From Planctomycetota bacterium (GTDB taxonomy: Bacteria > Planctomycetota > Planctomycetia > Planctomycetales > Planctomycetaceae), in contig QQVO01000032.1 of NCBI GenBank assembly GCA_003388505.1, positions 62,001 to 126,000 on the forward strand: a stretch of 64,000 nucleotides of DNA, written 5' to 3'. The notes below the pieces were generated by a model that made no database searches, was not told where the DNA came from, and was given only the letters and a program-made list of their open reading frames with translations. Below are positions 1 through 64,000 of this stretch, in pieces. The translations under genes were made by a program, and so were the position numbers. Positions within the stretch are counted from its first letter, which is position 1. The number at the start of each line of letters is the position of its first letter.

Positions 1-235
1 TGCCGGGGGCCGGTGTCGTTCCAGGAGGGGAGGGAGGGAGGCTCCTTGCACCGGTCCTGCGCTTCCGCGTCGACTGTACCAAGAATGGCGGCTAGTACGA
101 CGGCCAGACCCAGGGTCCGGCTTCGCAAACTGAACGAGCAGGCGTAAGGTCGTGTGTTCATTGCGGTGCTTTCGACGGTGCGACTCCGGTCAGCGAGTCG
201 TGGCCGGGGATGCGGCGGACTGTATCAAGATGGAT

Positions 236-793
236 TCAACCGGCTGCCGACGCCTGGGACATTCGGTTGAAGCTGCGAATGGTTACCGACAGGAGAACGA
301 GCGCAAGTCCCGTGGACAAGAGGTCCACGCCGACGAGAACCCCAACCGCCCAGAGCCCGGAGAGCGGCCACTGCATCCAGATCAGGAGGCCCAGAATTAA
401 TCCCAGCGCGCCGCTGACCAGCATCGCCAGCCAACCGCTTGCAGGACGGAACGAAAAGGAAGCGACAATCTTCCAGAATCCGACAACCACGAAAAAGATC
501 GCCAGCACCAGAGCAAGTATCGAAAGTCCCAGAAAGGGATGCGCCAGCACTGCACCGCCGGCCAATGACGTGAGAAAACCCATGATAAGAGGGACGACTC
601 TTTCCGTCCAACCCTCCGAGCGGAGACCGTTGACGACCTGCAGCGCGCCGGCAATCAGCAGCAGCCCGCCGATAACGTACACCACGGCTGTTCCCGCAAT
701 CGCCGGCGACGCGATCGCCAGCCCGCCGGCAACGGCGAGGATCACCCCCATCAACAGAAGACGACTGGCGCCGGGCAGCTTCGCGTCGGTCAT
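236..793 (-). CDS. HdeD/DUF308-family six-helix membrane protein
   Basis: The 185-residue product is almost entirely hydrophobic. It has three tandem pairs of transmembrane segments, roughly residues 11-30/35-55, 67-85/90-112 and 121-140/147-170, each pair joined by a short Gly/Pro turn (for example ASPAIAG and AHPFLGL). This duplicated-hairpin architecture is typical of HdeD-like DUF308 proteins, named after the E. coli acid-resistance membrane protein; the biochemical role of the family is unclear. I start at the ATG that gives MTDAKLPG. A frame extending 32 codons further upstream encodes a basic, non-membrane stretch that does not fit. The gene is monocistronic, co-directional with the modifier cluster but about 565 nt beyond its last stop, so it is probably not part of it. 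Confidence 0.8.
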   Translation of the reverse strand: MTDAKLPGASRLLLMGVILAVAGGLAIASPAIAGTAVVYVIGGLLLIAGALQVVNGLRSEGWTERVVPLIMGFLTSLAGGAVLAHPFLGLSILALVLAIFFVVVGFWKIVASFSFRPASGWLAMLVSGALGLILGLLIWMQWPLSGLWAVGVLVGVDLLSTGLALVLLSVTIRSFNRMSQASAAG

Positions 794-1358
794 CACTCCG
801 CTTTCGTAGTCGAAGAAGCTCTGGCGAGATACACCTGTACATCGGCGGGACAGTAGAACGGACCGCCAGCCGCGCTGCTGAATCCGCAAACGGACCGGAC
901 CCGCTCGCGGAAGAGTACAAGCGGCGGATCACGATCGATGTCGCCGTTTTTCCGAAACAGTTCGTGCCAGACGTCTTATAGCGCTTTGAAAATCGGTGTT
1001 GGCGATCTGTCTCGCGGATTCTCGTCCTCGACAGTCCAAACACCGCTCGACTCGGACACATGGTCGAGCAATTTGCTCTAAGTGGCGGCCAGGACGACTG
1101 GGAAAAAATCGCGAAGTTGGTTGGCCGCCGGTTCCGCGGCCTCCGGACCGGGCGGCGTGACAGATGGACGGGGGTTCTAGCACTTCTGTGCGCCGCTTTT
1201 CAAGAGGCCGGAATCTTCAGAATTCGTGAAAACCGAAGCCGACTCCTGCGGCAGTTGCCTGGAGTGCAGAGCGTTCAACAAGCGTGAAGGGGATCGTTGA
1301 GTCGGCGGCGACGGCGAGACGCCTTGGCGGACTTCACAGACGCCGTCACCGCTTAGAG
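794..1358. other. Intergenic stretch without a credible gene
   Basis: These 565 nt separate the end of the Pup-ligase-family gene from the HdeD-like gene. Open frames on both strands give low-complexity Arg/Ser-rich translations without family character. I see no repeat of families A-C here and no strong hairpin with a T-tract. It presumably holds the HdeD-like promoter and the 3' end of the modifier-cluster transcript. Confidence 0.5.
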
Positions 1359-2831
1359 TCAACTGGATGCGGTCCGGCGCCGAGCGCGGCGGAGAGTCTC
1401 CTGAAGTTCGGCCAATGTAGGCGTCGATCCTTCACCCAATTCTGGTTGCGGTCGCGGTTCCGACCACTCGTCGTATTGATCTGCGAAGGGATCGTCGATT
1501 CGCATCGTGCGCCGCTGCTCGCGATCCGCGACGGATGACCAGTCAACAAGGAATTGTTCCTGTCCTGCATGCTCCTTGATGAATCGCGCCCTGGCGGTGG
1601 CCCGCGTACCGGTCTCGGGAACGAATGGCTCCGGCTCTTCACCCGGCAGCACGACTGGGCCGACCCGGTGATCCAGCAGTCCTTCCGATTCCAGCATCGT
1701 GAAGACCGACTCGGGGTCGGAAAAATCGTGATAGCTGTGATCCAGCAGCGCCAGTTCATTGAACAACGACGCGTCGCGCGGCAGGTTGCTCCAGGACGAA
1801 TCCGCATCGTGCAGCACGGCCGAGTAGTACTCGTACTTGGCAAACGCATCAAGCCGGGCGGACAGCCAGTCGCGATCGAGCCGCTCCATGGCCGAGAGTG
1901 TCTCCTCCCAGTCGTGCAATGCTTCTCGCATCCAGGAGGGAGACTCATCGAGGGAGTCGACGTAACGGTGTGCGGCGTCGAGATAGACGCGCTGAGTCGG
2001 AACGACCTGCGGGTGAATCCGCAGTTCCCGCCCCGGCGCTTGCAGGACATTGAATTCTTTGAGCATCCCGACCCAACTGTTGCTGTTGGAATAACCGAGG
2101 CTGGTCAGTTCCTGCTTGAGCTTGCGATCAAAGACAGCCGCCTTGACGGCCAACGTCGTCGCCGCGAACTGCAGCATGATGTTGAAGTGGGATCGGTGCC
2201 CGTCACCAAGAATGAGGTGGTAGCGGAAGCGACGGGGAGCACGGCCCATGTGGTGCTCTTCGCGGGATGTACTGTGGATCGAGCGGTTGTAGGTCGTTGA
2301 GCCGCCTGTGGTGAGTTCCATACAGATCGGCCTGACTCCGGCGAGAAACGCTCCGGAGGGAAACTCGATTCCGCCGGCGCCGCCGTAAATGCGGCTGACA
2401 AGAAACGGCAGGATCAGGTCTCCCCACTTCTTCGGATGGGCATCGACCAGGTAGTTCTCATGTGATCCCCAGACCGGGCAACCCTGCTGCAGCAGTCCGC
2501 TGTGGTTGTTGTTCGCCAGCAGCAGTCGCACTCCTCCCTCGGCCATTTTCGCCAGCGCCTTTGCGATGACGTTCTGCTGCCTCTCGACAATCAGTGGAAG
2601 CATGTAGGGCGAGCGACACTCACACATACCGAGTTCCACGTGGCCGGAGTCAACATAGACTCGTCCGTAGGGGGTAAAGTGACCGCTGGGTCCCGGAAGA
2701 GTCGGTGCGACGTCCTTCATCAGGCGGAACAGCTCTCCAACTGGACTCGAACACTCGGGCGTCGTTTCGAGTACGCAGGTGAGACACTCCAGTTCCGTGC
2801 TCACAATCGTGTCGGCATTGAGTTTCGGCAT
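1359..2831 (-). CDS. Pup-ligase/depupylase (PafA/Dop) family enzyme
   Basis: A 490-residue carboxylate-amine-ligase-fold protein. PafA joins the C-terminal glutamate of Pup to substrate lysines using ATP; Dop deamidates Pup-Gln and removes Pup. Visible family motifs are the N-terminal Mg-ATP glutamate strand STELEC (E14), YGRVYVDSGHVE (residues 55-66) carrying the catalytic aspartate D61 and E66, LLLANNNHSG (104-112) and WGSHENYLV (121-129). A REEHH segment near 190 is followed by RFRYHLILGDGHRS, which corresponds to the RLHVI-GD-N-S strand of PafA/Dop. The Asp/Arg-rich C-terminal 120 residues are less conserved. Sequence alone does not decide ligase versus depupylase; the better preserved motifs, compared with its paralog at 3183-4775, make it the likelier ligase. 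It is the last gene of the cluster, 85 nt after the Pup-like modifier. Confidence 0.88.
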   Translation of the reverse strand: MPKLNADTIVSTELECLTCVLETTPECSSPVGELFRLMKDVAPTLPGPSGHFTPYGRVYVDSGHVELGMCECRSPYMLPLIVERQQNVIAKALAKMAEGGVRLLLANNNHSGLLQQGCPVWGSHENYLVDAHPKKWGDLILPFLVSRIYGGAGGIEFPSGAFLAGVRPICMELTTGGSTTYNRSIHSTSREEHHMGRAPRRFRYHLILGDGHRSHFNIMLQFAATTLAVKAAVFDRKLKQELTSLGYSNSNSWVGMLKEFNVLQAPGRELRIHPQVVPTQRVYLDAAHRYVDSLDESPSWMREALHDWEETLSAMERLDRDWLSARLDAFAKYEYYSAVLHDADSSWSNLPRDASLFNELALLDHSYHDFSDPESVFTMLESEGLLDHRVGPVVLPGEEPEPFVPETGTRATARARFIKEHAGQEQFLVDWSSVADREQRRTMRIDDPFADQYDEWSEPRPQPELGEGSTPTLAELQETLRRARRRTASS

Positions 2832-2916
2832 TCTGATGACTCCAAGAAGAAAGCCGGACGCGCGAAGCGCACCCGGCCGTGAATGAGATAGGCCGCTCGA
2901 TTAAAGCGCTGTTCGC

Positions 2917-3120
2917 TTACTGGCCGGACCGGTTGCGACGCTTGCGAAGTTGCTGTTCCGCGGCTTTCCCTTTCTGGCAGTTCTCGCGGGATTTCCGCGC
3001 CACATTGCCGTACTTGCCCGACTGCCGGAGAAGCCCCGCTCCACCGGGAGGCGGAGGCGCGTCATCGCCTGGGCCGGATGCGGGTTGTTGACGTTGGCGT
3101 GTGCGTTGCATGTTTTCCAT
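2917..3120 (-). CDS. Pup/UBact-like small protein modifier ending in Gly-Gln
   Basis: A 67-residue, strongly hydrophilic, Arg/Lys/Gln-rich and probably disordered protein with a Pro/Gly patch (DDAPPPPGGAG, residues 19-29). Its C-terminus is KRRNRSGQ. Pup ends in Gly-Gly-Gln or -Glu, and the Pup relatives called UBact in Gram-negative phyla end in Arg-Thr/Ser-Gly-Glu/Gln, so RSGQ is the expected conjugation end. A terminal Gln would need deamidation to Glu before ligation, the job of a Dop-type enzyme. The gene sits exactly between two PafA/Dop-family genes, 62 nt after one and 85 nt before the other. The start is supported by AGGGAG about eight nt upstream; a second in-frame ATG three codons on is possible. 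Low complexity makes homology weak, so the call rests on size, C-terminus and context. Confidence 0.8.
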   Translation of the reverse strand: MENMQRTRQRQQPASGPGDDAPPPPGGAGLLRQSGKYGNVARKSRENCQKGKAAEQQLRKRRNRSGQ

Positions 3121-3182
3121 GTCGTGCTCCCTGTTCGTTCGGTATGGAAAAAGAGCCGCTGAGATTCGGCGTGTTTGTGATT

Positions 3183-4775
3183 TCAGGCGTCGAGCGTCGT
3201 CGCCGGCCAGTGCTGCTCGGGGCCGGGGATGGCCAGGTCGTCTCGTACGTCGTCCACCGGGTTTCGTGACTCCGCCCGTTCGAGGCGGGTCAGCCGTTCT
3301 GACAGTTCACGGACGTCCGCTGAGGAGTCGATAATCCGCTCGATTTCTTCGCCGGCCGACCGCTCCAGGTCCGGCAAGTCGACTCGAAACCGAGGGCCCC
3401 ACCGGTCTTCCGTTTCGCGAAATTCGACGTAGCTCCAGTCGATGTCGTGGATCGAATCGTGGAACTTTTCGATCATGCGGCCGCGCAAGGCGTCGCGGCT
3501 GTTGTCCGGTGCCCGCGTCCAACACGCTTCGACGGCGTCGCGTTCGATCAGCGGATCGACCAGTCCCTCATCCCATAACTGCCAGATGAGGCCCCGTTCG
3601 GGGTCGGTATTGCTGAAGTCGTGGTCCATCAGGCGGGTGGCCGCATCGCCGAATTCGGCGCCTTCCTCATGGCAGGTGTTCAGCAGGCAAAGGAGTTTGG
3701 ACGCCCAGGTCAGGTGAGGGGCGCATTGTGTCACTGAGCCTTCTTCGGCGTAGTGCGTCAGCTCGATGAGGCGCGGCAGCAGGGTCGTGGCGCGGGGTGC
3801 AACCGTCTCAGGAATCAATCCGGATTCACACATGGTCAGCAGGGTCTGTGTCATTTCGCGGAGATATGCCGGGAGCGTCAGGTTGCGCCCGTCCACCAGC
3901 GTCGCCCGCTCCGGCATGCGTCCGGTCTGCAGATCGAGCCCCCACGACCAGACGCGGAGGGCGCGGACCGGATCGACGAGTTGCAAGCCGCAGAAGTTCT
4001 CCTCCGCTGCCGCCAGCAGAGTCTGCACAAACGACGCCAGCAGCGGAGTCGACAGCAGGCAGAAATCGAACCCGATGATGTGCAGGCGCTGGAATCCCTT
4101 GCCGTGCGGTTCGCGGCGACTGTTCAGCATGCCGCGTCGAAAGGCTTCCGTGGTCGAAAGGGACGTGACTCGTGTGATGTGGTGCGCCCGCGCACTGAGG
4201 CTGTAGGTCACGCGATCTCGAAACGGCAGAAGATAACCGGATCCGAAAAAAGGAGTCGCCGCGGCCAGTCCGCTCGCCACCATGGCGAGCCGGCTGGGGC
4301 GTCGCCAGGAGTGAAACAGATCGCCCCACAGCGACTCCGAGACACAGGCGGAAAGGTGCGTGCCGAAGCTGATCGACGGGTCGAGCAGGTCGGCGTTGCT
4401 CGTCGACAGGGAGAAGCTGACCGGCTCATCCGAGGCCTGCTCAGCCAGTTGACGCGCTTCCTCGGCGGCGCGGACCATTGCCCAACATTGGGCTGCGAGA
4501 TCGTTGGGGTCGAGGCACACCGCCGATGCGCATTCAACGTGGGCCATGTCTGCATAATGGCACATTCCGGAGGAACTCCAGTTGCGAAGGCAATCCATGG
4601 AGGCTGACATGAACCGGCTACGCTCGGACCAGACCGTTGCACCCTGAGCCGTGAACGCCTCGGGAATCTGCCTGAGGACTTCTCGTGTGACACGTCCCGG
4701 ATCGATCGAGGAGTCGTCCCCGTCAATTCCCGTTGAAGAAAGTTCGCAATCGCGTCCGAGAAACTTGGGGGTCAT
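3183..4775 (-). CDS. Diverged second PafA/Dop-family protein
   Basis: A 530-residue paralog of the ligase at 1359-2831. It keeps the skeleton of the fold: FLGRDCELSS (residues 5-14, E11 matching the ATP/Mg glutamate), CHYADMAHVECASAVC (72-87, D76 matching the catalytic aspartate) and TPFFGSGYLLPFRDRVTYSL, which resembles the GAG...F-lS-RA segment of PafA/Dop. REPHGK and FQRLHIIGFDF (228-238) replace the EEPH and RLHVI-GD-N strands. The SHENYLV motif is degraded to SFGTHLSA. It could be the deamidase/depupylase partner or a catalytically altered regulator. I start at MTPKFLG because GGAG lies seven nt upstream; 43 further in-frame codons upstream have no family character. It follows the AAA ATPase gene after 295 nt and precedes the modifier by 62 nt. 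Confidence 0.75.
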   Translation of the reverse strand: MTPKFLGRDCELSSTGIDGDDSSIDPGRVTREVLRQIPEAFTAQGATVWSERSRFMSASMDCLRNWSSSGMCHYADMAHVECASAVCLDPNDLAAQCWAMVRAAEEARQLAEQASDEPVSFSLSTSNADLLDPSISFGTHLSACVSESLWGDLFHSWRRPSRLAMVASGLAAATPFFGSGYLLPFRDRVTYSLSARAHHITRVTSLSTTEAFRRGMLNSRREPHGKGFQRLHIIGFDFCLLSTPLLASFVQTLLAAAEENFCGLQLVDPVRALRVWSWGLDLQTGRMPERATLVDGRNLTLPAYLREMTQTLLTMCESGLIPETVAPRATTLLPRLIELTHYAEEGSVTQCAPHLTWASKLLCLLNTCHEEGAEFGDAATRLMDHDFSNTDPERGLIWQLWDEGLVDPLIERDAVEACWTRAPDNSRDALRGRMIEKFHDSIHDIDWSYVEFRETEDRWGPRFRVDLPDLERSAGEEIERIIDSSADVRELSERLTRLERAESRNPVDDVRDDLAIPGPEQHWPATTLDA

Positions 4776-4967
4776 GGGGATTCTCCAGTGCTGGGATGCT
4801 TCTCCGAGATGATGCGACTTTGGCTCGTTCCGACGCCATGCCGGATGCATGCCGCAGCCGTTCCGACGTGATCGCGGTTCAGCAAGCGGCCATGCACCCA
4901 ACACAACGGCGCCGGCCCGCGCGTGTGAGGCTTCAAACGGGAAACAATACTTTGGATGGTGCGAGTT

Positions 4968-4994
4968 AATCCGCGCGCTGACGCCGCGCGGCTC
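4968..4994 (+). repeat. Intergenic repeat B, copy 1
   Basis: The core CGCTGACGCCGCGCGGCTC recurs almost exactly at 49167-49196 and, inverted, at 56905-56933. This copy lies in the 295-nt gap between the AAA ATPase and the second PafA/Dop gene, the only large gap inside the modifier cluster. I see nothing else in that gap except flanking GC-rich sequence. Confidence 0.75.
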
Positions 4995-5070
4995 TCCCGC
5001 GGTGCGCGTATGCGATTTGCGGCTCCATTCATTTGACGCCGGCTGTCGCCTCGCCTCGACGGCCGACTTG

Positions 5071-6822
5071 TTACGCGGTGTGCAGTTTCAGGACGTGGTG
5101 GTGCTGCAACTCTTCTGCAGGGACGGCTGTGACCCGAACGACCGGGAGTTTGATCTGGAGTTGCTGCACCAGCATGCCCGGGTCGGCTTCCATCTGACGC
5201 GCGACGTCTGCCGCCGCGGTAAGGAGCGATTCTGTCACATCCTCGGGGCAAATTGCGGGAGCCCCGAGCCCGAAGACCTGACGGAGCGCCGCTTGTTTCT
5301 TGGCGCGATTCATCGCTTCCTCGTAATGTGCTCCCGCCAGAATCTGGCCGGCGGTGACGTCGTGAGTCTGCTGGTTGTCGGTCGTATATTGCACAACGGT
5401 GAGCGGAAAGACCTGCGCCGCCGCGGGGCCAAGAAAGCGGGAGCGAATCTCGTCCAGGGAGACTCCCGTTCTCGACTCGTCGTCGATCGACCAGGGAAGG
5501 GTCTGCTTTTTGGCGTAGATCGCCATGATCTCGACAGCCGCGTCCTGGGTAATCGCCGGCATGGGGCGAATCAGATCACCGAACCGTCCAGGCCGTTTGA
5601 GCGCCTCGTCCAGCCTGTCGGGGCGATTTGTCAGCCCGATTGCCAGAACGTGCGCGGGGGGCCCCTCCTGCGGCCCGCGCGAGGCGATCCCCTGCATTTC
5701 GACCAGCAGAGCTTCCAGAGCGTCGCTGTGAGAGGCGGAACTGACGGCGGAGTTGCTGCCGCCGCCGCGCTTTTGAAGGGAGTCGATTTCGTCGAAGACG
5801 AGAAGCTGCACCAGCGGCCGTTCCCGCGGGACAGCCTGCCTGGCGCGGATACTTCCCCAGAGTTCTTCGCGAACGATGCGCGCGTCTTCTCCCCACCACA
5901 TCGATTTCAGTTGATTCGGTTTGACATGGTAGAGCGCGACATCGAATCCGTGGGTCTCGCCGAAATCACGGAGCCAAACGGCCAGCCCCTCGGTGAAGAT
6001 CGTCTTGCCCATGCCGGGCTGATAGGAGTAGAGCAGCGACCCGCGCATCGGCGAGAGGTCGAAGGTATCACGGACGTCCTCAAAGACGACCCGCAGCAGG
6101 ATGTCCTGAATATACGCTTCGGCGACCTCGTCGATGCCCGCCAAGTCCTCCAGTCGGGCGTGCACCTTGTCGAGTGAGACCTCGAACTTGCTCTCGGAGT
6201 GTTCCGCCGGCAGCGAAGCGATGGCCCAGCGGGGATCGTCGCGCTGCAGGATCAGGCGCGTGTCGGGCGTCAGTTCTTCGATCCGCAGGGAGCCCGCAAG
6301 CCTGACCACGCACGTGTCGTGACCCGGCCGGGTCACTCGGACCTGAAACTGTTCCCGGTCGGCGTAGCCTTCGAAGCCGACGATGTCCCCGAGTTGGGAG
6401 GCGTGCAGTGCCGGATCGTCGTTCCACATGCCGATGACGACGCCGTCGTGAACGCACGCGAACTCCCAGGGCTGAAGTCGTTCCAGCGCCTCGACGTCGA
6501 CGCCCTGCAGAATCCCGAGTTCCTGGAGCGTCTGCCCCATGCGACAGACGGCGCGGGCTTCTCCGGCGGGCGTGCGGCGGATGGCCTCTACGTGCACCAG
6601 CGTGGCATTTTTCTCGACGAGTTCGCGAATCATGGTCTCGAGATCCTCAGCGGCCTGCGCTGCGTTTTCGCAGTTGCGACGGGTCGCCATCAGTTCGGCC
6701 GCCGCTTCGTGCGGGTTTTCCATGGTCCGCCGCAGGAGGGCGTTGAATTCCTCCAGTCGCTCCGGATCGTGCGGAGAGATTCCGGCGTCCATCAAGACGT
6801 CTGCATAGTTCTCGCGGGGCAT
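5071..6822 (-). CDS. Mpa/ARC-like AAA ATPase (proteasomal-ATPase type)
   Basis: A 583-residue ATPase. An N-terminal helical region (about 20-80) is followed by a beta-rich stretch (about 75-205) resembling the OB domains of Mpa/ARC, then one AAA module. Walker A is YQPGMGKT (267-274, K273), Walker B is LVFDEID (D344/E345), sensor-1 is GLTNRPD (N399), and the arginine-finger motif is KRPGRF (409-414). The substrate-gripping pore loop reads KSMWWGED (W309-W310-G311) where Mpa has a Tyr-Val-Gly type. Mpa/ARC hexamers unfold pupylated proteins for the 20S proteasome. This protein ends LKLHTA and has no hydrophobic-Tyr-X tail, so canonical docking is doubtful, and no 20S gene is nearby. AGGAG eight nt before the ATG supports the start. 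It lies between the JAB gene and the Pup-like half of the cluster. Confidence 0.88.
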   Translation of the reverse strand: MPRENYADVLMDAGISPHDPERLEEFNALLRRTMENPHEAAAELMATRRNCENAAQAAEDLETMIRELVEKNATLVHVEAIRRTPAGEARAVCRMGQTLQELGILQGVDVEALERLQPWEFACVHDGVVIGMWNDDPALHASQLGDIVGFEGYADREQFQVRVTRPGHDTCVVRLAGSLRIEELTPDTRLILQRDDPRWAIASLPAEHSESKFEVSLDKVHARLEDLAGIDEVAEAYIQDILLRVVFEDVRDTFDLSPMRGSLLYSYQPGMGKTIFTEGLAVWLRDFGETHGFDVALYHVKPNQLKSMWWGEDARIVREELWGSIRARQAVPRERPLVQLLVFDEIDSLQKRGGGSNSAVSSASHSDALEALLVEMQGIASRGPQEGPPAHVLAIGLTNRPDRLDEALKRPGRFGDLIRPMPAITQDAAVEIMAIYAKKQTLPWSIDDESRTGVSLDEIRSRFLGPAAAQVFPLTVVQYTTDNQQTHDVTAGQILAGAHYEEAMNRAKKQAALRQVFGLGAPAICPEDVTESLLTAAADVARQMEADPGMLVQQLQIKLPVVRVTAVPAEELQHHHVLKLHTA

Positions 6823-6899
6823 GGTGGGTCTCCTGTTGTGAGCTTGAAGTTCCCTTGTGATGGGTAACCCAGTAACGGGGCGCAGTGAACCTGGTTGCC

Positions 6900-6922
6900 C
6901 GCCGGCCCCATTGAGGCCGGCG
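6900..6922 (-). promoter_or_regulatory. Intergenic hairpin between JAB and AAA genes
   Basis: CGCCGGCC and GGCCGGCG form an 8-bp perfect stem around a 7-nt loop. It lies 26 nt after the JAB stop and about 78 nt before the AAA start. There is no T-tract on the transcribed strand, so it looks like an mRNA-stabilising or attenuating structure rather than a terminator. Confidence 0.45.
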
Positions 6923-6948
6923 ACAGATTGTCGCGCCTCGAACGGCGA

Positions 6949-7983
6949 TCAGTCCTGATAGCGCTTCCAGCGGACCGGACGCATCTCTCCTCCCCGCCAG
7001 GCGTGGATTTCGAGAACGGGACGTTTGCCCGGCGCGCCGAGTTTTCGACCGGCGATCGGCATCAGCGTGCTCTTGCCGGGAAAGAGTGTTTCCATGACCT
7101 GGTAGTCGAGCAGTGAGACATGCGTGCATTCTGCGAGCGGGCAGCTTGCGTTCTGATTGCAATTGCCGCATTCGGTCGAGAAGCCGTGCGTGTGGACGAT
7201 CGTCATGACCGACTCACCCATTCCTCGCATGTCGGCGATCTCCTGACCCGCCGCGATCGCCTCCGGGCTGATGCTCCACTCATTCAACTTGCCGGAGTGC
7301 CGTTGATCTTCGAGACAAGTCGTGAGCAGGGTCACGATGCGCGTTGTGGTGTTTGCAAGCGGCTCTTTGAGGCGGACCAGCGCGCCGAGCGCCGTGCCCC
7401 CTGTTTCTCGGGCCCCTGCGGCGAGGCAGGCGTTGACGGCGTCCTCCGCCATGCGGTTGTTCACGAGAACCGGACGGTCGGGGACGAAACCTCCTTCCCC
7501 GAACTCTCGGAAGCCAAACTGTTCCAGTGTGCCGTCGATGATTGGCGGCGGCTGCAGCGCGGGAGGCTGCAGCGGGTGGTCGCCGGCAGCCGGCAGTCCG
7601 ATGAGCATGTGAAAGGCGGTTTCGCCTTCTGCGAGCGTGCCCTCCTGGCGGAGTTGCAGCAGCCGCTGCTGACGCGTACGACTCCAGCGACCGGACTTGA
7701 AGCGTTTGTGGTGCTCCACGGCTGAGCCATTCCCCCCGGTTCGGAGGCGGACGTCGATCTCGTCGACCAGCGGCGGAGTCTTGAATACCGGCTCGATGGT
7801 CGCGGTGATTTCGGCCGATCCGATCGGCAACACATCGGAGAGCACGCCGTCGATGTACGTGTCATCGACGAGATCCGCGACCGACTGGGTCACGTCGTCC
7901 GTCGAGAGCGGGACGTCGTCGAGATCGGCCTTGCGGCGCAGCTCGGACGAAAAACGGTGACTGTTCTCAATGACGACCTGCAT
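6949..7983 (-). CDS. JAB/JAMM metallopeptidase (deubiquitinase-like) with Cys-rich insert
   Basis: A 344-residue protein whose second half carries a JAMM signature: ARETGGTALGAL (E193 and the E-GG-L-G context), then H264-T-H266, then S290-L-L-D293. JAMM proteases use this Glu, two His and Asp to hold zinc and cut isopeptide bonds or process ubiquitin-like precursors. Between H-x-H and S-x-x-D the usual seven or so residues are replaced by 23 that contain four cysteines (C272, C275, C281, C286), which looks like a small extra metal-binding loop. The N-terminal 150 residues are unrecognised, with a Pro-rich linker near 136-148. The likely substrate is the Ubl encoded just upstream: its G86-AKSALH tail could be trimmed here, or conjugates removed. 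GAGGAG eight nt upstream supports the start. Confidence 0.85.
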   Translation of the reverse strand: MQVVIENSHRFSSELRRKADLDDVPLSTDDVTQSVADLVDDTYIDGVLSDVLPIGSAEITATIEPVFKTPPLVDEIDVRLRTGGNGSAVEHHKRFKSGRWSRTRQQRLLQLRQEGTLAEGETAFHMLIGLPAAGDHPLQPPALQPPPIIDGTLEQFGFREFGEGGFVPDRPVLVNNRMAEDAVNACLAAGARETGGTALGALVRLKEPLANTTTRIVTLLTTCLEDQRHSGKLNEWSISPEAIAAGQEIADMRGMGESVMTIVHTHGFSTECGNCNQNASCPLAECTHVSLLDYQVMETLFPGKSTLMPIAGRKLGAPGKRPVLEIHAWRGGEMRPVRWKRYQD

Positions 7984-8063
7984 GATCAGGCTCCTCAGGG
8001 AATGTCATCTCAGAACTACGGCGAGGCGGACGAACGAAGATGCAAATCTATGTGAAGACTCCA

Positions 8064-8095
8064 CTCGCCCCCCGGGGCCCGCGCCGGAGGGCGAG
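8064..8095 (-). promoter_or_regulatory. Intergenic hairpin downstream of the Ubl gene
   Basis: CTCGCCC (8064-8070) pairs with GGGCGAG (8089-8095), and the enclosed 18 nt are themselves GC-rich and partly self-complementary. It lies 16 nt after the Ubl stop and about 80 nt before the JAB start, without a T-tract. Confidence 0.4.
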
Positions 8096-8110
8096 AAGAG
8101 CAACCGCTCC

Positions 8111-8389
8111 TCAATGCAGCGCTGACTTCGCGCCGGCCGAGACTTCGGGGATCACGGTCCATTCGGACTGCTCTTCATCCAACTCGTCCAGCGTTGCCTT
8201 GCTGTCGAGCTTGACGCCGCGGTTGAACGCCGACCAGCGGAGGCCGTCGCCGGGAATTCGCATTCGATCGAGATACAGGTCAACCGCCTGGCCGACCGTA
8301 TGGCGCGGGGTGAGAGCATCGGACAGATCGGTCTCAAACCGTTTCTGTCGGCTGATGTCGGTCATCTTCAACTTTGTTGCGGCAACCAT
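8111..8389 (-). CDS. Ubiquitin-like (beta-grasp) protein
   Basis: A 92-residue protein whose second half reads like a prokaryotic ubiquitin-like domain. A helix-like DLSDALTPRHTVGQAVDLYL precedes GVKLDSKATLDELDEEQSEW, and the last strand is TVIPEVSAG, matching the L-V-PE-v-aG ending seen in Ubls of bacterial E1/E2/JAB operons. After Gly86 come six residues (AKSALH), as in precursors that need C-terminal trimming; there is a single Gly rather than Gly-Gly. Neighbours support the assignment: the E2-like and unknown genes lie upstream and the JAMM protease downstream. GGAG eight nt before the ATG fits the start; an ATG at codon 9 is an alternative. The fold is inferred from the sequence pattern, not from a structure. 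Confidence 0.75.
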   Translation of the reverse strand: MVAATKLKMTDISRQKRFETDLSDALTPRHTVGQAVDLYLDRMRIPGDGLRWSAFNRGVKLDSKATLDELDEEQSEWTVIPEVSAGAKSALH

Positions 8390-8407
8390 GGCCTGGTCTC
8401 CTGCTGG

Positions 8408-8424
8408 GCCCAGTCGTACTGGGC
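8408..8424 (-). promoter_or_regulatory. Intergenic hairpin upstream of the Ubl gene
   Basis: GCCCAGT-CGT-ACTGGGC is a 7-bp stem with a 3-nt loop. It is centred about 27 nt upstream of the Ubl start and lies between the stop of the preceding gene (8462) and the Ubl ribosome-binding site. With the hairpin at 8064-8095 it brackets the Ubl coding sequence. Confidence 0.45.
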
Positions 8425-8461
8425 GGTGTGGTTCGGACCGGGGAACTGCCCCCGGGCCGTC

Positions 8462-9373
8462 TCATTGTTCTTGTTCTGTGGCGCTGAGTTCGTACGGGAG
8501 AAACATCTTCAGATACTGCCGGGCGATGTCGGCGTTTTCGGCCAACAGCCGGATTTCCGGCCCTACCGAGCGCGCCGCTGCGGCGACGGTGGTCGATGAC
8601 CAGATCAGCCATTCGATGTTGATCAGCGACGGTCGCAGCGTGCACTCAGCAACAAGCCGACGGTCGAGAACAGCAAGCCGGCAGCCGCGGAGCCGGTCGT
8701 TCATCGACAGGGCCTGGTGAGCGACGGCCGATACCGCGTTCCCGGAGGGCATTTCATTGATGATCGTTCTCCGCAGATGGACGTTCTCCACATCGAGCAC
8801 AAGTTCGACGGGGACCGCCTGCCCATTGAGGCGCGGCCGGAGTTCCCATCCCGCATCCGTCTCAATGGCCCGGTCTTCGTCCCAGCCGGACTCATCGATC
8901 GCAGCCTTGACTGCGACTGCCGGGGAGAGTCGATCTTCTGGTTCTTTTTTGGTGTGCCGCACGCGCCTGCCGAGCATCCGGCTGAAACTGCGGCGAATCT
9001 CTCTCAAGCTCTCCGGCAGGTGAGCCACGCCGTTCAGACGGGTTTCCGCCGCCAGTTGCGCCCGATGGCGCCCCATTGCGAAACGGGCGTTCCCGGGGAG
9101 GGATGCGCTTGCTTCCAGCGCTGCTGAATCGGACACGGGAATGTCGCTGCCGAACGCGGCCCGGATGCGAACAGTGTCGTCCGCTTCCAGCGTCACGGTC
9201 GCCTTGAAGTGCGATGTCTTCAGTTCGCCGACATGGGCGCTCTGCATCTGGACGCCGCCGCGTGAAAGGGCCTCGCGGACCTGTTCAGTACGTGATGCTC
9301 CCAACCAGCGGGAGACTGCATCCGTCGCCGTTGTTGAATCTGAACTGTTAAGCGAATCAATGTCGCCCATCAT
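8462..9373 (-). CDS. Unknown protein of the Ub-like cluster, possible YbjN/secretion-chaperone-like fold
   Basis: A 303-residue protein without a recognised catalytic motif. The C-terminal 120 residues (VPVELVLDVENVHLRRTIIN ... GCRLAVLDRRLVAECTL ... NADIARQYLKMF) alternate beta strands with a long helix in a way that recalls YbjN and type III secretion chaperone domains, which bind partners without catalysis. That resemblance is weak. The middle has a basic segment (RMLGRRVRHTKK). The frame is open back to a TTG overlapping the E2 stop codon, but a strong hairpin (9395-9420) lies in that stretch and AAGGA stands just before ATG-ATG, so I start at the first ATG of MMGDID. Its fixed position between E2 and Ubl suggests an adaptor or Ubl/E2-binding role, which is inference. 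Confidence 0.65.
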   Translation of the reverse strand: MMGDIDSLNSSDSTTATDAVSRWLGASRTEQVREALSRGGVQMQSAHVGELKTSHFKATVTLEADDTVRIRAAFGSDIPVSDSAALEASASLPGNARFAMGRHRAQLAAETRLNGVAHLPESLREIRRSFSRMLGRRVRHTKKEPEDRLSPAVAVKAAIDESGWDEDRAIETDAGWELRPRLNGQAVPVELVLDVENVHLRRTIINEMPSGNAVSAVAHQALSMNDRLRGCRLAVLDRRLVAECTLRPSLINIEWLIWSSTTVAAAARSVGPEIRLLAENADIARQYLKMFLPYELSATEQEQ

Positions 9374-9394
9374 TTCATCCTTCGGCAGGGAAAC

Positions 9395-9420
9395 GCGGGC
9401 GAGCGGCGACGCTCGCCCGC
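9395..9420 (-). promoter_or_regulatory. Intergenic hairpin between the E2-like and unknown genes
   Basis: GCGGGCGAGC (9395-9404) and GCTCGCCCGC (9411-9420) are perfect 10-bp complements around a 6-nt loop. It starts 12 nt after the E2 stop and ends 22 nt before the chosen start of the next gene. It has no T-tract. Confidence 0.5.
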
Positions 9421-9432
9421 CGGCGAGAGAGT

Positions 9433-10053
9433 TCAATACAAAGGGGGGACCGGCACGAGACCGTCCATGGCGTCGGGGTTCATTGCGAAGTATCGGGCTG
9501 CTTCAAAATCGGCGGGGTGGTGCGGCCGTCGATTCTGGTAGGAGAGAATCGGATACAGGTGATTCTCGACCAACACGTCCAGCAGGATCGGTCCTTTGAA
9601 CTGATTGATCGGACCGAGGCAAACGAGACCGTGCTGCCGCGAGTAGTTGGGGTGGAAGTAAGCCATCGCCGGATCGAGCCGAACCGCAACGCATGGCTCA
9701 TCGAGATTCGAAAACATGTCGGGCCGGTAGATGACCATGCCGCGAATCGGTCCGGGCTCAAGTTCGACCGGCGCATCGCGATTGCGTTTGCTCTTGTAGG
9801 GCAGGTCGATTTCGAACTGGAACGTGCGGGGAGTTTCGCGCGGCTCGGGGAACACTCGCGCCCGGCTGTTGCGATCGCCGAATGCCTCGCAGTAGGACTG
9901 CCAGTTGTTTCGCAGGAACTCGCGCGTGAGATCCCCAACCGCCGTCCCCGCCGGCGGAAGGTCGTCGCCGAGCGACATGATCCGGGCGATCCGCCGCAGT
10001 ACCTCTTCGGTGTTCGGCTCGCGGCTTGTCTGCGAACGTGTCTGGGCGGTCAT
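9433..10053 (-). CDS. E2-like ubiquitin-conjugating-fold protein
   Basis: A 206-residue protein with the E2 core. Beta strands (RTFQFEIDLPY; GPIRGMVIYRPDMF; EPCVAVRLDPAMAYFHPNY) lead into HPNYSRQHGLVCLGPI, where HPN is 134-136 and the presumed catalytic cysteine is C145. This matches the eukaryotic E2 pattern HPN...G-(I/V)-C-L. A helix with NHLYPILSYQNRRPHHPADF follows, like the crossover helix and N-P-adp region of E2s. E2s accept the Ubl as a thioester from E1 and pass it to substrate or E3. The N-terminal 60 residues are an extension beyond a minimal UBC domain. The gene lies 32 nt after the E1-like gene. SD support is weak (AGAAG). Confidence 0.87.
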   Translation of the reverse strand: MTAQTRSQTSREPNTEEVLRRIARIMSLGDDLPPAGTAVGDLTREFLRNNWQSYCEAFGDRNSRARVFPEPRETPRTFQFEIDLPYKSKRNRDAPVELEPGPIRGMVIYRPDMFSNLDEPCVAVRLDPAMAYFHPNYSRQHGLVCLGPINQFKGPILLDVLVENHLYPILSYQNRRPHHPADFEAARYFAMNPDAMDGLVPVPPLY

Positions 10054-10085
10054 ATGCTTCGCTTCTTCTTGAGTGAACTGTTGTT

Positions 10086-11219
10086 TCAGGCGAGGACCAG
10101 TCGCTCGCGCGGGGCGTCATCGACGATAACGGTGAACAACGCCCCCTCCTCGGGCAGTCCGAGTTGCGAGAGCGTCAGATCCCACGCGCCCAGTTCCTTC
10201 GCCTGCGATTCGTTCAAAGCATTCAGTCCGGTGTCTACATTCCAGTTCATTTCCGATTGACATTGCGGGCATTCCGGCCGCGTCGCCCATTGCGATCCCG
10301 CCCCGAGAACGACTTCCCCGCACTCGCAGCCGGCCGAAATCGAAATCGGGTGACCGTACGGCGCGATGTGAAATTCCTTGCCGTCGACGAGTGAGCCGGC
10401 GATTTCGAAGATGTCGCTGAGTGTTTCGATTTCCGCACCGCGCATCTCTCTGAGATTCCATCCGGTATGTCCGCTGATGCACTTTTCGCTGCGCATCACC
10501 TCTGCAGAAATGATCTCCATATGGGTCCAGTCGACAATGACCTCCCGATTCCGGACCAGTTCCACATCGTTCCCGGTCACGCACCGCTGGATCTGTAACA
10601 GACCCAGCGAGGCGATCGTCGACGCCAGTGCGCCGCCCGCGAGAGTGGGAGGCCGCTCCACGGTTTGCGCTCCGGGACACGGTTGCCGGACAAAATCGCG
10701 CGGCAGATCCTCGGCGGTCCATGAGCAGACCTGACAGGCGCCGCCGCGGCCGCCGTCGGAGTGCAGGACGCGCCCCATTTCGGTGCGCCCGCTGCCGTCG
10801 ACGGCGAGGCGGAACAACGGAAGCCCGAGCCCGTTGCTGATTTCTGTCAGCGATATCGCGAGCCCCCGGTCGTCGGTGCAGTCGACCAGTGCGCCGCACT
10901 TCCGCAGCACGCCGACACCGACGTGCCGAATGTCAGATTCAACGCCGTCGGCACACCCCAGACGAATGGCGCGGCATAGTTCCAACAGTGATGCGACCTT
11001 TGAGCAACCGGGATGATGCACCTGCGTGCCGAGGTTGTGCTCGGCGACCTGCTCGAAGTCGCACAACCAGACGTTCGCCCCCGATCGGACGGCCTCAACA
11101 GCAAGATGGCTGCCGACCAGCCCACAGCCGATGATTCCAATCGGGAAGCCGTCCCACCGGGCGAAGCGGTCGTTGCGGAAGGTCGACGTCTGCTGTAGCC
11201 GCGAGAACATGTCCGCCAT
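10086..11219 (-). CDS. ThiF/E1-like ubiquitin-activating-type enzyme
   Basis: A 377-residue adenylation-fold protein. The Rossmann loop is IGIIGCGLVGSH (G31-C-G-L-V-G36), followed by CDFEQVAEHNLGTQ (D54, N62, Q66), K74 and VDCTDDRG (112-119), as in ThiF/MoeB/E1 proteins that adenylate the C-terminus of a Ubl. The usual N-L-x-R-Q arginine is threonine here (T65). Candidate nucleophile C181 lies in QPCPGAQTVERPP, ahead of a Gly/Ala-rich helix typical of E1s; C162 and C165 form a CxxC. The region past 240 adds a zinc-ribbon-like CxC ... CPQC (298-320). It should load the 92-aa Ubl onto the E2. It follows the RING-like gene by 54 nt, a gap containing an 18-bp tandem duplication, and precedes E2 by 32 nt. 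Confidence 0.9.
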   Translation of the reverse strand: MADMFSRLQQTSTFRNDRFARWDGFPIGIIGCGLVGSHLAVEAVRSGANVWLCDFEQVAEHNLGTQVHHPGCSKVASLLELCRAIRLGCADGVESDIRHVGVGVLRKCGALVDCTDDRGLAISLTEISNGLGLPLFRLAVDGSGRTEMGRVLHSDGGRGGACQVCSWTAEDLPRDFVRQPCPGAQTVERPPTLAGGALASTIASLGLLQIQRCVTGNDVELVRNREVIVDWTHMEIISAEVMRSEKCISGHTGWNLREMRGAEIETLSDIFEIAGSLVDGKEFHIAPYGHPISISAGCECGEVVLGAGSQWATRPECPQCQSEMNWNVDTGLNALNESQAKELGAWDLTLSQLGLPEEGALFTVIVDDAPRERLVLA

Positions 11220-11220
11220 T

Positions 11221-11256
11221 TATGATTTTCCCCGTTACTATGATTTTCCCCGTTAC
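11221..11256 (-). repeat. Perfect tandem duplication of an 18-bp unit at the E1 translation start
   Basis: TATGATTTTCCCCGTTAC occurs twice head to tail. Read on the coding strand, each unit carries GGGGAAAA followed by ATCATA, and the second unit ends one nt before the E1 ATG. The duplication therefore doubles the leader segment around the ribosome-binding region. Confidence 0.85.
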
Positions 11257-11273
11257 TCCGTGTTCGCGACCAG

Positions 11274-11846
11274 TCAGCGGCGGCTTGCTTCCGCCAATTC
11301 GAAGAGACGCTGCAAATTGCCGCTGCGCGGCGCCGGTGGTTCCCAGTCGCCTGCATTGGGATCGAAGCCGCAACTCGGGCAGCGAAATCTGGCATTCGCG
11401 GCGAGCGCCTTGTCCCAGACTGCCGATCGATACACCGCCGTACACGGTGTACCGGGACGACCGGGGCAGGCGACGATGTCCTCGCCCGCTTCCAATCGCG
11501 CTTTGGTGACGTAGCAGTACTGATCGACACCGTGGACTTCGGGACGGTACGCTTCCGTTTCGACGTCCACCGACACGGCAACCCAATAGCGGCGATCGTC
11601 GAAGTCGAGACGATCCGTGTGCCGCAGCACGTGGATGCCGCCCGTCAGAGGGACGCCGTTGCGAACCACCGCAGCCGCGAGTTCATTCGGAACCAGCAGC
11701 GCTGCGATCCCCTCGTCCAGCGCGGGAGCCGGAATCACTCGGGGCAACGAGTCTTGAGATTCGTCCGTTGTTTGCGCTGAGAGCGGCTCTGCTGCTGCCA
11801 CACTGCGGGAAGTTCTCTGCTCGCCGACCATTTCCCAAAGAATCAT
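11274..11846 (-). CDS. RING-like treble-clef protein (E3-like), first gene of the modifier cluster
   Basis: A 190-residue protein. A beta-rich N-terminal domain (about 45-108, with LLVPNELAAAVVRNGVPLTG and HVLRHTDRLDF) leads into a cysteine array: C111, C127, C135, C156, C159 with EDIVACPG...TPC...W144...RFRCPSCGF. Bacterial RING-type proteins next to Ubl/E1/E2 genes show the same order, a small beta domain that sets a hairpin (G--VL-H-D) and then a binuclear treble clef. RING E3s bring E2 and substrate together. Some ligands of a full eight-ligand RING are not obvious, so it may bind a single zinc or use His/Asp ligands. AGGAGAGG seven nt upstream supports the ATG. It opens the ten-gene minus-strand run. 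Confidence 0.7.
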   Translation of the reverse strand: MILWEMVGEQRTSRSVAAAEPLSAQTTDESQDSLPRVIPAPALDEGIAALLVPNELAAAVVRNGVPLTGGIHVLRHTDRLDFDDRRYWVAVSVDVETEAYRPEVHGVDQYCYVTKARLEAGEDIVACPGRPGTPCTAVYRSAVWDKALAANARFRCPSCGFDPNAGDWEPPAPRSGNLQRLFELAEASRR

Positions 11847-12421
11847 GAAGGCCTCTCCTGCTGACGGATGCTTCAGGTCACTGCGGTGACGACGTTCAAA
11901 GAAGGACTCAGCCCGCGTCGCGTCGATTAAATCTGTATCAGGCGCGCGAGTTCCCTCTCAATTCCCGTGAGGTCGCCGGGTGCTCCGCGAGGCGGTCACA
12001 TGGGGTTGAAGCTTGGACCAGCCAGTTCATGCGACGGGACGCATCTCGCGTTTCGCCCGTCAGCCGGTCGCTCACAGACCGGTAAATCGTTCGCTCGCCG
12101 CGAACAGAGGGAAGTGCCGGCACGGTCTCCGGTCGCTTCCGGAGCGTTGATCGGCCTCAGGCGACGCGGTGAAGATTTGGTGCAGGGACCATCAACAACG
12201 GTTGGTGCGCCGGATCGACTGGCTCAGCCGGAGCGCTCCGAAGCGTCGCGATGCGCGACGAACAGGGCGGCTTCCAATCGGAGCGTTGCAAACGGAGCGG
12301 GGCGGTCGCGAGGTGCGAGTCTGACAACGAGACCCGTGAACCGCAGGCGAACGCGACTCCGACGTTCGGGTGAGTTCGGGCCTTACATCAGCCGGCTGTC
12401 TTTCACCCGTTTCTTTCTGCT
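11847..12421. other. Intergenic stretch upstream of the modifier cluster
   Basis: These 575 nt lie between the first gene of the modifier cluster and the next minus-strand gene. A plus-strand open frame here gives an Arg/Ser-rich translation without family character and is not accepted. The cluster promoter must lie in this stretch or inside the downstream reading frames; I could not place -35/-10 boxes with confidence. Confidence 0.5.
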
Positions 12422-12628
12422 TCAGCGCTGCGGCTCACCGGAAGTCGGGACAGACAATCGCGGATCGGCCGGATCGGGAATTGAAAACTGGGCGTCATCC
12501 CACGCTTGCTGGCGGTTCAGCTTCTGCCATTGTCGCGGGTGCATCCAGTGCGGAAAGAACTGGCACCCGGATTGAAAACAGAGACAGGTCAACACTGCCG
12601 TCACGAGCAGCAGGCGCATCCGTGGCAT
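12422..12628 (-). CDS. Small secreted lipoprotein
   Basis: A 68-residue protein starting MPRMRLLLVTAVLTCL, a short positively charged signal followed by a hydrophobic core and the lipobox-like CFQSGC, with lipidation expected on the second cysteine. The mature part (QFFPHWMHPRQWQKL...) is short, with Trp/His-rich and Pro-rich stretches. The frame is open for 55 more codons upstream, but that part has no signal-peptide character. It lies 186 nt downstream of the kinase gene on the same strand. Function is unknown; small lipoproteins of this kind are frequent in planctomycetes. Confidence 0.6.
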   Translation of the reverse strand: MPRMRLLLVTAVLTCLCFQSGCQFFPHWMHPRQWQKLNRQQAWDDAQFSIPDPADPRLSVPTSGEPQR

Positions 12629-12814
12629 GGCTGGTTCCCGTTGTCTTCGGCAATTTTCGCCGCGCGGGAGCGCGCGGACGATCCGATCCCCGCATCGTTC
12701 CCTGATGCGGATATCTTTCGGATGTGGGAGAAGTATGAAAGTCGCGAGAGAAATTCGAGGGGGGCCGAAAGCATAGAAGACTGGGCCAACCACGAAAAGG
12801 GGAATTTCGGCCCG

Positions 12815-15592
12815 TCACTCCTCGTCGGTCAACGCCGGTGATTCGTCGCCGTCCAGCGGCGGAACTCGCCCTGCACTCCACCGGATTCCCGCCAGCCCGC
12901 CATCGGCAGCCAGAGGCTCGTTCGGCGTGGTTTGCAGTTCAAAATCCGACCTTTTCCAGGTGGAAAAGTCCTTGGAACTCCAGCGGGGCGTTCTCTTCAG
13001 CAGTCGTCCCTCAATGAGTTGATCGGAACCGATATGGAACTCGGCAAACGCGACGTCCGTGCGCTCAACGAAGGTGTCGATTTCCAGGGCAACGCCGTCG
13101 ACGTCGTAGTAGGTCGTGTCCGAACGCCAGAAGAGCCGGTTTCGCAACGAACCGGCGTCGTCTTCGCCGGACATCACCATCAAGGGATTGCCGGGGCGAA
13201 CGACGATGGCGCTGTCTTCGCACGAAAAGTTGATAGGGAGAAAGTCCCGGCCCAAACCGGCTTCGAGTCTCAGCATGCCCTGACTGGCAACGGCCGTCAC
13301 ATGCCGCAGGCTGAAGGACAGGGAATCGTCGTTCGAGCGACTTGTACGATCGCTCATATCGAGGCCTCCGACCCAGGCGAACACTCCCCGGATCGCCAGA
13401 GCGGTGTTCTCGAGATTCACGCTGATCGGATCCAGAGTGGAATGCACAATCAAATCAGACTGGCCGCGAACGACACAATCCTTCCAGTCCACAGTGGACT
13501 GTCGCTGCGTCATTCTCTCCGGCATGAACATTTCCGAGTCGCGGCTTCGCGGGGGCTCGAATTCGACAATCGTGCTCGGCAACTGATTCGGATTTTTTAC
13601 GACGACTTCCACGCCCCGCATCTCCAGCTTCTGCGAGTGCTCCATGGAAAACACAGCCCAACGATCGCTCACCGACGTCTCGACGGGAACGACCAGCGTG
13701 ACATCGTATATCTGGAGCGAGCTGTCTTGCCCTTCGATGCCGATCATCCGAGTGACGTCGTCCGTCCCGAAGACCTTAGGAGCAACGAATTCAACGGCCG
13801 GCCGTGCGCCTTTGCGGGCGCGGATGACGAGTTTTTTGTCCTGAATCCGCACCGGCGGCTGCGGCTGGAGGAGCAGGCCGTCAAACTGAAGCTCGATCCG
13901 CGCCCCGTCCGGCGCGGCTTGACAGGCGGCGGCCAGCGTCGAAAACCGCTCATCATCCCCGCCGTCAGGATTCAGGACGACGAATGGATTCTCGCTGATC
14001 GTCGCGGGCCTGGCCGCGTCTCCATCGCCTCTTCGTCCCGGCAGCGGTGTCAAAAAGTCGCGAAGTTCCTGATCGAGATTTTCAGCGGCGATTCTCGAAG
14101 GCCCCGCATCGCGCGAGCCTATCGACGGGTCATCCGGATTCGGTTGACTGTTGCTCTGCGAATCGAGGCTCGATGGACTGAACCCGACGCCCGTGCTGTC
14201 GATCACCAGATTGCGTGATGGAGAGTGGACTCCGTCCACCAGACCGATGGCGGTGTTGCGCGGCGCCGGCGGTGCAGAATCATCCGGGTCGTCGACATCG
14301 CTCGATGAATCATTGCCGCCGGCAGCGTCCTCGGGTGAGAACTGGGCTGATGCCCGCTCGCGCGGTAAATCGGTCGCCGGCTCATCGTCTGCAAGTCCCG
14401 GCCAGGGAACCCGGTTCACTCCGAGTGCGATCACCAGGAGCAACGCCAGCGTGACGAGCCAGCCCCGGTTCCGTTCCCAGAATTGGGCGCGCGGTTCGTA
14501 GAGAGGCGTCACCCAGATGACGTCCTCCGCGTGCATGGGCCGCAATCCGAGTTCGAGCGCCACCTGGGTCAAATCCTGAATCACGTGATCCGGAGTGGCG
14601 TAGCGCTCATCGGGGTTGCTGGCCATCATGCGCCGCACAATCCGCGAGAGTTGGGGCGAAACGAGCGGATTGCGGTCGGCCGGGTCGGGCGGGGCGTCCC
14701 GGTGGTGGTCGACGACCTTTTTGAACATCGTCCCCGCCGGAAACGGCGGTTCTCCCGTCAGCATGTGGTACAGCGTGCAGCCGAGCGAATAGATGTCGGC
14801 CCGAACATCGACTTGCCGCGGATCAATCGCCTGCTCGGGTGCGATATAGTCAAACGTTCCGAGCGTCGTCCCGTCGACGGTGAGATCCTGGGATCGTCCG
14901 CTTTCCTGCTGCCGGGCAAGGCCGAGATCAACAAGTTTCGCCCGGCCTGCCGGCGTAATAATGATATTCGACGGCTTGATGTCACGGTGAACGACGCCGG
15001 CGGCATGCGTGTGTCGGAGCGCCTGGGCGACCTGCATCGCGTAGTTGACGGAGTCGACCGGGGACAGCATGCCTTTCTGGAGTATGAATTCCCGGACGTT
15101 TGTGCCGCGGATAAATTCGAAGGCGATGAAGTGCGCGCCCTGGTCTTCGCCGATGTAATGCACCCGGGCGATGTTCTCGTGGTCGAGGCGGGCCGCGGCA
15201 CGGGCTTCGTTCTCGAAGCGCTCGACGGAAGCTCGGTCCCGCGAGAAGGCGGGGGCGAGTACCTTGAGCGCGACGACGCGGTTCAGCCGTTCATCGACCG
15301 CGCGAAAGACGGCCCCCATCCCTCCCTGACCGATCCGTTCCTCAATGACGAAGTGTCCGATCCTGACACCCGCGGCGGAGTGATCGGATTGATCGGAATC
15401 GTCCCCGCGATTGATGCCGAACAGTCGTGAGAGGACGGACCGCTCAGCCCCCTGATCGCGAGTTTCCGCGGCCTGTGCGGAATCACCGGCCGCCTGCTGA
15501 TCGCCCGGCAGAGGGCGCAGAAACACGTGCCGCGTCCCGGACTCTGCCGGTTGCGGGGATGCATCAGTCGTGTTTGCTAAACTGGACGGCAT
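12815..15592 (-). CDS. Transmembrane Ser/Thr protein kinase (Hanks type) with extracytoplasmic beta-helix-like domain
   Basis: A 925-residue protein. A disordered N-terminus (1-75) precedes a kinase domain (about 79-345) with glycine loop IGQGGMGAVF (88-97), K110, E129, catalytic HRDIKPSN (202-209, D204), DLG (222-224) and APE (251-253), so an active kinase is expected. One transmembrane helix follows (about 378-393). Then come a Ser/Asp/Pro-rich linker and a long C-terminal region (about 540-900). This opens with NPDGGDDERFSTLAAACQAA and many short beta strands, resembling right-handed parallel beta-helix (pectate-lyase-like) sensors. It would sense an external signal and phosphorylate cytoplasmic targets. 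It is encoded about 1 kb upstream of the modifier cluster and on the same strand; a functional link is conjecture. Confidence 0.9.
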   Translation of the reverse strand: MPSSLANTTDASPQPAESGTRHVFLRPLPGDQQAAGDSAQAAETRDQGAERSVLSRLFGINRGDDSDQSDHSAAGVRIGHFVIEERIGQGGMGAVFRAVDERLNRVVALKVLAPAFSRDRASVERFENEARAAARLDHENIARVHYIGEDQGAHFIAFEFIRGTNVREFILQKGMLSPVDSVNYAMQVAQALRHTHAAGVVHRDIKPSNIIITPAGRAKLVDLGLARQQESGRSQDLTVDGTTLGTFDYIAPEQAIDPRQVDVRADIYSLGCTLYHMLTGEPPFPAGTMFKKVVDHHRDAPPDPADRNPLVSPQLSRIVRRMMASNPDERYATPDHVIQDLTQVALELGLRPMHAEDVIWVTPLYEPRAQFWERNRGWLVTLALLLVIALGVNRVPWPGLADDEPATDLPRERASAQFSPEDAAGGNDSSSDVDDPDDSAPPAPRNTAIGLVDGVHSPSRNLVIDSTGVGFSPSSLDSQSNSQPNPDDPSIGSRDAGPSRIAAENLDQELRDFLTPLPGRRGDGDAARPATISENPFVVLNPDGGDDERFSTLAAACQAAPDGARIELQFDGLLLQPQPPVRIQDKKLVIRARKGARPAVEFVAPKVFGTDDVTRMIGIEGQDSSLQIYDVTLVVPVETSVSDRWAVFSMEHSQKLEMRGVEVVVKNPNQLPSTIVEFEPPRSRDSEMFMPERMTQRQSTVDWKDCVVRGQSDLIVHSTLDPISVNLENTALAIRGVFAWVGGLDMSDRTSRSNDDSLSFSLRHVTAVASQGMLRLEAGLGRDFLPINFSCEDSAIVVRPGNPLMVMSGEDDAGSLRNRLFWRSDTTYYDVDGVALEIDTFVERTDVAFAEFHIGSDQLIEGRLLKRTPRWSSKDFSTWKRSDFELQTTPNEPLAADGGLAGIRWSAGRVPPLDGDESPALTDEE

Positions 15593-15775
15593 TCGCGGTC
15601 GTCTCCGCAGGCGTCAACGTTACACCGGATGGCGCTCACCAATTGACAGTCCAATCCGGCCCTGGTTCACCGCTGGACGGTTCAATCGGAAAATCGGCGT
15701 TTCGAGCGACGCGGTGACCTTCTCTCCAGGGCCGGTGTCGTAGTTTCTGGAGCGCGAACGATGCGCCTCTCCGGA

Positions 15776-16078
15776 TTATCCGTGTTCAAAGATCGCCTGC
15801 ACATCCGCTTCGATTCCCGCCAGAAGCGCCTCGGCCTTCTGGCAGAGTTCTCGGGTATAATCGTCAATCTGGATCAGCCTTTCCGCCGAACTGCGGATGG
15901 TGACGTCTTTGATTTCGTCCTGTTGGTCCGGCTGGCTGGCCCGCTGCGCGAGCCGCCGGACTTCATGGGCTCTGGGAATGCAGCCGCGCTCGAGATGGTC
16001 GGCCAGTTCGCGCGCAGTTTTCTCAACTTCGATAAATTTCTTGCGCAGCGTCAAGCTGTTGAGCGATCGGTCAGACAT
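15776..16078 (-). CDS. Small helical hypothetical protein
   Basis: A 100-residue protein that is almost wholly alpha-helical by composition (LTLRKKFIEVEKTARELADHLERG; AERLIQIDDYTRELCQKAEALLA), with heptad-like spacing suggesting a short coiled coil. No catalytic motif and no signal peptide are seen. It sits 183 nt upstream of the kinase gene on the same strand and diverges from the metallophosphoesterase gene. I do not recognise the family. Confidence 0.6.
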   Translation of the reverse strand: MSDRSLNSLTLRKKFIEVEKTARELADHLERGCIPRAHEVRRLAQRASQPDQQDEIKDVTIRSSAERLIQIDDYTRELCQKAEALLAGIEADVQAIFEHG

Positions 16079-16327
16079 GTCGCTTTCAGCCTCGGTCGCG
16101 TCCTATCGATCCGACTGTGCCGTGTTCAAGCAACAATGTGAACGAAGTGGGCCGTTGAGTGGCTGGACCGCAGATTTCGGTCCGGACTTCCGGTGGAATG
16201 GACAATCGGATTAAACCAATCGTATACCACGTCCGTCAAGGAATCCTTCGTCGAAATCGCAGGCCGTTCGCCGGTTTTAATGGTTCGGCGGGCGATGTTT
16301 CGTTAATTCCTGCTTTCAATCGGGTTG

Positions 16328-17056
16328 ATGCGCGTACTCGTTGTTTCCGACATTCATTCGAATTGGCACGCCCTGCGGGCCGTTGAGGAGGCGGCCGGAG
16401 AGACCGACGCGTGTCTCTGTCTGGGAGATATCGTCGATTACGGCACAGAACCGGGCCCCTGCGTCGATTGGGTTCGGAGAAACGCGGACGCATCCATCCG
16501 AGGCAATCACGACCATTCGGTGGCCCAGCGCGTGTTGCCTCGGTCCGGCTCCGGCCTGCGGCGGCTGGCTGCGGCAACGCGTCCCCTGCATTGGGATCTG
16601 CTCGACCAGTCGCAGCGGCGATATTTGACTCGCCTGCCGACGACGACGCGCGTGGTGCTCGAAGATCGCTCCCTGTTTCTGGTGCACGCGACGCCTCGGG
16701 ATCCGCTGGACGAATACGTCGCGGACGACCCGGAGGCGTGGCGAGACCGCTTGAACGGCGTCAATGCCGACCTCGTCTGCGTCGGACATTCACACGTTCC
16801 GTTCTGCCTGGAGATCGGATCTCAGAGAGTGCTCAATCCCGGCAGCGTGGGGCAGCCGCGCGACGGCGACCCGCGCGCCGCATACGCCGTCATCGACGAT
16901 GGAGAAGTCCGCCTGGAACGAGTGGAATACGACATCGACGCGACACTCGAGCAGATGCGGACCACCGGCGTCGAATCGTGGGTGGTCGAATTGTCGGGCG
17001 CGTTGCTTCGCAGTGGCGGCCGGCTCAGCAAAGAAGAGATGGACGCGTTTCGATAG
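16328..17056 (+). CDS. Calcineurin-like metallophosphoesterase (YfcE/ApaH superfamily)
   Basis: A 242-residue protein with the five-block metallophosphatase signature: SDIHSN (D8, H10), GDIVDYG (G33-D34), RGNHDHS (GNHD 59-62) and later CVGHSHVPF, followed by VLNPGSVGQPRDGDP, typical of YfcE-like bacterial phosphodiesterases. It should hydrolyse phosphodiester or phosphomonoester bonds with a dinuclear metal centre; the substrate is not deducible. I use the ATG directly after an in-frame TTG. It is a single gene, convergent with the FtsQ-like gene (47 nt apart). Confidence 0.88.
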   Translation: MRVLVVSDIHSNWHALRAVEEAAGETDACLCLGDIVDYGTEPGPCVDWVRRNADASIRGNHDHSVAQRVLPRSGSGLRRLAAATRPLHWDLLDQSQRRYLTRLPTTTRVVLEDRSLFLVHATPRDPLDEYVADDPEAWRDRLNGVNADLVCVGHSHVPFCLEIGSQRVLNPGSVGQPRDGDPRAAYAVIDDGEVRLERVEYDIDATLEQMRTTGVESWVVELSGALLRSGGRLSKEEMDAFR

Positions 17057-17103
17057 CAGGATCTGACGGCAGCAGAGACTCTCCGCCGACGCCAAACCGA
17101 CCA

Positions 17104-18054
17104 TCAGCGAAGCTGCGGTGTCGCGGGTTGCAGTGAAATGACTTCGATCGTGTCGAATTGACGGATGTCGATGCGATTGGGGCCACGGGCGGACTCGAAG
17201 CCGCCGTGCGTCGCGAGGTAATCTTCCAGGCGCGCCAGTTTCTGCTGAACGGTCGGCTCCAGGTGATCGGCGCCGGGCGGACACCCCCACACGATGCGCG
17301 AGCCTCCGGAAGTCACCAGCTCGTAAGAGACCTCCTCCAGCGGAACATCGTCTGAGCGGTTTCCCGGTGCTTCGATCGCCGTCAATTCGAAGCGATCCCA
17401 GTACTCCGACATCTGCTGGTCGGGCGCAAGTTCGCTGGCCAACCGGGCCGCTCCGAGGACGACCTGATCGCCCCAGGGCTCACCCGACGAACCGGCGGGC
17501 ATGGACGCCGTCTGCCTGAGCAAAGGGAAGCGCTTGACGTCCGCGACAGCAAAGTCTGTCGGCGGCAAGAGCACGCTCTCGCGATCGACGGGATAAACGC
17601 CGCGGGGCGTCTCCACCATCAGGACGGGAATGCGGTATTCCACGTCCGCTTCGATTCCGGTCTCGCGGGACAGCCTGACTTCGACCACTTCGGCGATCCA
17701 CGGATGCTGATCGAGAGCGGCGGCCACCTCCGACACAACGCCCTCGTCGAGCAGCGAATACTCGTCAGGTAAACCCGCCGATTCAATGACCTCCCGCACC
17801 AGGTCGGCCGGTACCCACCGATTGGGCGGCGTAAGCCGCATCTCGGTCATCGTATAGCGGTACACTGCCTTATTGGCCAGATCAGGCAGCCAACGAGACA
17901 CGTACGGCTTGAGCAGAAAGACAGCGCCGATGGCTGCAAGCAGCAGCAGAACCCGAGGACGGTACACCCAGCGCGCCAGCCGTCCCCCGGCGCGGGAAGA
18001 TTTCGAGTCCCGCTCCGCTCGCAGCTTCGTACTAGTTTTCTCTCTGCGTGCCAT
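17104..18054 (-). CDS. Bitopic membrane protein with FtsQ/POTRA-like extracytoplasmic domain
   Basis: A 316-residue protein with a basic cytoplasmic N-terminus (about 30 residues), one transmembrane helix (RVLLLLAAIGAVFLL, about 34-48) and a periplasmic region. There HPWIAEVVEVRLSRE and EADVEYRIPVLMVETPRGVYP, followed by a D-R-E-S-V-LLPP segment, recall the POTRA and beta domains of FtsQ/DivIB. FtsQ links divisome parts, but planctomycetes studied so far lack FtsZ, so the role is open. Its ATG begins immediately after the stop codon of the secretin gene, so the two are surely co-translated and may share an envelope-assembly function. The alternative is an inner-membrane partner of the secretin. 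Confidence 0.55.
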   Translation of the reverse strand: MARREKTSTKLRAERDSKSSRAGGRLARWVYRPRVLLLLAAIGAVFLLKPYVSRWLPDLANKAVYRYTMTEMRLTPPNRWVPADLVREVIESAGLPDEYSLLDEGVVSEVAAALDQHPWIAEVVEVRLSRETGIEADVEYRIPVLMVETPRGVYPVDRESVLLPPTDFAVADVKRFPLLRQTASMPAGSSGEPWGDQVVLGAARLASELAPDQQMSEYWDRFELTAIEAPGNRSDDVPLEEVSYELVTSGGSRIVWGCPPGADHLEPTVQQKLARLEDYLATHGGFESARGPNRIDIRQFDTIEVISLQPATPQLR

Positions 18055-19542
18055 CTACTCGGAAGCCGGCTGAAAATCAAAATCGTCCGGATGCGACGCC
18101 TGGTCCACCCGGGTTGAATGTGCGTCGTAGAGTTCGGGCGTGACGATCAACAGGAACATCGTCTGTGGCTCCTGGTCCGTGTCGTCCCCCGACGTTGTCT
18201 GAACCGGAGGCGGCTCAGGTCCGCAGTAGGACATCACGAGCGATCGCCCAAACTCAACGTCGATCCGCGTCTGGACGCGACTCGTGTTGAGGCCCGGGAT
18301 CGTTCGGCCTTGCGACTCGGCCGTGTGCTGAAAATCCCGTTCCGAGTTTTCCAGGGACAATTCAAGCCGCACTTCTTTGCCGCTGATAATATGTGGAACG
18401 GCGTTGAACTTGAGACCGTATTCGCGCGTGTCAGCGGTCTGCTGACCATCCCCGCCAGAAACCGGGATGCACAATTGGCCTCCGCGGAGAAATCCGGCCG
18501 GCTTTCCGTCGATTGTGATGAGCTTCGCATCTGAAGTGATCTTGGCGACGCCGTTGGCTGTCAATGAATTGACGGCCGCGTCAATCTCTTCGTTGGTGTA
18601 CATGTCTGTGGGAGATGCGGTTCGTGCGTTCTCCGTTCGCAGCAATGTGACAATGCCGGAGGAACGGTGGCTCCTCTGAAAAAAGGACGCCCCCTCCAAG
18701 CCGCTCCGTTTCGCAGCGTCCAGATTCAATTCGACACAGCGACACCTTAGAAGTACGTGCTGCGACTGACCGGTGGCCCGTTCCAACTCCGCCACCTCCG
18801 CCTGCAGTTGTCGCAATTGTTGGCGTTTCAGGTTCAGTTCCTTGATCGATGCGGACAACAGTCCGTCGGCTTCTTCACGAAAAATGGCGGCTGCATCGGC
18901 GTGTCCGGCCGCTTCGAGGTGTCGGGCGGCTTCGCGCAGGTGCTGCACTCGCGCGGCAACCGCTTCGTGATTGCTCGAAAGATCGACTGATCGTTGAGGC
19001 GCCGCCGGACAGACATCCGGCGTCGGTTCCAGCGGACGCAACGTCGATGGAATCGGCAGGTACTGGACGTCGCCCCGAAATGCGCCGACCGACGGTTGTT
19101 GCGGCGGTTGCGGACGCGGAGGGAGGGGCGGATGACTGAGAATCGGCGGGGGACCGGGCACGTATTGGATGTTGTCGGCCGTCACGGAAATGTGCGGGGG
19201 AAGGTTGGGCGATGCTTCGTCGACGCGGACCCGTCGAATAATCGTGGGGGGTGGAACGGGGCCGGGGTCGAGAGGGAATTGTTCCTGAGGCATCAGCAGG
19301 TCAACCTGCAACGGTTCTGATGCAACACTTCTGTCGCCGCATGCTGGAACTGCGAAGGGGAGCGTGAGTTGCCGCACCACTTGCTGCAGCAGGTCATCTG
19401 CGCCGCGTACCGTGCAGAGGGGCTTTCGTAGCAAATCGGTGTTCGTTGTCGGACGCGCATCTCCGATGCCTTCTGCCCAGCCAGAGTTCGAACCGGCCAA
19501 AGCGCATGTGAAGCCGGCAATCAACAGAATCGTGCGGGCCAT
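18055..19542 (-). CDS. Secretin-domain outer-membrane protein
   Basis: A 495-residue exported protein with signal peptide MARTILLIAGFTCALAG, a Pro-rich region with several VQYLP/IQYVP-type repeats (about 100-170), a helical coiled-coil-like stretch (about 185-250) and then a C-terminal secretin domain. The latter shows VLLRCRCVELNLDAAKRSGL, AAVNSLTANGVAKITSDAKL, GGQLCIPVSG, EYGLKFNAVPHI and SLVMSYC...TMFLLIVTPEL. Secretins form multimeric outer-membrane gates in type II/III secretion and type IV pili. No GspE/PilB-type ATPase or pilin gene is adjacent. The start was moved to MARTIL because GAGGTG stands just upstream and the signal peptide then begins at once. Confidence 0.8.
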   Translation of the reverse strand: MARTILLIAGFTCALAGSNSGWAEGIGDARPTTNTDLLRKPLCTVRGADDLLQQVVRQLTLPFAVPACGDRSVASEPLQVDLLMPQEQFPLDPGPVPPPTIIRRVRVDEASPNLPPHISVTADNIQYVPGPPPILSHPPLPPRPQPPQQPSVGAFRGDVQYLPIPSTLRPLEPTPDVCPAAPQRSVDLSSNHEAVAARVQHLREAARHLEAAGHADAAAIFREEADGLLSASIKELNLKRQQLRQLQAEVAELERATGQSQHVLLRCRCVELNLDAAKRSGLEGASFFQRSHRSSGIVTLLRTENARTASPTDMYTNEEIDAAVNSLTANGVAKITSDAKLITIDGKPAGFLRGGQLCIPVSGGDGQQTADTREYGLKFNAVPHIISGKEVRLELSLENSERDFQHTAESQGRTIPGLNTSRVQTRIDVEFGRSLVMSYCGPEPPPVQTTSGDDTDQEPQTMFLLIVTPELYDAHSTRVDQASHPDDFDFQPASE

Positions 19543-19868
19543 GGAACACCTCAAAGGCAGAAAATTGGGGCAATACACGCGGACAGGATGAAGAGCGGAA
19601 CAGCCCGCTTCGGAGGGGTCGGGAGGTGTAGTGGACGAGTGGCGGACAGGTCAACATGAGATTCGCGGCCCGAATCGACACAACCCCCTCAACAACAACA
19701 GCTTTTGGCCTTCAGCGGCAACCGGATTCTGGACGCGCGGACGCTTCGCAAGGTATGATTCCGGCATCAAGTCCCCGTGCTCACGTCCGAAGTTCAGCGG
19801 GATTCAGCACGGGACTGCTTGACCGACAACCTCCGGATCGCCTCACGGGGCGGTCCACGATCCCTCCC
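19543..19868. other. Divergent intergenic region
   Basis: These 326 nt separate the secretin gene (minus) from the cytochrome gene (plus) and should contain both promoters. The cytochrome frame is open from 19656, but the translated extension is Arg/Thr/Pro-rich without a membrane or domain signature, so I treat it as probably untranslated. No repeats were noticed. Confidence 0.4.
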
Positions 19869-22550
<2,682 letters not shown>

Positions 22551-22592
22551 CGCCGAGCCTTGCGGCAAACCAGCGAGAAAGTTGAGGCGCAC

Positions 22593-23918
22593 ATGCAATT
22601 GCCGCGGCGAACCGTACTCAAGGGGATCGGCGCCGGCCTGGCGCTGCCGTTCCTGGAAGCGATGGCGCCCCGGGCGGGGTTTGCGGCGGGCGGGGAGGCG
22701 CCCCGGCGGATGGCGTTCGTGTTCTTCCCGAACGGCGTCATCATGCCGCACTGGAAGCCGACGGAAGCAGGCGTGGAATACACGCTCCCCAAGACTCTTG
22801 CGCCGCTGGCGGCGCATCAGAAGGATCTGCTTGTCGTCTCCGGCCTGGCGCACGACAAAGCCCGGGCGAACGGCGACGGCGCCGGCGATCACGCCCGGTC
22901 TTGTGCAGCGTTCCTGACCGGCGCGCAACCGCGCAAGACGTCAGGGGCCGACATTCAGGCGGGACAGTCGGTCGATCAGGTGGCTGCGGAGCAGGTGGGC
23001 AGCCAGACGCGGCTGCCGTCGTTGGAGCTTGGCATCGAGGCGGGCCGGCAGGCGGGAAGTTGCGACTCCGGATACAGTTGCGCCTACTCGTCGAATATCT
23101 CCTGGAAGTCCGCCACGACGCCGATGGCGAAAGAGATCAATCCGAAGGCTGCCTTCGAACGTCTGTTCGGAACGGGCGTGGAAGATGCGCGGGCTCGCGC
23201 CGAGCGAGACTTCTACCGCAAGAGCATTCTGGACTTTGTGGCCGAGGATGCAAACCGCCTGCGCGGCCGACTCGGCCGGAATGACCGTCGCAAGCTCGAC
23301 GAGTATTTCAGCAGCGTGCGGGAGATTGAAACCCGGATCGTTCGCGCCGAGGAAGAGACGCAGGCCAGCCTCCCCGACATGGCGCCTCCGGAAGGCATCC
23401 CGGTCGAACTGACCGAGCACATCCGGCTGATGTACGACCTGATGACGGTCGCTTTCCAGAGCGACACGACGCGGATCGCGACCTTCATGCTCGCGAACGA
23501 AGGCAGCAACCGGTCCTATCGCGAGGTCGACGTGAAGGAAGGACATCATCAACTGTCACATCACCGCGACGATGAAGAGAAGATGGCCAGCCTGCAGCGA
23601 ATCGACCAGTATCTCGTCGAACAGTTCGCCTATTTCCTGGAGCGGCTGAAATCGATCCCCGAGGGGGACGGCACGTTGCTCGACAATTGCATGATCACCT
23701 ACGGCTGTGCGATCAGTGACGGAAACCGCCACAACCATGACGATCTGCCGGTCCTCGTTGCCGGGGGAGGGGGCGGCAGCATCACCACCGGCCGACATCT
23801 CCAGTTCGAGTCCGAAACGCCGATGAACAACCTGTTCCTCTCGCTGCTCGATCGAATGGGGGTCCAGATCGACTCTCTGGGAGACAGCACCAGCCGGCTC
23901 GACGGGTTGACGGTCTAG
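22593..23918 (+). CDS. Tat-exported DUF1552 protein
   Basis: A 441-residue protein. It begins MQLPRRTVLKGIGAGLALP, a twin-arginine signal with a hydrophobic core, then RRMAFVFFPNGVIMPHWKP, which is characteristic of DUF1552. Further conserved blocks are GDHARSCAAFLTG, SVDQVAAEQVG, SCDSGYSCAYSSNISW and the C-terminal MITYGCAISDGNRHNHDDLP, followed by a glycine run. The Asn/His/Asp clusters hint at a metal-dependent hydrolase relative of the DUF1501/alkaline-phosphatase-like group, but activity is unknown. The start has GAGG about six nt upstream. It lies 42 nt after the cytochrome gene and is surely in its operon, the standard planctomycete pairing. Confidence 0.9.
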   Translation: MQLPRRTVLKGIGAGLALPFLEAMAPRAGFAAGGEAPRRMAFVFFPNGVIMPHWKPTEAGVEYTLPKTLAPLAAHQKDLLVVSGLAHDKARANGDGAGDHARSCAAFLTGAQPRKTSGADIQAGQSVDQVAAEQVGSQTRLPSLELGIEAGRQAGSCDSGYSCAYSSNISWKSATTPMAKEINPKAAFERLFGTGVEDARARAERDFYRKSILDFVAEDANRLRGRLGRNDRRKLDEYFSSVREIETRIVRAEEETQASLPDMAPPEGIPVELTEHIRLMYDLMTVAFQSDTTRIATFMLANEGSNRSYREVDVKEGHHQLSHHRDDEEKMASLQRIDQYLVEQFAYFLERLKSIPEGDGTLLDNCMITYGCAISDGNRHNHDDLPVLVAGGGGGSITTGRHLQFESETPMNNLFLSLLDRMGVQIDSLGDSTSRLDGLTV

Positions 23919-24072
23919 CGCGGCGGACTCGCGGCACTGCGGACCGGGGTGGTGGCGAGACCGGAGGAGACCTGCTAAAAGAGGTCGCCTCGCATCAACC
24001 TGCCGACCGCCAACAGCCCCTCCCGACATCCAGCGCAATTTCTTCGCGCTCCAATCGCCGCAATCAGCCGCA

Positions 24073-24969
24073 GTGCTTCCCTTTGGACAGACCTTCGAGA
24101 CGCAGGACCTGGCGGTCATCGGCCTGCTGGTCATTCTCGAGGGTGTGTTGTCGATCGATAACGCGTTGGTGTTGGGGTTGCTGGCGAAGCGTCTGCCGAA
24201 AGATCAACAGCCGCGGGCTTTGACCTACGGATTGGCGGGCGCGTTTCTCTTTCGACTGCTGGCCATCGGGACGGCCGGCCTGCTGCTGAAGTGGCGGATC
24301 GTCAAGTTGCTTGGCGGCGGCTATCTCGTCTACATCGCCGTCCGTCACTTGTTCTTCGAGTCAAAGGAGCAGGTGGTTGACACCATTCGCGTCGATGAGC
24401 AGGGGCATCCGATCATCGTCGACGCCGCCACCGGGGAAGAGATCCCTCCGTCGGAGGCGGACATCGAAATCGACGAGCGCGTGCCGGTCAGCCTGAGTGC
24501 GGCGAGTTCCCGGGCGCGAACGTTCTGGGGGACGGTTCTCGTCATCGAATTGACCGACATTGCATTTGCCGTCGATTCCATCCTGGCGGCGATCGCGCTC
24601 GTCGGCAGTTCTCCGGCCGATCAGGCGGAGGGGGCGCTCCACCCCAAGCTGTGGATCGTGCTCACGGGCGGTATGCTGGGGGTGATCCTGATGCGGTTCG
24701 CTGCCGTGGTCTTCATCAAGCTGCTGGAGAAGTTCCCGCGCTTCGAGGAAGCCGCCTATCTGCTGATTATCGTGATCGGCGGCAAACTGCTGATCGATTA
24801 CTTCTTCAATTCGCCCCAGCATCCTCACCGCGTGGACTTTCACGACTGGGCGCACCCGGCCTTCTGGATCTTCTGGGGACTGATGATCGCCGCATTCTGC
24901 GTCGGATTCGTGCCGGCGCGGCGAAGTGAGGGACTCGACCCGGACTCTGAAGAGTCGGCGTCCGGGTAA
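24073..24969 (+). CDS. TerC/Alx-family integral membrane protein
   Basis: A 298-residue protein with about seven transmembrane helices and the TerC signatures VILEGVLSIDNALVLGLLAKRLP (about 17-39) and VLVIELTDIAFAVDSILAAIA (about 156-176), which place acidic residues in the membrane. TerC/Alx proteins are implicated in metal-ion (Mn) export and tellurium resistance. A hydrophilic acidic loop (about 98-150) lies between the two halves. The frame begins with GTG. The gene stands alone between the DUF1552 gene and repeat A copy 1; the residues expected for Mn coordination in Alx-type proteins (Asp in DNAL and DS) are present. Confidence 0.88.
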   Translation: MLPFGQTFETQDLAVIGLLVILEGVLSIDNALVLGLLAKRLPKDQQPRALTYGLAGAFLFRLLAIGTAGLLLKWRIVKLLGGGYLVYIAVRHLFFESKEQVVDTIRVDEQGHPIIVDAATGEEIPPSEADIEIDERVPVSLSAASSRARTFWGTVLVIELTDIAFAVDSILAAIALVGSSPADQAEGALHPKLWIVLTGGMLGVILMRFAAVVFIKLLEKFPRFEEAAYLLIIVIGGKLLIDYFFNSPQHPHRVDFHDWAHPAFWIFWGLMIAAFCVGFVPARRSEGLDPDSEESASG

Positions 24970-25003
24970 CCGCGCCTCGCAGCGCCAGCGGTCCGTCAAT
25001 TCA

Positions 25004-25107
25004 GATTCTTGGGATTGAGGGGTTCCCACGGGAGCACGAATCCCGCAGGGTTTCGTGCGAATCTGCAGTCCAGCCAATCCCAAGACACAGCCCTGACAGG
25101 GCGCTAG
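25004..25107 (+). repeat. Intergenic repeat A, copy 1 (nested hairpin)
   Basis: An outer inverted repeat CTTGGGATTG (25008-25017) / CAATCCCAAG (25075-25084) encloses an inner hairpin GCACGAA (25034-25040) / TTCGTGC (25052-25058), followed by a CCCTGACAGGGC palindrome. The inner block is nearly identical to 38990-39025 and to the inverted copy at 40935-40975. Here it lies between the convergent terC and acyltransferase genes, so it may serve as terminator. Confidence 0.8.
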
Positions 25108-26438
25108 GCAGCCCTGCGCTTCGGACCCGCGACGTCTGGCTCGACAGGGTGCGGAAGTCGAATGACATCCGGTTCGACGGCGACGGCTGGAGTCGATTTC
25201 GTCCCGTGCAGAAGGCGTCCGACCCAGGTGCGACGGACGAAGACCTCATAGGTCAGCAGCGACAGGGAGATGGCCGCCGCCCCAGACAGGCAGTATTTCC
25301 CCCACGCGGGCAGTCCGCTCTTGCCGAGGGAGACCTGGGCGAGTCCGACGATCGGATGATGAAAGAGGTACATCCAGAACGAGCTTTCGGCCAGATACGC
25401 AACCCATTCCGGCGGCTTTCGTTTCCCGAGCGCATTGAGAAACAGGCCGAACCAGCCGACCGACGAAAGCCATGCGAACGCGGCGAACAGGACGCACAGC
25501 AAGATTCTTCGCGATCCGGCCAGTTCGCCGCCGACGTGTTCGCGGACGAGCGGCAGTAAGACGGCGAATACAGCGGCGGAGGCGGCGAGGTGCCAGCCCG
25601 AAAAACGACCCACATGATCACCGGATCGGCGCCGATGCAGCAGCCACCAACCAAAGATGAAGCAGGGCGCGTAGTAGAGGAAGTTCGCCACGAGAGGATG
25701 CCAACTGTGGCGAAAGCCGATCACGACGCGAGGTTCCCACCACAACACGACGGCGCCCGGCAGGCAGCAGAGGACGGGAGCAAGGATTGCGCCCAGTCGG
25801 GTTTCCGCATAGCGATCGACGGCCGTTCGCGCAGACGTCATTTTTCCGCGAGCGGCGCGCACCGCGTGCCACATGTCCCAGGCATGCTGGACCGCCCACA
25901 TGACCACGCTGAAGAGGAACAGATACTGCAGAAACCACAGGTGTCCGACACCCCACAGATCCTGACCGGCTTCGCCCAGTTTCAGGCTCCGCAGCTTGCG
26001 GAGGGGAATGCGGCCCTCAATCACCCAGCCAAGCAGCCACACGTACAAATCGAGCGGCAGGATGACGACACACCCGAAGAGGAACGGCGCGACGACGCGC
26101 TTGACCCGATGGCGCAGGTAGCCCTTTCCGCCGCGCCGGAGAAACAGGTGCGCGGCGACGAATCCTCCCAGCAGAAAGAACAACGGCATGATGAATCCGT
26201 CGATCCACCATGTGAGGGCGTCGACGATTCGTACCGGCTCGGGATCATGAACGGGCCACGCCAGTCCCGGCCAGGGAGTGAGCGTATACGCCAGCCCGGC
26301 GTGCAACATCACGACCAGCAGCGCAGCAACGGCTCGCAGCCAGTCGAGGCCGTGATAGCGCTCGGCGCGGACTGCATTCACGCGCAAACTGCAGAGGGTG
26401 AGAGCACGAACCTGGTCTGAGTAAGAATGTCGCGACAT
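25104..26438 (-). CDS. Acyltransferase-3 family membrane protein (OpgC-like)
   Basis: A 444-residue protein with about ten transmembrane helices. It opens the acyltransferase-3 domain with RYHGLDWLRAVAALLVVMLHAG (about 27-48), where the conserved histidine of the family falls in MLHAG. PLFFLLGGFVAAHLFLRRG follows, then basic loops, then WVAYLAESSFWMYLFHHPIVG near the C-terminus. This order matches the OpgC/MdoC and glucan-modifying branch, which moves acyl or succinyl groups onto periplasmic or surface glycans. The start at MSRHSYSD is the first ATG; a later start close to RYHGLD is possible. There is no biosynthetic neighbour. Confidence 0.85.
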   Translation of the reverse strand: MSRHSYSDQVRALTLCSLRVNAVRAERYHGLDWLRAVAALLVVMLHAGLAYTLTPWPGLAWPVHDPEPVRIVDALTWWIDGFIMPLFFLLGGFVAAHLFLRRGGKGYLRHRVKRVVAPFLFGCVVILPLDLYVWLLGWVIEGRIPLRKLRSLKLGEAGQDLWGVGHLWFLQYLFLFSVVMWAVQHAWDMWHAVRAARGKMTSARTAVDRYAETRLGAILAPVLCCLPGAVVLWWEPRVVIGFRHSWHPLVANFLYYAPCFIFGWWLLHRRRSGDHVGRFSGWHLAASAAVFAVLLPLVREHVGGELAGSRRILLCVLFAAFAWLSSVGWFGLFLNALGKRKPPEWVAYLAESSFWMYLFHHPIVGLAQVSLGKSGLPAWGKYCLSGAAAISLSLLTYEVFVRRTWVGRLLHGTKSTPAVAVEPDVIRLPHPVEPDVAGPKRRAA

Positions 26439-26832
26439 CCGTATCGCTCGACGCGATGGCGTCGTATTTCATTGTCCCCTCGACCGACCGATTCGGCGAG
26501 TGCGGACGAATTGACGTATCGGCAGCGTCAGGCTGCGTTTCGAGGGGGCGGGTGATAGCAGAAACCGGAGCGCGCGCAGAGATCGATTTTCAGAGATTTT
26601 CTCGTCGAGGGAATCCGCCTGCGGCCCGCAGATGCGACGCTTGAGGCGCATCAACTCGAAATCCAGCAACGACTTGGCGGGATTCGCCGCAGTCCGCGTA
26701 ACCGGCGCGGGACGCGAACCGCCACCGTGCGGAAACAGGTCGACGGGCAGGAACGGCCGAAGTCGGCCGCCGCGCGACGCAGGAAGTCAACGCGGAGCCC
26801 TCTTCGCGGTGATGTCTCCGACGGACAGAACC
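26439..26832. other. Intergenic stretch without a credible gene
   Basis: These 394 nt lie between two minus-strand genes (the hydrolase upstream, the acyltransferase downstream). Short open frames on both strands look like shadows with high Arg/Ser content. It should contain the acyltransferase promoter. No recognised repeat. Confidence 0.45.
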
Positions 26833-27771
26833 CTATTCGACGGGATTGCGGAGTAAGCCGATGCCTTCGATCTCGGCTTCGAGCACGTCGCCGGGCTTGA
26901 GGAACTTGCCTTTGGCCTTTCCCACGCCGTCCGGCGTGCCGGTGGAAATGACATCGCCCGGCTGGAGCGTGACGAAGCTGGAAACGAATTCGACCACGGC
27001 GGCGACGGGAAAAACCATGTCCGCCGTCGAGGCGTTCTGTTCGATTTCGCCGTTCAATTTGAGCGTCAGGGCCAGTTGCTGGGGGTCGTCGCATCGATCG
27101 GCCGGCAGAACGCACGGACCGATCGGGCAGAACGTGTCGTGCCACTTTCCGTGGAGCCAGTCGAAAAAGCCGTCTTTGGGGCGTTCGGCTCGACCGGGGT
27201 TCGGCTTAAAAGCGCGGTCCGAAATGTCGTTGACGACGGTGTAGCCGGCGACGTACGAGAGGGCGTCGGCTTCGCTCACGTTTCGGCATTCGCGGCCGAT
27301 GATGACGCCCAGTTCAAGTTCCCAATCGATTTCATCGGGAGAGACGGCCGGAATCTTCACCGGGTCGCCGGGATGCGTAAGGGTCGTCAGCGGGGGCTTC
27401 ATGAAGACGTACGGGAACGTTTTCGAGCGCTCCTCTGCTTTGCCGCCTCCCTCTTCGATGTGCTTTGAATAGTTGCCGGCGAGGAGCAGAAGTTTGGACG
27501 GGTGCGCGACCGGGACGAGCAGTCTGGCGGCATCGACCGGCACGGTGACGACCTCCACTGCGGCGGGATCGGCCTCATCCAGTTGCCGCTCGAGTTTCCG
27601 CACTTCTCTGTGAAATGCTCCGCCCGGCAGATAGTCGACGATTGATTCGCTGACCGGAAACCGCGTCGATTTCTGCACGAGCGCGGCGACCGCTTCGAGC
27701 GGGAGCACGCGATGCTCGTCGTAGAAACCGATTCGAATCCGCTCGTCCGTCTGAAACCTGCAAAGTCGCAT
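26833..27771 (-). CDS. Fumarylacetoacetate hydrolase family protein
   Basis: A 312-residue protein. The C-terminal two thirds carry the FAH fold signatures KLLLLAGNYSKHIEEGGG, FPYVFMKPPLTTL, EIDWELELGVIIGRECRNV (the E-x-E metal ligands) and YTVVNDISDRAF. FSWQPGDVIS-type endings are represented by LQPGDVISTGTPDGVG. Family members cleave C-C bonds in beta-diketo acids or decarboxylate/hydrate products of aromatic catabolism, using Mg or Mn. The specific substrate is not evident, since no catabolic neighbours are present. The start at MRLCRF is the first ATG; a TTG six codons upstream is less likely. It lies 41 nt after the glycosyltransferase gene on the same strand. Confidence 0.9.
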   Translation of the reverse strand: MRLCRFQTDERIRIGFYDEHRVLPLEAVAALVQKSTRFPVSESIVDYLPGGAFHREVRKLERQLDEADPAAVEVVTVPVDAARLLVPVAHPSKLLLLAGNYSKHIEEGGGKAEERSKTFPYVFMKPPLTTLTHPGDPVKIPAVSPDEIDWELELGVIIGRECRNVSEADALSYVAGYTVVNDISDRAFKPNPGRAERPKDGFFDWLHGKWHDTFCPIGPCVLPADRCDDPQQLALTLKLNGEIEQNASTADMVFPVAAVVEFVSSFVTLQPGDVISTGTPDGVGKAKGKFLKPGDVLEAEIEGIGLLRNPVE

Positions 27772-27812
27772 GTCTGGCTGCTCTTCCAAGGAGAGAATGT
27801 TGTGGCCGGATT

Positions 27813-29168
27813 TTATCGCGTCTCGTGCCGCCGTGCGATCGACCGGAGTCCCGTGCAGCGACCGATCAGAGACGCCGCGAGCACGGCGACGGCCGGCATA
27901 ACCGGGGCCCGCATTCGCACGTTACTCCAGTAGAAGAGATGGACCAGTGTAAAGCTGGCAATCAGCAGGACGAGGGGAGTCAGACGTGCGTCGCGGAGCC
28001 TCAGCCAACGCACGAGACCTCCGGCTGCGGACAGCAGGACGACCGCGTAGAACGCCCCGATTGCCCAGCGGAGGAATTGGGGAACGCCATCCGCTGCTCC
28101 TCCGCTGGGCACGACATTCCAGAACCGCAAGAGACGCAACAGACTGGCTCGGGAGAACATTATCGGATCGCTTGCGATGTTGCGGCGGGCTCGCCGCGAC
28201 ATCCAGCGGTCGCGCGCAATTTCGGATTCGAGCCCCATCCGATCCATCTCATGATTGATCGACTCCATCCAGGCCGACTGTCCCGGGCCCCGCGACCCGT
28301 CCCAGACCGTGCCGACAGGCTGCGCAACGACTTCCTGGTAGAAGGCCGGATTATTGCCCAGCAGCAGCGTGTAGCCTCCATGCGTCGTTGTCACGATTGG
28401 AGCGCCCAGTGAATTCCAGTTGCGCGCCGTCCAGGGGAGGACGCAGATCAGAACTCCTGCCATCGCCGGCCACGCCCTGAACAGCCGACCGCGAAACTCC
28501 GCCGATTCCGCCGATTGCGAGGGCTGCCGAGGGAGACGCCGGACGACCCGGATGGTCCCGTGGAGCAAGATCAACAAGCCGAAGACCCACAGCGTTGGTC
28601 GGCAGAGAACGTTCAAACCGAACAGCACGCCGGCGAACAGGAGAGACGTCCTGCGCGGCGGCCCTTGTGCTTGCGCAAAATGGACGATCCAGAGCAGGAG
28701 CGCGGTCGTCAGAAACGTGGAAAGCGTCTCGGTCATCGGGAAGGTGGTGTACAGCACGAGCAGGGGATCCAGCCCGACGATCCCTGCCGCCAGCGCCGCC
28801 GCCCGCGTTCCCAAACCGAGACGCCGCGCCAGGAGGAGGGTCAGCGCAACGGTGGCCGTACCGAGTAAAACGTGCACGATGGCGACGTAGGCAAGTGCAT
28901 CGGCTCCTCCTCTCGCAGCCAGGAGCATCGGATAGAGCGGCGGACGAAAGGCGGTTGGCCGGGTGGTTCCGGGGGAAGAGAGCCCGCGCCCTTCCAACAG
29001 TCCGGCCGCGAGCGCCAAGTAAGCGTCGCGGTCCTGGACAAGGTTTTCCTGCCAGAGCGAGACGGCGACGACCCGCACCGCAAATCCAAGCAAGACGATC
29101 GAAGCGAGCAGTGCGTACCGCCTGCGTGGTGATTCCGCCCCGGTCAAGACTCGCCCCCTTCCCGCCAT
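27813..29168 (-). CDS. Family-39-like membrane glycosyltransferase (ArnT/PMT superfamily)
   Basis: A 451-residue polytopic protein. After a short basic N-terminus comes a first helix (ALLASIVLLGFAVRVVAV), then an extracytoplasmic loop with D-R-D-A-Y and RPTAFRPPLYPMLLAA. This acidic-then-P-L-Y-P pattern is typical of dolichyl- or polyprenyl-phosphate-sugar glycosyltransferases of the PMT_2/ArnT type. Several further helices follow, and a soluble-looking segment with LPWTARNWNSLGAPIVTTTHGG (the R-N motif common in this group) leads to a C-terminal helix pair. It probably moves a sugar from a polyprenyl carrier to an envelope acceptor. It probably forms a two-gene unit with the FAH-family gene. 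Confidence 0.82.
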   Translation of the reverse strand: MAGRGRVLTGAESPRRRYALLASIVLLGFAVRVVAVSLWQENLVQDRDAYLALAAGLLEGRGLSSPGTTRPTAFRPPLYPMLLAARGGADALAYVAIVHVLLGTATVALTLLLARRLGLGTRAAALAAGIVGLDPLLVLYTTFPMTETLSTFLTTALLLWIVHFAQAQGPPRRTSLLFAGVLFGLNVLCRPTLWVFGLLILLHGTIRVVRRLPRQPSQSAESAEFRGRLFRAWPAMAGVLICVLPWTARNWNSLGAPIVTTTHGGYTLLLGNNPAFYQEVVAQPVGTVWDGSRGPGQSAWMESINHEMDRMGLESEIARDRWMSRRARRNIASDPIMFSRASLLRLLRFWNVVPSGGAADGVPQFLRWAIGAFYAVVLLSAAGGLVRWLRLRDARLTPLVLLIASFTLVHLFYWSNVRMRAPVMPAVAVLAASLIGRCTGLRSIARRHETR

Positions 29169-29320
29169 CGGCGTGTTGCCGCTATTCTGTCGACCGAGCG
29201 TGACCGGTTGGCCGCACCTGGCCGGACGCGACGAACGCGATGAAGTGTTGCCGCAGAAGCGCCCATGTCACGCGGTACGATCTTGAAGTCTATCGCAATC
29301 CTCGCCGTTAGCCGAACATC

Positions 29321-31672
29321 GTGACCAACGACGCATCCCGCTCACCTCCGGTCCGCCTGGTCGACTGGCTTGTTCGGCGCCGAACGGCGCTGCTGTTGTT
29401 TGCTCTACTCACAGCGGTGCTGGCGATTGCTCCGGCCAGCCGGCTGGAACTGAACGAGTCGATTGAATCGTTCTATGCGCAGGGTGACCCGGATCTGGTT
29501 GCCTGGACGGAGAGCAAGGAATGGTTCGGCGGTGATGAAATCATCATGGTCGCCTATGAGAAGGAGGGGTTGCTGGAGCGCGAGAACCTGAACGAATTGC
29601 AGGCGTTCGCCGACGTTTTCCGCGTCGACACGGGGCCGGACGCCGTGCCGGGCATCAACCACGCCGCGACGCAAGATCTGGCTTCGACGCTGAATCTGGA
29701 CGATGTCGCCGTTTTTCAGGAATTTTCGCCGATCGCGCGTCGCATCATCGAGCGGATCCTGCGCAAGAGTCTGATCGACTTTTCGCGCAGCCTGCTGATC
29801 GGGCAGCAGACAACCCGGCGCAACGAAGATGGAGAAGTCGTCGAATCCGAATCCGACGCAACCGCCGTCATGCTGGAACTGGCGCCCGGTCTGACCTCCG
29901 AGCAGCGACAGGAGACGTTCCACACGATTCGCGAAATCGCCGCCGATCCTCAGAGCTACATCGGAGCCGGAGAGACGTCACAACCGACCAGCGCCAACGA
30001 GGCGGCTCGGAAACCGTTCCCGCCGGTCTATGTCGCGGGCGAGCCGATTCAGATTCACGACATGTTTCGCTACGTCGAAGAGGACGCGCTGGTCCTCGGA
30101 TGGGCGACGTCGGGCCTGTTGTTGATTGTGATCCTGTTCCTGTTCCGCAGCGTTCGCTGGGTCGTGCTGCCGTTGCTCGTCGTGCACGTCACCATTGTCT
30201 GGACGCGGGCCCTGTTGGTCCTGACCGGACTGAAGCTGAGCATGGTGAGTTCCATGCTGAACTCGCTGGTGACCATCATCGGCATCGCAACCGTCACGCA
30301 TGTGACCGTCACGTATCGCGAGCTGCGGATCGAGCACGACCGGACGGTCGCATTTCGGGAGACGTTCCTGCGGCTTGCACCGCCGGTGTTCTGGACGTGT
30401 GTGACGACGGCCATCGGCTTTTTGGCCTTGCTGTCGAGCGAGATTGTACCGGTTCAAAGTTTCGGATTGATGGTGGCCCTAGGGGCGCTGCTGGTCCTTG
30501 TCGCTGCCGCGGCGATTCTCCCCGGCGGAGTCCTGATCGGGGGATTGGACGTCGACCCGCGAAGCACTCCGGCGGAGCGGCAGATCGTCAGCGGTCTGCT
30601 GGGCATCACGCGTTGGGTCGAGCGGCATCCCCTGCCGGTGATGGGAGGAACGGCCGCCTTGATGATGGCCGGTGGAATCGGACTGGTTCGCCTCCGCGTG
30701 GAGACCGATTTCAGCAAGAACTTTCGATCGTCGAGCGAGATCGCCGAGGCGGTCGACTTTTTCGAGGCGAAATTGGGGGGGGCGGGGAGTTGGGAGGTCA
30801 ACTTTCCAGCCCCCGCCGAACTCGACGAGAATTACCTCGATCAGGTTCGCGAACTGGCAGTTCGGCTGCGCCGCATCGAAATGGACGACGGCACCCAGTT
30901 GACGAAGGTGTATGCGCTGACGGACGGTCTCGACTTCATTCCGTCGCGGCTGGGAGAAACGATCGGCATCCGGAGGAGAGTATTGCGGCAGGTGCAACCG
31001 GGGTTTGAAGACCAGTTGTACAATCCGTCAGCCGGCCGCATGCGGCTGGTTTTGCGCGCCCAGGAGCAGAAGCCGGCGGAAATCAAACTGGCGCTGATTT
31101 CAGAAGTCGAACAGACAGCGCGAGAGATGTTCCCGGACGCGCGGGCGACGGGCCTGTACGTGATGATTGCCAAACTCATCAAGAGCCTGCTGGCGGATCA
31201 GGTGAAGAGTTTCACGCTGGCGGCCATCGGGATCGCGGTTTGCATGACCATCGCTTTTCGCAATCTGTGGATCGGCATTGCGTCGCTCCTGCCGAATGTG
31301 TTTCCGATCCTGTTAGTGATCGGTGGGATGGGGTGGCTTGGCGTCCCCGTCAATATCGGCACGGCTATGATCGCCTGCGTATCAATGGGGCTGACTGTCG
31401 ATTCGAGCATCCACTACCTGTCGGGCTACCGCCGCGCTCGTCAGAGCGGTCTGGACCACGTCGCCGCCGTTCGCGAGACGCACGCGGGAGTGGGCCGGGC
31501 TGTCGTCTTCGCCAACGTCGCGTTGATTATCGGCTTCAGCGTGCTCACGCTCTCGAACTTCGTCCCGCTCATTTACTTCGGCGTTCTCGTGAGTCTGGCA
31601 ATGCTGGGGGGGATGCTGGGGAATCTGGTGCTGCTTCCGGTTCTGTTGCGCTGGATCCCGATGCAGCATTGA
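29321..31672 (+). CDS. RND/MMPL-family transporter
   Basis: A 783-residue protein with the MMPL/RND layout: one N-terminal helix (about 21-36), a large extracytoplasmic domain (about 37-245), five or six helices containing SMLNSLVTIIGIATVTHVTVTYRE (about 306-329), a second large extracytoplasmic domain (about 465-620) and a second helix bundle with FPILLVIGGMGWLGVPVNIG and MGLTVDSSIHYLSGYRRAR. The GLTVDSSIH motif holds the proton-relay-type aspartate of this superfamily. It likely exports lipids or hydrophobic compounds by proton antiport, as hopanoid (HpnN) and mycolate (MmpL) exporters do; substrate unknown. It starts at GTG and is monocistronic. Confidence 0.88.
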   Translation: MTNDASRSPPVRLVDWLVRRRTALLLFALLTAVLAIAPASRLELNESIESFYAQGDPDLVAWTESKEWFGGDEIIMVAYEKEGLLERENLNELQAFADVFRVDTGPDAVPGINHAATQDLASTLNLDDVAVFQEFSPIARRIIERILRKSLIDFSRSLLIGQQTTRRNEDGEVVESESDATAVMLELAPGLTSEQRQETFHTIREIAADPQSYIGAGETSQPTSANEAARKPFPPVYVAGEPIQIHDMFRYVEEDALVLGWATSGLLLIVILFLFRSVRWVVLPLLVVHVTIVWTRALLVLTGLKLSMVSSMLNSLVTIIGIATVTHVTVTYRELRIEHDRTVAFRETFLRLAPPVFWTCVTTAIGFLALLSSEIVPVQSFGLMVALGALLVLVAAAAILPGGVLIGGLDVDPRSTPAERQIVSGLLGITRWVERHPLPVMGGTAALMMAGGIGLVRLRVETDFSKNFRSSSEIAEAVDFFEAKLGGAGSWEVNFPAPAELDENYLDQVRELAVRLRRIEMDDGTQLTKVYALTDGLDFIPSRLGETIGIRRRVLRQVQPGFEDQLYNPSAGRMRLVLRAQEQKPAEIKLALISEVEQTAREMFPDARATGLYVMIAKLIKSLLADQVKSFTLAAIGIAVCMTIAFRNLWIGIASLLPNVFPILLVIGGMGWLGVPVNIGTAMIACVSMGLTVDSSIHYLSGYRRARQSGLDHVAAVRETHAGVGRAVVFANVALIIGFSVLTLSNFVPLIYFGVLVSLAMLGGMLGNLVLLPVLLRWIPMQH

Positions 31673-31688
31673 CGCCACATTCACACAG

Positions 31689-31710
31689 CCGCCCGGTTGC
31701 AACCGGGCGG
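31689..31710. terminator. Perfect 22-bp palindrome between convergent genes
   Basis: CCGCCCGGTTG is followed immediately by its exact reverse complement. It starts 17 nt after the RND-transporter stop and ends 18 nt before the stop of the convergent PIG-L gene, the right place for a bidirectional terminator. There is no T-tract on either side. Confidence 0.6.
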
Positions 31711-31727
31711 AGTTTGCGCGTCGACGA

Positions 31728-32495
31728 TCACTTCGCATCGACGAGTTCCAACAGCAGATTGTCGTGGGGATAAGGGTGCCCCTTGTGTTGCCGGAACGCC
31801 TCCCCGTATTGCACGCCGATCTCGCTGCCGCGCTGTTTGCTCCAGCGCCGGCACCCCTCCAGATACTCGTCGAGTCCGTGCTGTTGCCTGAGCCAGGCGC
31901 GTTGGCTGTCGTGGCAGGCCAGCATTTCCAGCTTGAGTTCGAATGCGGGCGTGATGTCGACCACGAAATCAGGCGTGATCGGCTCACCGAACCAGTCGAC
32001 CCCCTCGATCGGATCGACGTAGTAGAGATAGGGAATCTTCTGGGTCGCGGGCGCGGGATCCCATTGCTGTGTAGCGTAATTCGGGCAGGATGCGTTAAAC
32101 GTGGCGTCGCGCACCAGACGGCTCGTCATCTCATGATCGGACATGTAGTCGACCGGCGGGGCCGTGATCACAACGTCCGGGCAAGTCCTGCGGATCAGTT
32201 CCGTCACGCGGCGGCGGCTTTCGTTATCGAGGCAGATCGCGAGGTCTTTGAACTCCAGACAGGTGTAGTCCGCGCCGAGCAGGTCGGCCGCTTTCTCTGC
32301 TTCTGCGCGACGGATCGCGGAGATCTCATCCGGTCCGAGTTCGGCGCTGCCGCAGTCCCCGGCCGTCATCGTGGCAACCGAGATCGGACATCCGGCCTGT
32401 TTCAGGAGAGCCAGTGTTCCGGCGCACTGAAACTCGATGTCATCCGGGTGGGCGTGCACCGCCAGAACGCGCGGACTTTTCGTCGTTTCATTCAT
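31728..32495 (-). CDS. PIG-L/LmbE-family deacetylase
   Basis: A 255-residue protein that begins with the zinc-binding signature VLAVHAHPDDIEFQCAGTLA (H-P-D-D; about 10-29), followed by VATMTAGDCGS, RRAEAEKAADLLGAD and, further on, PPVDYMSDHEMTSRLVRDA, which supplies the third metal ligand in DHE. Family members remove acetyl groups from GlcNAc conjugates, such as GlcNAc-malate in bacillithiol synthesis (BshB) or GlcNAc-inositol (MshB). The exact substrate cannot be assigned without a partner gene. The next gene on the strand (UbiA family) lies 62 nt upstream and may be co-transcribed. Confidence 0.9.
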   Translation of the reverse strand: MNETTKSPRVLAVHAHPDDIEFQCAGTLALLKQAGCPISVATMTAGDCGSAELGPDEISAIRRAEAEKAADLLGADYTCLEFKDLAICLDNESRRRVTELIRRTCPDVVITAPPVDYMSDHEMTSRLVRDATFNASCPNYATQQWDPAPATQKIPYLYYVDPIEGVDWFGEPITPDFVVDITPAFELKLEMLACHDSQRAWLRQQHGLDEYLEGCRRWSKQRGSEIGVQYGEAFRQHKGHPYPHDNLLLELVDAK

Positions 32496-32557
32496 GGATT
32501 ATTTCGTGATCGATTGGCATACGGTGTGGACATTGCAAACCGGCCCCGGCGCAGAAG

Positions 32558-33487
32558 TCAGGTCGCGTAGACCCAGCGCCCGAGAAGCATGGCCGGCAGC
32601 AGCAGGGCCGCTGTCGTTCCGGCATACACAACACCGGCGTCTCCCAGCTTGAAGAAGATCAGCGTGGCATCGATGGTGATAATCGAAAGCAGCATCAGCC
32701 GCACCGCAGCCTGAACGTGCGACGGCGAAGGGTTGATAATCGCCCTGACGATGCGGCTGTTGATCGTCACCGCGATGAAACCCAGCAGCGCGACGCTCTT
32801 GTATGTCGCGTCCGGCGCACCGCTCCAGGAGACGTTCAAGGCGAAACGGTCGTAGGCGAGCAACATTAGTCCGGCCAGTCCCAGGTTGACCAACACGGCC
32901 GCTCCAGCCAGCGAACGAGAGCTGCTCTGTTGCGCTTCCCGCCGAGCGAACCAGGTCACGCCGGCAACGTAGATCCCGAGCGATGCGGCGATCCAGATCT
33001 GCGGGAAATGCCAGGGAGCGGTCCACCGCAGCCCGGCGCTGCTGGCGCCCAGGATCACGTTGAGCAACCGGCAGGTTCCCATCGCCGGCGGCCCGAGCGG
33101 GGTTCGTTTCAAAACGGAATCGTATCCGAGGATGCACGCAGTCAGCAGCAGGGCAACTGTCAGGCTGTTGACGTGGGCCAGCGCCGCGGCGACCAATCCG
33201 ACGGCAATCAGACAGCAGCCGAAAATGACCGCGCTCCGGACCGTGATCCGGCCGGAGGGCAGGGGACGCTCGGGACGTTCCGCAGCATCCTGGCGGCGGT
33301 CGAAGACGTCGTTGAAGACCATCCCCGACATGTACAGGCATCCGGAGGCGGTCAGCAGCAGCACGAGATCGGTTTCGGCGCCGTCGATCCCGCGACGAAC
33401 GAGCAGGAAGCCCAAGGCGATATCGGCCAGCGCGGTGAAAACGGCCGGGATGCGGACCAGTTGCAGGTAAGCGCGGAGCGTGGACAT
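32558..33487 (-). CDS. UbiA-family prenyltransferase (EboC-like)
   Basis: A 309-residue protein with about eight or nine helices. The first Asp-rich motif is in MVFNDVFDRRQDAAERPERPLPSG (the N-D-x-x-D-R form). A second motif is expected around ILGYDSVLKRTPLGP, where Y-D-S-x-L-K-R replaces the more usual D-x-x-Y-D. UbiA enzymes transfer an isoprenoid chain to aromatic or other acceptors using Mg-diphosphate bound by these Asp motifs. The short N-terminus (MSTLRAYLQLVRIPAVFTA) recalls EboC-type proteins of the eustigmatophyte/bacterial ebo cluster, but no other ebo gene is present. I start at the ATG of MSTLRAY; no good SD is visible. Confidence 0.8.
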   Translation of the reverse strand: MSTLRAYLQLVRIPAVFTALADIALGFLLVRRGIDGAETDLVLLLTASGCLYMSGMVFNDVFDRRQDAAERPERPLPSGRITVRSAVIFGCCLIAVGLVAAALAHVNSLTVALLLTACILGYDSVLKRTPLGPPAMGTCRLLNVILGASSAGLRWTAPWHFPQIWIAASLGIYVAGVTWFARREAQQSSSRSLAGAAVLVNLGLAGLMLLAYDRFALNVSWSGAPDATYKSVALLGFIAVTINSRIVRAIINPSPSHVQAAVRLMLLSIITIDATLIFFKLGDAGVVYAGTTAALLLPAMLLGRWVYAT

Positions 33488-33514
33488 GGCGGACAGAATG
33501 TCGATGCCCGCCAG

Positions 33515-33556
33515 ACAACGCAAGCCCGCGAACAACCGTTCGCGGGCTTGCGTTGT
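33515..33556 (-). terminator. Strong hairpin downstream of clpX
   Basis: A perfect 19-bp inverted repeat (33515-33533 with 33538-33556, starting ACAACGCAAGCCCGCG) surrounds the loop AACC. It lies 29 nt after the clpX stop on the transcribed strand and upstream of the UbiA-family start, so it should terminate clpX transcription. On the opposite strand it would be followed by TTTC. Confidence 0.75.
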
Positions 33557-33584
33557 TTTCTATCGATCAACCCCTGACGTCGCG

Positions 33585-34865
33585 CTACGCAGCGGCGGAG
33601 CCGTCCTGCGGGAACAGGCTGCGTTCGCCCTTCACGACTTCCGGAGTAATCACGTACTTCTGGCCGCGTTGCTGGTCGGGCAGTTCGTACATGATGTCGA
33701 ACATGACCTCTTCGACCACGCTCCGCAGTCCGCGTGCGCCGGTTTCCTTCTTCTTGGCGCGAATTGCGATTTCGCGGATGGCGGGATCGGTGAATTCGAG
33801 CTGCGCGCCCTCCATTTCGAACAGTTTCTCATACTGCCGCAACAGGGCGTTGCGAGGCTGCGTCAGGATCTGCATCAGGTCGTCGACGCTCAGCGGCGAG
33901 AGCGAACTGAGCACCGGCAGCCTGCCGACCAGCTCGGGAATCAGCCCGTATTCGAGGACATCGTCGACGGTCGCCTGCGCGATCATCTCGTCGCGCTGCT
34001 GCTTCTCGTCGGTGTGCGTCTTCTGACCGAACCCGATCATCTTGCGGCCGAGCCGCTTGGCGATGATGTCTTCCAGCCCGACAAACGTCCCTCCGCAAAT
34101 GAAGAGGATGTTGGACGTGTCGACCTGGATGTACTGCTGCTCGGGATGCTTGCGTCCTCCCTGAGGTGGAACGTTGGAGACGGTGCCTTCCAGCATTTTC
34201 AACAGGGACTGCTGAACTCCCTCTCCGGAGACGTCTCGCGTGATGGAGACGTTCTGGCTCGTCTTGCCGATCTTGTCGATCTCGTCGATAAAAATGATGC
34301 CGCGCTGGGCTGCGTCGATATCGAAATCAGCGGCGTGCAGCAGTCGCAGCAGCAGGTTTTCGACGTCTTCGCCGACATAACCCGCTTCGGTCAGCGTCGT
34401 GGCGTCGCCGATGGCGAGCGGCACCTGCAGCAATCGCGCGATCGTTCGCGCCAGCAGCGTCTTGCCCGATCCGGTCGGGCCGATGAAGAGCACGTTGGAC
34501 TTTTCGATCTCGACGTCGGCGTCGCGGTCCTCACAAGCGACCAGCCGCTTGTAGTGATTGTGCACGGCCACGGCGAGCGTCTTCTTCGCCGTCTTCTGGC
34601 CGATGATGTACTCGTCGAGGTGAGTGACGATCTCCCGGGGCGTGGGGATCTGGGTGAACAGTTTGCGGGACTCGCCCCTCCGCCGGCGTTCCTGGTCGAG
34701 AATTGAGTGACACAGCTCGATGCACTCGCCGCAGATGTAAACGTCGCCCGGTCCTTCGACCAGCGGCCCGACGTCGCGATAGCTCTTCCCGCAGAATGAG
34801 CAGTTCGCGTTCTTCTTGTTCGACGTGCCGCGTCGGCCCGGCGTCTGGTCTTTCCCCGAGGTCAT
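33585..34865 (-). CDS. clpX: ClpX, ATP-dependent protease unfoldase subunit
   Basis: A 426-residue AAA+ unfoldase that recognises tagged proteins and feeds them to ClpP. The N-terminal zinc-binding domain has C22/C25 (CSFC) and C45/C48 (CGEC). The AAA module shows [16 protein letters not shown] (Walker A), the pore loop GYVGED, Walker [10 protein letters not shown], a long [11 protein letters not shown] segment typical of ClpX, and ELVGRLPVL preceding the C-terminal small domain, which ends with [22 protein letters not shown]. An IGF-like ClpP-binding loop is expected around MIGFGQK, which reads IGFG. No clpP or tig gene flanks it here. It is an ordinary housekeeping unfoldase, unrelated to the Mpa-like ATPase at 5071-6822. 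Confidence 0.97.
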
Positions 34866-35045
34866 GCGTTTTCCTTCACAGTTGTCGATCGATCTGGACT
34901 CGATCTACGGACTGATCCGACGCCGCCTCCATGCCAGGGCGAACGGAAGTACGATATTCTCTCAATGCTTCGTCCTGATGGGAACAGTGAACCGGCCCGC
35001 TCCTCGACCCGGCTCCCCTCTCGCCACGGACCGCAGACCGGCCCG

Positions 35046-35324
35046 TCACTCGTCATCTTCGGTTGCAGCCCCTTCCCGGCGTTGCAACAGACGGCCCTTG
35101 ATCGATCGAAATTCCTCCTCGGACAAGTCGCCATCCGCGTAGATCTCCCGAATCTCCGAGAGCATTCGATCGGTTGCGCCCGCAGGATCGTCATCTTCGT
35201 GAAACCACGACCGGATCCGGCTGGCGAACCAGGCCAATGCAAGCAGAGCAACGATCAGGCCAACCCACATCCAAGTGGTGGCAGACATCACCTCCCAGAA
35301 CTTTTCCGCGTCGGCCGCCTGCAT
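35046..35324 (-). CDS. Small membrane protein with SHOCT-like C-terminus
   Basis: About 92 residues from the chosen ATG (MQAADAEKFWEVM). One transmembrane helix (TTWMWVGLIVALLALAWFA) is followed by a charged segment and the short helix pair IREIYADGDLSEEEFRSIKGRLLQ, which matches the SHOCT pattern (a small C-terminal domain with G-x-I-(T/S)-x-E-E-F/Y). SHOCT modules appear at the end of many small membrane proteins and are thought to be oligomerisation modules. A start 12 codons later (MSATTW) is equally possible. Function unknown; it lies upstream of clpX on the same strand (180 nt). Confidence 0.6.
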   Translation of the reverse strand: MQAADAEKFWEVMSATTWMWVGLIVALLALAWFASRIRSWFHEDDDPAGATDRMLSEIREIYADGDLSEEEFRSIKGRLLQRREGAATEDDE

Positions 35325-35677
35325 AATCCTGAAACTTTGACAGCCTTGAAGCGAGTTCGACGGAAACTCGCGGGGACTACCTGCCGCAGTAAGCATTATC
35401 GGCTGCCGCGTCGGATCAGGCAACAGCGAAGATTCCGCAGGATTCGCCGTTCGGAAAGAGCCTCGACCGCTCGCCACCCCGAACTTTCAATCACCGAACG
35501 GTCCGTTCTGCAAATCCTGCAATCGTCAGCCCGAGCGGCTGCGGCCGGGGAATTCCCGAATCGGCCGGACGCAGGGGCGCAACATCCCGGCGCGATGGCC
35601 AGCACGCAGATTGCACGCTGAAAATACCGGGCATAGAATGCAGCTTTGCCCCAGTCTGCCTGCAATCAAGCGACACC
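35325..35677. other. Divergent intergenic region
   Basis: These 353 nt separate a minus-strand from a plus-strand gene and should hold both promoters. Open frames crossing it are Arg/Ala-rich without family character. No repeat recognised. Confidence 0.4.
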
Positions 35678-36163
35678 ATGGAATTCGACGATCGACTTCA
35701 ACGGGCCATCGAACGCGGCCGAGCGACGCGCGAGGAAGCCGGCCGCGCGACGGCCGAGCGCGAGATGTCGGTCGAAGACCTGAAGAGCGTTCATTCGCGG
35801 TGCCGGCTCGAGTTGGTGGAGCGGATCGAAAATTGTCTGAAGAAACTGGCCGACCATTTCCCCGGCTTCCGGTATTCGCCGCAGATGAACGAAAGCGGCT
35901 GGGGAGCGACGATCAGCCGCGATGACATCTCGGTGTCGCGGGACCGCAGCACGAGTTCGCTGTACAGTCGACTGGAGGTCACGGTTTCCCCCTTCGGATC
36001 GGCGGCCATTATCGAACTCGTCGCGAAAGGCGCCATCCGCAACAAGGAAGTCTTTCATCGCCGGAATTTTCAGCAGCTGAGCCAGGTGGACCTGGACTCC
36101 TTCAGTGAGCTAATTGACTTGTGGGTTCTCGAGTACGCGGAATTGTACGCCGCCGGAAGTTGA
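35678..36163 (+). CDS. Conserved-looking hypothetical cytoplasmic protein
   Basis: A 161-residue protein without signal or membrane segment. The N-terminal helix is rich in Arg/Glu/Ala (LQRAIERGRATREEAGRATAER). A mixed alpha/beta part follows with FPGFRYSPQMNESGWGATIS, YSRLEVTVSPFGSAAIIELVAKGAIRNKEV and SFSELIDLWVLEYAELYAA. The strand pattern and the even codon use suggest a real gene, but I do not recognise the family. It precedes the KDPG aldolase gene by 105 nt and might be co-transcribed. Confidence 0.65.
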   Translation: MEFDDRLQRAIERGRATREEAGRATAEREMSVEDLKSVHSRCRLELVERIENCLKKLADHFPGFRYSPQMNESGWGATISRDDISVSRDRSTSSLYSRLEVTVSPFGSAAIIELVAKGAIRNKEVFHRRNFQQLSQVDLDSFSELIDLWVLEYAELYAAGS

Positions 36164-36268
36164 CCCGTACGGCCGCATGTGCGGGAGACTTGCGGCAGGA
36201 AGTGCAGCGCACAACGCCCGGCCCCGACTCACAGTGACCGCAACCAGAGACAACGGCGACGAATTTCG

Positions 36269-36916
36269 ATGAGCGCGCACTCTGACATTGAACGGGTTCT
36301 CGACCGCGGAATTGTCGCGATCTTGCGGGCGACCAGCGGCGAACAACTGGTCGATGTCGCAGAGGCTCTCTGTGAGGGGGGCATTGACGTCATCGAAGTC
36401 ACCTTCACCGTTTCCCGCGTCGTGGAAATCATCTCGGCCGTGCGCGATCGGCTGGGCGATCGGATTCTGCTTGGGGCCGGGACGGTGCTGGACGCCGCAA
36501 CCGCCCGCACCGCGATGCTGGCAGGGGCCGAGTTCATCGTGACGCCCGTCGTCCAACGGGACGTGATCGAAACATGCCGGCGCTACGACAAGCTGGTGAT
36601 GGCCGGTGCACTGACCCCCACAGAAATCCTGGCGGCGTGGGAGGCCGGTTCTGACATCGTCAAGGTCTTTCCGGCCGATGTCGGAGGGCCGTCCTATCTG
36701 AAGGCGGTCCACGGGCCGCTGCCGTACATTCGCCTGCTGCCCACCGGCGGTGTGAATCTGGAGACCCTTCCGGCATTTGTCAGGGCGGGAGCGGCGGCGG
36801 TCGGCCTGGGCAGCGCGTTGATCAACGACTCCGTGTTGAAGTCGAGCAATCTCGATGAAATCCGCGCCCGGGCAGCGGAATACGTGGAGTGCATGAGATC
36901 GGCCCGTGAGGTGTAG
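36269..36916 (+). CDS. eda: 2-dehydro-3-deoxyphosphogluconate (KDPG) aldolase
   Basis: A 215-residue class I aldolase that splits KDPG into pyruvate and glyceraldehyde-3-phosphate (Entner-Doudoroff pathway). Diagnostic segments are GIVAILRATSGEQ, IDVIEVTFTVSR (catalytic Glu), GAGTVLDAATA, AGAEFIVTPVVQ, and SDIVKVFPADVGGPSYLKA with the Schiff-base lysine in IVKVFP, then LPTGGVNLE and AVGLGSALI. The length equals that of E. coli Eda. The start at MSAHSDIERV gives the normal N-terminus, while the frame is open 30 codons further upstream. No edd or sugar-acid transport gene is adjacent; related KDPGal aldolases look the same. Confidence 0.92.
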   Translation: MSAHSDIERVLDRGIVAILRATSGEQLVDVAEALCEGGIDVIEVTFTVSRVVEIISAVRDRLGDRILLGAGTVLDAATARTAMLAGAEFIVTPVVQRDVIETCRRYDKLVMAGALTPTEILAAWEAGSDIVKVFPADVGGPSYLKAVHGPLPYIRLLPTGGVNLETLPAFVRAGAAAVGLGSALINDSVLKSSNLDEIRARAAEYVECMRSAREV

Positions 36917-37234
36917 GGCGGCTGTCCTTGCCTGGCTTGAGGCGTTCGGTTCATCTTCCGGATGCGATCGCCGAATTGCTGCTGAGACATGATGGGACGA
37001 CGGACGCAACTGGTTCCACGCCCCCAGTTCTCACAGCCGACAGGACAGGCCGATTCCGCTCAAGCGGCGGCGTCGGGACCGCCGATACCACCGTCAGAGG
37101 ATCCCGCTCCGCGAACACTGTGCGCGGACGGTTATGCGCTGGCGTTCGCCGCTTTGGCGGGACTCCGGCCGGTCTTGATCTCGAGGGGGGAGTCGATGCG
37201 GCGTCATGGACGGATCCGCGTCGTCTGACGACAT
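36917..37234. other. Intergenic stretch without a credible gene
   Basis: These 318 nt between two plus-strand genes contain only shadow-like open frames (Arg/Ser/Gly-rich) on either strand. The promoter of the secreted protein that follows is expected here. Confidence 0.4.
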
Positions 37235-38899
37235 ATGACGGGGCTGTTCGCACCGAATCGAAAGCTGTCGCGCCGCACGCGCTTCCCGGGAGTGGCGGTT
37301 TGCTTCGCCGCATCGGCAGCCGCCGTGTGGCTCACGTTGACAACATGGTCGGTTGCCGCGCCGCCTGCACCGCAGCCTGTGCACACACCGCGCGATCAAT
37401 TCCGCATTCCCTTTCAGTTCGACCCCGAGGAGATGGCGAGGCTGAACGCCACGGAGATCCAGCTCTTCGTATCGACCGACCAGGGCCGGCACTGGGACCA
37501 TTCGCAGTCGGTGCCAACGACAGCCGAAAAGTTCACGTTCAAAGCGCCGCAACCCGGTGAGTACTGGTTCTCTGTGCGGACCCGGGATGCGAATAACCAG
37601 TTCCATCCGCCGGGGCCGTTGCAGCCCGGCCTGCGAGTGATTGTCGACCAACGATCGCCTCAGTTGGAAGTGCGTTTGCGCCAGACGGCGGCCGGAGAAG
37701 TTGAACTGTCATGGCGCGCCGACGATGAACACCTCGATCTCGGCTCTCTGAAGCTGGAGTTCATGAACCCGGGTTCCGAGGTGTGGGAGGGCGTCAACAT
37801 CACTCCCGTCGACGCGGGCCGGACTTCATGGACCGTGCCGGCTGATGGTCGACTGTTTGTGCGCGGCACGGTGTCGGACTACGCCGGCAACACGGCGACT
37901 TCTGATGCGGCAACCGATGTTCGCACCGGCCCGGTTCGGCAACCGGGACCGGTCCGCCCCGATTTCAGCCAACCGGTCGCCGGTCCGGAAACCGATCCCA
38001 TCATTCGCCCTGAGCAGAATCTGGCAACCGTTGAGCAACCGACGGTGATCGAACCCGGCCGTGAGGCCTCCTCGCGGACGCTGCCGCCGGTCATCATGCA
38101 GCCGATCGAACGACCCCCGGTGCCGAAAAATGTGACCGCGCCGCCGGAGCTGCCGCTGGCGCCGTTCTCCTCGGAGTCCGGTGACGCGAATCCCTCCGTC
38201 GTCGCCGGCGGCGATGCGCAGACCGACAGTGCGACCGAAGGGCACTCGGCGGAGGATTCCGCCCGAAACCTCAATACCACGACGTTCAACATCAATTACG
38301 CGCTGGAGGATGTTGGGCCATCAGGAGTGGCGGCCGTTGATCTCTACATCAGCGAGAACAACGGCTTCAAATGGTACTACTACGGCCGCGACGAGGATCG
38401 ACGCAGCCCAATCCAAGTGACCGTCCCGCGCGACGGGTCGTACGGATTCTCGCTGCGAGTTCGGAGCGGCGTCGGGCTTACAGAACCGCCACCGCAGCCG
38501 GGTGAAGCGCCGACGCTGGTGGTCGTTGTCGACCGGCAGGCGCCGGCAGTCGAGGTGCTGGCGGTCAAACAAGGGCAGGGGACGTCGCGTCATGCGATCG
38601 AGATCGCCTGGAGCGTGGACGACGAACGGCTTGCAGAGAAGCCGATCATGCTGCTGTACGCCTCCCAGGCCACCGGTCCCTGGTATCCGATGACGACCGA
38701 CTGGATCGAGAACACCGGGACGTATCGTTGGGACGGGGGACAACAGATTCCTCAGCAGCTCTTCGTCCGCGTCGAAGCCCGCGATGCAGCAGGGAACGTC
38801 GGTCGCGCGGACTCCAGAAATCCGCTGGTCGTCGACCTCGCACGCCCGTCGGCTCGCATCACCGACATCGAGTCGATCAACGACGGCTCCCCAGAGTGA
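37235..38899 (+). CDS. Secreted multi-domain beta-sandwich protein of unknown function
   Basis: A 554-residue protein with a long signal peptide (basic start, then VAVCFAASAAAVWLTLTT, cleavage near SVAAPPAP). At least three Ig/fibronectin-like units follow: IQLFVSTDQGRHWDHSQSVP ... GEYWFSVRTRDANNQ (about 65-120), VDLYISENNGFKWYYYGRDE ... DGSYGFSLRVRSG (about 365-415) and IMLLYASQATGPWYPMTTDW ... QQLFVRVEARDAAGNVG (about 470-530). The repeated V-D-R-Q/S-P-x-x-E-V phrase opens new units. A Pro-rich linker (about 230-330) separates halves. The style recalls planctomycete surface proteins that read 'S-D-G-x-W' motifs. Function unknown. Confidence 0.75.
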   Translation: MTGLFAPNRKLSRRTRFPGVAVCFAASAAAVWLTLTTWSVAAPPAPQPVHTPRDQFRIPFQFDPEEMARLNATEIQLFVSTDQGRHWDHSQSVPTTAEKFTFKAPQPGEYWFSVRTRDANNQFHPPGPLQPGLRVIVDQRSPQLEVRLRQTAAGEVELSWRADDEHLDLGSLKLEFMNPGSEVWEGVNITPVDAGRTSWTVPADGRLFVRGTVSDYAGNTATSDAATDVRTGPVRQPGPVRPDFSQPVAGPETDPIIRPEQNLATVEQPTVIEPGREASSRTLPPVIMQPIERPPVPKNVTAPPELPLAPFSSESGDANPSVVAGGDAQTDSATEGHSAEDSARNLNTTTFNINYALEDVGPSGVAAVDLYISENNGFKWYYYGRDEDRRSPIQVTVPRDGSYGFSLRVRSGVGLTEPPPQPGEAPTLVVVVDRQAPAVEVLAVKQGQGTSRHAIEIAWSVDDERLAEKPIMLLYASQATGPWYPMTTDWIENTGTYRWDGGQQIPQQLFVRVEARDAAGNVGRADSRNPLVVDLARPSARITDIESINDGSPE

Positions 38900-38959
38900 C
38901 CGGATCATCGGTGTGCTGCAGGCCGTCCACGAGCCGCCGCCGCACGGGTCGGGGTCATT

Positions 38960-39068
38960 CAAGCTTTTCGGGGTTGAGCGGTTCTCACGGGAGCACGAAT
39001 CCTGCAGGGTTTCGTGCGAAGCTGCGGTCCCCCCCTCCAGACCAGAAAAGCCCCGACGGGGCACTACG
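38960..39068 (+). repeat. Intergenic repeat A, copy 2
   Basis: It carries the same inner block as copy 1: a CACGGGAGCACGAATC segment, the GCACGAA/TTCGTGC hairpin, and the end GCCCCGACGGGGCACTA. The outer stem has changed sequence but kept complementarity (GCTTTT / AAAAGC), a sign of compensatory change. It sits between the convergent secreted-protein and tatA genes and overlaps the last codon of tatA. Confidence 0.8.
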
Positions 39069-39354
39069 ACTGCTCATCAGTGCCGGTGGCCACCGGCTCA
39101 GTCTTCGGCGGTTCAAACTTCGGCGTCAGCAGCTCCCGGTCCTTGTTGGGTGCAGGGTCCGGGCGGGGACGATGCACCTCGCGCTCGACGTCACGATACG
39201 CGGACCGCATGTCGTCCTCGACGCCGCGGATCCCCTTCTTGAATTCGGTCATTCCCTTGCCGAGACTGCGAGCCACCTCCGGCAGTCGCTTGCCGAACAG
39301 CAGCAGCGCGATGATGCCGAACATCAGCATCTCTGGTGAACTCAAGCCAAACAT
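39064..39354 (-). CDS. tatA: TatA-type twin-arginine translocase subunit
   Basis: A 96-residue protein: MFGLSSPEMLMFGIIALLLFG (transmembrane helix, about 8-21) followed by the hinge KRLPEVARSLGKGMTEFKKG, an amphipathic helix, and an acidic/proline-rich tail (RPRPDPAPN...). This is the canonical TatA/MttA/Hcf106 form, which builds the pore for folded, cofactor-bearing proteins such as the Tat-signal DUF1552 protein at 22593-23918. GGAGGG about eight nt upstream supports the ATG; an open 43-codon extension is not translated-looking. A second, shorter paralog starts 110 nt upstream. Confidence 0.9.
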   Translation of the reverse strand: MFGLSSPEMLMFGIIALLLFGKRLPEVARSLGKGMTEFKKGIRGVEDDMRSAYRDVEREVHRPRPDPAPNKDRELLTPKFEPPKTEPVATGTDEQS

Positions 39355-39463
39355 CGGTTCGTCCCTCCGATCGATCCACGAAGCGTCCGACTCTTGTGAA
39401 TTGTCTCCGCCGGCTCGGGCCTTACGAAATGGGGACCAGCCGCACGAAACGGTGTCCCAAACC

Positions 39464-39628
39464 CTACGCCACCGGCTCTTCACTCGGTTCGTCCGGCGCG
39501 TTCATGCCTCTCCGAAACTCGGTCAGGCTCTGTCCCAATGCTCGCATTGTACCCGGCAATCGGTTTCCGAACAGCAGAATGGCGACCAGCCCCAGAACGA
39601 TCAACTGTGTTGAACCAACTCCAAACAT
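39464..39628 (-). CDS. Very short TatA paralog (54 residues)
   Basis: Reading the minus strand from the ATG at 39626-39628 gives MFGVGSTQLIVLGLVAILLF followed by GNRLPGTMRALGQSLTEFRR and a 14-residue acidic tail ending SEEPVA. This has the same layout as the neighbouring TatA: a helix, then the F-G-(N/K)-R-L-P hinge, then an amphipathic helix with L-G-x-x-(L/M)-T-E-F-(R/K)-(R/K)-G. It lacks most of the C-terminal tail. Length is only 54 codons plus TAG. It lies directly upstream of tatA on the same strand, so it is a tandem duplicate and a candidate TatE/TatA-like accessory. Confidence 0.85.
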   Translation of the reverse strand: MFGVGSTQLIVLGLVAILLFGNRLPGTMRALGQSLTEFRRGMNAPDEPSEEPVA

Positions 39629-40042
39629 GACAGTTTCCTTGTGTGGATGAGCAACCGGGAGGCGCTCTGTTTATAGCGGCGGACGTTGCCGGCCGACGCG
39701 GAGAAGACCATTCCTCGACGTGAGGCGGCTGCTTGGGTGGGAGAGCGGTTGCAGTGAACATCTCCGGACCTGCGCGGTGAATTCTCCGCGCTGCAGCGAT
39801 CCCGGTCTCGAGGATGTCCACTCAGTGCACCCGCCTGGGCAGGCAGGAAAAGGGGAGCGGAACTCTTCTTCCATTCTATCGTGGCATGCGTGCCTGTCAA
39901 TTTCCTGAGCTGGCTTTTGACGGCCGGCAGACCGTCGACGGACCGCGTGATTTCACGCCGGGGCGAAAATCCGCCAAGATTGATACGAATGGAGCGAGGC
40001 GCAGGCCCGCAGAAGAATTGGGGATCAGACAGGACCGACAGA

Positions 40043-40687
40043 ATGCCGTCAGTGTTCGGATCGAATTCCGCGAGTGGATTGCTCGCCGTGGGGTCATTCA
40101 CAGCTGTCTACATGCTGGCGGCCGTGGCGGGCGCCGTGACGAGCGGCAACCGGGAGTTCGTTTTCTATATCGGGGTGATGCTGGTGCTGATCACGGCGGT
40201 CGGATTCATGCACCGCCGCGTCGGCTTCAGCCCGGCCGTGCTGTGGGGGCTGTCAGTGTGGGGGCTGGCGCACATGGCGGGCGGACTATTGCCCGTTCCC
40301 GAGTCATGGCCGATCAACGGTGAGAATCGCGTTCTGTACAGCCTCTGGCTGGTCCCGGACCGCCTGAAATATGACCACGTTGTGCACGCCTATGGATTCG
40401 CGGTGACGACGTTCGTGTGTTGGCAGGGACTACGATCGATCCTGGAAGGCGCTGAGGCGTCCCGCAGCCCCGTCCCCACTGCGGGAGCGGCAGTCTTGAG
40501 CGCCGCGGCCTCCCTGGGATTCGGAGCGCTCAATGAGGTCGTCGAGTTCGCCGCCACGCTGCTCGTCCCGAGCACCAACGTCGGCGGCTACGTGAATACC
40601 GGATGGGATCTCGTATCCAACATGGTGGGAGCCGTCGCAGCCGCCGGATTCTTGTGGACGCGAGGTCGAGTCATGCAGCAAGGCTGA
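40043..40687 (+). CDS. YjdF/DUF2238-like integral membrane protein
   Basis: A 214-residue protein with about six transmembrane helices. The conserved-looking polar sites sit where the YjdF/DUF2238 family has them: DRLKYDHVVHAYGFAVTTFV (H residues in a helix), FGALNEVVEFAATLLVPS (E-x-x-E-F) and YVNTGWDLVSNMVGAVAA (W-D-x-x-x-N/D-M). These suggest a metal- or ligand-binding membrane core, activity unknown. AGGA upstream supports the chosen ATG (MPSVFGS), while the frame is open 54 codons further. It is a single gene. Confidence 0.72.
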   Translation: MPSVFGSNSASGLLAVGSFTAVYMLAAVAGAVTSGNREFVFYIGVMLVLITAVGFMHRRVGFSPAVLWGLSVWGLAHMAGGLLPVPESWPINGENRVLYSLWLVPDRLKYDHVVHAYGFAVTTFVCWQGLRSILEGAEASRSPVPTAGAAVLSAAASLGFGALNEVVEFAATLLVPSTNVGGYVNTGWDLVSNMVGAVAAAGFLWTRGRVMQQG

Positions 40688-41049
40688 GACTGAAATCGTC
40701 AAGCATTGTCGTTCGGCCGCGATGCACAACCCGACCCTGGATTGATCGCAACCTCCCTGCGCGAGGCGTTCCAGGACTCTCGCGATTCGTTGTTTGCACC
40801 GTGCATCCTTGGCGATACGGTCCGGATTTCGCTACATTCGCCCGCAGTCTGACGGCCTGCCGATTCAACCGCGAGATCGTCTACCCAGTCGGTAGTGCCC
40901 TGACAGGGTTGTTGTTTGGGGTCGGCTGGACTGCAGATCCGCACGAAACCCTGCGGGATTCGTGCTCCCGTGAGAACCCATCAACCCCGAACACCTGGCG
41001 TGACGGGCCAGTAGGCAAGTTTTCGAAAAGCAAAACCACGAGGCATCTT
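40688..41049. other. Intergenic stretch with repeat A copy 3
   Basis: These 362 nt between two plus-strand genes hold repeat A in inverted orientation (40891-40998). The rest shows no credible gene on either strand. The promoter of the His-rich lipoprotein should lie after the repeat. Confidence 0.5.
40891..40998 (-). repeat. Intergenic repeat A, copy 3 (inverted)
   Basis: Reverse-complemented, it matches copy 1 nearly base for base across the inner block (GGTTCTCACGGGAGCACGAA, hairpin GCACGAA/TTCGTGC, then CTGCAGTCCAGCC) and starts/ends with the same GTAGTGCCCTGACAGGG palindrome as copies 1 and 2. Confidence 0.8.
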
Positions 41050-41247
41050 ATGAAAAGCACACGACGATCCTGGCTGACGCTCTTGGGCCTGCCGGCCATG
41101 CTCTTGACCTTGACGATGTGGCAGAGCGGATGCGGAAACGGCGACCCCGCTGGAGACGCCGGCGACGTTGATACACCAGCCGCCGCCGATCCGGATCATG
41201 ATCACGAAGAGGGGGACCATGATCACAATGGAGACCACACTGAGTGA
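41050..41247 (+). CDS. Small His/Asp-rich lipoprotein
   Basis: A 65-residue protein. The signal (MKSTRRSWLTLLGLPAMLLT) ends in the lipobox-like WQSGCGNG, and the mature part is acidic and ends in a metal-binding run: DHDHEEGDHDHNGDHTE, with five histidines among aspartates and glutamates. Tails of this kind hold Zn, Ni or Cu at the outer face of a membrane. The convergent neighbour (41484-42317) is a ZIP metal-ion transporter, which makes metal buffering or sensing a reasonable guess, although the two genes are on opposite strands. Confidence 0.7.
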   Translation: MKSTRRSWLTLLGLPAMLLTLTMWQSGCGNGDPAGDAGDVDTPAAADPDHDHEEGDHDHNGDHTE

Positions 41248-41297
41248 CGCTGCGGGATAAGCGACGCTGCGGAAAGCGTGGACGGAGAGTCCGCATC

Positions 41298-41323
41298 GAC
41301 TCGGCCGGCCGCTGAGCCGAGTC
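41298..41323. terminator. Hairpin between convergent lipoprotein and ZIP genes
   Basis: GACTCGGC (41298-41305) and GCCGAGTC (41316-41323) form a perfect 8-bp stem with a 10-nt loop in the 236-nt gap where the two genes converge. There is no T-tract, so a terminator role is inferred from position. Confidence 0.45.
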
Positions 41324-41483
41324 AGCATCGCCGACCGACGCAACGGAACCAATAGCGTCAAGACCCGACAATCTGACGATGAGTCACCGGCCGCCGCATG
41401 CCATCGGTCTGCGGCGGTTTCTTTATTGGCGTTTGCGGCTCGGCGGCCGCCGATCGGGACGATCTGCGAACCATCTCCGGGAA

Positions 41484-42317
41484 TCAAACCGCATCGACGA
41501 ATCCGATCAACGCGGCTGCGACAACTCCGGCCACGAGGCAGACAGTCAGCCAGAATCGATCGTGGGCGTGAAATTCAATTTCCGGCAGCAGATCACTCAT
41601 CGAAATACAGAGAAAAACGCCGGCCGAGAACCCGAGTGCCGCACCGACGATCGCACCCTGCATCCCGGAAAATTGCTCGACGCCGGAAACAAAGAGCAAT
41701 GCGCCGGCGGGGCACATGAGGGCGAAGGCGGCGTTTACCAAAACGCGTGCGGCGCGCGACCACCCGCCGGATCGCATGAGCGTCGTGATCGACACCGCAT
41801 CCAGCGGTTTGTGCAGCAGAATGGCCAGAAAAACGCCGAGTCCGGCGAGCATACCGGTCTCCGCCTCGACAGCCGCCGCAAGGGCCATTCCGTCCAACAA
41901 GGTGTGCAAAGCAAGCCCGAAAGCCACACCGCCCCAACTGAGTCGACGATCGGAATCTGCGCCGTGGACGTGCGGGCCGTGACACGCCGATTGGGGGGCG
42001 TGTTCACTGCACTGCCCGGAAGCTGCGGCATGGTCGTGGACTGCGTCGAGCGGCTCGTGTTCGTGGAAGTGGAATATCCGCAGCAGCAGGAACATGATCA
42101 ACAAACCGGCGACCGCAGCGCGGCAGGCCTCGTCGATCGAACCAAGTTCCGCCGCAGCGTGCGGAACCATGTGGAGCAACGCGATCCCCAGCATCAACCC
42201 GCCGACGCTGCTCATGATGAACTGCATCGATCGATGCGTCAGTTGGACGCGATCAGAGACAACGCCGCCGGCCAGCGACGCGAGCACGATCAGCGCACAC
42301 CAAACGATCAGCGTCAT
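41484..42317 (-). CDS. ZIP-family metal-ion transporter
   Basis: A 277-residue protein with about eight helices. Helix IV region reads AFGLALHTLLDGMALAAAVEA (H-x-x-x-D-G) and helix V region FLAILLHKPLDAVSIT (H-K-x-x-D/E), the two metal-binding helices of ZIP transporters, which here carry H-D-G and H-K-P-x-D. Between helices III and IV is the His-rich cytoplasmic loop (FHFHEHEPLDAVHDH, then HGPHVHG), another ZIP hallmark. It should import Zn, Fe or Mn to the cytoplasm. Its convergent neighbour is the His-rich lipoprotein. Confidence 0.88.
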   Translation of the reverse strand: MTLIVWCALIVLASLAGGVVSDRVQLTHRSMQFIMSSVGGLMLGIALLHMVPHAAAELGSIDEACRAAVAGLLIMFLLLRIFHFHEHEPLDAVHDHAAASGQCSEHAPQSACHGPHVHGADSDRRLSWGGVAFGLALHTLLDGMALAAAVEAETGMLAGLGVFLAILLHKPLDAVSITTLMRSGGWSRAARVLVNAAFALMCPAGALLFVSGVEQFSGMQGAIVGAALGFSAGVFLCISMSDLLPEIEFHAHDRFWLTVCLVAGVVAAALIGFVDAV

Positions 42318-42426
42318 TTCGGCCGTGGCATCATGGCGGATGGGACAGGCGCGCCGGGTCGGTCATCCGGCGACGCGCCCGGGCACAGAATGGAGTCTCC
42401 TCGGACTCACAAACGAAGCGGGGGAG

Positions 42427-43392
42427 TCACCGATCGCCCTTGTACAATTTTCGCTGGATATTGGGGCTGAAGGCGGTCCAGCTCGACTGGGAGTTCGGAT
42501 CACTCTCGATGAGATTCGTGAACTCATTGATCTTTGCGTCGAGATTATCGAGGTGATGCAGGGCGATCGCCTCGGGAGTCATCGGAAGCCGCGGGCTGCC
42601 GAATTCGTAGCTCCCGTGGTGGCTGAGGACCATATGCTTCAGCCGCAGCAGGGATTCCGTGGGGAACGGCTCGCCGACCGTCTCTTCCACCGAGTTGAGC
42701 TTTTCGTTGATCATCTCAATCCCCATCACAAGGTGACCGATCAACTGCCCTTCGTCGGTGTAGGAAAATGTCGAGTCGTACGACAGCTCGCGCACCTTGG
42801 CCAGATCGTGCAGGAAAATCCCCGCCAGCAACAGATCGGGGTCGAGTTGCGGGTAGAGATCAACGATGCGAACCGCAGTTTCGAGCACGTTGACGATATG
42901 TTCCAGCAAGCCGCCATGAAACGCATGATGGAGTTTGATCCCCGCAGGAGCCCGAGTCAGCCCGGCCATGACATCGTCGTCGACAAGCAACGACTCCATC
43001 AGTGTCCGCAAGTGGCGGTCCTCGATTCCCAGCAGAATCTCGCGCAACCGCTCCAACAGCTTCTGAGTATCCTGGGTGCTGGCCGGGATGAATTCCTCGG
43101 GATCGACTGTGTCGGATGCCACCCGCTCCAGATGCGAGAGAATGATCTGCAGGTTTCCCTGGTAGAGTTGGACCTTGCCCCGAATGCGAACGTAATCACC
43201 GGTGGTGAACCGCGCCATCTCCTGTTCGTTCACGTTCCACAGCAGTCCGCTGATCTGCCCGGTGCGATCTCTGAGCTGCGACAGCAGATAGAGGTCGCCG
43301 GCACGATTGGCCCGAAGCTGTTTGTCGGCAAGAAGATAAACCTCTTCGATCGACTGTCCGTCGGACAGGTTCTCGACGTCGATACGCGGCAT
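42427..43392 (-). CDS. YhaM-like 3'-5' exoribonuclease (OB fold + HD domain)
   Basis: A 321-residue protein. An N-terminal OB-type nucleic-acid-binding part (about 15-95: LYLLSQLRDRTGQISGLLWN ... GDYVRIRGKVQLYQGNLQII) precedes an HD hydrolase domain with HHAFHGGLLEHIVNVLETA (H...H), AGIFLHDLAKVREL (H-D) and LSHHGSYEFGSPRLPMTPEA. Same architecture and length as Bacillus YhaM and the Cbf1 (CMP-binding factor) group, which trim single-stranded RNA or DNA from the 3' end. Start at MPRIDVENL; 20 further in-frame codons upstream look untranslated. No neighbour is co-directional within an operon distance. Confidence 0.85.
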   Translation of the reverse strand: MPRIDVENLSDGQSIEEVYLLADKQLRANRAGDLYLLSQLRDRTGQISGLLWNVNEQEMARFTTGDYVRIRGKVQLYQGNLQIILSHLERVASDTVDPEEFIPASTQDTQKLLERLREILLGIEDRHLRTLMESLLVDDDVMAGLTRAPAGIKLHHAFHGGLLEHIVNVLETAVRIVDLYPQLDPDLLLAGIFLHDLAKVRELSYDSTFSYTDEGQLIGHLVMGIEMINEKLNSVEETVGEPFPTESLLRLKHMVLSHHGSYEFGSPRLPMTPEAIALHHLDNLDAKINEFTNLIESDPNSQSSWTAFSPNIQRKLYKGDR

Positions 43393-43644
43393 TCTCGTCC
43401 CGATGCAAGCTGGAGTCGAAACCGGCGATTCTAGGAGGGGAGACCACAACACTCAACGGGGCGGCTTTATTGCGACCGCGGACTCAGCCGCCTCGGTCGC
43501 AGCATCCCCGACTCGCGACCACGCCGGACGGCGCGAACGGCGGCCGGCAACCGGTTCAAACCTGTCGAGGCGACTCTGCAATTCTGGTCTCTTTGAGACC
43601 CGGATTCTGCAGACAATCGCGCTGAGATCGATTGGCGAACCGGC

Positions 43645-44085
43645 TCAACCAGCGAAGACGTCACTCTCGCAATCGAGGCTGTCGACAATCAGTTCGAACA
43701 CCGATTGCGCGTCCCGCGCGTCGTGTCCTTCAGATTGAAAGACAATCAGGACCGTGCAGGCGCCGGTGCGAAACGCTCTCAACCAAGCGGAACTGACCAA
43801 CTCGAGGCAGAAGAAGTCAACGTTTCGCCCCCTCGCCGCCCGGCCCGCGACCTGGCATTCGACCGGCTCAACATCGAAATCCTCGTAGACCTCCCGGTAC
43901 GCATCAACGCCCGCGTCAAGCACTTCGTCAACCGGAGGCCGGCCCTCGAGCAGGGTAATTGTACAGAAGGCTGGGCCGTCGCCGTCGACCGTCACTGTCA
44001 GTCCCTCGTCGCCGGACTCCTCCTGAGCCCGCCATTCATCGGGATAGCGGAAACGAAGCCCGTCAGTCTGGTAAATCCTGGACAT
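43645..44085 (-). CDS. PsbP/DUF1795-like small protein
   Basis: A 146-residue protein starting MSRIYQTDGLRFRYPDEWRA. The opening (short strand, then F-x-Y-P-x-x-W) and the alternation of strands with one helix (VDEVLDAGVDAYREVYEDF) fit the Mog1/PsbP alpha/beta/alpha sandwich seen in DUF1795 and related lipoprotein domains. It ends DAQSVFELIVDSLDCE. There is no signal peptide. The long upstream open frame (72 codons) does not continue this domain. Function unknown. Confidence 0.6.
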   Translation of the reverse strand: MSRIYQTDGLRFRYPDEWRAQEESGDEGLTVTVDGDGPAFCTITLLEGRPPVDEVLDAGVDAYREVYEDFDVEPVECQVAGRAARGRNVDFFCLELVSSAWLRAFRTGACTVLIVFQSEGHDARDAQSVFELIVDSLDCESDVFAG

Positions 44086-44157
44086 CTCTCGATTCCGGCA
44101 GAATGCAGGCGATGACGAAGACTTGAGTGGACCAACCGGTTTCGATAGCTTGGAACA

Positions 44158-44568
44158 GTGGCAAGTATCGATCAAATGAAAACTGGCGGATCCAGCGGAG
44201 ACCGCCGGAAGAGCGGTCAACTTCTGATTGTCCCTCGCGACATCGACCGCATGTCGAAAATGATTGCCTCGCATGTGAAGGCCGATCCGGCGATCAACCA
44301 CAACTCTATAACGGTTCCCCCCGATGCGAAAGCCTCGGGCGGAAATCCCGCAGGGCCATCGACTTTTTCAAAGTGGGAAGACTTTGACGGCAGCGATTTA
44401 GGGACGCTTTCGTTGGCATTCAACGACTTACGTCGAAATCAGTCGTCGTCAAACTTGACGCAGTGTGAAACAATCGATGGCCCTGGGAAATCCCGGTCGT
44501 TTCACGGGGAGCGTCGCGGTCAGTTCCGGCGATTTGCTCCCTGCAGTCGACCAGTATCCAATAGTTGA
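44158..44568 (+). CDS. Doubtful hypothetical protein
   Basis: A possible 136-residue product from a GTG, or 130 from the ATG six codons later. The first 90 residues (GDRRKSGQLLIVPRDIDRMS KMIASHVKADP...) have plausible composition, the last 40 are Ser/Arg-rich and look like read-through. Base composition here is lower in G+C than the neighbours. No motif, no convincing ribosome-binding site. It fills most of the 497-nt gap between 43645-44085 and the alkyltransferase-like gene; if it is not a gene, that gap is empty. Confidence 0.25.
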   Translation: MASIDQMKTGGSSGDRRKSGQLLIVPRDIDRMSKMIASHVKADPAINHNSITVPPDAKASGGNPAGPSTFSKWEDFDGSDLGTLSLAFNDLRRNQSSSNLTQCETIDGPGKSRSFHGERRGQFRRFAPCSRPVSNS

Positions 44569-44582
44569 AGCAGGAGAATTCG

Positions 44583-44948
44583 ATGGCGACCACACGTGCC
44601 GCGGAAGTGGCGGAGATCCTCTGGGAACTGAAACGCGCCGACAAGGTGGCCTCGTTCAGCGCAATTGCTGAGCGAGCCGGATTTTCGGCAGGGTCGGAGG
44701 GCCGGACCGTGCGCAAGTGCCTCGTCACCGTGCGTCGCGATTGGCCTCATCTGCAATGGTGGCGGGCCGTGGCCGACAACGGCGTTGTTGAGAATGAAGA
44801 GCACGCGGAACGCCTGCAGGAAATGGGAGTGGACGTCGTCAAAGACGACAAGAGCGGCGACACATCCGCCGTGATCGAAGAGGATCGGATGATGAGTTGG
44901 TCGGAGGATGCCGAGGCTGAGGCGGCCGCCGAGCCAGAAGAGAAGTAA
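44583..44948 (+). CDS. Alkyltransferase-like (MGMT/Ada C-domain-like) DNA-binding protein
   Basis: A 121-residue protein. Residues about 8-65 follow the helix-turn-helix module of O6-methylguanine methyltransferase and ATL proteins: VAEILWELKRADKVASFSAI, AERAGF, GRTVRKCLVTVRRDWPHLQW and WRAVADNG, where WWR-V-ADNG matches the R-V-V-(R/N)-x-x-G ending. The PCHR alkyl-acceptor cysteine is absent; the single cysteine stands in VRKCLV. ATLs flag alkylated guanines for excision repair, so a sensor role is likelier than repair. An acidic tail (about 95-121) follows. AGGAG seven nt before ATG supports the start. Confidence 0.55.
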   Translation: MATTRAAEVAEILWELKRADKVASFSAIAERAGFSAGSEGRTVRKCLVTVRRDWPHLQWWRAVADNGVVENEEHAERLQEMGVDVVKDDKSGDTSAVIEEDRMMSWSEDAEAEAAAEPEEK

Positions 44949-45153
44949 CCCCGTCCAGGTCTGGTTTCGCGCCCGACAGAGTGGACGTCTCCGACTGACA
45001 GACGTTCTCGAAGTGGATGCCGGATAAGCGGTTACGTCGCCCGAATCGATTCAGCGACGCGGAATTCCGGAACGCGGCAGGCCGGAGAGGTCTCCATACT
45101 CTCGCCAAATGCTCACGTTGACTCATTCTCCTGAAACGCCATAGACTTACGTT

Positions 45154-46209
45154 ATGGCGTCATCACCGCAAAGTCATCACTCGCGCGGCACGGTCGGCGA
45201 CTGGCTCCGGCCGCATCTGCAGTGGATCACGGTCCCAAGCTGGGTGCTGTCCGCCGCCGCTCACGTCGCTGTCCTTTTCCTGCTGGTCATCATCTCCCAG
45301 ACCCCGAGCTGCCGTTCGGACATTCAGGGAGAGGACGGAGACTCATTTCGGAAGGTGGGGATCTACACCCCCCCGGCGGACGAAGACGATTCCCGGCAGG
45401 ACGCCACGCAATCAACCGAACAGGAAGCGTCGGAAGCTGAGAGTCAGGAAACAAGCGAGGCGCAGCCCGTTGAGGAGTCGTTGGCGGTTCCGCCGGTTCC
45501 GCTCGATCTGCCTCAGTCGGTGAGTCCGCCGTTGATTGGAATCGGTGCCGACCCGTCACTCCCCTCCGCTGATTCGCTGGTTGACAGCATCCTCAGCAGC
45601 GCTCCGGGCGCTCCGGGTGGACCAGCTAGCCCCTCGGACGGTGAGCCGGGAGGAACCACGTTTCTCGGCGCCTCGGCGACCGGCAATCGTTTCGTCTACG
45701 TCATCGATCGATCGTGGAGCATGGACGACTACGGCGCCTTGCGGGCGGCCAAGAACGAACTCGCTTCGAGCCTGCAGAGGCTCGACGCCACGCAGCAATT
45801 CCAGATTATTTTCTACAACGACCAGGGGCAGGTCATCCTGACGAGCAACGCCGGTCGCTTTGATTTCTTTTGGGGCACGGATACCCAGCGACTCGACGCC
45901 GTCCGACAATTGCGGTCGGTCCGCGCGAGCGGCGGAACGGACCACGTGCCTGCGCTGCAGAAAGCGCTCTCGTACGATCCGGATGTTGTTTTCTTTCTGA
46001 CCGACGGCCAGGAGCCGCCGCTCAGCACCCGCGATCTGGAGAGCATCGGACGCCGAAACGCCAAAGCCCGCATTCACTGCATCGAGTTCGGTGATACGAC
46101 GCGCACAGACGCCGGGGAAATCGATCCGGGGAACTGGGTGCAGAAGCTCGCCCAACAGAACGGCGGCAAGTACATCTATCACGATGTACGAACATTCGGG
46201 CGGCGCTGA
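45154..46209 (+). CDS. VWA-domain membrane protein with TonB-like N-terminus
   Basis: A 351-residue protein. After about 30 residues one transmembrane helix (WVLSAAAHVAVLFLLVII) anchors it, followed by an acidic Glu/Gln/Ser-rich linker and a Pro-rich stretch (about 100-165). The C-terminal von Willebrand A domain starts NRFVYVIDRSWSMDDYGALR, with MIDAS D-R-S-W-S; the rest of the metal site falls in ASGGTDHVPALQKAL (T-D) and FFLTDGQEPP (D-G). VWA proteins with a short membrane anchor often work with ExbB/ExbD-type motors or AAA ATPases. It precedes lspA by 60 nt and may share its transcript with the ExbB/D genes. Confidence 0.85.
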   Translation: MASSPQSHHSRGTVGDWLRPHLQWITVPSWVLSAAAHVAVLFLLVIISQTPSCRSDIQGEDGDSFRKVGIYTPPADEDDSRQDATQSTEQEASEAESQETSEAQPVEESLAVPPVPLDLPQSVSPPLIGIGADPSLPSADSLVDSILSSAPGAPGGPASPSDGEPGGTTFLGASATGNRFVYVIDRSWSMDDYGALRAAKNELASSLQRLDATQQFQIIFYNDQGQVILTSNAGRFDFFWGTDTQRLDAVRQLRSVRASGGTDHVPALQKALSYDPDVVFFLTDGQEPPLSTRDLESIGRRNAKARIHCIEFGDTTRTDAGEIDPGNWVQKLAQQNGGKYIYHDVRTFGRR

Positions 46210-46269
46210 TCAGTCTCGACAATCGCTTGCGACTCCGGACATCAGCGAAACAGGAGTCGAATCAACGGA

Positions 46270-46833
46270 ATGAGAAATCCCATGACATGGCTCGCTTCAC
46301 GTAGGGTGCGGATCGTGTGGCTGCTGTTGTTGACCGCGACGCTCGTCGGTTGCGATCAGGCCACCAAGACATACGCGACGCGTCACTTGCAGTACACGAG
46401 CACGAACCCGCTTCAGTATCTCGGCGACACACTTGAGATCCGGTACGCTCACAATCGCGGTGCGTTTCTCAGCCTGTTTTCCGGTTTGTCTGAAGAATCG
46501 AGGTTCCTGCTGCTGACCGTGATGAACGCCGTCATTCTCACCGGGGTCGCCGTGTTTCTGCTCTCAAGCCGCGAGGTCGAAGGAGTTCCTTTCTTCGCCT
46601 TGACCCTGCTGCTTGCCGGCGGAATCGGCAACCTGATCGACCGCGCGTTTCTCGGCGGGATCGTCGTCGACTTCATGGTGATCAATCTCTCGTCCTGGAC
46701 GGGGATCGGGTGGCTGAAGACCGGAATCTTCAACGTCGCCGACATCGCGATTACCGCGGGTTTTCTGTTGCTGCTGCCGCAACTGTTCCATAAGAGTCCT
46801 CCCCAGACTGCCCCCAAGGCCGCTCCCGCATGA
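46270..46833 (+). CDS. lspA: Lipoprotein signal peptidase (SPase II)
   Basis: A 187-residue membrane aspartyl protease that cleaves prolipoprotein signal peptides after lipidation. Four transmembrane helices are visible. Conserved blocks are GCDQATKTYATRH, IRYAHNRGAFLSLFSGLS (the N-x-G-A-(F/W)-S loop), LAGGIGNLIDRAFLGGIVVDFM with catalytic D in NLIDR, and IFNVADIAITAG with the second catalytic D in N-V-A-D. Slightly longer than the E. coli enzyme because of the N-terminal extension; a start at MTWLAS is possible. Its stop overlaps the ATG of the next gene (ATGA). The window encodes at least two lipoprotein candidates that it could process. Confidence 0.95.
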   Translation: MRNPMTWLASRRVRIVWLLLLTATLVGCDQATKTYATRHLQYTSTNPLQYLGDTLEIRYAHNRGAFLSLFSGLSEESRFLLLTVMNAVILTGVAVFLLSSREVEGVPFFALTLLLAGGIGNLIDRAFLGGIVVDFMVINLSSWTGIGWLKTGIFNVADIAITAGFLLLLPQLFHKSPPQTAPKAAPA

Positions 46834-47915
46834 GTCGCTTTCTCGTCCATTCCGCGGTGCGAAGAGGCTCTCGATCGGCGCTGATGTGTCTGCTGCTGGC
46901 AAGCGGCGCATCACCGGTCACGCGGGGCGACGATCGCGTGACCGTATTGCCGGAGGGGAAGTCGAAACCCATCGTGGTTGTCGGCGACGTGCAGTCCTTC
47001 GACGCGAGGATGATCACGATTCGCGTGAAGTCGGGCATCCCGATTCAGACCTTTCCGACGGAAAGCGTTCTGGACGTGGAGACGCGGCAGGTTCCCGGAT
47101 TCACGCGCGGCATCGACGCTTTCGAATCCGGAGACATCGCCCGGGCGGAAGCCGAATTTCTGCAGGCCGTCAGCCTTGAGAAACGGCTTTGGGTGCGCGA
47201 GGAAATCTACGGCTGGCTCGTGCGCTGCGCCCGCCGCCGGGGCGATCGAACCGCCGCCGGCGAATACTTCAACCAGATTCTCTCGATTGAAGCCGAAACG
47301 CGGCAGTGGGGACTTGTTCCACTCGTGTGGGCGGCCGAAACGATCAATGCGGCGCTGCAGGACTCCGCCGCGAAGTGGTTGACCTCTCTCGACGAGGGGA
47401 CGCGACTGATGGGCGCCAGCGCCCTGTTGCTCGACAGTCGTCGCAGCGAGGCGGCCCAACGCGAGATGGACAAGCTGGCGCGCAGTCCCGATCAGATTGT
47501 CAATTCGCTCGCCCGTGCGCAATTGTGGCGGATTCGCCTGGTCGACGCGGAACTGACTCGCAATGAATTAGAGAGCTGGCGGGCCCAGATCGAGCGGATG
47601 CCGGCGGAACTGCGGGCCGGGCCGATGTACCTGGCCGGCCGCGCAGCCGCCCTGCAAAACGACACCCAGCAGGCGGCGACCGACTGGCTCTGGCTGCCGC
47701 TCGTCTATACGCAGGACGAACCCTTGGCCGGCAGGGCCTGCCTCGACGCGGCGGACGCCTTGGCGCGGCTCGGCCGTCACGACGAAGCTTTGACGTTGTA
47801 CGAAGAGGTCGTCGACCGTTTCGGATTCACGCCGTCGGCGCAAGAGGCCCGTCAGCGCGTCTCTGAACTGTCCGGCGATCCCAGCGACAGGAGAGACCCC
47901 GATGGCTCAGGATGA
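46830..47915 (+). CDS. Secreted TPR-like repeat protein
   Basis: A 361-residue protein with a signal peptide (MSRFLVHSAVRRGSRSALMCLLLASG). A small beta part (about 45-85: KPIVVVGDVQSFDARMITIRVKSG) is followed by helical repeats of TPR style: FTRGIDAFESGDIARAEAEFLQAV, LDAADALARLGRHDEALTLYEEVVDRFG and similar stretches between. TPR proteins next to ExbB/ExbD genes often act as periplasmic scaffold parts of TonB/Tol-like complexes. It overlaps lspA by four nt and exbB by 14 nt, so translational coupling is very likely. Confidence 0.8.
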   Translation: MSRFLVHSAVRRGSRSALMCLLLASGASPVTRGDDRVTVLPEGKSKPIVVVGDVQSFDARMITIRVKSGIPIQTFPTESVLDVETRQVPGFTRGIDAFESGDIARAEAEFLQAVSLEKRLWVREEIYGWLVRCARRRGDRTAAGEYFNQILSIEAETRQWGLVPLVWAAETINAALQDSAAKWLTSLDEGTRLMGASALLLDSRRSEAAQREMDKLARSPDQIVNSLARAQLWRIRLVDAELTRNELESWRAQIERMPAELRAGPMYLAGRAAALQNDTQQAATDWLWLPLVYTQDEPLAGRACLDAADALARLGRHDEALTLYEEVVDRFGFTPSAQEARQRVSELSGDPSDRRDPDGSG

Positions 47916-48741
47916 ATCGACCGGGGGACGGCGAACCGGCAGGCTCCCCACGATCGCGGTTGGGCTGCTGTTTTTCGTCGCTGCGGACTCCGCCCCCGCC
48001 GCTGAGAACGTCATGTTCGTGCGCGACGGGGCCGTCGACGTCAAGGCGCTGCTGCAGGCCGGCGGGACAATCGGTTGGGTCATCGTCGGATTGAGCGTGG
48101 CGATGGTCGCACTCATCATCGAACATTTGCTCAGCATCCGCCGCGGATCGCTCATGCCCCGCAGTCTGGCGGAGCAACTGCACGAACAGATCTCCACAGG
48201 TCAATACGCCCAGGCGGAAACGTTGTGCCGCGAGCGGCCGAGTTTTCTCGGATTCGTCGTCGCGGCCGCGCTGCAGGAAATCGGCATCGGTTACAGTGCC
48301 ATGGAAAAGGCGATGGAAGACGCCAGCGCGGAACAGGCCGCCCGACTCTTCCGCAAGATCGAGTACCTCTCGGTGATCGGCGTGCTGGCGCCGATGCTGG
48401 GTCTGATGGGAACGGTCTGGGGCATGATCCTGGCGTTCGGTGAATTCGCGTCGAACGCCAACCCTCAACCGACCGACCTGGCGCCGGCCATCTCTCTGGC
48501 ATTGGTCACGACGCTGCAGGGACTCGTCGTCGCCGTTCCTGCACTCGCCGCCTTTGCATGGTTCCGCAGCCGCGTCGACGAGTACGTGGCAGAAACTTCG
48601 CTGATGGCAGAGCACGTCGTCAGCCCCCTCAAGCGGGCGCTGGTGGAACAGCGGCGCGCGGCACGACGCGACGCCGGCAAACCGGCGGCTGCCCGTCCCG
48701 GTGTTCCGTCAGTCGCTATGCAGCGGGAGGCGACGTCGTGA
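47902..48741 (+). CDS. exbB: ExbB/TolQ/MotA-family proton-channel subunit
   Basis: A 279-residue protein. A signal-like N-terminal helix is followed by GTIGWVIVGLSVAMVALIIEHLL (helix), a cytoplasmic arm, and two helices in VIGVLAPMLGLMGTVWGMILAFGEF and LALVTTLQGLVVAVPALAAFAWF, which is the G-L-x-G-T-V ... T-x-x-G-L-x-x-x-(I/V)-P signature of ExbB/TolQ. It forms a pentameric channel round an ExbD dimer and uses the proton motive force to drive TonB, Tol or gliding machines. It overlaps the TPR gene, and its stop overlaps the GTG start of exbD (GTGA). Longer than E. coli ExbB by its N-terminal extension. Confidence 0.92.
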   Translation: MAQDESTGGRRTGRLPTIAVGLLFFVAADSAPAAENVMFVRDGAVDVKALLQAGGTIGWVIVGLSVAMVALIIEHLLSIRRGSLMPRSLAEQLHEQISTGQYAQAETLCRERPSFLGFVVAAALQEIGIGYSAMEKAMEDASAEQAARLFRKIEYLSVIGVLAPMLGLMGTVWGMILAFGEFASNANPQPTDLAPAISLALVTTLQGLVVAVPALAAFAWFRSRVDEYVAETSLMAEHVVSPLKRALVEQRRAARRDAGKPAAARPGVPSVAMQREATS

Positions 48742-49151
48742 AGATTCCCGCGCGGCCGAGAACGCGTCTGGCGTTCAATATCACGCCGCTGATCGACATC
48801 GTGTTCAACATCATGATCTTCTTCCTCGTGACCGCGCACTTCGTGCGGAGCCAGGAGGTCGACCCGGTCGATCTGCCCACCGCGACGCAAACGGAGGAAG
48901 AAGAGACCGTCCCGCAGCGAATCGTCCTCACGATCATGAATGAGACAACTCTCCGCATGAACGGCAGAGACATCGATCGCGAGACCGTGGAGTTTCTGAT
49001 CGCGGACGCGGCGGCGGAGGGACCGGACGATGTGGAGGTCCAGATTCGCTGCGACAAGTCGGTCCCGTACCGCGTCGTCGAACCGATTCTGTTCGATTGC
49101 GCCGGGCACGGCATCCAGCGCGTGGGTTTCAAGGTGATGGAAGGTAATTGA
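48738..49151 (+). CDS. exbD: ExbD/TolR-family protein, first copy
   Basis: A 137-residue protein. The short cytoplasmic N-terminus KIPARPRTRLAFNITPLIDI leads into one helix, VFNIMIFFLVTAHFV, with the proton-carrying aspartate in PLIDIVF, and a periplasmic domain ending VVEPILFDCAGHGIQRVGFK. That is the normal ExbD/TolR layout. The start is GTG and overlaps the exbB stop (GTGA), indicating tight coupling. Confidence 0.92.
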   Translation: MKIPARPRTRLAFNITPLIDIVFNIMIFFLVTAHFVRSQEVDPVDLPTATQTEEEETVPQRIVLTIMNETTLRMNGRDIDRETVEFLIADAAAEGPDDVEVQIRCDKSVPYRVVEPILFDCAGHGIQRVGFKVMEGN

Positions 49152-49166
49152 AGGGCCTTTGCAGGA

Positions 49167-49196
49167 ATCCGCGGGCTGACGCCGCGCGGCTCGCCG
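49167..49196 (+). repeat. Intergenic repeat B, copy 2
   Basis: AATCCGCGGGCTGACGCCGC and the following GCGGCTCGCC, between the two exbD genes; nearly identical to 56905-56933 read in reverse and close to 4968-4994. Confidence 0.8.
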
Positions 49197-49212
49197 AGGA
49201 CGCACGAATACG

Positions 49213-49674
49213 ATGCGACTGCCTACACAGTACGGCACGCAGAACAGGCGCGATCAGGACGCGATGACGCCGATGATCGACGTCGTGTTCCAGCTTCTCA
49301 TTTTCTTCGTCGTCGCTTCGACCGGCCAGGTGGCGGAGGCGTTCCTGCCGACCGAACTGTCCGCCGGCGGGACCGTCACCGCGCCCGTCGATCCGATGGA
49401 GCGCGAACCCTGGGCGGACGAAGTCTGGGTGGAATTGATCTTCGACGAGAACGAGGCCAAGACCCTCGCCGATCTCAACGGCACGCTCTATGAAGACCTC
49501 ACTGTGCTGACCGGCGTCCTGCGGCAGTTGGCGGAGGTCAGCCGGGAGAGCCCGGTGATTCTCGATATCGGCGGAGATGTCCCGCTGGGCGACGTGATCC
49601 TCGTCTACGACGTCTGCCGCGCCGCCGGATTCGACTCGGTCAACTTCGCGGCGGACCCATCCAACGGCGAGTAA
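49213..49674 (+). CDS. ExbD/TolR-family protein, second copy
   Basis: A 153-residue protein that begins with a short charged N-terminus, then the ExbD helix in AMTPMIDVVFQLLIFFVVAS (aspartate in MIDVVF), then a periplasmic domain of about 110 residues with VILDIGGDVPLGDVILVYDVCRAAGFDSVNF. Two different ExbD proteins behind one ExbB are a common arrangement in planctomycetes and Bacteroidetes and may form a heterodimer inside the channel. It starts 62 nt after the first exbD, with repeat B in between. Confidence 0.92.
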   Translation: MRLPTQYGTQNRRDQDAMTPMIDVVFQLLIFFVVASTGQVAEAFLPTELSAGGTVTAPVDPMEREPWADEVWVELIFDENEAKTLADLNGTLYEDLTVLTGVLRQLAEVSRESPVILDIGGDVPLGDVILVYDVCRAAGFDSVNFAADPSNGE

Positions 49675-49877
49675 CTCACTCGCAGTGGACGTACCGGATC
49701 TCCGACGCGGAAAGCTATTGGCCATCACACCCATTCGCAGACCTTGACCACCCTTCTCTACGTCTCCGTGCCTCCACGATTGACGCCCTCTCAACGCGAA
49801 CGCTCGACAATTCCTCCCAATGCGACCATGCTGATCCCTGACAGCGTTGACGGTCGTCATCAATCAGGGGGACAGAC

Positions 49878-50987
49878 ATGGCTGACAAGCACCGGGTCGG
49901 CGTCATTGGAGCGACGGGGAAGGGCAACTATGGGCACGGAATCGATGCGGTCTGGAAGGACATCGATCGCGCCGAAGTCGTTGCCGTTGCCGACGAACAC
50001 GATGGAGGCCGCGGCGAGGCGAAAGAGCGCACCGGAGCGAAGACCGCCTATGCCGACTACCGCAAGATGCTGGATGAGGAATCTCTCGACATCGTCGCAG
50101 TCGGCCCTCGCTGGCTTGATCAGCATCGCGACATGTGCGTCGCAGCGGCGGAGCATGGCTGCCACATCTACATGGAAAAGCCTTTCTGCCAGGACCTCAC
50201 GCAAGCCGACGAAATCGTCTCTGCCTGCGAGATGCGGCATGTCAAGCTGGCGATCGCCCACCAGACCCGCTGGTCCCCCGTCCTCGACGTCGTCCAGCGC
50301 GAGATCAGGAACGGGATCATCGGCGATGTGCTGGAGTTTCGAGCGCGCGGGAAGGAAGACGCCCGCCGGGGCGGCGGGGAGGATTTGTGGGTACTCGGCA
50401 GTCACGTCCTCGATTTGATGAGGCTCTTTGGCGGCGATCCGGAGACCTGCTATGCAACCGTTTACAACGACGGCCAACTCGCGACCGCTGACGATGTGAT
50501 CGACGGAAACGAAGGCATCGGCCCCCTCACCGGAGACGCGATAAACGGCACATACTCGCTCGGGAATGGCGTCAAAGGCTATTTCGGATCACACCGTGGA
50601 GCGGCGGGAAGTCCCTCGCGATTCGGCTTGCAGATCTATGGCGCCGGCGGAGTGATCGAAGTTCTCACGGGTCACCCCAGCCCATGCCACGTGCTGGTCG
50701 ATTCAAGCTGGTCTCCCGGAAGGTCCGGCAAGGAGTGGGTGAAGATCACCTCGGCCGGTGTCGGCGAACCGGAACCGCTGCCGGCCAGCGGACTTCACGG
50801 CGGAAACGTGCTCGCGGTGACTGATCTCATCGACTGCATCGAAAACCCGGACCGCCAACCCCGGTGCAGCATGTACGACGCCCGCTGGACGGTGGAGATG
50901 ATCGCCGGCATCTTCGAGTCGCACCGCGTCCGCGGCCCGGTTTCTCTCCCGCTTGAGAACCGGCAGAACCCGCTCACGATGCTGTAG
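49878..50987 (+). CDS. Gfo/Idh/MocA-family NAD(P)-dependent oxidoreductase
   Basis: A 369-residue protein. The Rossmann opening is HRVGVIGATGKGNYGHGID, followed by VVAVADEHDGG, then IVAVGPRWLDQHRDMCVAAA, HIYMEKPFCQDLTQADEI (E-K-P, the signature of the family), and a C-terminal alpha/beta domain with GVRVY-type strands. These enzymes oxidise or reduce sugars, inositols and related polyols with NAD(P); the substrate is not evident. Planctomycete genomes carry many paralogs. It lies 73 nt before the aldehyde dehydrogenase gene and may share its transcript. The ATG has GGGG seven nt upstream. Confidence 0.9.
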   Translation: MADKHRVGVIGATGKGNYGHGIDAVWKDIDRAEVVAVADEHDGGRGEAKERTGAKTAYADYRKMLDEESLDIVAVGPRWLDQHRDMCVAAAEHGCHIYMEKPFCQDLTQADEIVSACEMRHVKLAIAHQTRWSPVLDVVQREIRNGIIGDVLEFRARGKEDARRGGGEDLWVLGSHVLDLMRLFGGDPETCYATVYNDGQLATADDVIDGNEGIGPLTGDAINGTYSLGNGVKGYFGSHRGAAGSPSRFGLQIYGAGGVIEVLTGHPSPCHVLVDSSWSPGRSGKEWVKITSAGVGEPEPLPASGLHGGNVLAVTDLIDCIENPDRQPRCSMYDARWTVEMIAGIFESHRVRGPVSLPLENRQNPLTML

Positions 50988-51060
50988 CCGCGGGGCCGAC
51001 TTTGCCGGCCGCGTACCGACCACATACCGAATCGGCCGGCACAGCCGGACCTACGCGACT

Positions 51061-52638
51061 ATGACAGCAACAGAGACTCTCGAAGAAACGATCTGCCGAA
51101 ACCCGGCAACCGGCGAGGAAATCGGCGTCTCGCCATTGCACACGGTCGATAACCTGCGGATGGCGATCGATCGGGCACGTACGGCACAGCCGGAATGGGC
51201 GGCGACTCCGGTCAAGGTACGCGCGGCCGCCATTCGTCGTGTCCGCGACATCGTGGCCCAGCGCGCCGACGAACTGACCGAAACGATCTCCCGTGACAAC
51301 GGCAAGACGCTGACCGACGCGCTGGCGACTGAAGTGCTGCCGGCGGCGATGGCGGCCGATTACTACGCAAGAAACGCCATCAAGTTCTTGAAGGACCGTA
51401 AGCTGCGGCCGGCCAGTGTTCTGCTGGGCAACAAAAAAAGCCGCATCCACCATGTTCCGTATGGCGTGGTCGGAATTATCTCTCCCTGGAACTATCCACT
51501 GGCGATCCCCTTCTCCGAAGTCGTCATGGCGCTGCTGGCGGGGAACAGCGTGGTGCTCAAGGTGGCGACACAGACGCAACTCGTGGGCCGGGCGATCGAG
51601 CGGCTGTTTCATGACGCCGGACTCCCGAAAGGAGTCTTTACCTACGTCAATCTTCCAGGACGAGTGGCCGGCGATGCGTTCCTGGAAGCCGGCGTCAACA
51701 AGCTCTTCTTTACGGGATCAGTTTCCGTCGGCAAGCAGTTGATGGCGAAGGCGGCCAAGACGCTCACACCGCTGGTCCTCGAACTCGGCGGGAACGACGC
51801 GATGCTCGTCTGTCCGGACGCAAATCTCGTCCGCGCCGCAGGCGGAGCCGTCTGGGCCGGGTTTCAGAACGCCGGTCAGTCGTGCGGCGGCGTCGAGAGA
51901 GTCTACGTTCACGCAGCGGTCTACGACGCGTTCCTCGAAAAGCTGGCGGCCAAGGTGCAATCACTGCGAGTCGGAGCCGATCACAGCCGGCATGGTGCGG
52001 ACATGGGGTGCATGACGACTGCTGAGCAGGCCCGAAAAGTGCAGGAACACGTCGAAGAAGCGGTCGCCGCAGGCGCAGCCGTTTTCGCCGAATCTTCCCT
52101 TCCGGAAGGGGCGGGGGAGACGCTCCTGCCGGCGCGCGTTCTCACCGGCGTCGACCACACGATGCGGATTATGCGAGAAGAGACATTCGGCCCGGTGTTG
52201 GCCGTGATGAAAGTCGCCGACATGGAAGAGGCCTTGCGACTGGCCAACGATTCCGACCTCGGCCTGACGGCTTCCGTCTGGTCGAAGAATCGCCGGGAGG
52301 CCGACCGGTTGGCCCGTCGAATCCAGGCGGGTGTCGTGATGATCAACGACCATCTGATGAGTCACGGACTGGCGGAAACTCCCTGGGGAGGTTTCAAGCA
52401 GTCAGGGATCGGCCGCACACACGGACAACTCGGTTTCGATGAAATGACGCAGCCGCAGTGCATCGTCGACGACACGCTGGGCTTCCTGAACAGGAACCTC
52501 TGGTGGCCTCCCTACGATCCGGATGTGTATGCCGGCGTGCGCGGCCTCATCAATCTGCTATACGGCCAGAAACTCGCGACAAGACTCTCCGGGCTCTCCA
52601 GGCTGACGAAAGTCCTCCCGCGCACGTGGAGAAAGTGA
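51061..52638 (+). CDS. Aldehyde dehydrogenase family protein
   Basis: A 525-residue NAD(P)-dependent dehydrogenase. Landmarks: VGIISPWNYPLAIPFSEVVM (nucleotide/substrate helix), FFTGSVSVGKQLMAKAAK, LELGGNDAMLV (general-base Glu), FQNAGQSCGGVERVYV (nucleophile Cys in QSCGG), EETFGPVLAVM and GGFKQSGIGRTHGQLG. The final 45 residues (MTQPQCIVDD ... YAGVRGLINLLYGQKLATRL) extend past the usual core and contain a hydrophobic stretch, as in class 3-like fatty-aldehyde enzymes. Substrate unknown. Start at MTATETL; the longer in-frame extension overlaps the preceding oxidoreductase gene and is not used. Confidence 0.93.
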   Translation: MTATETLEETICRNPATGEEIGVSPLHTVDNLRMAIDRARTAQPEWAATPVKVRAAAIRRVRDIVAQRADELTETISRDNGKTLTDALATEVLPAAMAADYYARNAIKFLKDRKLRPASVLLGNKKSRIHHVPYGVVGIISPWNYPLAIPFSEVVMALLAGNSVVLKVATQTQLVGRAIERLFHDAGLPKGVFTYVNLPGRVAGDAFLEAGVNKLFFTGSVSVGKQLMAKAAKTLTPLVLELGGNDAMLVCPDANLVRAAGGAVWAGFQNAGQSCGGVERVYVHAAVYDAFLEKLAAKVQSLRVGADHSRHGADMGCMTTAEQARKVQEHVEEAVAAGAAVFAESSLPEGAGETLLPARVLTGVDHTMRIMREETFGPVLAVMKVADMEEALRLANDSDLGLTASVWSKNRREADRLARRIQAGVVMINDHLMSHGLAETPWGGFKQSGIGRTHGQLGFDEMTQPQCIVDDTLGFLNRNLWWPPYDPDVYAGVRGLINLLYGQKLATRLSGLSRLTKVLPRTWRK

Positions 52639-52812
52639 CACTCGGGGTCGTTGCTCGCACAACTCCGTAGAGCATCGGCACGGAACCGGTTGCGGACTTG
52701 GAACTCATTTGTTGAGTCTCAGGCCGCTTGCTATTCTCGCTGGCTCTTTCTGTTCAATCAGAAAACTGCCGGCGGGTTTCGTATCTGTCAGACGAACTGA
52801 TTCTCAGGGAAC

Positions 52813-53595
52813 ATGAAGCTTCAAGACCGCAACATCCTGATCACGGGATCGTCGAAGGGCATCGGGCGCGGCTGCGCAGTGGAATGCGCCCGGGCCGGAG
52901 CGAATGTGGCGATCAATTATCGCTCAGAAGACGGAACCGCCCAGGAGGTGGCGGAGGAGATTCGTGCTCTCGGCCGTCAGGCGCTGCTGGTTCGCGGAGA
53001 CGTCTCTGATCCTGGAGTGATCGACGACCTGATGACGCAGACCGTCGCCGAATTCGGCCGTCTCGATGGATTCGTCTCGAATGCCGTCTACAGCGACCGC
53101 GAACTGATGGTCGAGGCCGATCTGGCAGGCTTTCGCAAGACGATCGACGTCACGATGTGGGGCGCGTTCTACGGCGTCCGGGCGGCAGCCAGGCAGATGA
53201 TCGAGCAGGGTGAAGGAGGAGCGGTGACCGTCATCAGTTCACCGCACGCAGTGATCCCGATCCCGACGGCGATGGCCTACAACATGGCCAAGGCGGCGAT
53301 CGATCACATGTCCAGGACGGCGGCCATCGAACTGGCCGAACATCGCATTCGCGTCAACGTGGTGCACCCCGGCTGGATCGACACGCCCGGCGAGCGCAAA
53401 TTCTTCACCGACGACCAACTCGCAGAAGCCGCCACCGGGATTCCCTGGAAACGCATGGGACGTCCGGAAGAAATCGGCCGTCTCGTGGCCTTCATGATGA
53501 GCGACGACTGCGACTACATGACCGGCAGCACCGTCCTGATGGACGGCGGCATCAGCCTCCGCTGGGGGTCCAACCGCTCCGAAGGGAAACAATAG
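52813..53595 (+). CDS. Short-chain dehydrogenase/reductase
   Basis: A 260-residue SDR. The cofactor loop is ILITGSSKGIGRGCAVECARAG (T-G-x-x-x-G-x-G), the acidic residue region is VAINYRSEDG, and the catalytic triad lies in VTVISSPHAVIPIPTAMAYNMAKAA (S ... Y-x-x-x-K). It ends in the usual YMTGSTVLMDGGISL. The residue after the second strand (N-Y-R-S) suggests NADP preference, as in FabG-like enzymes. The physiological substrate is open. It follows the aldehyde dehydrogenase gene by 174 nt on the same strand. Confidence 0.92.
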   Translation: MKLQDRNILITGSSKGIGRGCAVECARAGANVAINYRSEDGTAQEVAEEIRALGRQALLVRGDVSDPGVIDDLMTQTVAEFGRLDGFVSNAVYSDRELMVEADLAGFRKTIDVTMWGAFYGVRAAARQMIEQGEGGAVTVISSPHAVIPIPTAMAYNMAKAAIDHMSRTAAIELAEHRIRVNVVHPGWIDTPGERKFFTDDQLAEAATGIPWKRMGRPEEIGRLVAFMMSDDCDYMTGSTVLMDGGISLRWGSNRSEGKQ

Positions 53596-53609
53596 CGACG
53601 CCTTCCTGG

Positions 53610-53635
53610 GAGTGCGGCGAGTCGTCGCCGCTTTC
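53610..53635. repeat. Intergenic repeat C, copy 1
   Basis: GAGTGCGGCGAGTCGTCGCC is followed by GCTTTC; GGCGA and TCGCC form the palindromic core. Close relatives are at 59928-59953 and 60049-60072. It lies just after the SDR stop codon and may act as terminator. Confidence 0.6.
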
Positions 53636-53838
53636 AGTTGATCTCGCGCCCTGTCAGTGACGCACGCACAAGCTCCTGTCCGAAGTGACTTGTCGGCATC
53701 GGCACGGTAGCATACACTCCCATGGCGCGTGTGACAGATACCTGCGGTGGAAGCCGCGGGGTCTTCTGGTTCCACAGTGCTCGTCTGACATGAAGTCGGC
53801 TGATCAGAAGGACGCACTCAGCCGACTGGGCCTCAGCA

Positions 53839-55521
53839 ATGGCGAGCTTGCAGCTCATCGACGACGTCGCGCTCGATCGGCGCATTTTCCTGCCGGACGA
53901 CCAGACTTGGTTGATCGGTCGCGGCAGAGAGTGCGACGTCCGGTTGCGTGATTCCTCTATCTCCCGCGAGCACGCCCGAATCGTGGTCGAGTCCGGGCTG
54001 TACTACCTAGAGGATCTCGACAGCCGGAACGGGACGTTCCTCAACGAAGCGCCCGTCCACGCCGCCGTGCCTCTTTACGATGGCGACGTGCTGCGAATCA
54101 GCCGGTTCGCATTCACATTCCGCAGCGATGGGGACGGGCTGGCGGAGACATTCGACGACGAGTCGACGATGATCGCGCCCCAGGCGGGCGAACCGGCCGA
54201 CGGCTTCTCCACCGAAGAATTCGTCGCCAGGATGAGCGTTGCCGAAACGAGCATTGCCGAACCGGCGCCCGACGGCGCGGAGACGGGGATCGATCGGCAA
54301 TTGCGCGTGATCCTGCAACTCCTGCACGACGTCAAGTCGACCCACGATCTCGATGTCAGCCTGCCGCTTATTCTCGGTGCCGCCTGCGAACTCTTTCCGC
54401 AGTGCGAGAATGCCCAAATTGCAGTGGTCCGGTCGGATGGGCGGATCGTCACGCGAGCGGTCAAGCGCGGAGCGGACCAGGCGGCGGCGGTCTTCGAGGT
54501 GATCGACCGCGCCGATTCGATTCCGGCCAGTGTGGTGCGCAGCGGCGAGTTCGTTTCGCTTCTCGGGAGCGACGCCCGCCGCCATGCCATGTTCGGCGAC
54601 GACGTCCAATGCCTCGTCTGCGTTCCAATCGTCAGTACGGGAGGCTGCGTTCGCGGAGCGTTGTCGCTCGAAGGGAGGACGAGCCCGACCTCGGCCTGCG
54701 AGGCACAGCGGCCTCTTCTCGAAGGCGTCGCCTCGGTCGTCGCCGGAGCCATCGAGGCGTCCGACGCCCTCGCCAACCAGCGAGAACTCGAGAAAGATCG
54801 GCGACAACTGCGGATGGCCCGCGTCATCCAACAGCGGATGCTCCCTTCCGAGCCGCCCGAGATCGCAGGCTACTCCGTAGCGCACGCTTATCAACCGGCG
54901 CACGGAGTCGGGGGCGACTACTTCGACTATTACCCCCTGCAGGATAACCGTTGGGTTCTGATCATCGCCGACGTTTGCGGCAAGGGGCTTTCCGCCTCGC
55001 TCTCGGCCGCCCAACTGGCCGCCGAGTTCCGGCACTGCATGGAGCTTTCGCGCTCGGTGAAGGCGGCGCTGCGGCGGCTGAACCAGTTCTTCTTCGCCAC
55101 CGAAGTGCTGGTCACGCTGCAGTTCGCCGTCTTGGATCCGCGCGGTCACACACTCTCCATCGCCAACGCCGGACATCCCGCCCCGCTGCGCCGCCGCGGG
55201 AAGACGGGGAGCGTGACACGAGTCGCTGCGCAACGGTCCGGCCTCCCGCTCGGCATCGACGCCGATGAGCAGTACCATCTCACGAACATCCGGATCAAAC
55301 CAAATGATTCGCTGCTGTTCTACACGGACGGTGCGACCGACGCCTTCAACCGGCAAGGCGAACTCTTCGGATGGAAGCTCCTCCAGGCGGCGCTGGCCGA
55401 CGGAGCGGGAGGCGCGGCGGAGCAGATCGAACTGATCCGCGACCGACTGAACGCACACCAGTTGGGACGCGAGCCGACTGACGACACCTGCCTCGTCTGT
55501 TTGCAACGGACTGCGGAGTGA
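53839..55521 (+). CDS. FHA-GAF-SpoIIE (PP2C-type) phosphatase
   Basis: A 560-residue signalling protein. An FHA domain (about 18-92) has IGRGRECDVRLRDSSISREH and LEDLDSRNGTFLNE, the phosphothreonine-binding R, S and N positions. A GAF-like sensor follows (about 165-315), then a short coiled coil (LEKDRRQLRMARVIQQRMLP) and the SpoIIE/RsbU phosphatase (about 350-560) with GVGGDYFDYY, LIIADVCGKGLSASLSAAQL, LSIANAGHPAPL and DSLLFYTDGATDAFN, which keep the metal-binding aspartates. It probably dephosphorylates an anti-anti-sigma factor or responds to a Ser/Thr kinase; FHA domains read Hanks-kinase outputs. It starts at ATG after repeat C and is monocistronic. Confidence 0.92.
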   Translation: MASLQLIDDVALDRRIFLPDDQTWLIGRGRECDVRLRDSSISREHARIVVESGLYYLEDLDSRNGTFLNEAPVHAAVPLYDGDVLRISRFAFTFRSDGDGLAETFDDESTMIAPQAGEPADGFSTEEFVARMSVAETSIAEPAPDGAETGIDRQLRVILQLLHDVKSTHDLDVSLPLILGAACELFPQCENAQIAVVRSDGRIVTRAVKRGADQAAAVFEVIDRADSIPASVVRSGEFVSLLGSDARRHAMFGDDVQCLVCVPIVSTGGCVRGALSLEGRTSPTSACEAQRPLLEGVASVVAGAIEASDALANQRELEKDRRQLRMARVIQQRMLPSEPPEIAGYSVAHAYQPAHGVGGDYFDYYPLQDNRWVLIIADVCGKGLSASLSAAQLAAEFRHCMELSRSVKAALRRLNQFFFATEVLVTLQFAVLDPRGHTLSIANAGHPAPLRRRGKTGSVTRVAAQRSGLPLGIDADEQYHLTNIRIKPNDSLLFYTDGATDAFNRQGELFGWKLLQAALADGAGGAAEQIELIRDRLNAHQLGREPTDDTCLVCLQRTAE

Positions 55522-55536
55522 CCGGCCGCCGGTGGC

Positions 55537-56655
55537 TCACGCCCGTTCATGCAGTGGCACGTACGTCAGATCCTCGGCGCCGCGGTACCGGGCCCGCGGC
55601 CGGATCAACTGGCCGTCCCGCATCTGCTCGATGGCATGAGCGCACCAGCCGACCGACCGGGCGCAAATGAACAACGGCAGATGCAGTTCCGGCGGAAGAC
55701 CGAGGTAGTGGAATACGCGGGCAAGCGGCCAGTCGAGATTGGCCGGCCGCTTCCAGCGCTCATGAATCGCGACCTCGATCGCACGGGCCGTCCGTTCCAG
55801 TTCGACCTCTCCGCGTGCATCAGCCAGTTCGAGACAAACCTCGGACAGAATCACGGCACGGGGGTCGGCGTCGCGGTAGACCGGATGACCGAAGCCGGGT
55901 ACGGAGGCGTCCTCAGGCAGGGACTCCACCCATTCCCGCGCCCGCTCAGCGTCGCCGACCTCGTGCACGATGCGAAGCACGCCGTCGTTTCCGCCGCCGT
56001 GGTCCGGTCCGATCACTGTCCCCAGCCCGGCCAGCACCGAGGCGTACAGCCCGGCCCTCGTCGACGCAACGACCCGTGCCGCATAGGTCGACGGATTGAA
56101 CTCCTGTTCAGCCGAAACAATCAGCGCAGTCTCCAGTGCCCGCTCATCGAGCACACACGGTCGTCGGCCCGTCAACAGGTGCAGGATGTTGGCGCCGAAT
56201 CCCATCTCCGGATCGAACCTCCCCGCCGGACGGCCTGACCGCAGGCGATCAGCCGCAGCGACCAGCAACGGCAGCCGCGCCAGCACCCGCCGCGCTTGCG
56301 CCTCGACGGCGGCTTCCCCTTCGTCCTGCGCCGCAGGATCAAAATGGGCCAGCAGGCTCACGCCCGTCCGGACCGCTTCGACGGGAGAAACATGCAGCGG
56401 CAATTGCTCGAACAGCCAGCCGGTCTCGGGGGGCAGCACGGCGTCTTCTGCAAGAATGCTGTAGAAATCCGCCAGCTCGACAGGAGAGGGGAGATCCTCA
56501 TAGAAGAGCAGGTAGGCGACCTCCAGAAAAGACGCCTCGCGAGCCAATTGCTGGATCGGGTAGCCGCGGTACTGCAGCCCGCCGTCCAGTCGAGAGATCT
56601 CTGTCTCGCCGACGACAATTCCGCGCAGCCCCGGGTGGTAGAGTTCGATCGCCAT
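55537..56655 (-). CDS. Citrate synthase family protein
   Basis: A 372-residue protein. Conserved steps: LDGGLQYRGYPIQQLA at the N-terminus (R-G-Y-x-I), EFNPSTYAARVVASTRAGLYAS, then IGPDHGGGNDGVLRIVHE in place of the more usual G-x-L-H-G-G-A-N, VPGFGHPVYRDADPRA (H and R of the active site), and SVGWCAHAIEQ with the terminal RPRARYRGAEDL. It should condense acetyl- or propionyl-CoA with oxaloacetate. The Asp before HGGG is a deviation from the canonical citrate-synthase loop, so the acyl-CoA preference is uncertain. I start at MAIELYHPGL; 60 open codons further upstream look untranslated. Confidence 0.88.
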   Translation of the reverse strand: MAIELYHPGLRGIVVGETEISRLDGGLQYRGYPIQQLAREASFLEVAYLLFYEDLPSPVELADFYSILAEDAVLPPETGWLFEQLPLHVSPVEAVRTGVSLLAHFDPAAQDEGEAAVEAQARRVLARLPLLVAAADRLRSGRPAGRFDPEMGFGANILHLLTGRRPCVLDERALETALIVSAEQEFNPSTYAARVVASTRAGLYASVLAGLGTVIGPDHGGGNDGVLRIVHEVGDAERAREWVESLPEDASVPGFGHPVYRDADPRAVILSEVCLELADARGEVELERTARAIEVAIHERWKRPANLDWPLARVFHYLGLPPELHLPLFICARSVGWCAHAIEQMRDGQLIRPRARYRGAEDLTYVPLHERA

Positions 56656-56988
56656 CGGATCAGGCCTCCGTGCATGCAGCCGAAGATTCCGTTCGGTGTG
56701 AGAAACTATAGCAGGAACTCGGGCTCGGGGTGTAGGGTTCGAGGCGGATAGGGGATCGACGCGGAGATGCAAGCACGCGAAGATGGCGCAGAGATTCGGG
56801 AAATGAGGCGTTGAATTCCGTCGCGTCCAACGCAAGCAACCTGGTGAACTTGCGACGCGTCGTCGCTATTCTGCAAGCAAGTCCGTTGTCGACGCGGCAG
56901 TGCAGGCGAGCCGCGCGGCGTCAGCCCGCGGATACCCCCGCAGCCCCACACGCCTCGAACACTACCGTGAAGTCGAGAAGACGCAGAA
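56656..56988. other. Divergent intergenic region with repeat B copy 3
   Basis: These 333 nt lie between the citrate-synthase (minus) and cysteine-desulfurase (plus) genes. They contain repeat B copy 3 (56905-56933) and no credible gene. Both promoters are expected here. Confidence 0.5.
56905..56933 (-). repeat. Intergenic repeat B, copy 3 (inverted)
   Basis: Reverse-complemented it reads ATCCGCGGGCTGACGCCGCG plus CGGCTCGCC, the same 29 bases as the copy between the exbD genes. Confidence 0.8.
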
Positions 56989-58125
56989 ATGCCCCTCCCT
57001 TCCACAATCTACCTCGACAACAACGCAACAACCCGGCCGCGCCCGGAAGTTGTCGAAGCGATGCAGCGCGCATTCACCGCGTCCTACGCCAATCCCGGCA
57101 GCCGGCACCAGGAGGGCCGCAAAGCGCGTCAGGCGCTTGAAACTGCCCGCGAGTCGATCGCCCGGATTCTCAACGCGCAACCGGGAGAGGTCATCTTCAC
57201 CAGCGGCGGGACTGAAGCCAGCAACATGGCGATCTTCGGTCTCGCCGGCGAACGGACCGGAACCTTGGTTCTGCCGCCCGGCGAGCACCCCGCAACGGAG
57301 GAAAGTGTGCGCGTCCTCGAACGCCGCGGCTGGCAGCGTTTGACGCTGGAACTCGATGGGGCAGGGCGATTGCGTCCGGAACAGCTTGAGTCCCATCCCT
57401 GGGACGACATCTGTTTGGCCACGGCGCTATTGGCTCACAACGAGACGGGGACGATTCAGGATCTGGCGCCCCTTGCGGAAACGTGCCGGATCCATCGCGT
57501 CCCGTTGCACGTCGATGCCGTTCAGGCCGTCGGAAAAATCGACGTCGACTTCCGTGAGCTGGCGGCCTCAACACTGGCGCTGGGCGCACACAAGTTCTTC
57601 GGCCCGCGCGGAATCGGCGCGTTGCTCGTTCGAGACGGCGTTCAGCTGGCGTCCACGCAGTACGGCGGACATCAGGAAGCGGGACGGCGACCGGGAACGG
57701 AATGTGTCGCGCTGGCGGTCGGCATGGCGCGTGCGCTCGAACTCTGGCACGCCGAGCGGGAAGAACTGGCGGCACGGATGACAATGCTGCGAGATCGTCT
57801 GGAAGCGGGATTGCTCGCGACCTGCGAACCGGCCGTCGTGAACGGCAGCCGGGAGCATCGTTTGCCCAATACGCTCAGCATCGCCTTTCCCGGCTGCGAC
57901 GGTGACGCACTCCTCGTCGCACTCGACCTGGAAGGCGTCTGCTGTTCGCTCGGCAGCACGTGCGCCAGCGGCTCGAGCGAGCCGGCCCCCATTCTGGTGG
58001 CCATGGGATGTTCGCCTGAGGTAGTGCGATCAACTCTGCGGTTCAGTCTGGGACGCGAGAACACGGAAGACGAGATCGATGCAGCAGTTCAGCGCATCGC
58101 AGGCGTCGTGAACCGCATGCGCTGA
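56989..58125 (+). CDS. Cysteine desulfurase (NifS/IscS family)
   Basis: A 378-residue PLP enzyme that removes sulfur from cysteine for Fe-S clusters or thiolation. Family landmarks: TIYLDNNATTRPRPEV, FTSGGTEASNMAIFG, HVDAVQAVGKIDVDF, LALGAHKFFGPRGIGALLVR with the PLP lysine in A-H-K, GGHQEAGRRPGTECVALAVG and the persulfide cysteine in SLGSTCASGSSEPAPI. The short S-x-x-C loop fits the IscS/NifS-like group I. No iscU, sufE or thiI gene is adjacent. Full length. Confidence 0.93.
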   Translation: MPLPSTIYLDNNATTRPRPEVVEAMQRAFTASYANPGSRHQEGRKARQALETARESIARILNAQPGEVIFTSGGTEASNMAIFGLAGERTGTLVLPPGEHPATEESVRVLERRGWQRLTLELDGAGRLRPEQLESHPWDDICLATALLAHNETGTIQDLAPLAETCRIHRVPLHVDAVQAVGKIDVDFRELAASTLALGAHKFFGPRGIGALLVRDGVQLASTQYGGHQEAGRRPGTECVALAVGMARALELWHAEREELAARMTMLRDRLEAGLLATCEPAVVNGSREHRLPNTLSIAFPGCDGDALLVALDLEGVCCSLGSTCASGSSEPAPILVAMGCSPEVVRSTLRFSLGRENTEDEIDAAVQRIAGVVNRMR

Positions 58126-58140
58126 ACCGGCGAGCGCCCT

Positions 58141-58803
58141 TTACTCTTGTGGCGTCTCGTCCCACGCGTCGCCGAAGATCTGCTCACCCATCGTCGTATA
58201 CGGATTGCGGAACGAATCACGGATGACGTCGGCTCCCGCTGTCACGACATGCGCCCCGGCGAGCGCGGCGTCGCCGATCTGATGGGCGTTCCGGATCGCG
58301 GCTGCGATAATCTGCGTCGGATAGCCGAAATTGTCGAGCGAGACCGCAATGTTCGCGATCAGTTCCTCTGTCTGATCGCCGAACTGGTCCTTCCAGCCAA
58401 TGAACGGGCTCAGATAGGCCGCCCCCGCCCGCGCCGCATGCCACGCCTGCGCGACGGTGAAGATCAGTGTCACATTGGTTGCGATCTGCCGGTCCGCAAG
58501 CGCCCGCACCGCCCGGAACCCATCCTCGCTGGCGCCGATCTTGATGATGAAATTGGGCGAAATCTCATGCAGCTTGAGCGCTTCGTCAACGATCCGCGTC
58601 CAGTCGGTCAATCGCGGGTTGACCTGCACGCTGACCGGCTTATTCGTGTTGCGCACCGCATGTGCAATGCCCTCCAAAACATTGACATACGGCTTGCCGG
58701 TTCTGCCCACGTGTTTCGGGTTGGTCGTCACACCGTCAATGTCCCAGTATTCCAGGCCGTAGCTGATCTCTTCGACGTCGGCGCTGTCCAGGAAGAGTTG
58801 CAT
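58141..58803 (-). CDS. Transaldolase/fructose-6-phosphate-aldolase family protein
   Basis: A 220-residue class I aldolase-fold protein. MQLFLDSADVEEISYGLEYW and DGVTTNPKHVGRTGK (T-N-P, the transaldolase signature) open the chain. FIIKIGASEDGFRAVRALAD supplies the Schiff-base lysine in I-K-I, and NVTLIFTVAQAWHAARAGAAYLSPFIG matches the strand near the C-terminus. Compact size, as in the TalC/FSA subfamily, which interconverts fructose-6-phosphate and dihydroxyacetone plus glyceraldehyde-3-phosphate or performs transaldolase in the pentose pathway. The ATG at MQLFLD is the natural start. It is divergent from the GlcN-6-P-deaminase-like gene, and both may serve sugar-phosphate metabolism. Confidence 0.9.
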   Translation of the reverse strand: MQLFLDSADVEEISYGLEYWDIDGVTTNPKHVGRTGKPYVNVLEGIAHAVRNTNKPVSVQVNPRLTDWTRIVDEALKLHEISPNFIIKIGASEDGFRAVRALADRQIATNVTLIFTVAQAWHAARAGAAYLSPFIGWKDQFGDQTEELIANIAVSLDNFGYPTQIIAAAIRNAHQIGDAALAGAHVVTAGADVIRDSFRNPYTTMGEQIFGDAWDETPQE

Positions 58804-58930
58804 GGTTCCGCTCCTGATTGGTGAGTCACCGGCCCCATAGTAGTTCAATCCGCATGAAAGTGAACTTGATGACCGAAGGTCATCGGCGCATCGCTGGCGA
58901 AGATTGCGATGATTTGGCATAAGACCCCGT

Positions 58931-59779
58931 ATGCAAGGCGAACTCCCCCCCTATCTCGACATTGCAAGAGAGAATCTTGGCCAGAAACATTCGGTCACAC
59001 TGAGCATCGTCCCCGACAACGCCGCACTCGCCCGGCGCATGGCCGAGGACATGGCGAACGCGATTCGCTCAGCAAGAGACCACGGCCGCGGGGCGACCTT
59101 GATCGTACCGGTCGGCCCCGTCGATCAGTTTCCCGTGCTGGCGGAACTGATCAATGCCGAGCGGTTGTCGCTGGCCGACACCATGTTGATCAACATGGAC
59201 GAGTATCTCACCGACGGCGATGAATGGCTGCCGGTCGACCATCCGCTCAGCTTCCGTGGCTTCATGGACCGTTGCTTCTATGACCATCTCGATCCGGCAC
59301 TGGCGCCGCCTCTGGAAAATCGAATCTTCCCCGATCCGAACGCCCCAACGGCGATCCAGCGGATCATCGATGAACGCCGCGGTGTCGACGCCTGCTTCGG
59401 CGGCATCGGAATCAACGGCCACATCGCCTTCAACGAACCACCCGAACCCGGAGAGACGATGACGGTCGAAGAGTTCGCCGCACTACCGACGCGCGTGCTG
59501 TCCCTCTCACGGGAAACGCGTACGATCAACGCCAACACCGTCGGCGGCAGCATCGACGTCGTTCCTGCGCGCTGCGTCACCGTCGGCATGCGGGAAATCC
59601 TCGCCGCTCGGACACTCAAACTGTACTGCAACCGCCCCTGGCAGAGCGCGGTCGTCCGGAAGGTGCTCTTCGGCGACGTTTCGCCCGCGTGTCCCGCATC
59701 ATTGATGCGGACTCACCCGAATGCATCCCTGACGATCACAGAACTCGTCGCGGCGAAACCGGCCATCGGCCTCAGGTGA
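58931..59779 (+). CDS. Glucosamine-6-phosphate deaminase (NagB)-like sugar-phosphate isomerase
   Basis: A 282-residue protein. TLIVPVGPVDQFPVLAELIN replaces the usual phosphate-binding G-x-x-P/T loop; TMLINMDEYL carries the catalytic base region (N-M-D-E-Y), and CFGGIGINGHIAFNEPPEP (G-I-G-x-x-G-H-I-A-F-N-E-P) is the NagB signature. VTVGMREILAARTLKLYCNR follows as in NagB. NagB turns GlcN-6-P into fructose-6-phosphate and ammonia; GNE/PGL-type homologs perform isomerisations. The substrate is therefore a likely but not certain GlcN-6-P. It is transcribed divergently from the transaldolase gene, 127 nt apart. Confidence 0.85.
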   Translation: MQGELPPYLDIARENLGQKHSVTLSIVPDNAALARRMAEDMANAIRSARDHGRGATLIVPVGPVDQFPVLAELINAERLSLADTMLINMDEYLTDGDEWLPVDHPLSFRGFMDRCFYDHLDPALAPPLENRIFPDPNAPTAIQRIIDERRGVDACFGGIGINGHIAFNEPPEPGETMTVEEFAALPTRVLSLSRETRTINANTVGGSIDVVPARCVTVGMREILAARTLKLYCNRPWQSAVVRKVLFGDVSPACPASLMRTHPNASLTITELVAAKPAIGLR

Positions 59780-59927
59780 GCACGATTCCAGCTTTTCGCG
59801 AACATTCCGGTGAACCATCCCGTGCCCTTCCACGTTGGAGACCGTGAAAGAAGTATCTCCTGAGAATCGATGAGTAGGTGTGACCGGGGCTGGACTGAAC
59901 GAAGCCCCCGTGCTCCGCCCAACTATG

Positions 59928-59953
59928 GAGTGCGGCGACCCGTCGCCGCTTTC
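59928..59953. repeat. Intergenic repeat C, copy 2
   Basis: GGAGTGCGGCGACCCGTCGC followed by CGCTTTC; GCGGCGAC/GTCGCCGC is the palindromic core. Confidence 0.6.
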
Positions 59954-60048
59954 GGACGAGCAGAATAAAAGTCACAGTGCGCGCAACGACGTGAACCACG
60001 CACCATTCCACCCGCAACGCTTCGCGGCAAACTGGCCGGCGTCATCCC

Positions 60049-60072
60049 AGAGCGGCGACAAGTCGCCGCTCT
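60049..60072. repeat. Intergenic repeat C, copy 3
   Basis: AGAGCGGCGAC (60049-60059) and GTCGCCGCTCT (60062-60072) form an 11-bp perfect stem with a 2-nt loop, about 28 nt upstream of the AIM24 start. Confidence 0.65.
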
Positions 60073-60099
60073 CCGAAAATCCATGGAGAACCACATCCC

Positions 60100-60885
60100 A
60101 TGCAGTGCCATGAAGTTGACTATCAGATTCACGGCGACGACATCCAGCTCGTCGAAATCGAACTCGATCCGGGCGAATCGGTCGTCGCCGAAGCCGGGGC
60201 CATGAACTACATGGAGGACGGGATCACCTTCGAAGCCCGCATGGGCGACGGGTCGGAACCGGACCAGGGGTTCTTCGGTAAGGTGTTCTCGGCGGGAAAA
60301 CGGGCGCTCACCGGCGAGTCGCTCTTCATGACGCATTTCACCAATCAGGGGGTCGGAAAGCGGAAGGTGGCTTTCGCAGCGCCCTATCCCGGTAAGATTC
60401 TTCCGCTCGACATGGCGAAGATCGGCGGCACCCTGACCTGCCAGAAAGACGCCTTCCTCTGCGCCGCACTCGGGACGAAGATCAGCATCGCGTTCCAGAA
60501 GAAACTCGGCGCGGGCCTGTTCGGCGGCGAGGGCTTCATCCTGCAACGGCTGCAGGGCGACGGCAAGGCCTTCATCCACGCCGGCGGGACAATCATCAAG
60601 AAGCAGCTCCAGGGGGAAACGCTCCGCGTCGACACCGGCTGCCTCGTCGCCTTCACCGACGGCATCGACTACGACATCCAACGGGCCGGCAACCTCAAGT
60701 CGATGTTCCTCGGCGGCGAGGGATTGTTTCTCGCCACCCTCAGCGGCCACGGCACCGTCCTGCTGCAGTCGCTCCCGTTCTCCCGCCTTGCGGACCGCGT
60801 CCTGGCCAACGCCCCCTCAGCCGGCGGAGCGAGAAAGGGTGAAGGCTCCCTGCTCGGCGGCGTGATGGACGTGTTCAGCGATTGA
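60100..60885 (+). CDS. AIM24-family beta-rich protein
   Basis: A 261-residue protein built of short beta strands with repeated Gly-rich turns: [96 protein letters not shown] and a terminal [21 protein letters not shown]. This matches the AIM24/TIGR00266 family of trp-RNA-binding-attenuation-like double-psi folds. The biochemical role in bacteria is unknown. Full length. Its 3' end has a decayed second copy at 61650-61828, on the far side of the next gene. Confidence 0.85.
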
Positions 60886-60936
60886 TGTTGGATCCCCAAA
60901 CCACGAGTGACGGTTGCACTCAAGGAGAATGAATCG

Positions 60937-61530
60937 GTGGCCCGGTCGAGCATCATGGGAGGCGTCGTCGCGACGACGATCGGACTGTCGTTCGCGACCG
61001 CCGGGTACGTCGTCGCGTTTTACGTCGGTTGGCCCATTGTTGAAAACGCCCAGGCAAGCCAAAACTGGCCTGTCGCGTCTGGTGCTGTCACCGACTCGCG
61101 TGTAACCACCTCGCAGAGTGACGAAAGCACGTTGTATCGTGCCGAAGTCTTGTACAGCTACGAGGTCGACGGACGGGAATACAGCAGTGATGTCGTCTGG
61201 TTCGGAGGGAACTCAAGCACCTCGCGTCGTTCCGGTCCCGCAGAGACGGTCGCCCGTTACCCCGTCGGCGCTGAAGTGAAAGTGCATTACAACCCCGCTG
61301 ATCCGGCCGTCGCTGTCCTCGAACCAGGTGCGTATTTCAGCACCTATTCGTTGTTCGGCACCGGACTGCTGTGCCTGACAATCGGCATCCTGCTGCTGTT
61401 CTGGATCGTGAAAAATGCACTGCAGAGAAAGCTGATTTTCCGATACGCGGCGTTGGATGCGGAAGAGTCGTACGACGATGTCGAATCAGCCCCGGTCGAT
61501 CCTGACGCCGGATTCGGGGAAGATGGATAA
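60937..61530 (+). CDS. DUF3592-family membrane protein
   Basis: A 197-residue protein from the chosen GTG. One transmembrane helix near the N-terminus ([18 protein letters not shown]) and another near the C-terminus ([19 protein letters not shown]) flank a beta domain with [32 protein letters not shown] and [17 protein letters not shown]. This is the DUF3592 layout, where Y-x-V-x-G-x-x-Y and V-x-V-x-Y-x-P are typical. Function unknown. AAGGAG nine nt before the GTG decides the start. It lies between the AIM24 gene and the AIM24 remnant. Confidence 0.82.
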
Positions 61531-61649
61531 CGTTACGGATCATACCCCAGTTTCGGCCTCAGCCAACGATCCGCATCGACACTCGCTGTCTCGTCGCTCT
61601 TGTAGAAAGGATCGACTATGGTATTCAGCGAGCGAGTAGACTCCAGTCA

Positions 61650-61828
61650 ATGCTTCTCGGCGGCGTGGCGCTGTTCTTGGCCGCGCTCAACGTTTGCGGA
61701 ACGGTCCTGCTGTTATCGTTGCCGTTCTCCCGACTGGCGGGCCGCATTCCGAAGGCTTCTCTGCCAGTGAGCCGAGGAAGGGTGAGGACTCCGTCATCGT
61801 CCGTGTGAGGGAAATGTTCAGCGATTGA
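61650..61828 (+). pseudogene. Decayed partial copy of the AIM24 gene 3' end
   Basis: From the ATG at 61650 the sequence runs parallel to 60704-60885: ATGCTTCTCGGCGGCG matches ATGTTCCTCGGCGGCG. CTGCTG...TTCTCCCGxCTxGCGGxCCGC, a following AAGGGTGA and the end TGTTCAGCGATTGATG are shared, while many substitutions and length changes break the frame. A reading from the first ATG gives about 50 residues and stops. It is a tandem-like duplication remnant separated from the intact gene by the DUF3592 gene; similarity ends right where the nuclease gene begins. Confidence 0.75.
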
Positions 61829-62832
61829 TGGCTGCCGAAACGAATAATCTGTTCGTCCGCTTGGGACGATGGGCGTCTCGTCAGGGAGAGAATTTCCTGA
61901 CCGAGGCGTTCGTTGCAACCCTGTCACATCTTGTTGCAAGTGAGCCAAGAGTTGCAGGTCGGCTTCTGGCTGAACTGACCGGTGGCATGCTTGAAATCGA
62001 TACGGATGCAGTTTCTGAGGTCAAAATCAGCACGCAAACGACAACCGACAGCGGCCGTCCCGATATCGAGATCAGAACTTCAGACTGTCTCATCTACGTT
62101 GAAGTCAAAGACGAATCAGGACTCGGAGTCAGGCAATTGGAGCGATATCAGCTTGAATTGAATCGCTCCGGCTTTGCCAGGACCTGCCTTGTTCTGCTGA
62201 CGCGATATCCGATGGATCGAGCTGCAATCTGTGACCAAGTTGTCCAGCGTAGATGGATTCATATCGGGACATTCCTTGAGACACAACTGAAGACCAATGC
62301 GATCAGCGATGCATCCACGTATTTCCTTACGACGCAGTTCGTCGAATTTCTGCAGTTCAAGGGGCTCGCAATGGCCAAAGTCGGGACAATTGAAGCTGAC
62401 GTTGTTCGATCACTGAGAAACCTGTGTGAGATGCTCGCCGAGGCAGCCAGTCGTTTGGACGTTTCATCCAAGCGATCCTTCTACTGGCCTGAGATGTGGA
62501 TGGGGCTCAATCTCGATGGACAGACATTCTCAGTCGGATTCTATATGGAGTCAGCAGACCTGATTGAATTTCTGACGGGAGTCTATTCGGTCGACAGGCA
62601 CGCCGCTCAGTTTGAGGACTTTGGCAAAGTGGTCGCGAGCGAATTGCCCGAATGGACTCAGGGAGACTGGCGATGGAGAAATACTCTCGATCTGTCTGCA
62701 AACGAGGGTGAGTTCTACAAACTGACGGCAGGTGAGCAATTGCAGCGAATTGAAGGGTTCTTGAGCAACTCGCTCCAGACCGCCCGCAGTATCGGCTGCA
62801 AAGACGAATCGAGACCGCCGTCCGCCAATTGA
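61828..62832 (+). CDS. PD-(D/E)XK-like nuclease-fold protein
   Basis: A 334-residue protein. After a helical N-terminus (FVRLGRWASRQGENFLTEAF VATLS) comes the restriction-endonuclease-like core: GRPDIEIRTSDCLIYVEVKDES, in which the aspartate (P-D) and the E-x-K of YVEVKDE give the PD...ExK active site, then GLGVRQLERYQLEL. The C-terminal half (about 190-330) with FYWPEMWMGLNLDGQTFSVG and W-rich strands is not recognised and may bind DNA or a partner. Visibly lower G+C than neighbouring genes and no operon partner, which suggest transfer. The ATG overlaps the TGA of the AIM24 remnant. It may belong to a defence or mobile-element remnant, but that is inference. Confidence 0.75.
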   Translation: MAAETNNLFVRLGRWASRQGENFLTEAFVATLSHLVASEPRVAGRLLAELTGGMLEIDTDAVSEVKISTQTTTDSGRPDIEIRTSDCLIYVEVKDESGLGVRQLERYQLELNRSGFARTCLVLLTRYPMDRAAICDQVVQRRWIHIGTFLETQLKTNAISDASTYFLTTQFVEFLQFKGLAMAKVGTIEADVVRSLRNLCEMLAEAASRLDVSSKRSFYWPEMWMGLNLDGQTFSVGFYMESADLIEFLTGVYSVDRHAAQFEDFGKVVASELPEWTQGDWRWRNTLDLSANEGEFYKLTAGEQLQRIEGFLSNSLQTARSIGCKDESRPPSAN

Positions 62833-62834
62833 CC

Positions 62835-64000
62835 TCAAGACGGCACGTCGTCACCGTAGTCCGGAAACTCCCCCGGCGAATCATCCGGCGGTTCCAGGAA
62901 CCTCCGCAGTGAGCGCTGCAGGTCCTCGCACCGGTCCTCCAGGTCATGACGCGCCTCGGCCACGCCGAAGAGCGTCTCGCAGAAGCGCTCCAGCACCGGC
63001 TCAATCAAGGCCGCCCCGCTCGATCCATCCGGCGTCGACACGACTTCCCGCAGGTTTCCAAAGTCCCGGTTGAGTTGATCGATCAGCGGGCGAACTTCCT
63101 CCGTCTGCCTCAACTCGACCGTCAATTCCGCGAGGCGCGATCCGATGCCGAACAGCCGCATCCCCACCGGGTCGTTCGGTCCGTCGTCCGCAACGTAGCT
63201 GCTCTTCCATACGGAGTCGTCTGCCGCGGCGGACGGGTCTTCCAGTTGCAGCCGCTTTCGTTCTGCCTCCTTCTCGTCCCAGCGGCGGCTGAACTCCTCA
63301 TACTCGCGCTGCTCCGCATCGTACTCCTCGCGCGTGCGGTGGAACGAAAAGGCAAAATCCCAGTCCATGTGTGAGCCGTCCAGATGCCAGAACACCGGCC
63401 CCGGCATGTCGGCCATCATCTGGCACAGCGGACAGTCATGGTCAATCATCGCATCGTGTCCCGACTCCGCCTCCGGCCGCCGGTCGCGTTCGTTCTCAAT
63501 GATGCTCCGCGGCGTGCGGCCTGAAAACTCGGGGTCGGGAGCGTCCAGCCAGTTGTCGCGGACCTGCTCCAGTCGCGGCACTTCGGTTGTCAGAAAATCC
63601 CCCGGACTGAGCTGCGCGAGTCCGCCCGATGTCCGCAGCGTTTCGATCTGCTCCCGGCAAGACCACAGCAATTCCCTGACGAGATCGTAGTACATCACCA
63701 CTTCATGCGTACCGAAGCCGGCGTAACGCCAGGCGTGCGTGTCCCGATCCAGCGTCGGCGGACACTCCCCGGTCTCCGACCACTGATTCGCGCGATCCTG
63801 CATGTCCCCGTCGATGAAGCGGCGCTTGTCGAGCAGCACGTCGCGCGGCGACTTCCCTCGCAAGTCGTCGCGGGACGTCGACAGCCAACGCGCGTGAACA
63901 TCACGAATGCCCTCGACGACCGGTCCGTCGAGTTCACTTTCGCATTGCTGACCAGCCGGGAGATCAGGGAATACTGTGAACGCCTGTGCGGCAACAAACT
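62835..64000 (-). CDS. Unknown protein, 5' end outside the window
   Basis: The frame stays open from the stop at 62835 to the right edge, so at least 388 codons are present. The first residues visible are FVAAQAFTVFPDLPAGQQCE, and a further stretch reads VVEGIRDVHARWLSTSRDDL. The middle has a CPLC pair (DHDCPLCQMMADMPGPVFWH) followed by a strongly charged, coiled-coil-like stretch (DAEQREYEEFSRRWDEKEAE), and the end is acidic. No known catalytic motif is seen. The ATG is not in the window; an internal TTG at 63863 could be mistaken for a start. It converges with the nuclease gene, only 2 nt apart. Confidence 0.6.
   Translation of the reverse strand, partial: FVAAQAFTVFPDLPAGQQCESELDGPVVEGIRDVHARWLSTSRDDLRGKSPRDVLLDKRRFIDGDMQDRANQWSETGECPPTLDRDTHAWRYAGFGTHEVVMYYDLVRELLWSCREQIETLRTSGGLAQLSPGDFLTTEVPRLEQVRDNWLDAPDPEFSGRTPRSIIENERDRRPEAESGHDAMIDHDCPLCQMMADMPGPVFWHLDGSHMDWDFAFSFHRTREEYDAEQREYEEFSRRWDEKEAERKRLQLEDPSAAADDSVWKSSYVADDGPNDPVGMRLFGIGSRLAELTVELRQTEEVRPLIDQLNRDFGNLREVVSTPDGSSGAALIEPVLERFCETLFGVAEARHDLEDRCEDLQRSLRRFLEPPDDSPGEFPDYGDDVPS

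Follow-up and report, generated by a model that had tools for sequence, protein, structure and literature searches.

The window, the whole 64,000-nucleotide stretch of planctomycete DNA that was analysed, encodes ten consecutive genes on the minus strand, here called A to J from 3′ to 5′. Genes A to D comprise a PafA-type ligase (A), a 67-aa Pup-type modifier (B), a Dop-type enzyme (C) and an Mpa/ARC-like AAA ATPase (D). Six further genes (E–J) lie 5′ of D on the same strand; they include a JAB-type metallopeptidase, a ubiquitin-fold protein, an E2-fold protein and an E1-type enzyme. The earlier note on this DNA described the modifier and its two flanking genes and overlooked the ubiquitin-like system in the same operon.

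The modifier ORF and its relatives

ORF B (2917–3120, minus strand) begins with an ATG and encodes 67 aa ending in …KRRNRSGQ, just as the earlier note had described it, with R-S-G-Q at the C-terminus. Its description as hydrophilic and Arg-rich is borne out by a content of 10 Arg and 5 Lys and a GRAVY of −1.69. The ORF is separated by 62 bases from C on its 5′ side and by 85 bases from A on its 3′ side. By eye, a Shine-Dalgarno-like AGGGAG lies immediately 5′ of B, and similar stretches precede most of the modifier ORFs compared. From its reading frame, homologues and signs of selection, B is a real, conserved ORF, beyond chance.

Among 40 genomes searched (its own included), the modifier was found in two, the window’s and G015, a member of the same family with a homologue 52% identical to B and a second tandem copy (35%). 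These divergent G015 copies (L014:1724–1918 and 2013–2213, minus strand) both end in PGQ and lie between Dop-type and PafA-type genes. The wider comparison covers 15 pair loci, in each of which a single contig carries the two ligase types. Nine are near loci (the window, L014, L015, L016, L033, L034, L035, L037 and L039) and six are distant (L018, L019, L020, L021, L022 and L023). Left out of the counts are repeats of G015, G058 and G227 (L032, L036 and L038), G459 (split contigs), G450 (a fragment) and the lone ligases of G272, G481 and G013. The earlier note had offered absence of the gene beside other PafA/Dop pairs as a counter-test; in every one of the 15 pair loci the PafA-type gene has a small ORF immediately on its 5′ side. 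In 14 of them it sits between the two ligase-family genes, and in L019 the order is modifier-A-C.

These 15 loci encode 16 modifiers, which end in GQ (ten: the window, both of L014, L033, L034, L037, L039, L020, L022 and L023), GE (five: L015, L016, L018, L019 and L021) or AE (L035 only). A second counter-test of the earlier note concerned variable or extended C-termini, and the near-group modifiers all end in Gln or Glu (10/10), mostly after RRN (RKN in L015). Its overall reading of a Pup-like modifier with a PafA/Dop pair therefore came through both tests. Two of its expectations held in part. The invariant GQ/GE ending is present in nine of the ten near-group modifiers but is AE in L035. 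Conservation does occur in the last ten residues, but not only there, as a central segment with a Cys in nine of the ten is also kept. In the near-group alignment (n = 10), R61 and N63 are invariant and A41, C48, R62 and G66 nearly so.

Seven of the nine near-group relatives were detected via similarity rather than by their ending, and the other two via reading frames. The distant modifiers were picked by an ending filter (L018, L019, L020 and L023) or by reading frames (L021 and L022), so their endings are weaker evidence. Among 1134 ORFs of 50–115 aa from 15 sources (modifiers included), a G[EQ] ending occurs in 18, and E or Q is the last residue of 83. Gln and Glu interchange at the modifier end in both the near and the distant group, as an active deamidase would allow. 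Uncorrected pN/pS values were 0.33–0.71 in all seven modifier pairs tested, at a high pS of 0.48–0.84. For the L039 modifier two starts are conceivable, giving 52 or 69 aa. Three of the 16 modifiers (L033, L037 and L021) contain no Lys at all, and therefore tag chains cannot be general.

In size and character B resembles a Pup, typically a hydrophilic protein of 60–70 residues (50–90 in PMC2588565): it has 67 aa and a strongly negative GRAVY. Likewise, its group ends in G[EQ] (RSGQ in the window; 15 of 16 modifiers) and adjoins a PafA-family gene in 15 of 15 pair loci. Ten of the 16 modifiers, some of them from the distant group, were scanned with Pfam and NCBIfam, and no Pup match came up at E ≤ 10. 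A near-group modifier profile did not match solved Pup in the PDB, and hhalign aligned the near-group and distant-group profiles at about 1% probability. The distant-group profile ranks Pup chains first in the PDB, only at E = 0.026, and by sequence these distant modifiers look like Pup. The sensitivity of such scans is limited, as the distant group is likewise without a Pfam match though its profile ranks PDB Pup first. For the window-group modifier, family labels from Pfam, NCBIfam and PDB profiles yielded nothing usable and were set aside. Because no similarity to Pup was detected, we call B Pup-type by position, size and ending, and not a member of the Pup family.

The ligase-family genes and the ATPase

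Genes A (1359–2831, minus strand) and C (3183–4904, minus strand) both belong to Pup_ligase (PF03136), with 131 and 139.7 bits, respectively (cut-off 25), in agreement with the claim of the earlier note that ligase-family genes flank B. The true start of C is probably the ATG at 4775, judged from its orthologues. In NCBIfam, A scores 100.4 bits as PafA vs 74.1 as Dop, and C scores 106.2 bits as Dop vs 68.8 as PafA; both are below the equivalog cut-offs (551.3 bits for PafA and 492.3 for Dop). The same ranking, A as PafA over Dop and C as Dop over PafA, was found in six of six near loci scanned (the window, L014, L033, L035, L037 and L039), at scores far under those cut-offs. In the distant L020 and L022, C is again Dop-like, and A scores about equally as either (PafA 207.2 and Dop 207.8 bits in L020; PafA 194.9 and Dop 190.9 bits in L022). 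Compared with the PDB as a single sequence, the window’s A matches solved Dop (65.2 bits) better than solved PafA (49.7 bits); C also prefers Dop (67.3 bits) to PafA (45.3 bits). This PDB comparison counts against naming A as PafA; gene order favours it.

A tree built from the A-type and C-type proteins (15 of each) separates the two types by one branch with 100/100 support; it contains no reference PafA or Dop, and L018 and L019 carry a long-branch warning. The A-type active site retains ExE in 15 of 15 proteins and the catalytic Asp in 14 of the 15 aligned. The window’s A has both within its Pup_ligase domain. All 15 C-type proteins contain a catalytic-type Asp, preceded in the alignment by a variable region, and their first motif is DxE in place of ExE (15/15). 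C combines the features taken to mark a Dop: a Pup_ligase domain, the catalytic Asp and a sequence nearer to Dop than to PafA. The PafA-type protein of G075 (L018:8963–10627, plus strand) lacks the otherwise conserved Asp; PF03136 matches this genome six times, in part through fragments of a single gene. Three PafA-type frames (L016:10347–12668, minus strand; L033:9989–12358, plus strand; L034:2289–4619, plus strand) continue for ∼300 residues past the ligase domain, an extension that the window’s A does not have. In the long L033 frame, Pfam recognises only Pup_ligase at E ≤ 0.1.

Gene D (5071–6822, minus strand) encodes an Mpa/ARC-like AAA ATPase (AAA, 54.1 bits) with the tail …VLKLHTA. Against pup_AAA (TIGR03689) it scores 85.1 bits, below the cut-off of 504.75. 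An ending of the LKLHTA kind is also seen in most near orthologues. Genes for a 20S core were not found with PF00227 in 11 genomes, the window’s own included; the four matches were all HslV and seven genomes had none. HslV is thus the proteasome-fold gene of G015, G272, G089 and the window’s genome (G000), where the sole match is HslV, followed by HslU. In section 5 of PMC3511204, proteasome-less corynebacteria have pup directly before pafA and keep the ATPase gene, and their ATPases are described as lacking the proteasome-interaction motif or docking tail. The ATPase-Dop-modifier-PafA order of the window matches such proteasome-less pupylation loci.

The likeness to actinobacterial Pup extends to the length of 60–70 aa, the Gly-Gln/Glu end and the gene order: dop precedes pup and, in loci lacking proteasome genes, pup stands immediately ahead of pafA, as given in the same section (PMC3511204). 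B differs in having no detectable sequence similarity to Pup. Its group ends in SGQ or PGQ-type sequences, unlike the GGQ/GGE of Pup, and has an Arg-rich tail and a conserved Cys. The setting differs as well, with 20S genes not found (11 genomes) and ubiquitin-like genes in the operon.

The ubiquitin-like genes and the distribution of the operon

Gene E (6949–7983, minus strand) encodes a JAB-type metallopeptidase with an N-terminal region and a Cys insertion, its ETG, HxH and SxxD motifs aligned with those of the L020 protein. The window protein falls under the Pfam cut-off (E = 0.16), whereas the L020 protein passes the cut-offs of both JAB and Prok-JAB. Among the E proteins, ETG is present in nine of nine that are readable there, and HxH and SxxD in ten of ten.

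Gene F (8111–8389, minus strand) encodes a ubiquitin-fold protein, as predicted by AF2 and Foldseek, with a conserved …VSAG followed by a six-residue tail. The best AF2 model has a pLDDT of 86.3 and the other four 70–74. Foldseek matched the Get5 Ubl, archaeal ubiquitin, ubiquitin and SUMO (best E 3.5e-5). VIA-align ranked Ras-binding domains, ubiquitin-like proteins and a bacterial Ubl in a mixed order at Z 9.0–9.9, so the fold alone does not show that F is a modifier. All seven near Ubl proteins contain Ala-Gly, followed by no residue in four and by 2 (L033), 6 (window) or 15 (L037) residues in the others. From the sequences, Ala-Gly with a tail of 0–15 residues resembles precursor processing.

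Gene G (8462–9436, minus strand) encodes a conserved, syntenic protein with no assigned function and no Pfam family over the cut-off; it overlaps H by 4 bases. Gene H (9433–10053, minus strand) encodes an E2-fold protein with Cys145 in a CLG triplet, as indicated by an AF2 model (pLDDT 77.5), fold comparison and alignment. All 50 matches listed in each of two comparisons with the PDB are E2-fold proteins; Z is 8.9–9.9 in the first, and the second, by Foldseek, gave a best E of 3.4e-3 and none at 0.001. Cys145 is invariant in the six proteins aligned.

Gene I (10086–11219, minus strand) encodes an E1/ThiF-type adenylating enzyme (PF00899, 34 bits; cut-off 28.1). Gene J (11274–11846, minus strand) encodes a Cys-rich protein, possibly a RING-like E3 (PF14446 Prok-RING_1, E = 0.044). 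Its L020 counterpart scores 26.7 bits with Prok-RING_1 against a cut-off of 29.1, and the counterparts in L033, L037, L039 and L021 have no such match at E ≤ 0.1. By sequence, the RING identity of J stays a weak assignment.

Together, a Ubl with a C-terminal Gly, an E1, an E2 and a JAB protein (the last below the Pfam cut-off in the window) make up a putative type 6d-like conjugation operon. Type 6d bacterial ubiquitin-like operons were reported in 2006 (Iyer et al., PMC1779556), and the excerpted account gives them a C-terminal-Gly Ubl, a JAB protein with an extra N-terminal domain, an E1, an E2 and a further protein, as here. Unlike the window, the type 6d operons are given no Pup, PafA, Dop or Mpa-like genes in that excerpt (PMC1779556).

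All ten genes occur in order in the window, L014, L015, L033, L037 and L039, and in G227 over two contigs, so that the set is complete in seven of seven fully readable near loci; contig ends truncate L034 and L035, which stand outside this set. Profiles recover I, H, G, F, E, D, C and A in the distant L022 (H and F weakly, at E = 7.6e-4 and 4.6e-4) and I, E, D, C and A in L020 and L021, which also contain E2-like and Ubl-like frames by eye. The operon core thus recurs in three of six distant loci. No gene of the ubiquitin-like half was found by profile in the stretches examined of L018, L019 and L023 (∼5.8 kb above D in L018; a 5.7-kb contig in L023). With the ten-gene set or its core recurring, the genes of a Pup-type and of a ubiquitin-like pathway thus stand in one operon, grouped about a single unfoldase.

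The system is rare and patchy. A-type matches were found in 10 of 392 genomes drawn from the phylum and in 7 of 170 genomes of the window’s family; a search of the same 170 found C-type matches in three. A genome-contig scan with an alignment query returned eight loci, three of them already known, and one with a single-sequence query returned no relative. One locus from the alignment-query scan lies on a contig titled Gemmatimonadetes, from a binned genome whose label is provisional. An E2 profile matched 4 of 392 genomes, three with the operon and G383; it is insensitive, having missed G055, G088 and G052, all with E2-like frames by eye. G383 (L062:8991–9898, plus strand) contains pieces of E1, E2 and JAB genes whose reading frames are broken, and PF03136 has no match in this genome; the pieces may be what is left of a decayed operon.

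Some genomes encode a lone ligase: the only PF03136 match is A-type in G272 (one contig), G481 (78% complete) and G013. The ORF just 5′ of it, found by a filter allowing Glu or Gln ends, ends in SSGE in G272 and PSGE in G481 (context LERRRSPSGE). The coordinates recorded for lone PafA-type genes with a 5′ SGE-ending ORF, in genomes without a second PF03136 match, are L017:12451–12786 (plus strand) and L058:6271–6504 (minus strand). Neither the lone ligase of G013 nor, in a scan for Gly/Ala-Glu/Gln endings, the G459 C98 ligase had a visible modifier next to it. Glu in both lone-ligase modifiers is expected where there is no deamidase, though these are only two cases; the prediction is that, where a ligase lacks a Dop partner, its modifier will be encoded with Glu as the last residue. 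A single PafA/Dop homologue has been described in some planctomycetes (PMC7947786), and the ligases that stand alone in G272, G481 and G013 are likely of this type. Unlike those genomes the window has two enzymes, and in the excerpted text no modifier is named for the single homologue (PMC7947786).

Proposed mechanism and alternatives

We consider it very probable that B serves as the tag in a Pup-type protein-modification system that works without a proteasome and is co-encoded with a ubiquitin-like pathway. Gene presence and order, conservation, predicted folds and kept catalytic residues are the basis from which we infer the reactions, the targets and any link between the tags. The Dop-type C would deamidate the C-terminal Gln of B to Glu. 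The PafA-type A would then activate the Glu side chain with ATP and join B to a target lysine, and C could also take the tag off. The Mpa-like D would capture tagged proteins and unfold them without a 20S core. The ubiquitin-like cycle would involve the E1 (I), the E2 (H), the Ubl (F) and perhaps J as a RING-like E3, with the JAB-type E freeing F at Ala-Gly. Each tag would have a remover of its own, and both would probably lead to the same unfoldase.

For a tag, we count the presence of a modifier in all 15 pair loci, the terminal Gln or Glu of all 16 modifiers with interchange of the two, the Glu-ending ORF at two lone-ligase loci, the kept catalytic residues, the corynebacterial gene order, the finding of HslV as the only proteasome-fold gene over 11 genomes, and the ten-gene set of the near loci. 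Against it, we count the missing Pup match, the closer match of A to Dop in the PDB, the DxE of C, the AE end in L035, the Lys-less modifiers, the ligases of G013 and G459 with no modifier seen, and the three of six distant loci without genes of the ubiquitin-like half.

A stronger version is a single dual-tag machine, in which both modifiers would be placed on common substrates served by a shared Mpa-like unfoldase and by JAB- and Dop-type removers, without a proteasome. We put this forward tentatively, as a possibility with somewhat less than an even chance. The tags could also act on each other, for example if a PafA-type reaction joined B to a lysine of F. Only the operon itself suggests that the tags come together, on shared substrates or on D, and the two halves may be neighbours without joint action. 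They would then be independent pathways on one transcript, with neither substrates nor unfoldase in common, as suggested by the lone PafA-type genes of G272, G481 and G013 and the distant pairs of L018, L019 and L023, all without ubiquitin-half genes in the stretches examined, and by the broken E1/E2/JAB remnant of G383, a genome with no PF03136 match. However, the ten genes stay together in all seven readable near loci, one of them on a contig titled Gemmatimonadetes, and the core persists in the distant L020, L021 and L022. On balance we regard such independence as rather unlikely.

Alternatively, B itself could be a small partner protein that is not conjugated, for example one that regulates or adapts the ligase-family enzymes or the ATPase, with the Gln/Glu end as a docking feature. 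The missing sequence match to Pup would fit this, as would the AE end of one modifier and the conserved centre, whose Cys in nine of ten near-group modifiers suggests a binding segment. It accords poorly, however, with the Gln or Glu that closes every one of the 16 modifiers and with the interchange of the two, with the kept catalytic residues of both enzymes, with the fixed position beside the PafA-type gene and with the role of Pup in the same gene order (PMC3511204), and we judge it improbable. That B is a chance or mis-called ORF, as its shortness and low-complexity N-terminal half might suggest, is scarcely credible given the frame, position and ending kept over ten near-group modifiers, pN/pS below 1 in seven of seven pairs and the Shine-Dalgarno-like stretches 5′ of most modifiers.

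Pup systems have been reported from planctomycetes and deltaproteobacteria, in which Pup lies beside PafA homologues without linkage to proteasome genes and ends in G[EQ] (Iyer et al. 2008, PMC2588565). The window shares these features. In contrast, the ligases of those systems have four membrane segments and a membrane-protein neighbour, and neighbouring E1, E2, Ubl or JAB genes are not mentioned in the main text of that report (PMC2588565). Pupylation and ubiquitination have been argued to be separate inventions of protein tagging (PMC2588565). Literature searches returned no title or abstract on one operon with both Pup and ubiquitin-like genes, and an earlier description is possible. A further Pup-like modifier of Gram-negative bacteria, UBact (Lehmann et al. 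2017), reportedly ends in an R-x-G-[EQ] type sequence and is linked to proteasome genes. That linkage would set it apart from B, as proteasome genes were not found here.

What may be new here is the combination of Pup-type and ubiquitin-like chemistries in one conserved operon; both halves are separately known. The two chemistries, each with a modifier, an attaching enzyme and a remover, appear to share an operon and an unfoldase, with no 20S core found. Were they to act jointly, two sorts of tag of separate origin would be read by a single cellular machine, and the locus would offer a natural system for studying such reading and the role of a Pup-type tag where there is no proteasome. The finding also points to small modifier genes that go unrecognised by Pfam and NCBIfam (10 of 16 scanned).

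A defence-system reading was considered and set aside; PADLOC matched just the ATPase (TRIP13, IetA) and the E1, with a best E of 3.9e-7. Finally, a 925-aa ORF 5′ of the operon (window 12815–15592, minus strand) contains, by eye, the motifs of a Ser/Thr protein kinase.
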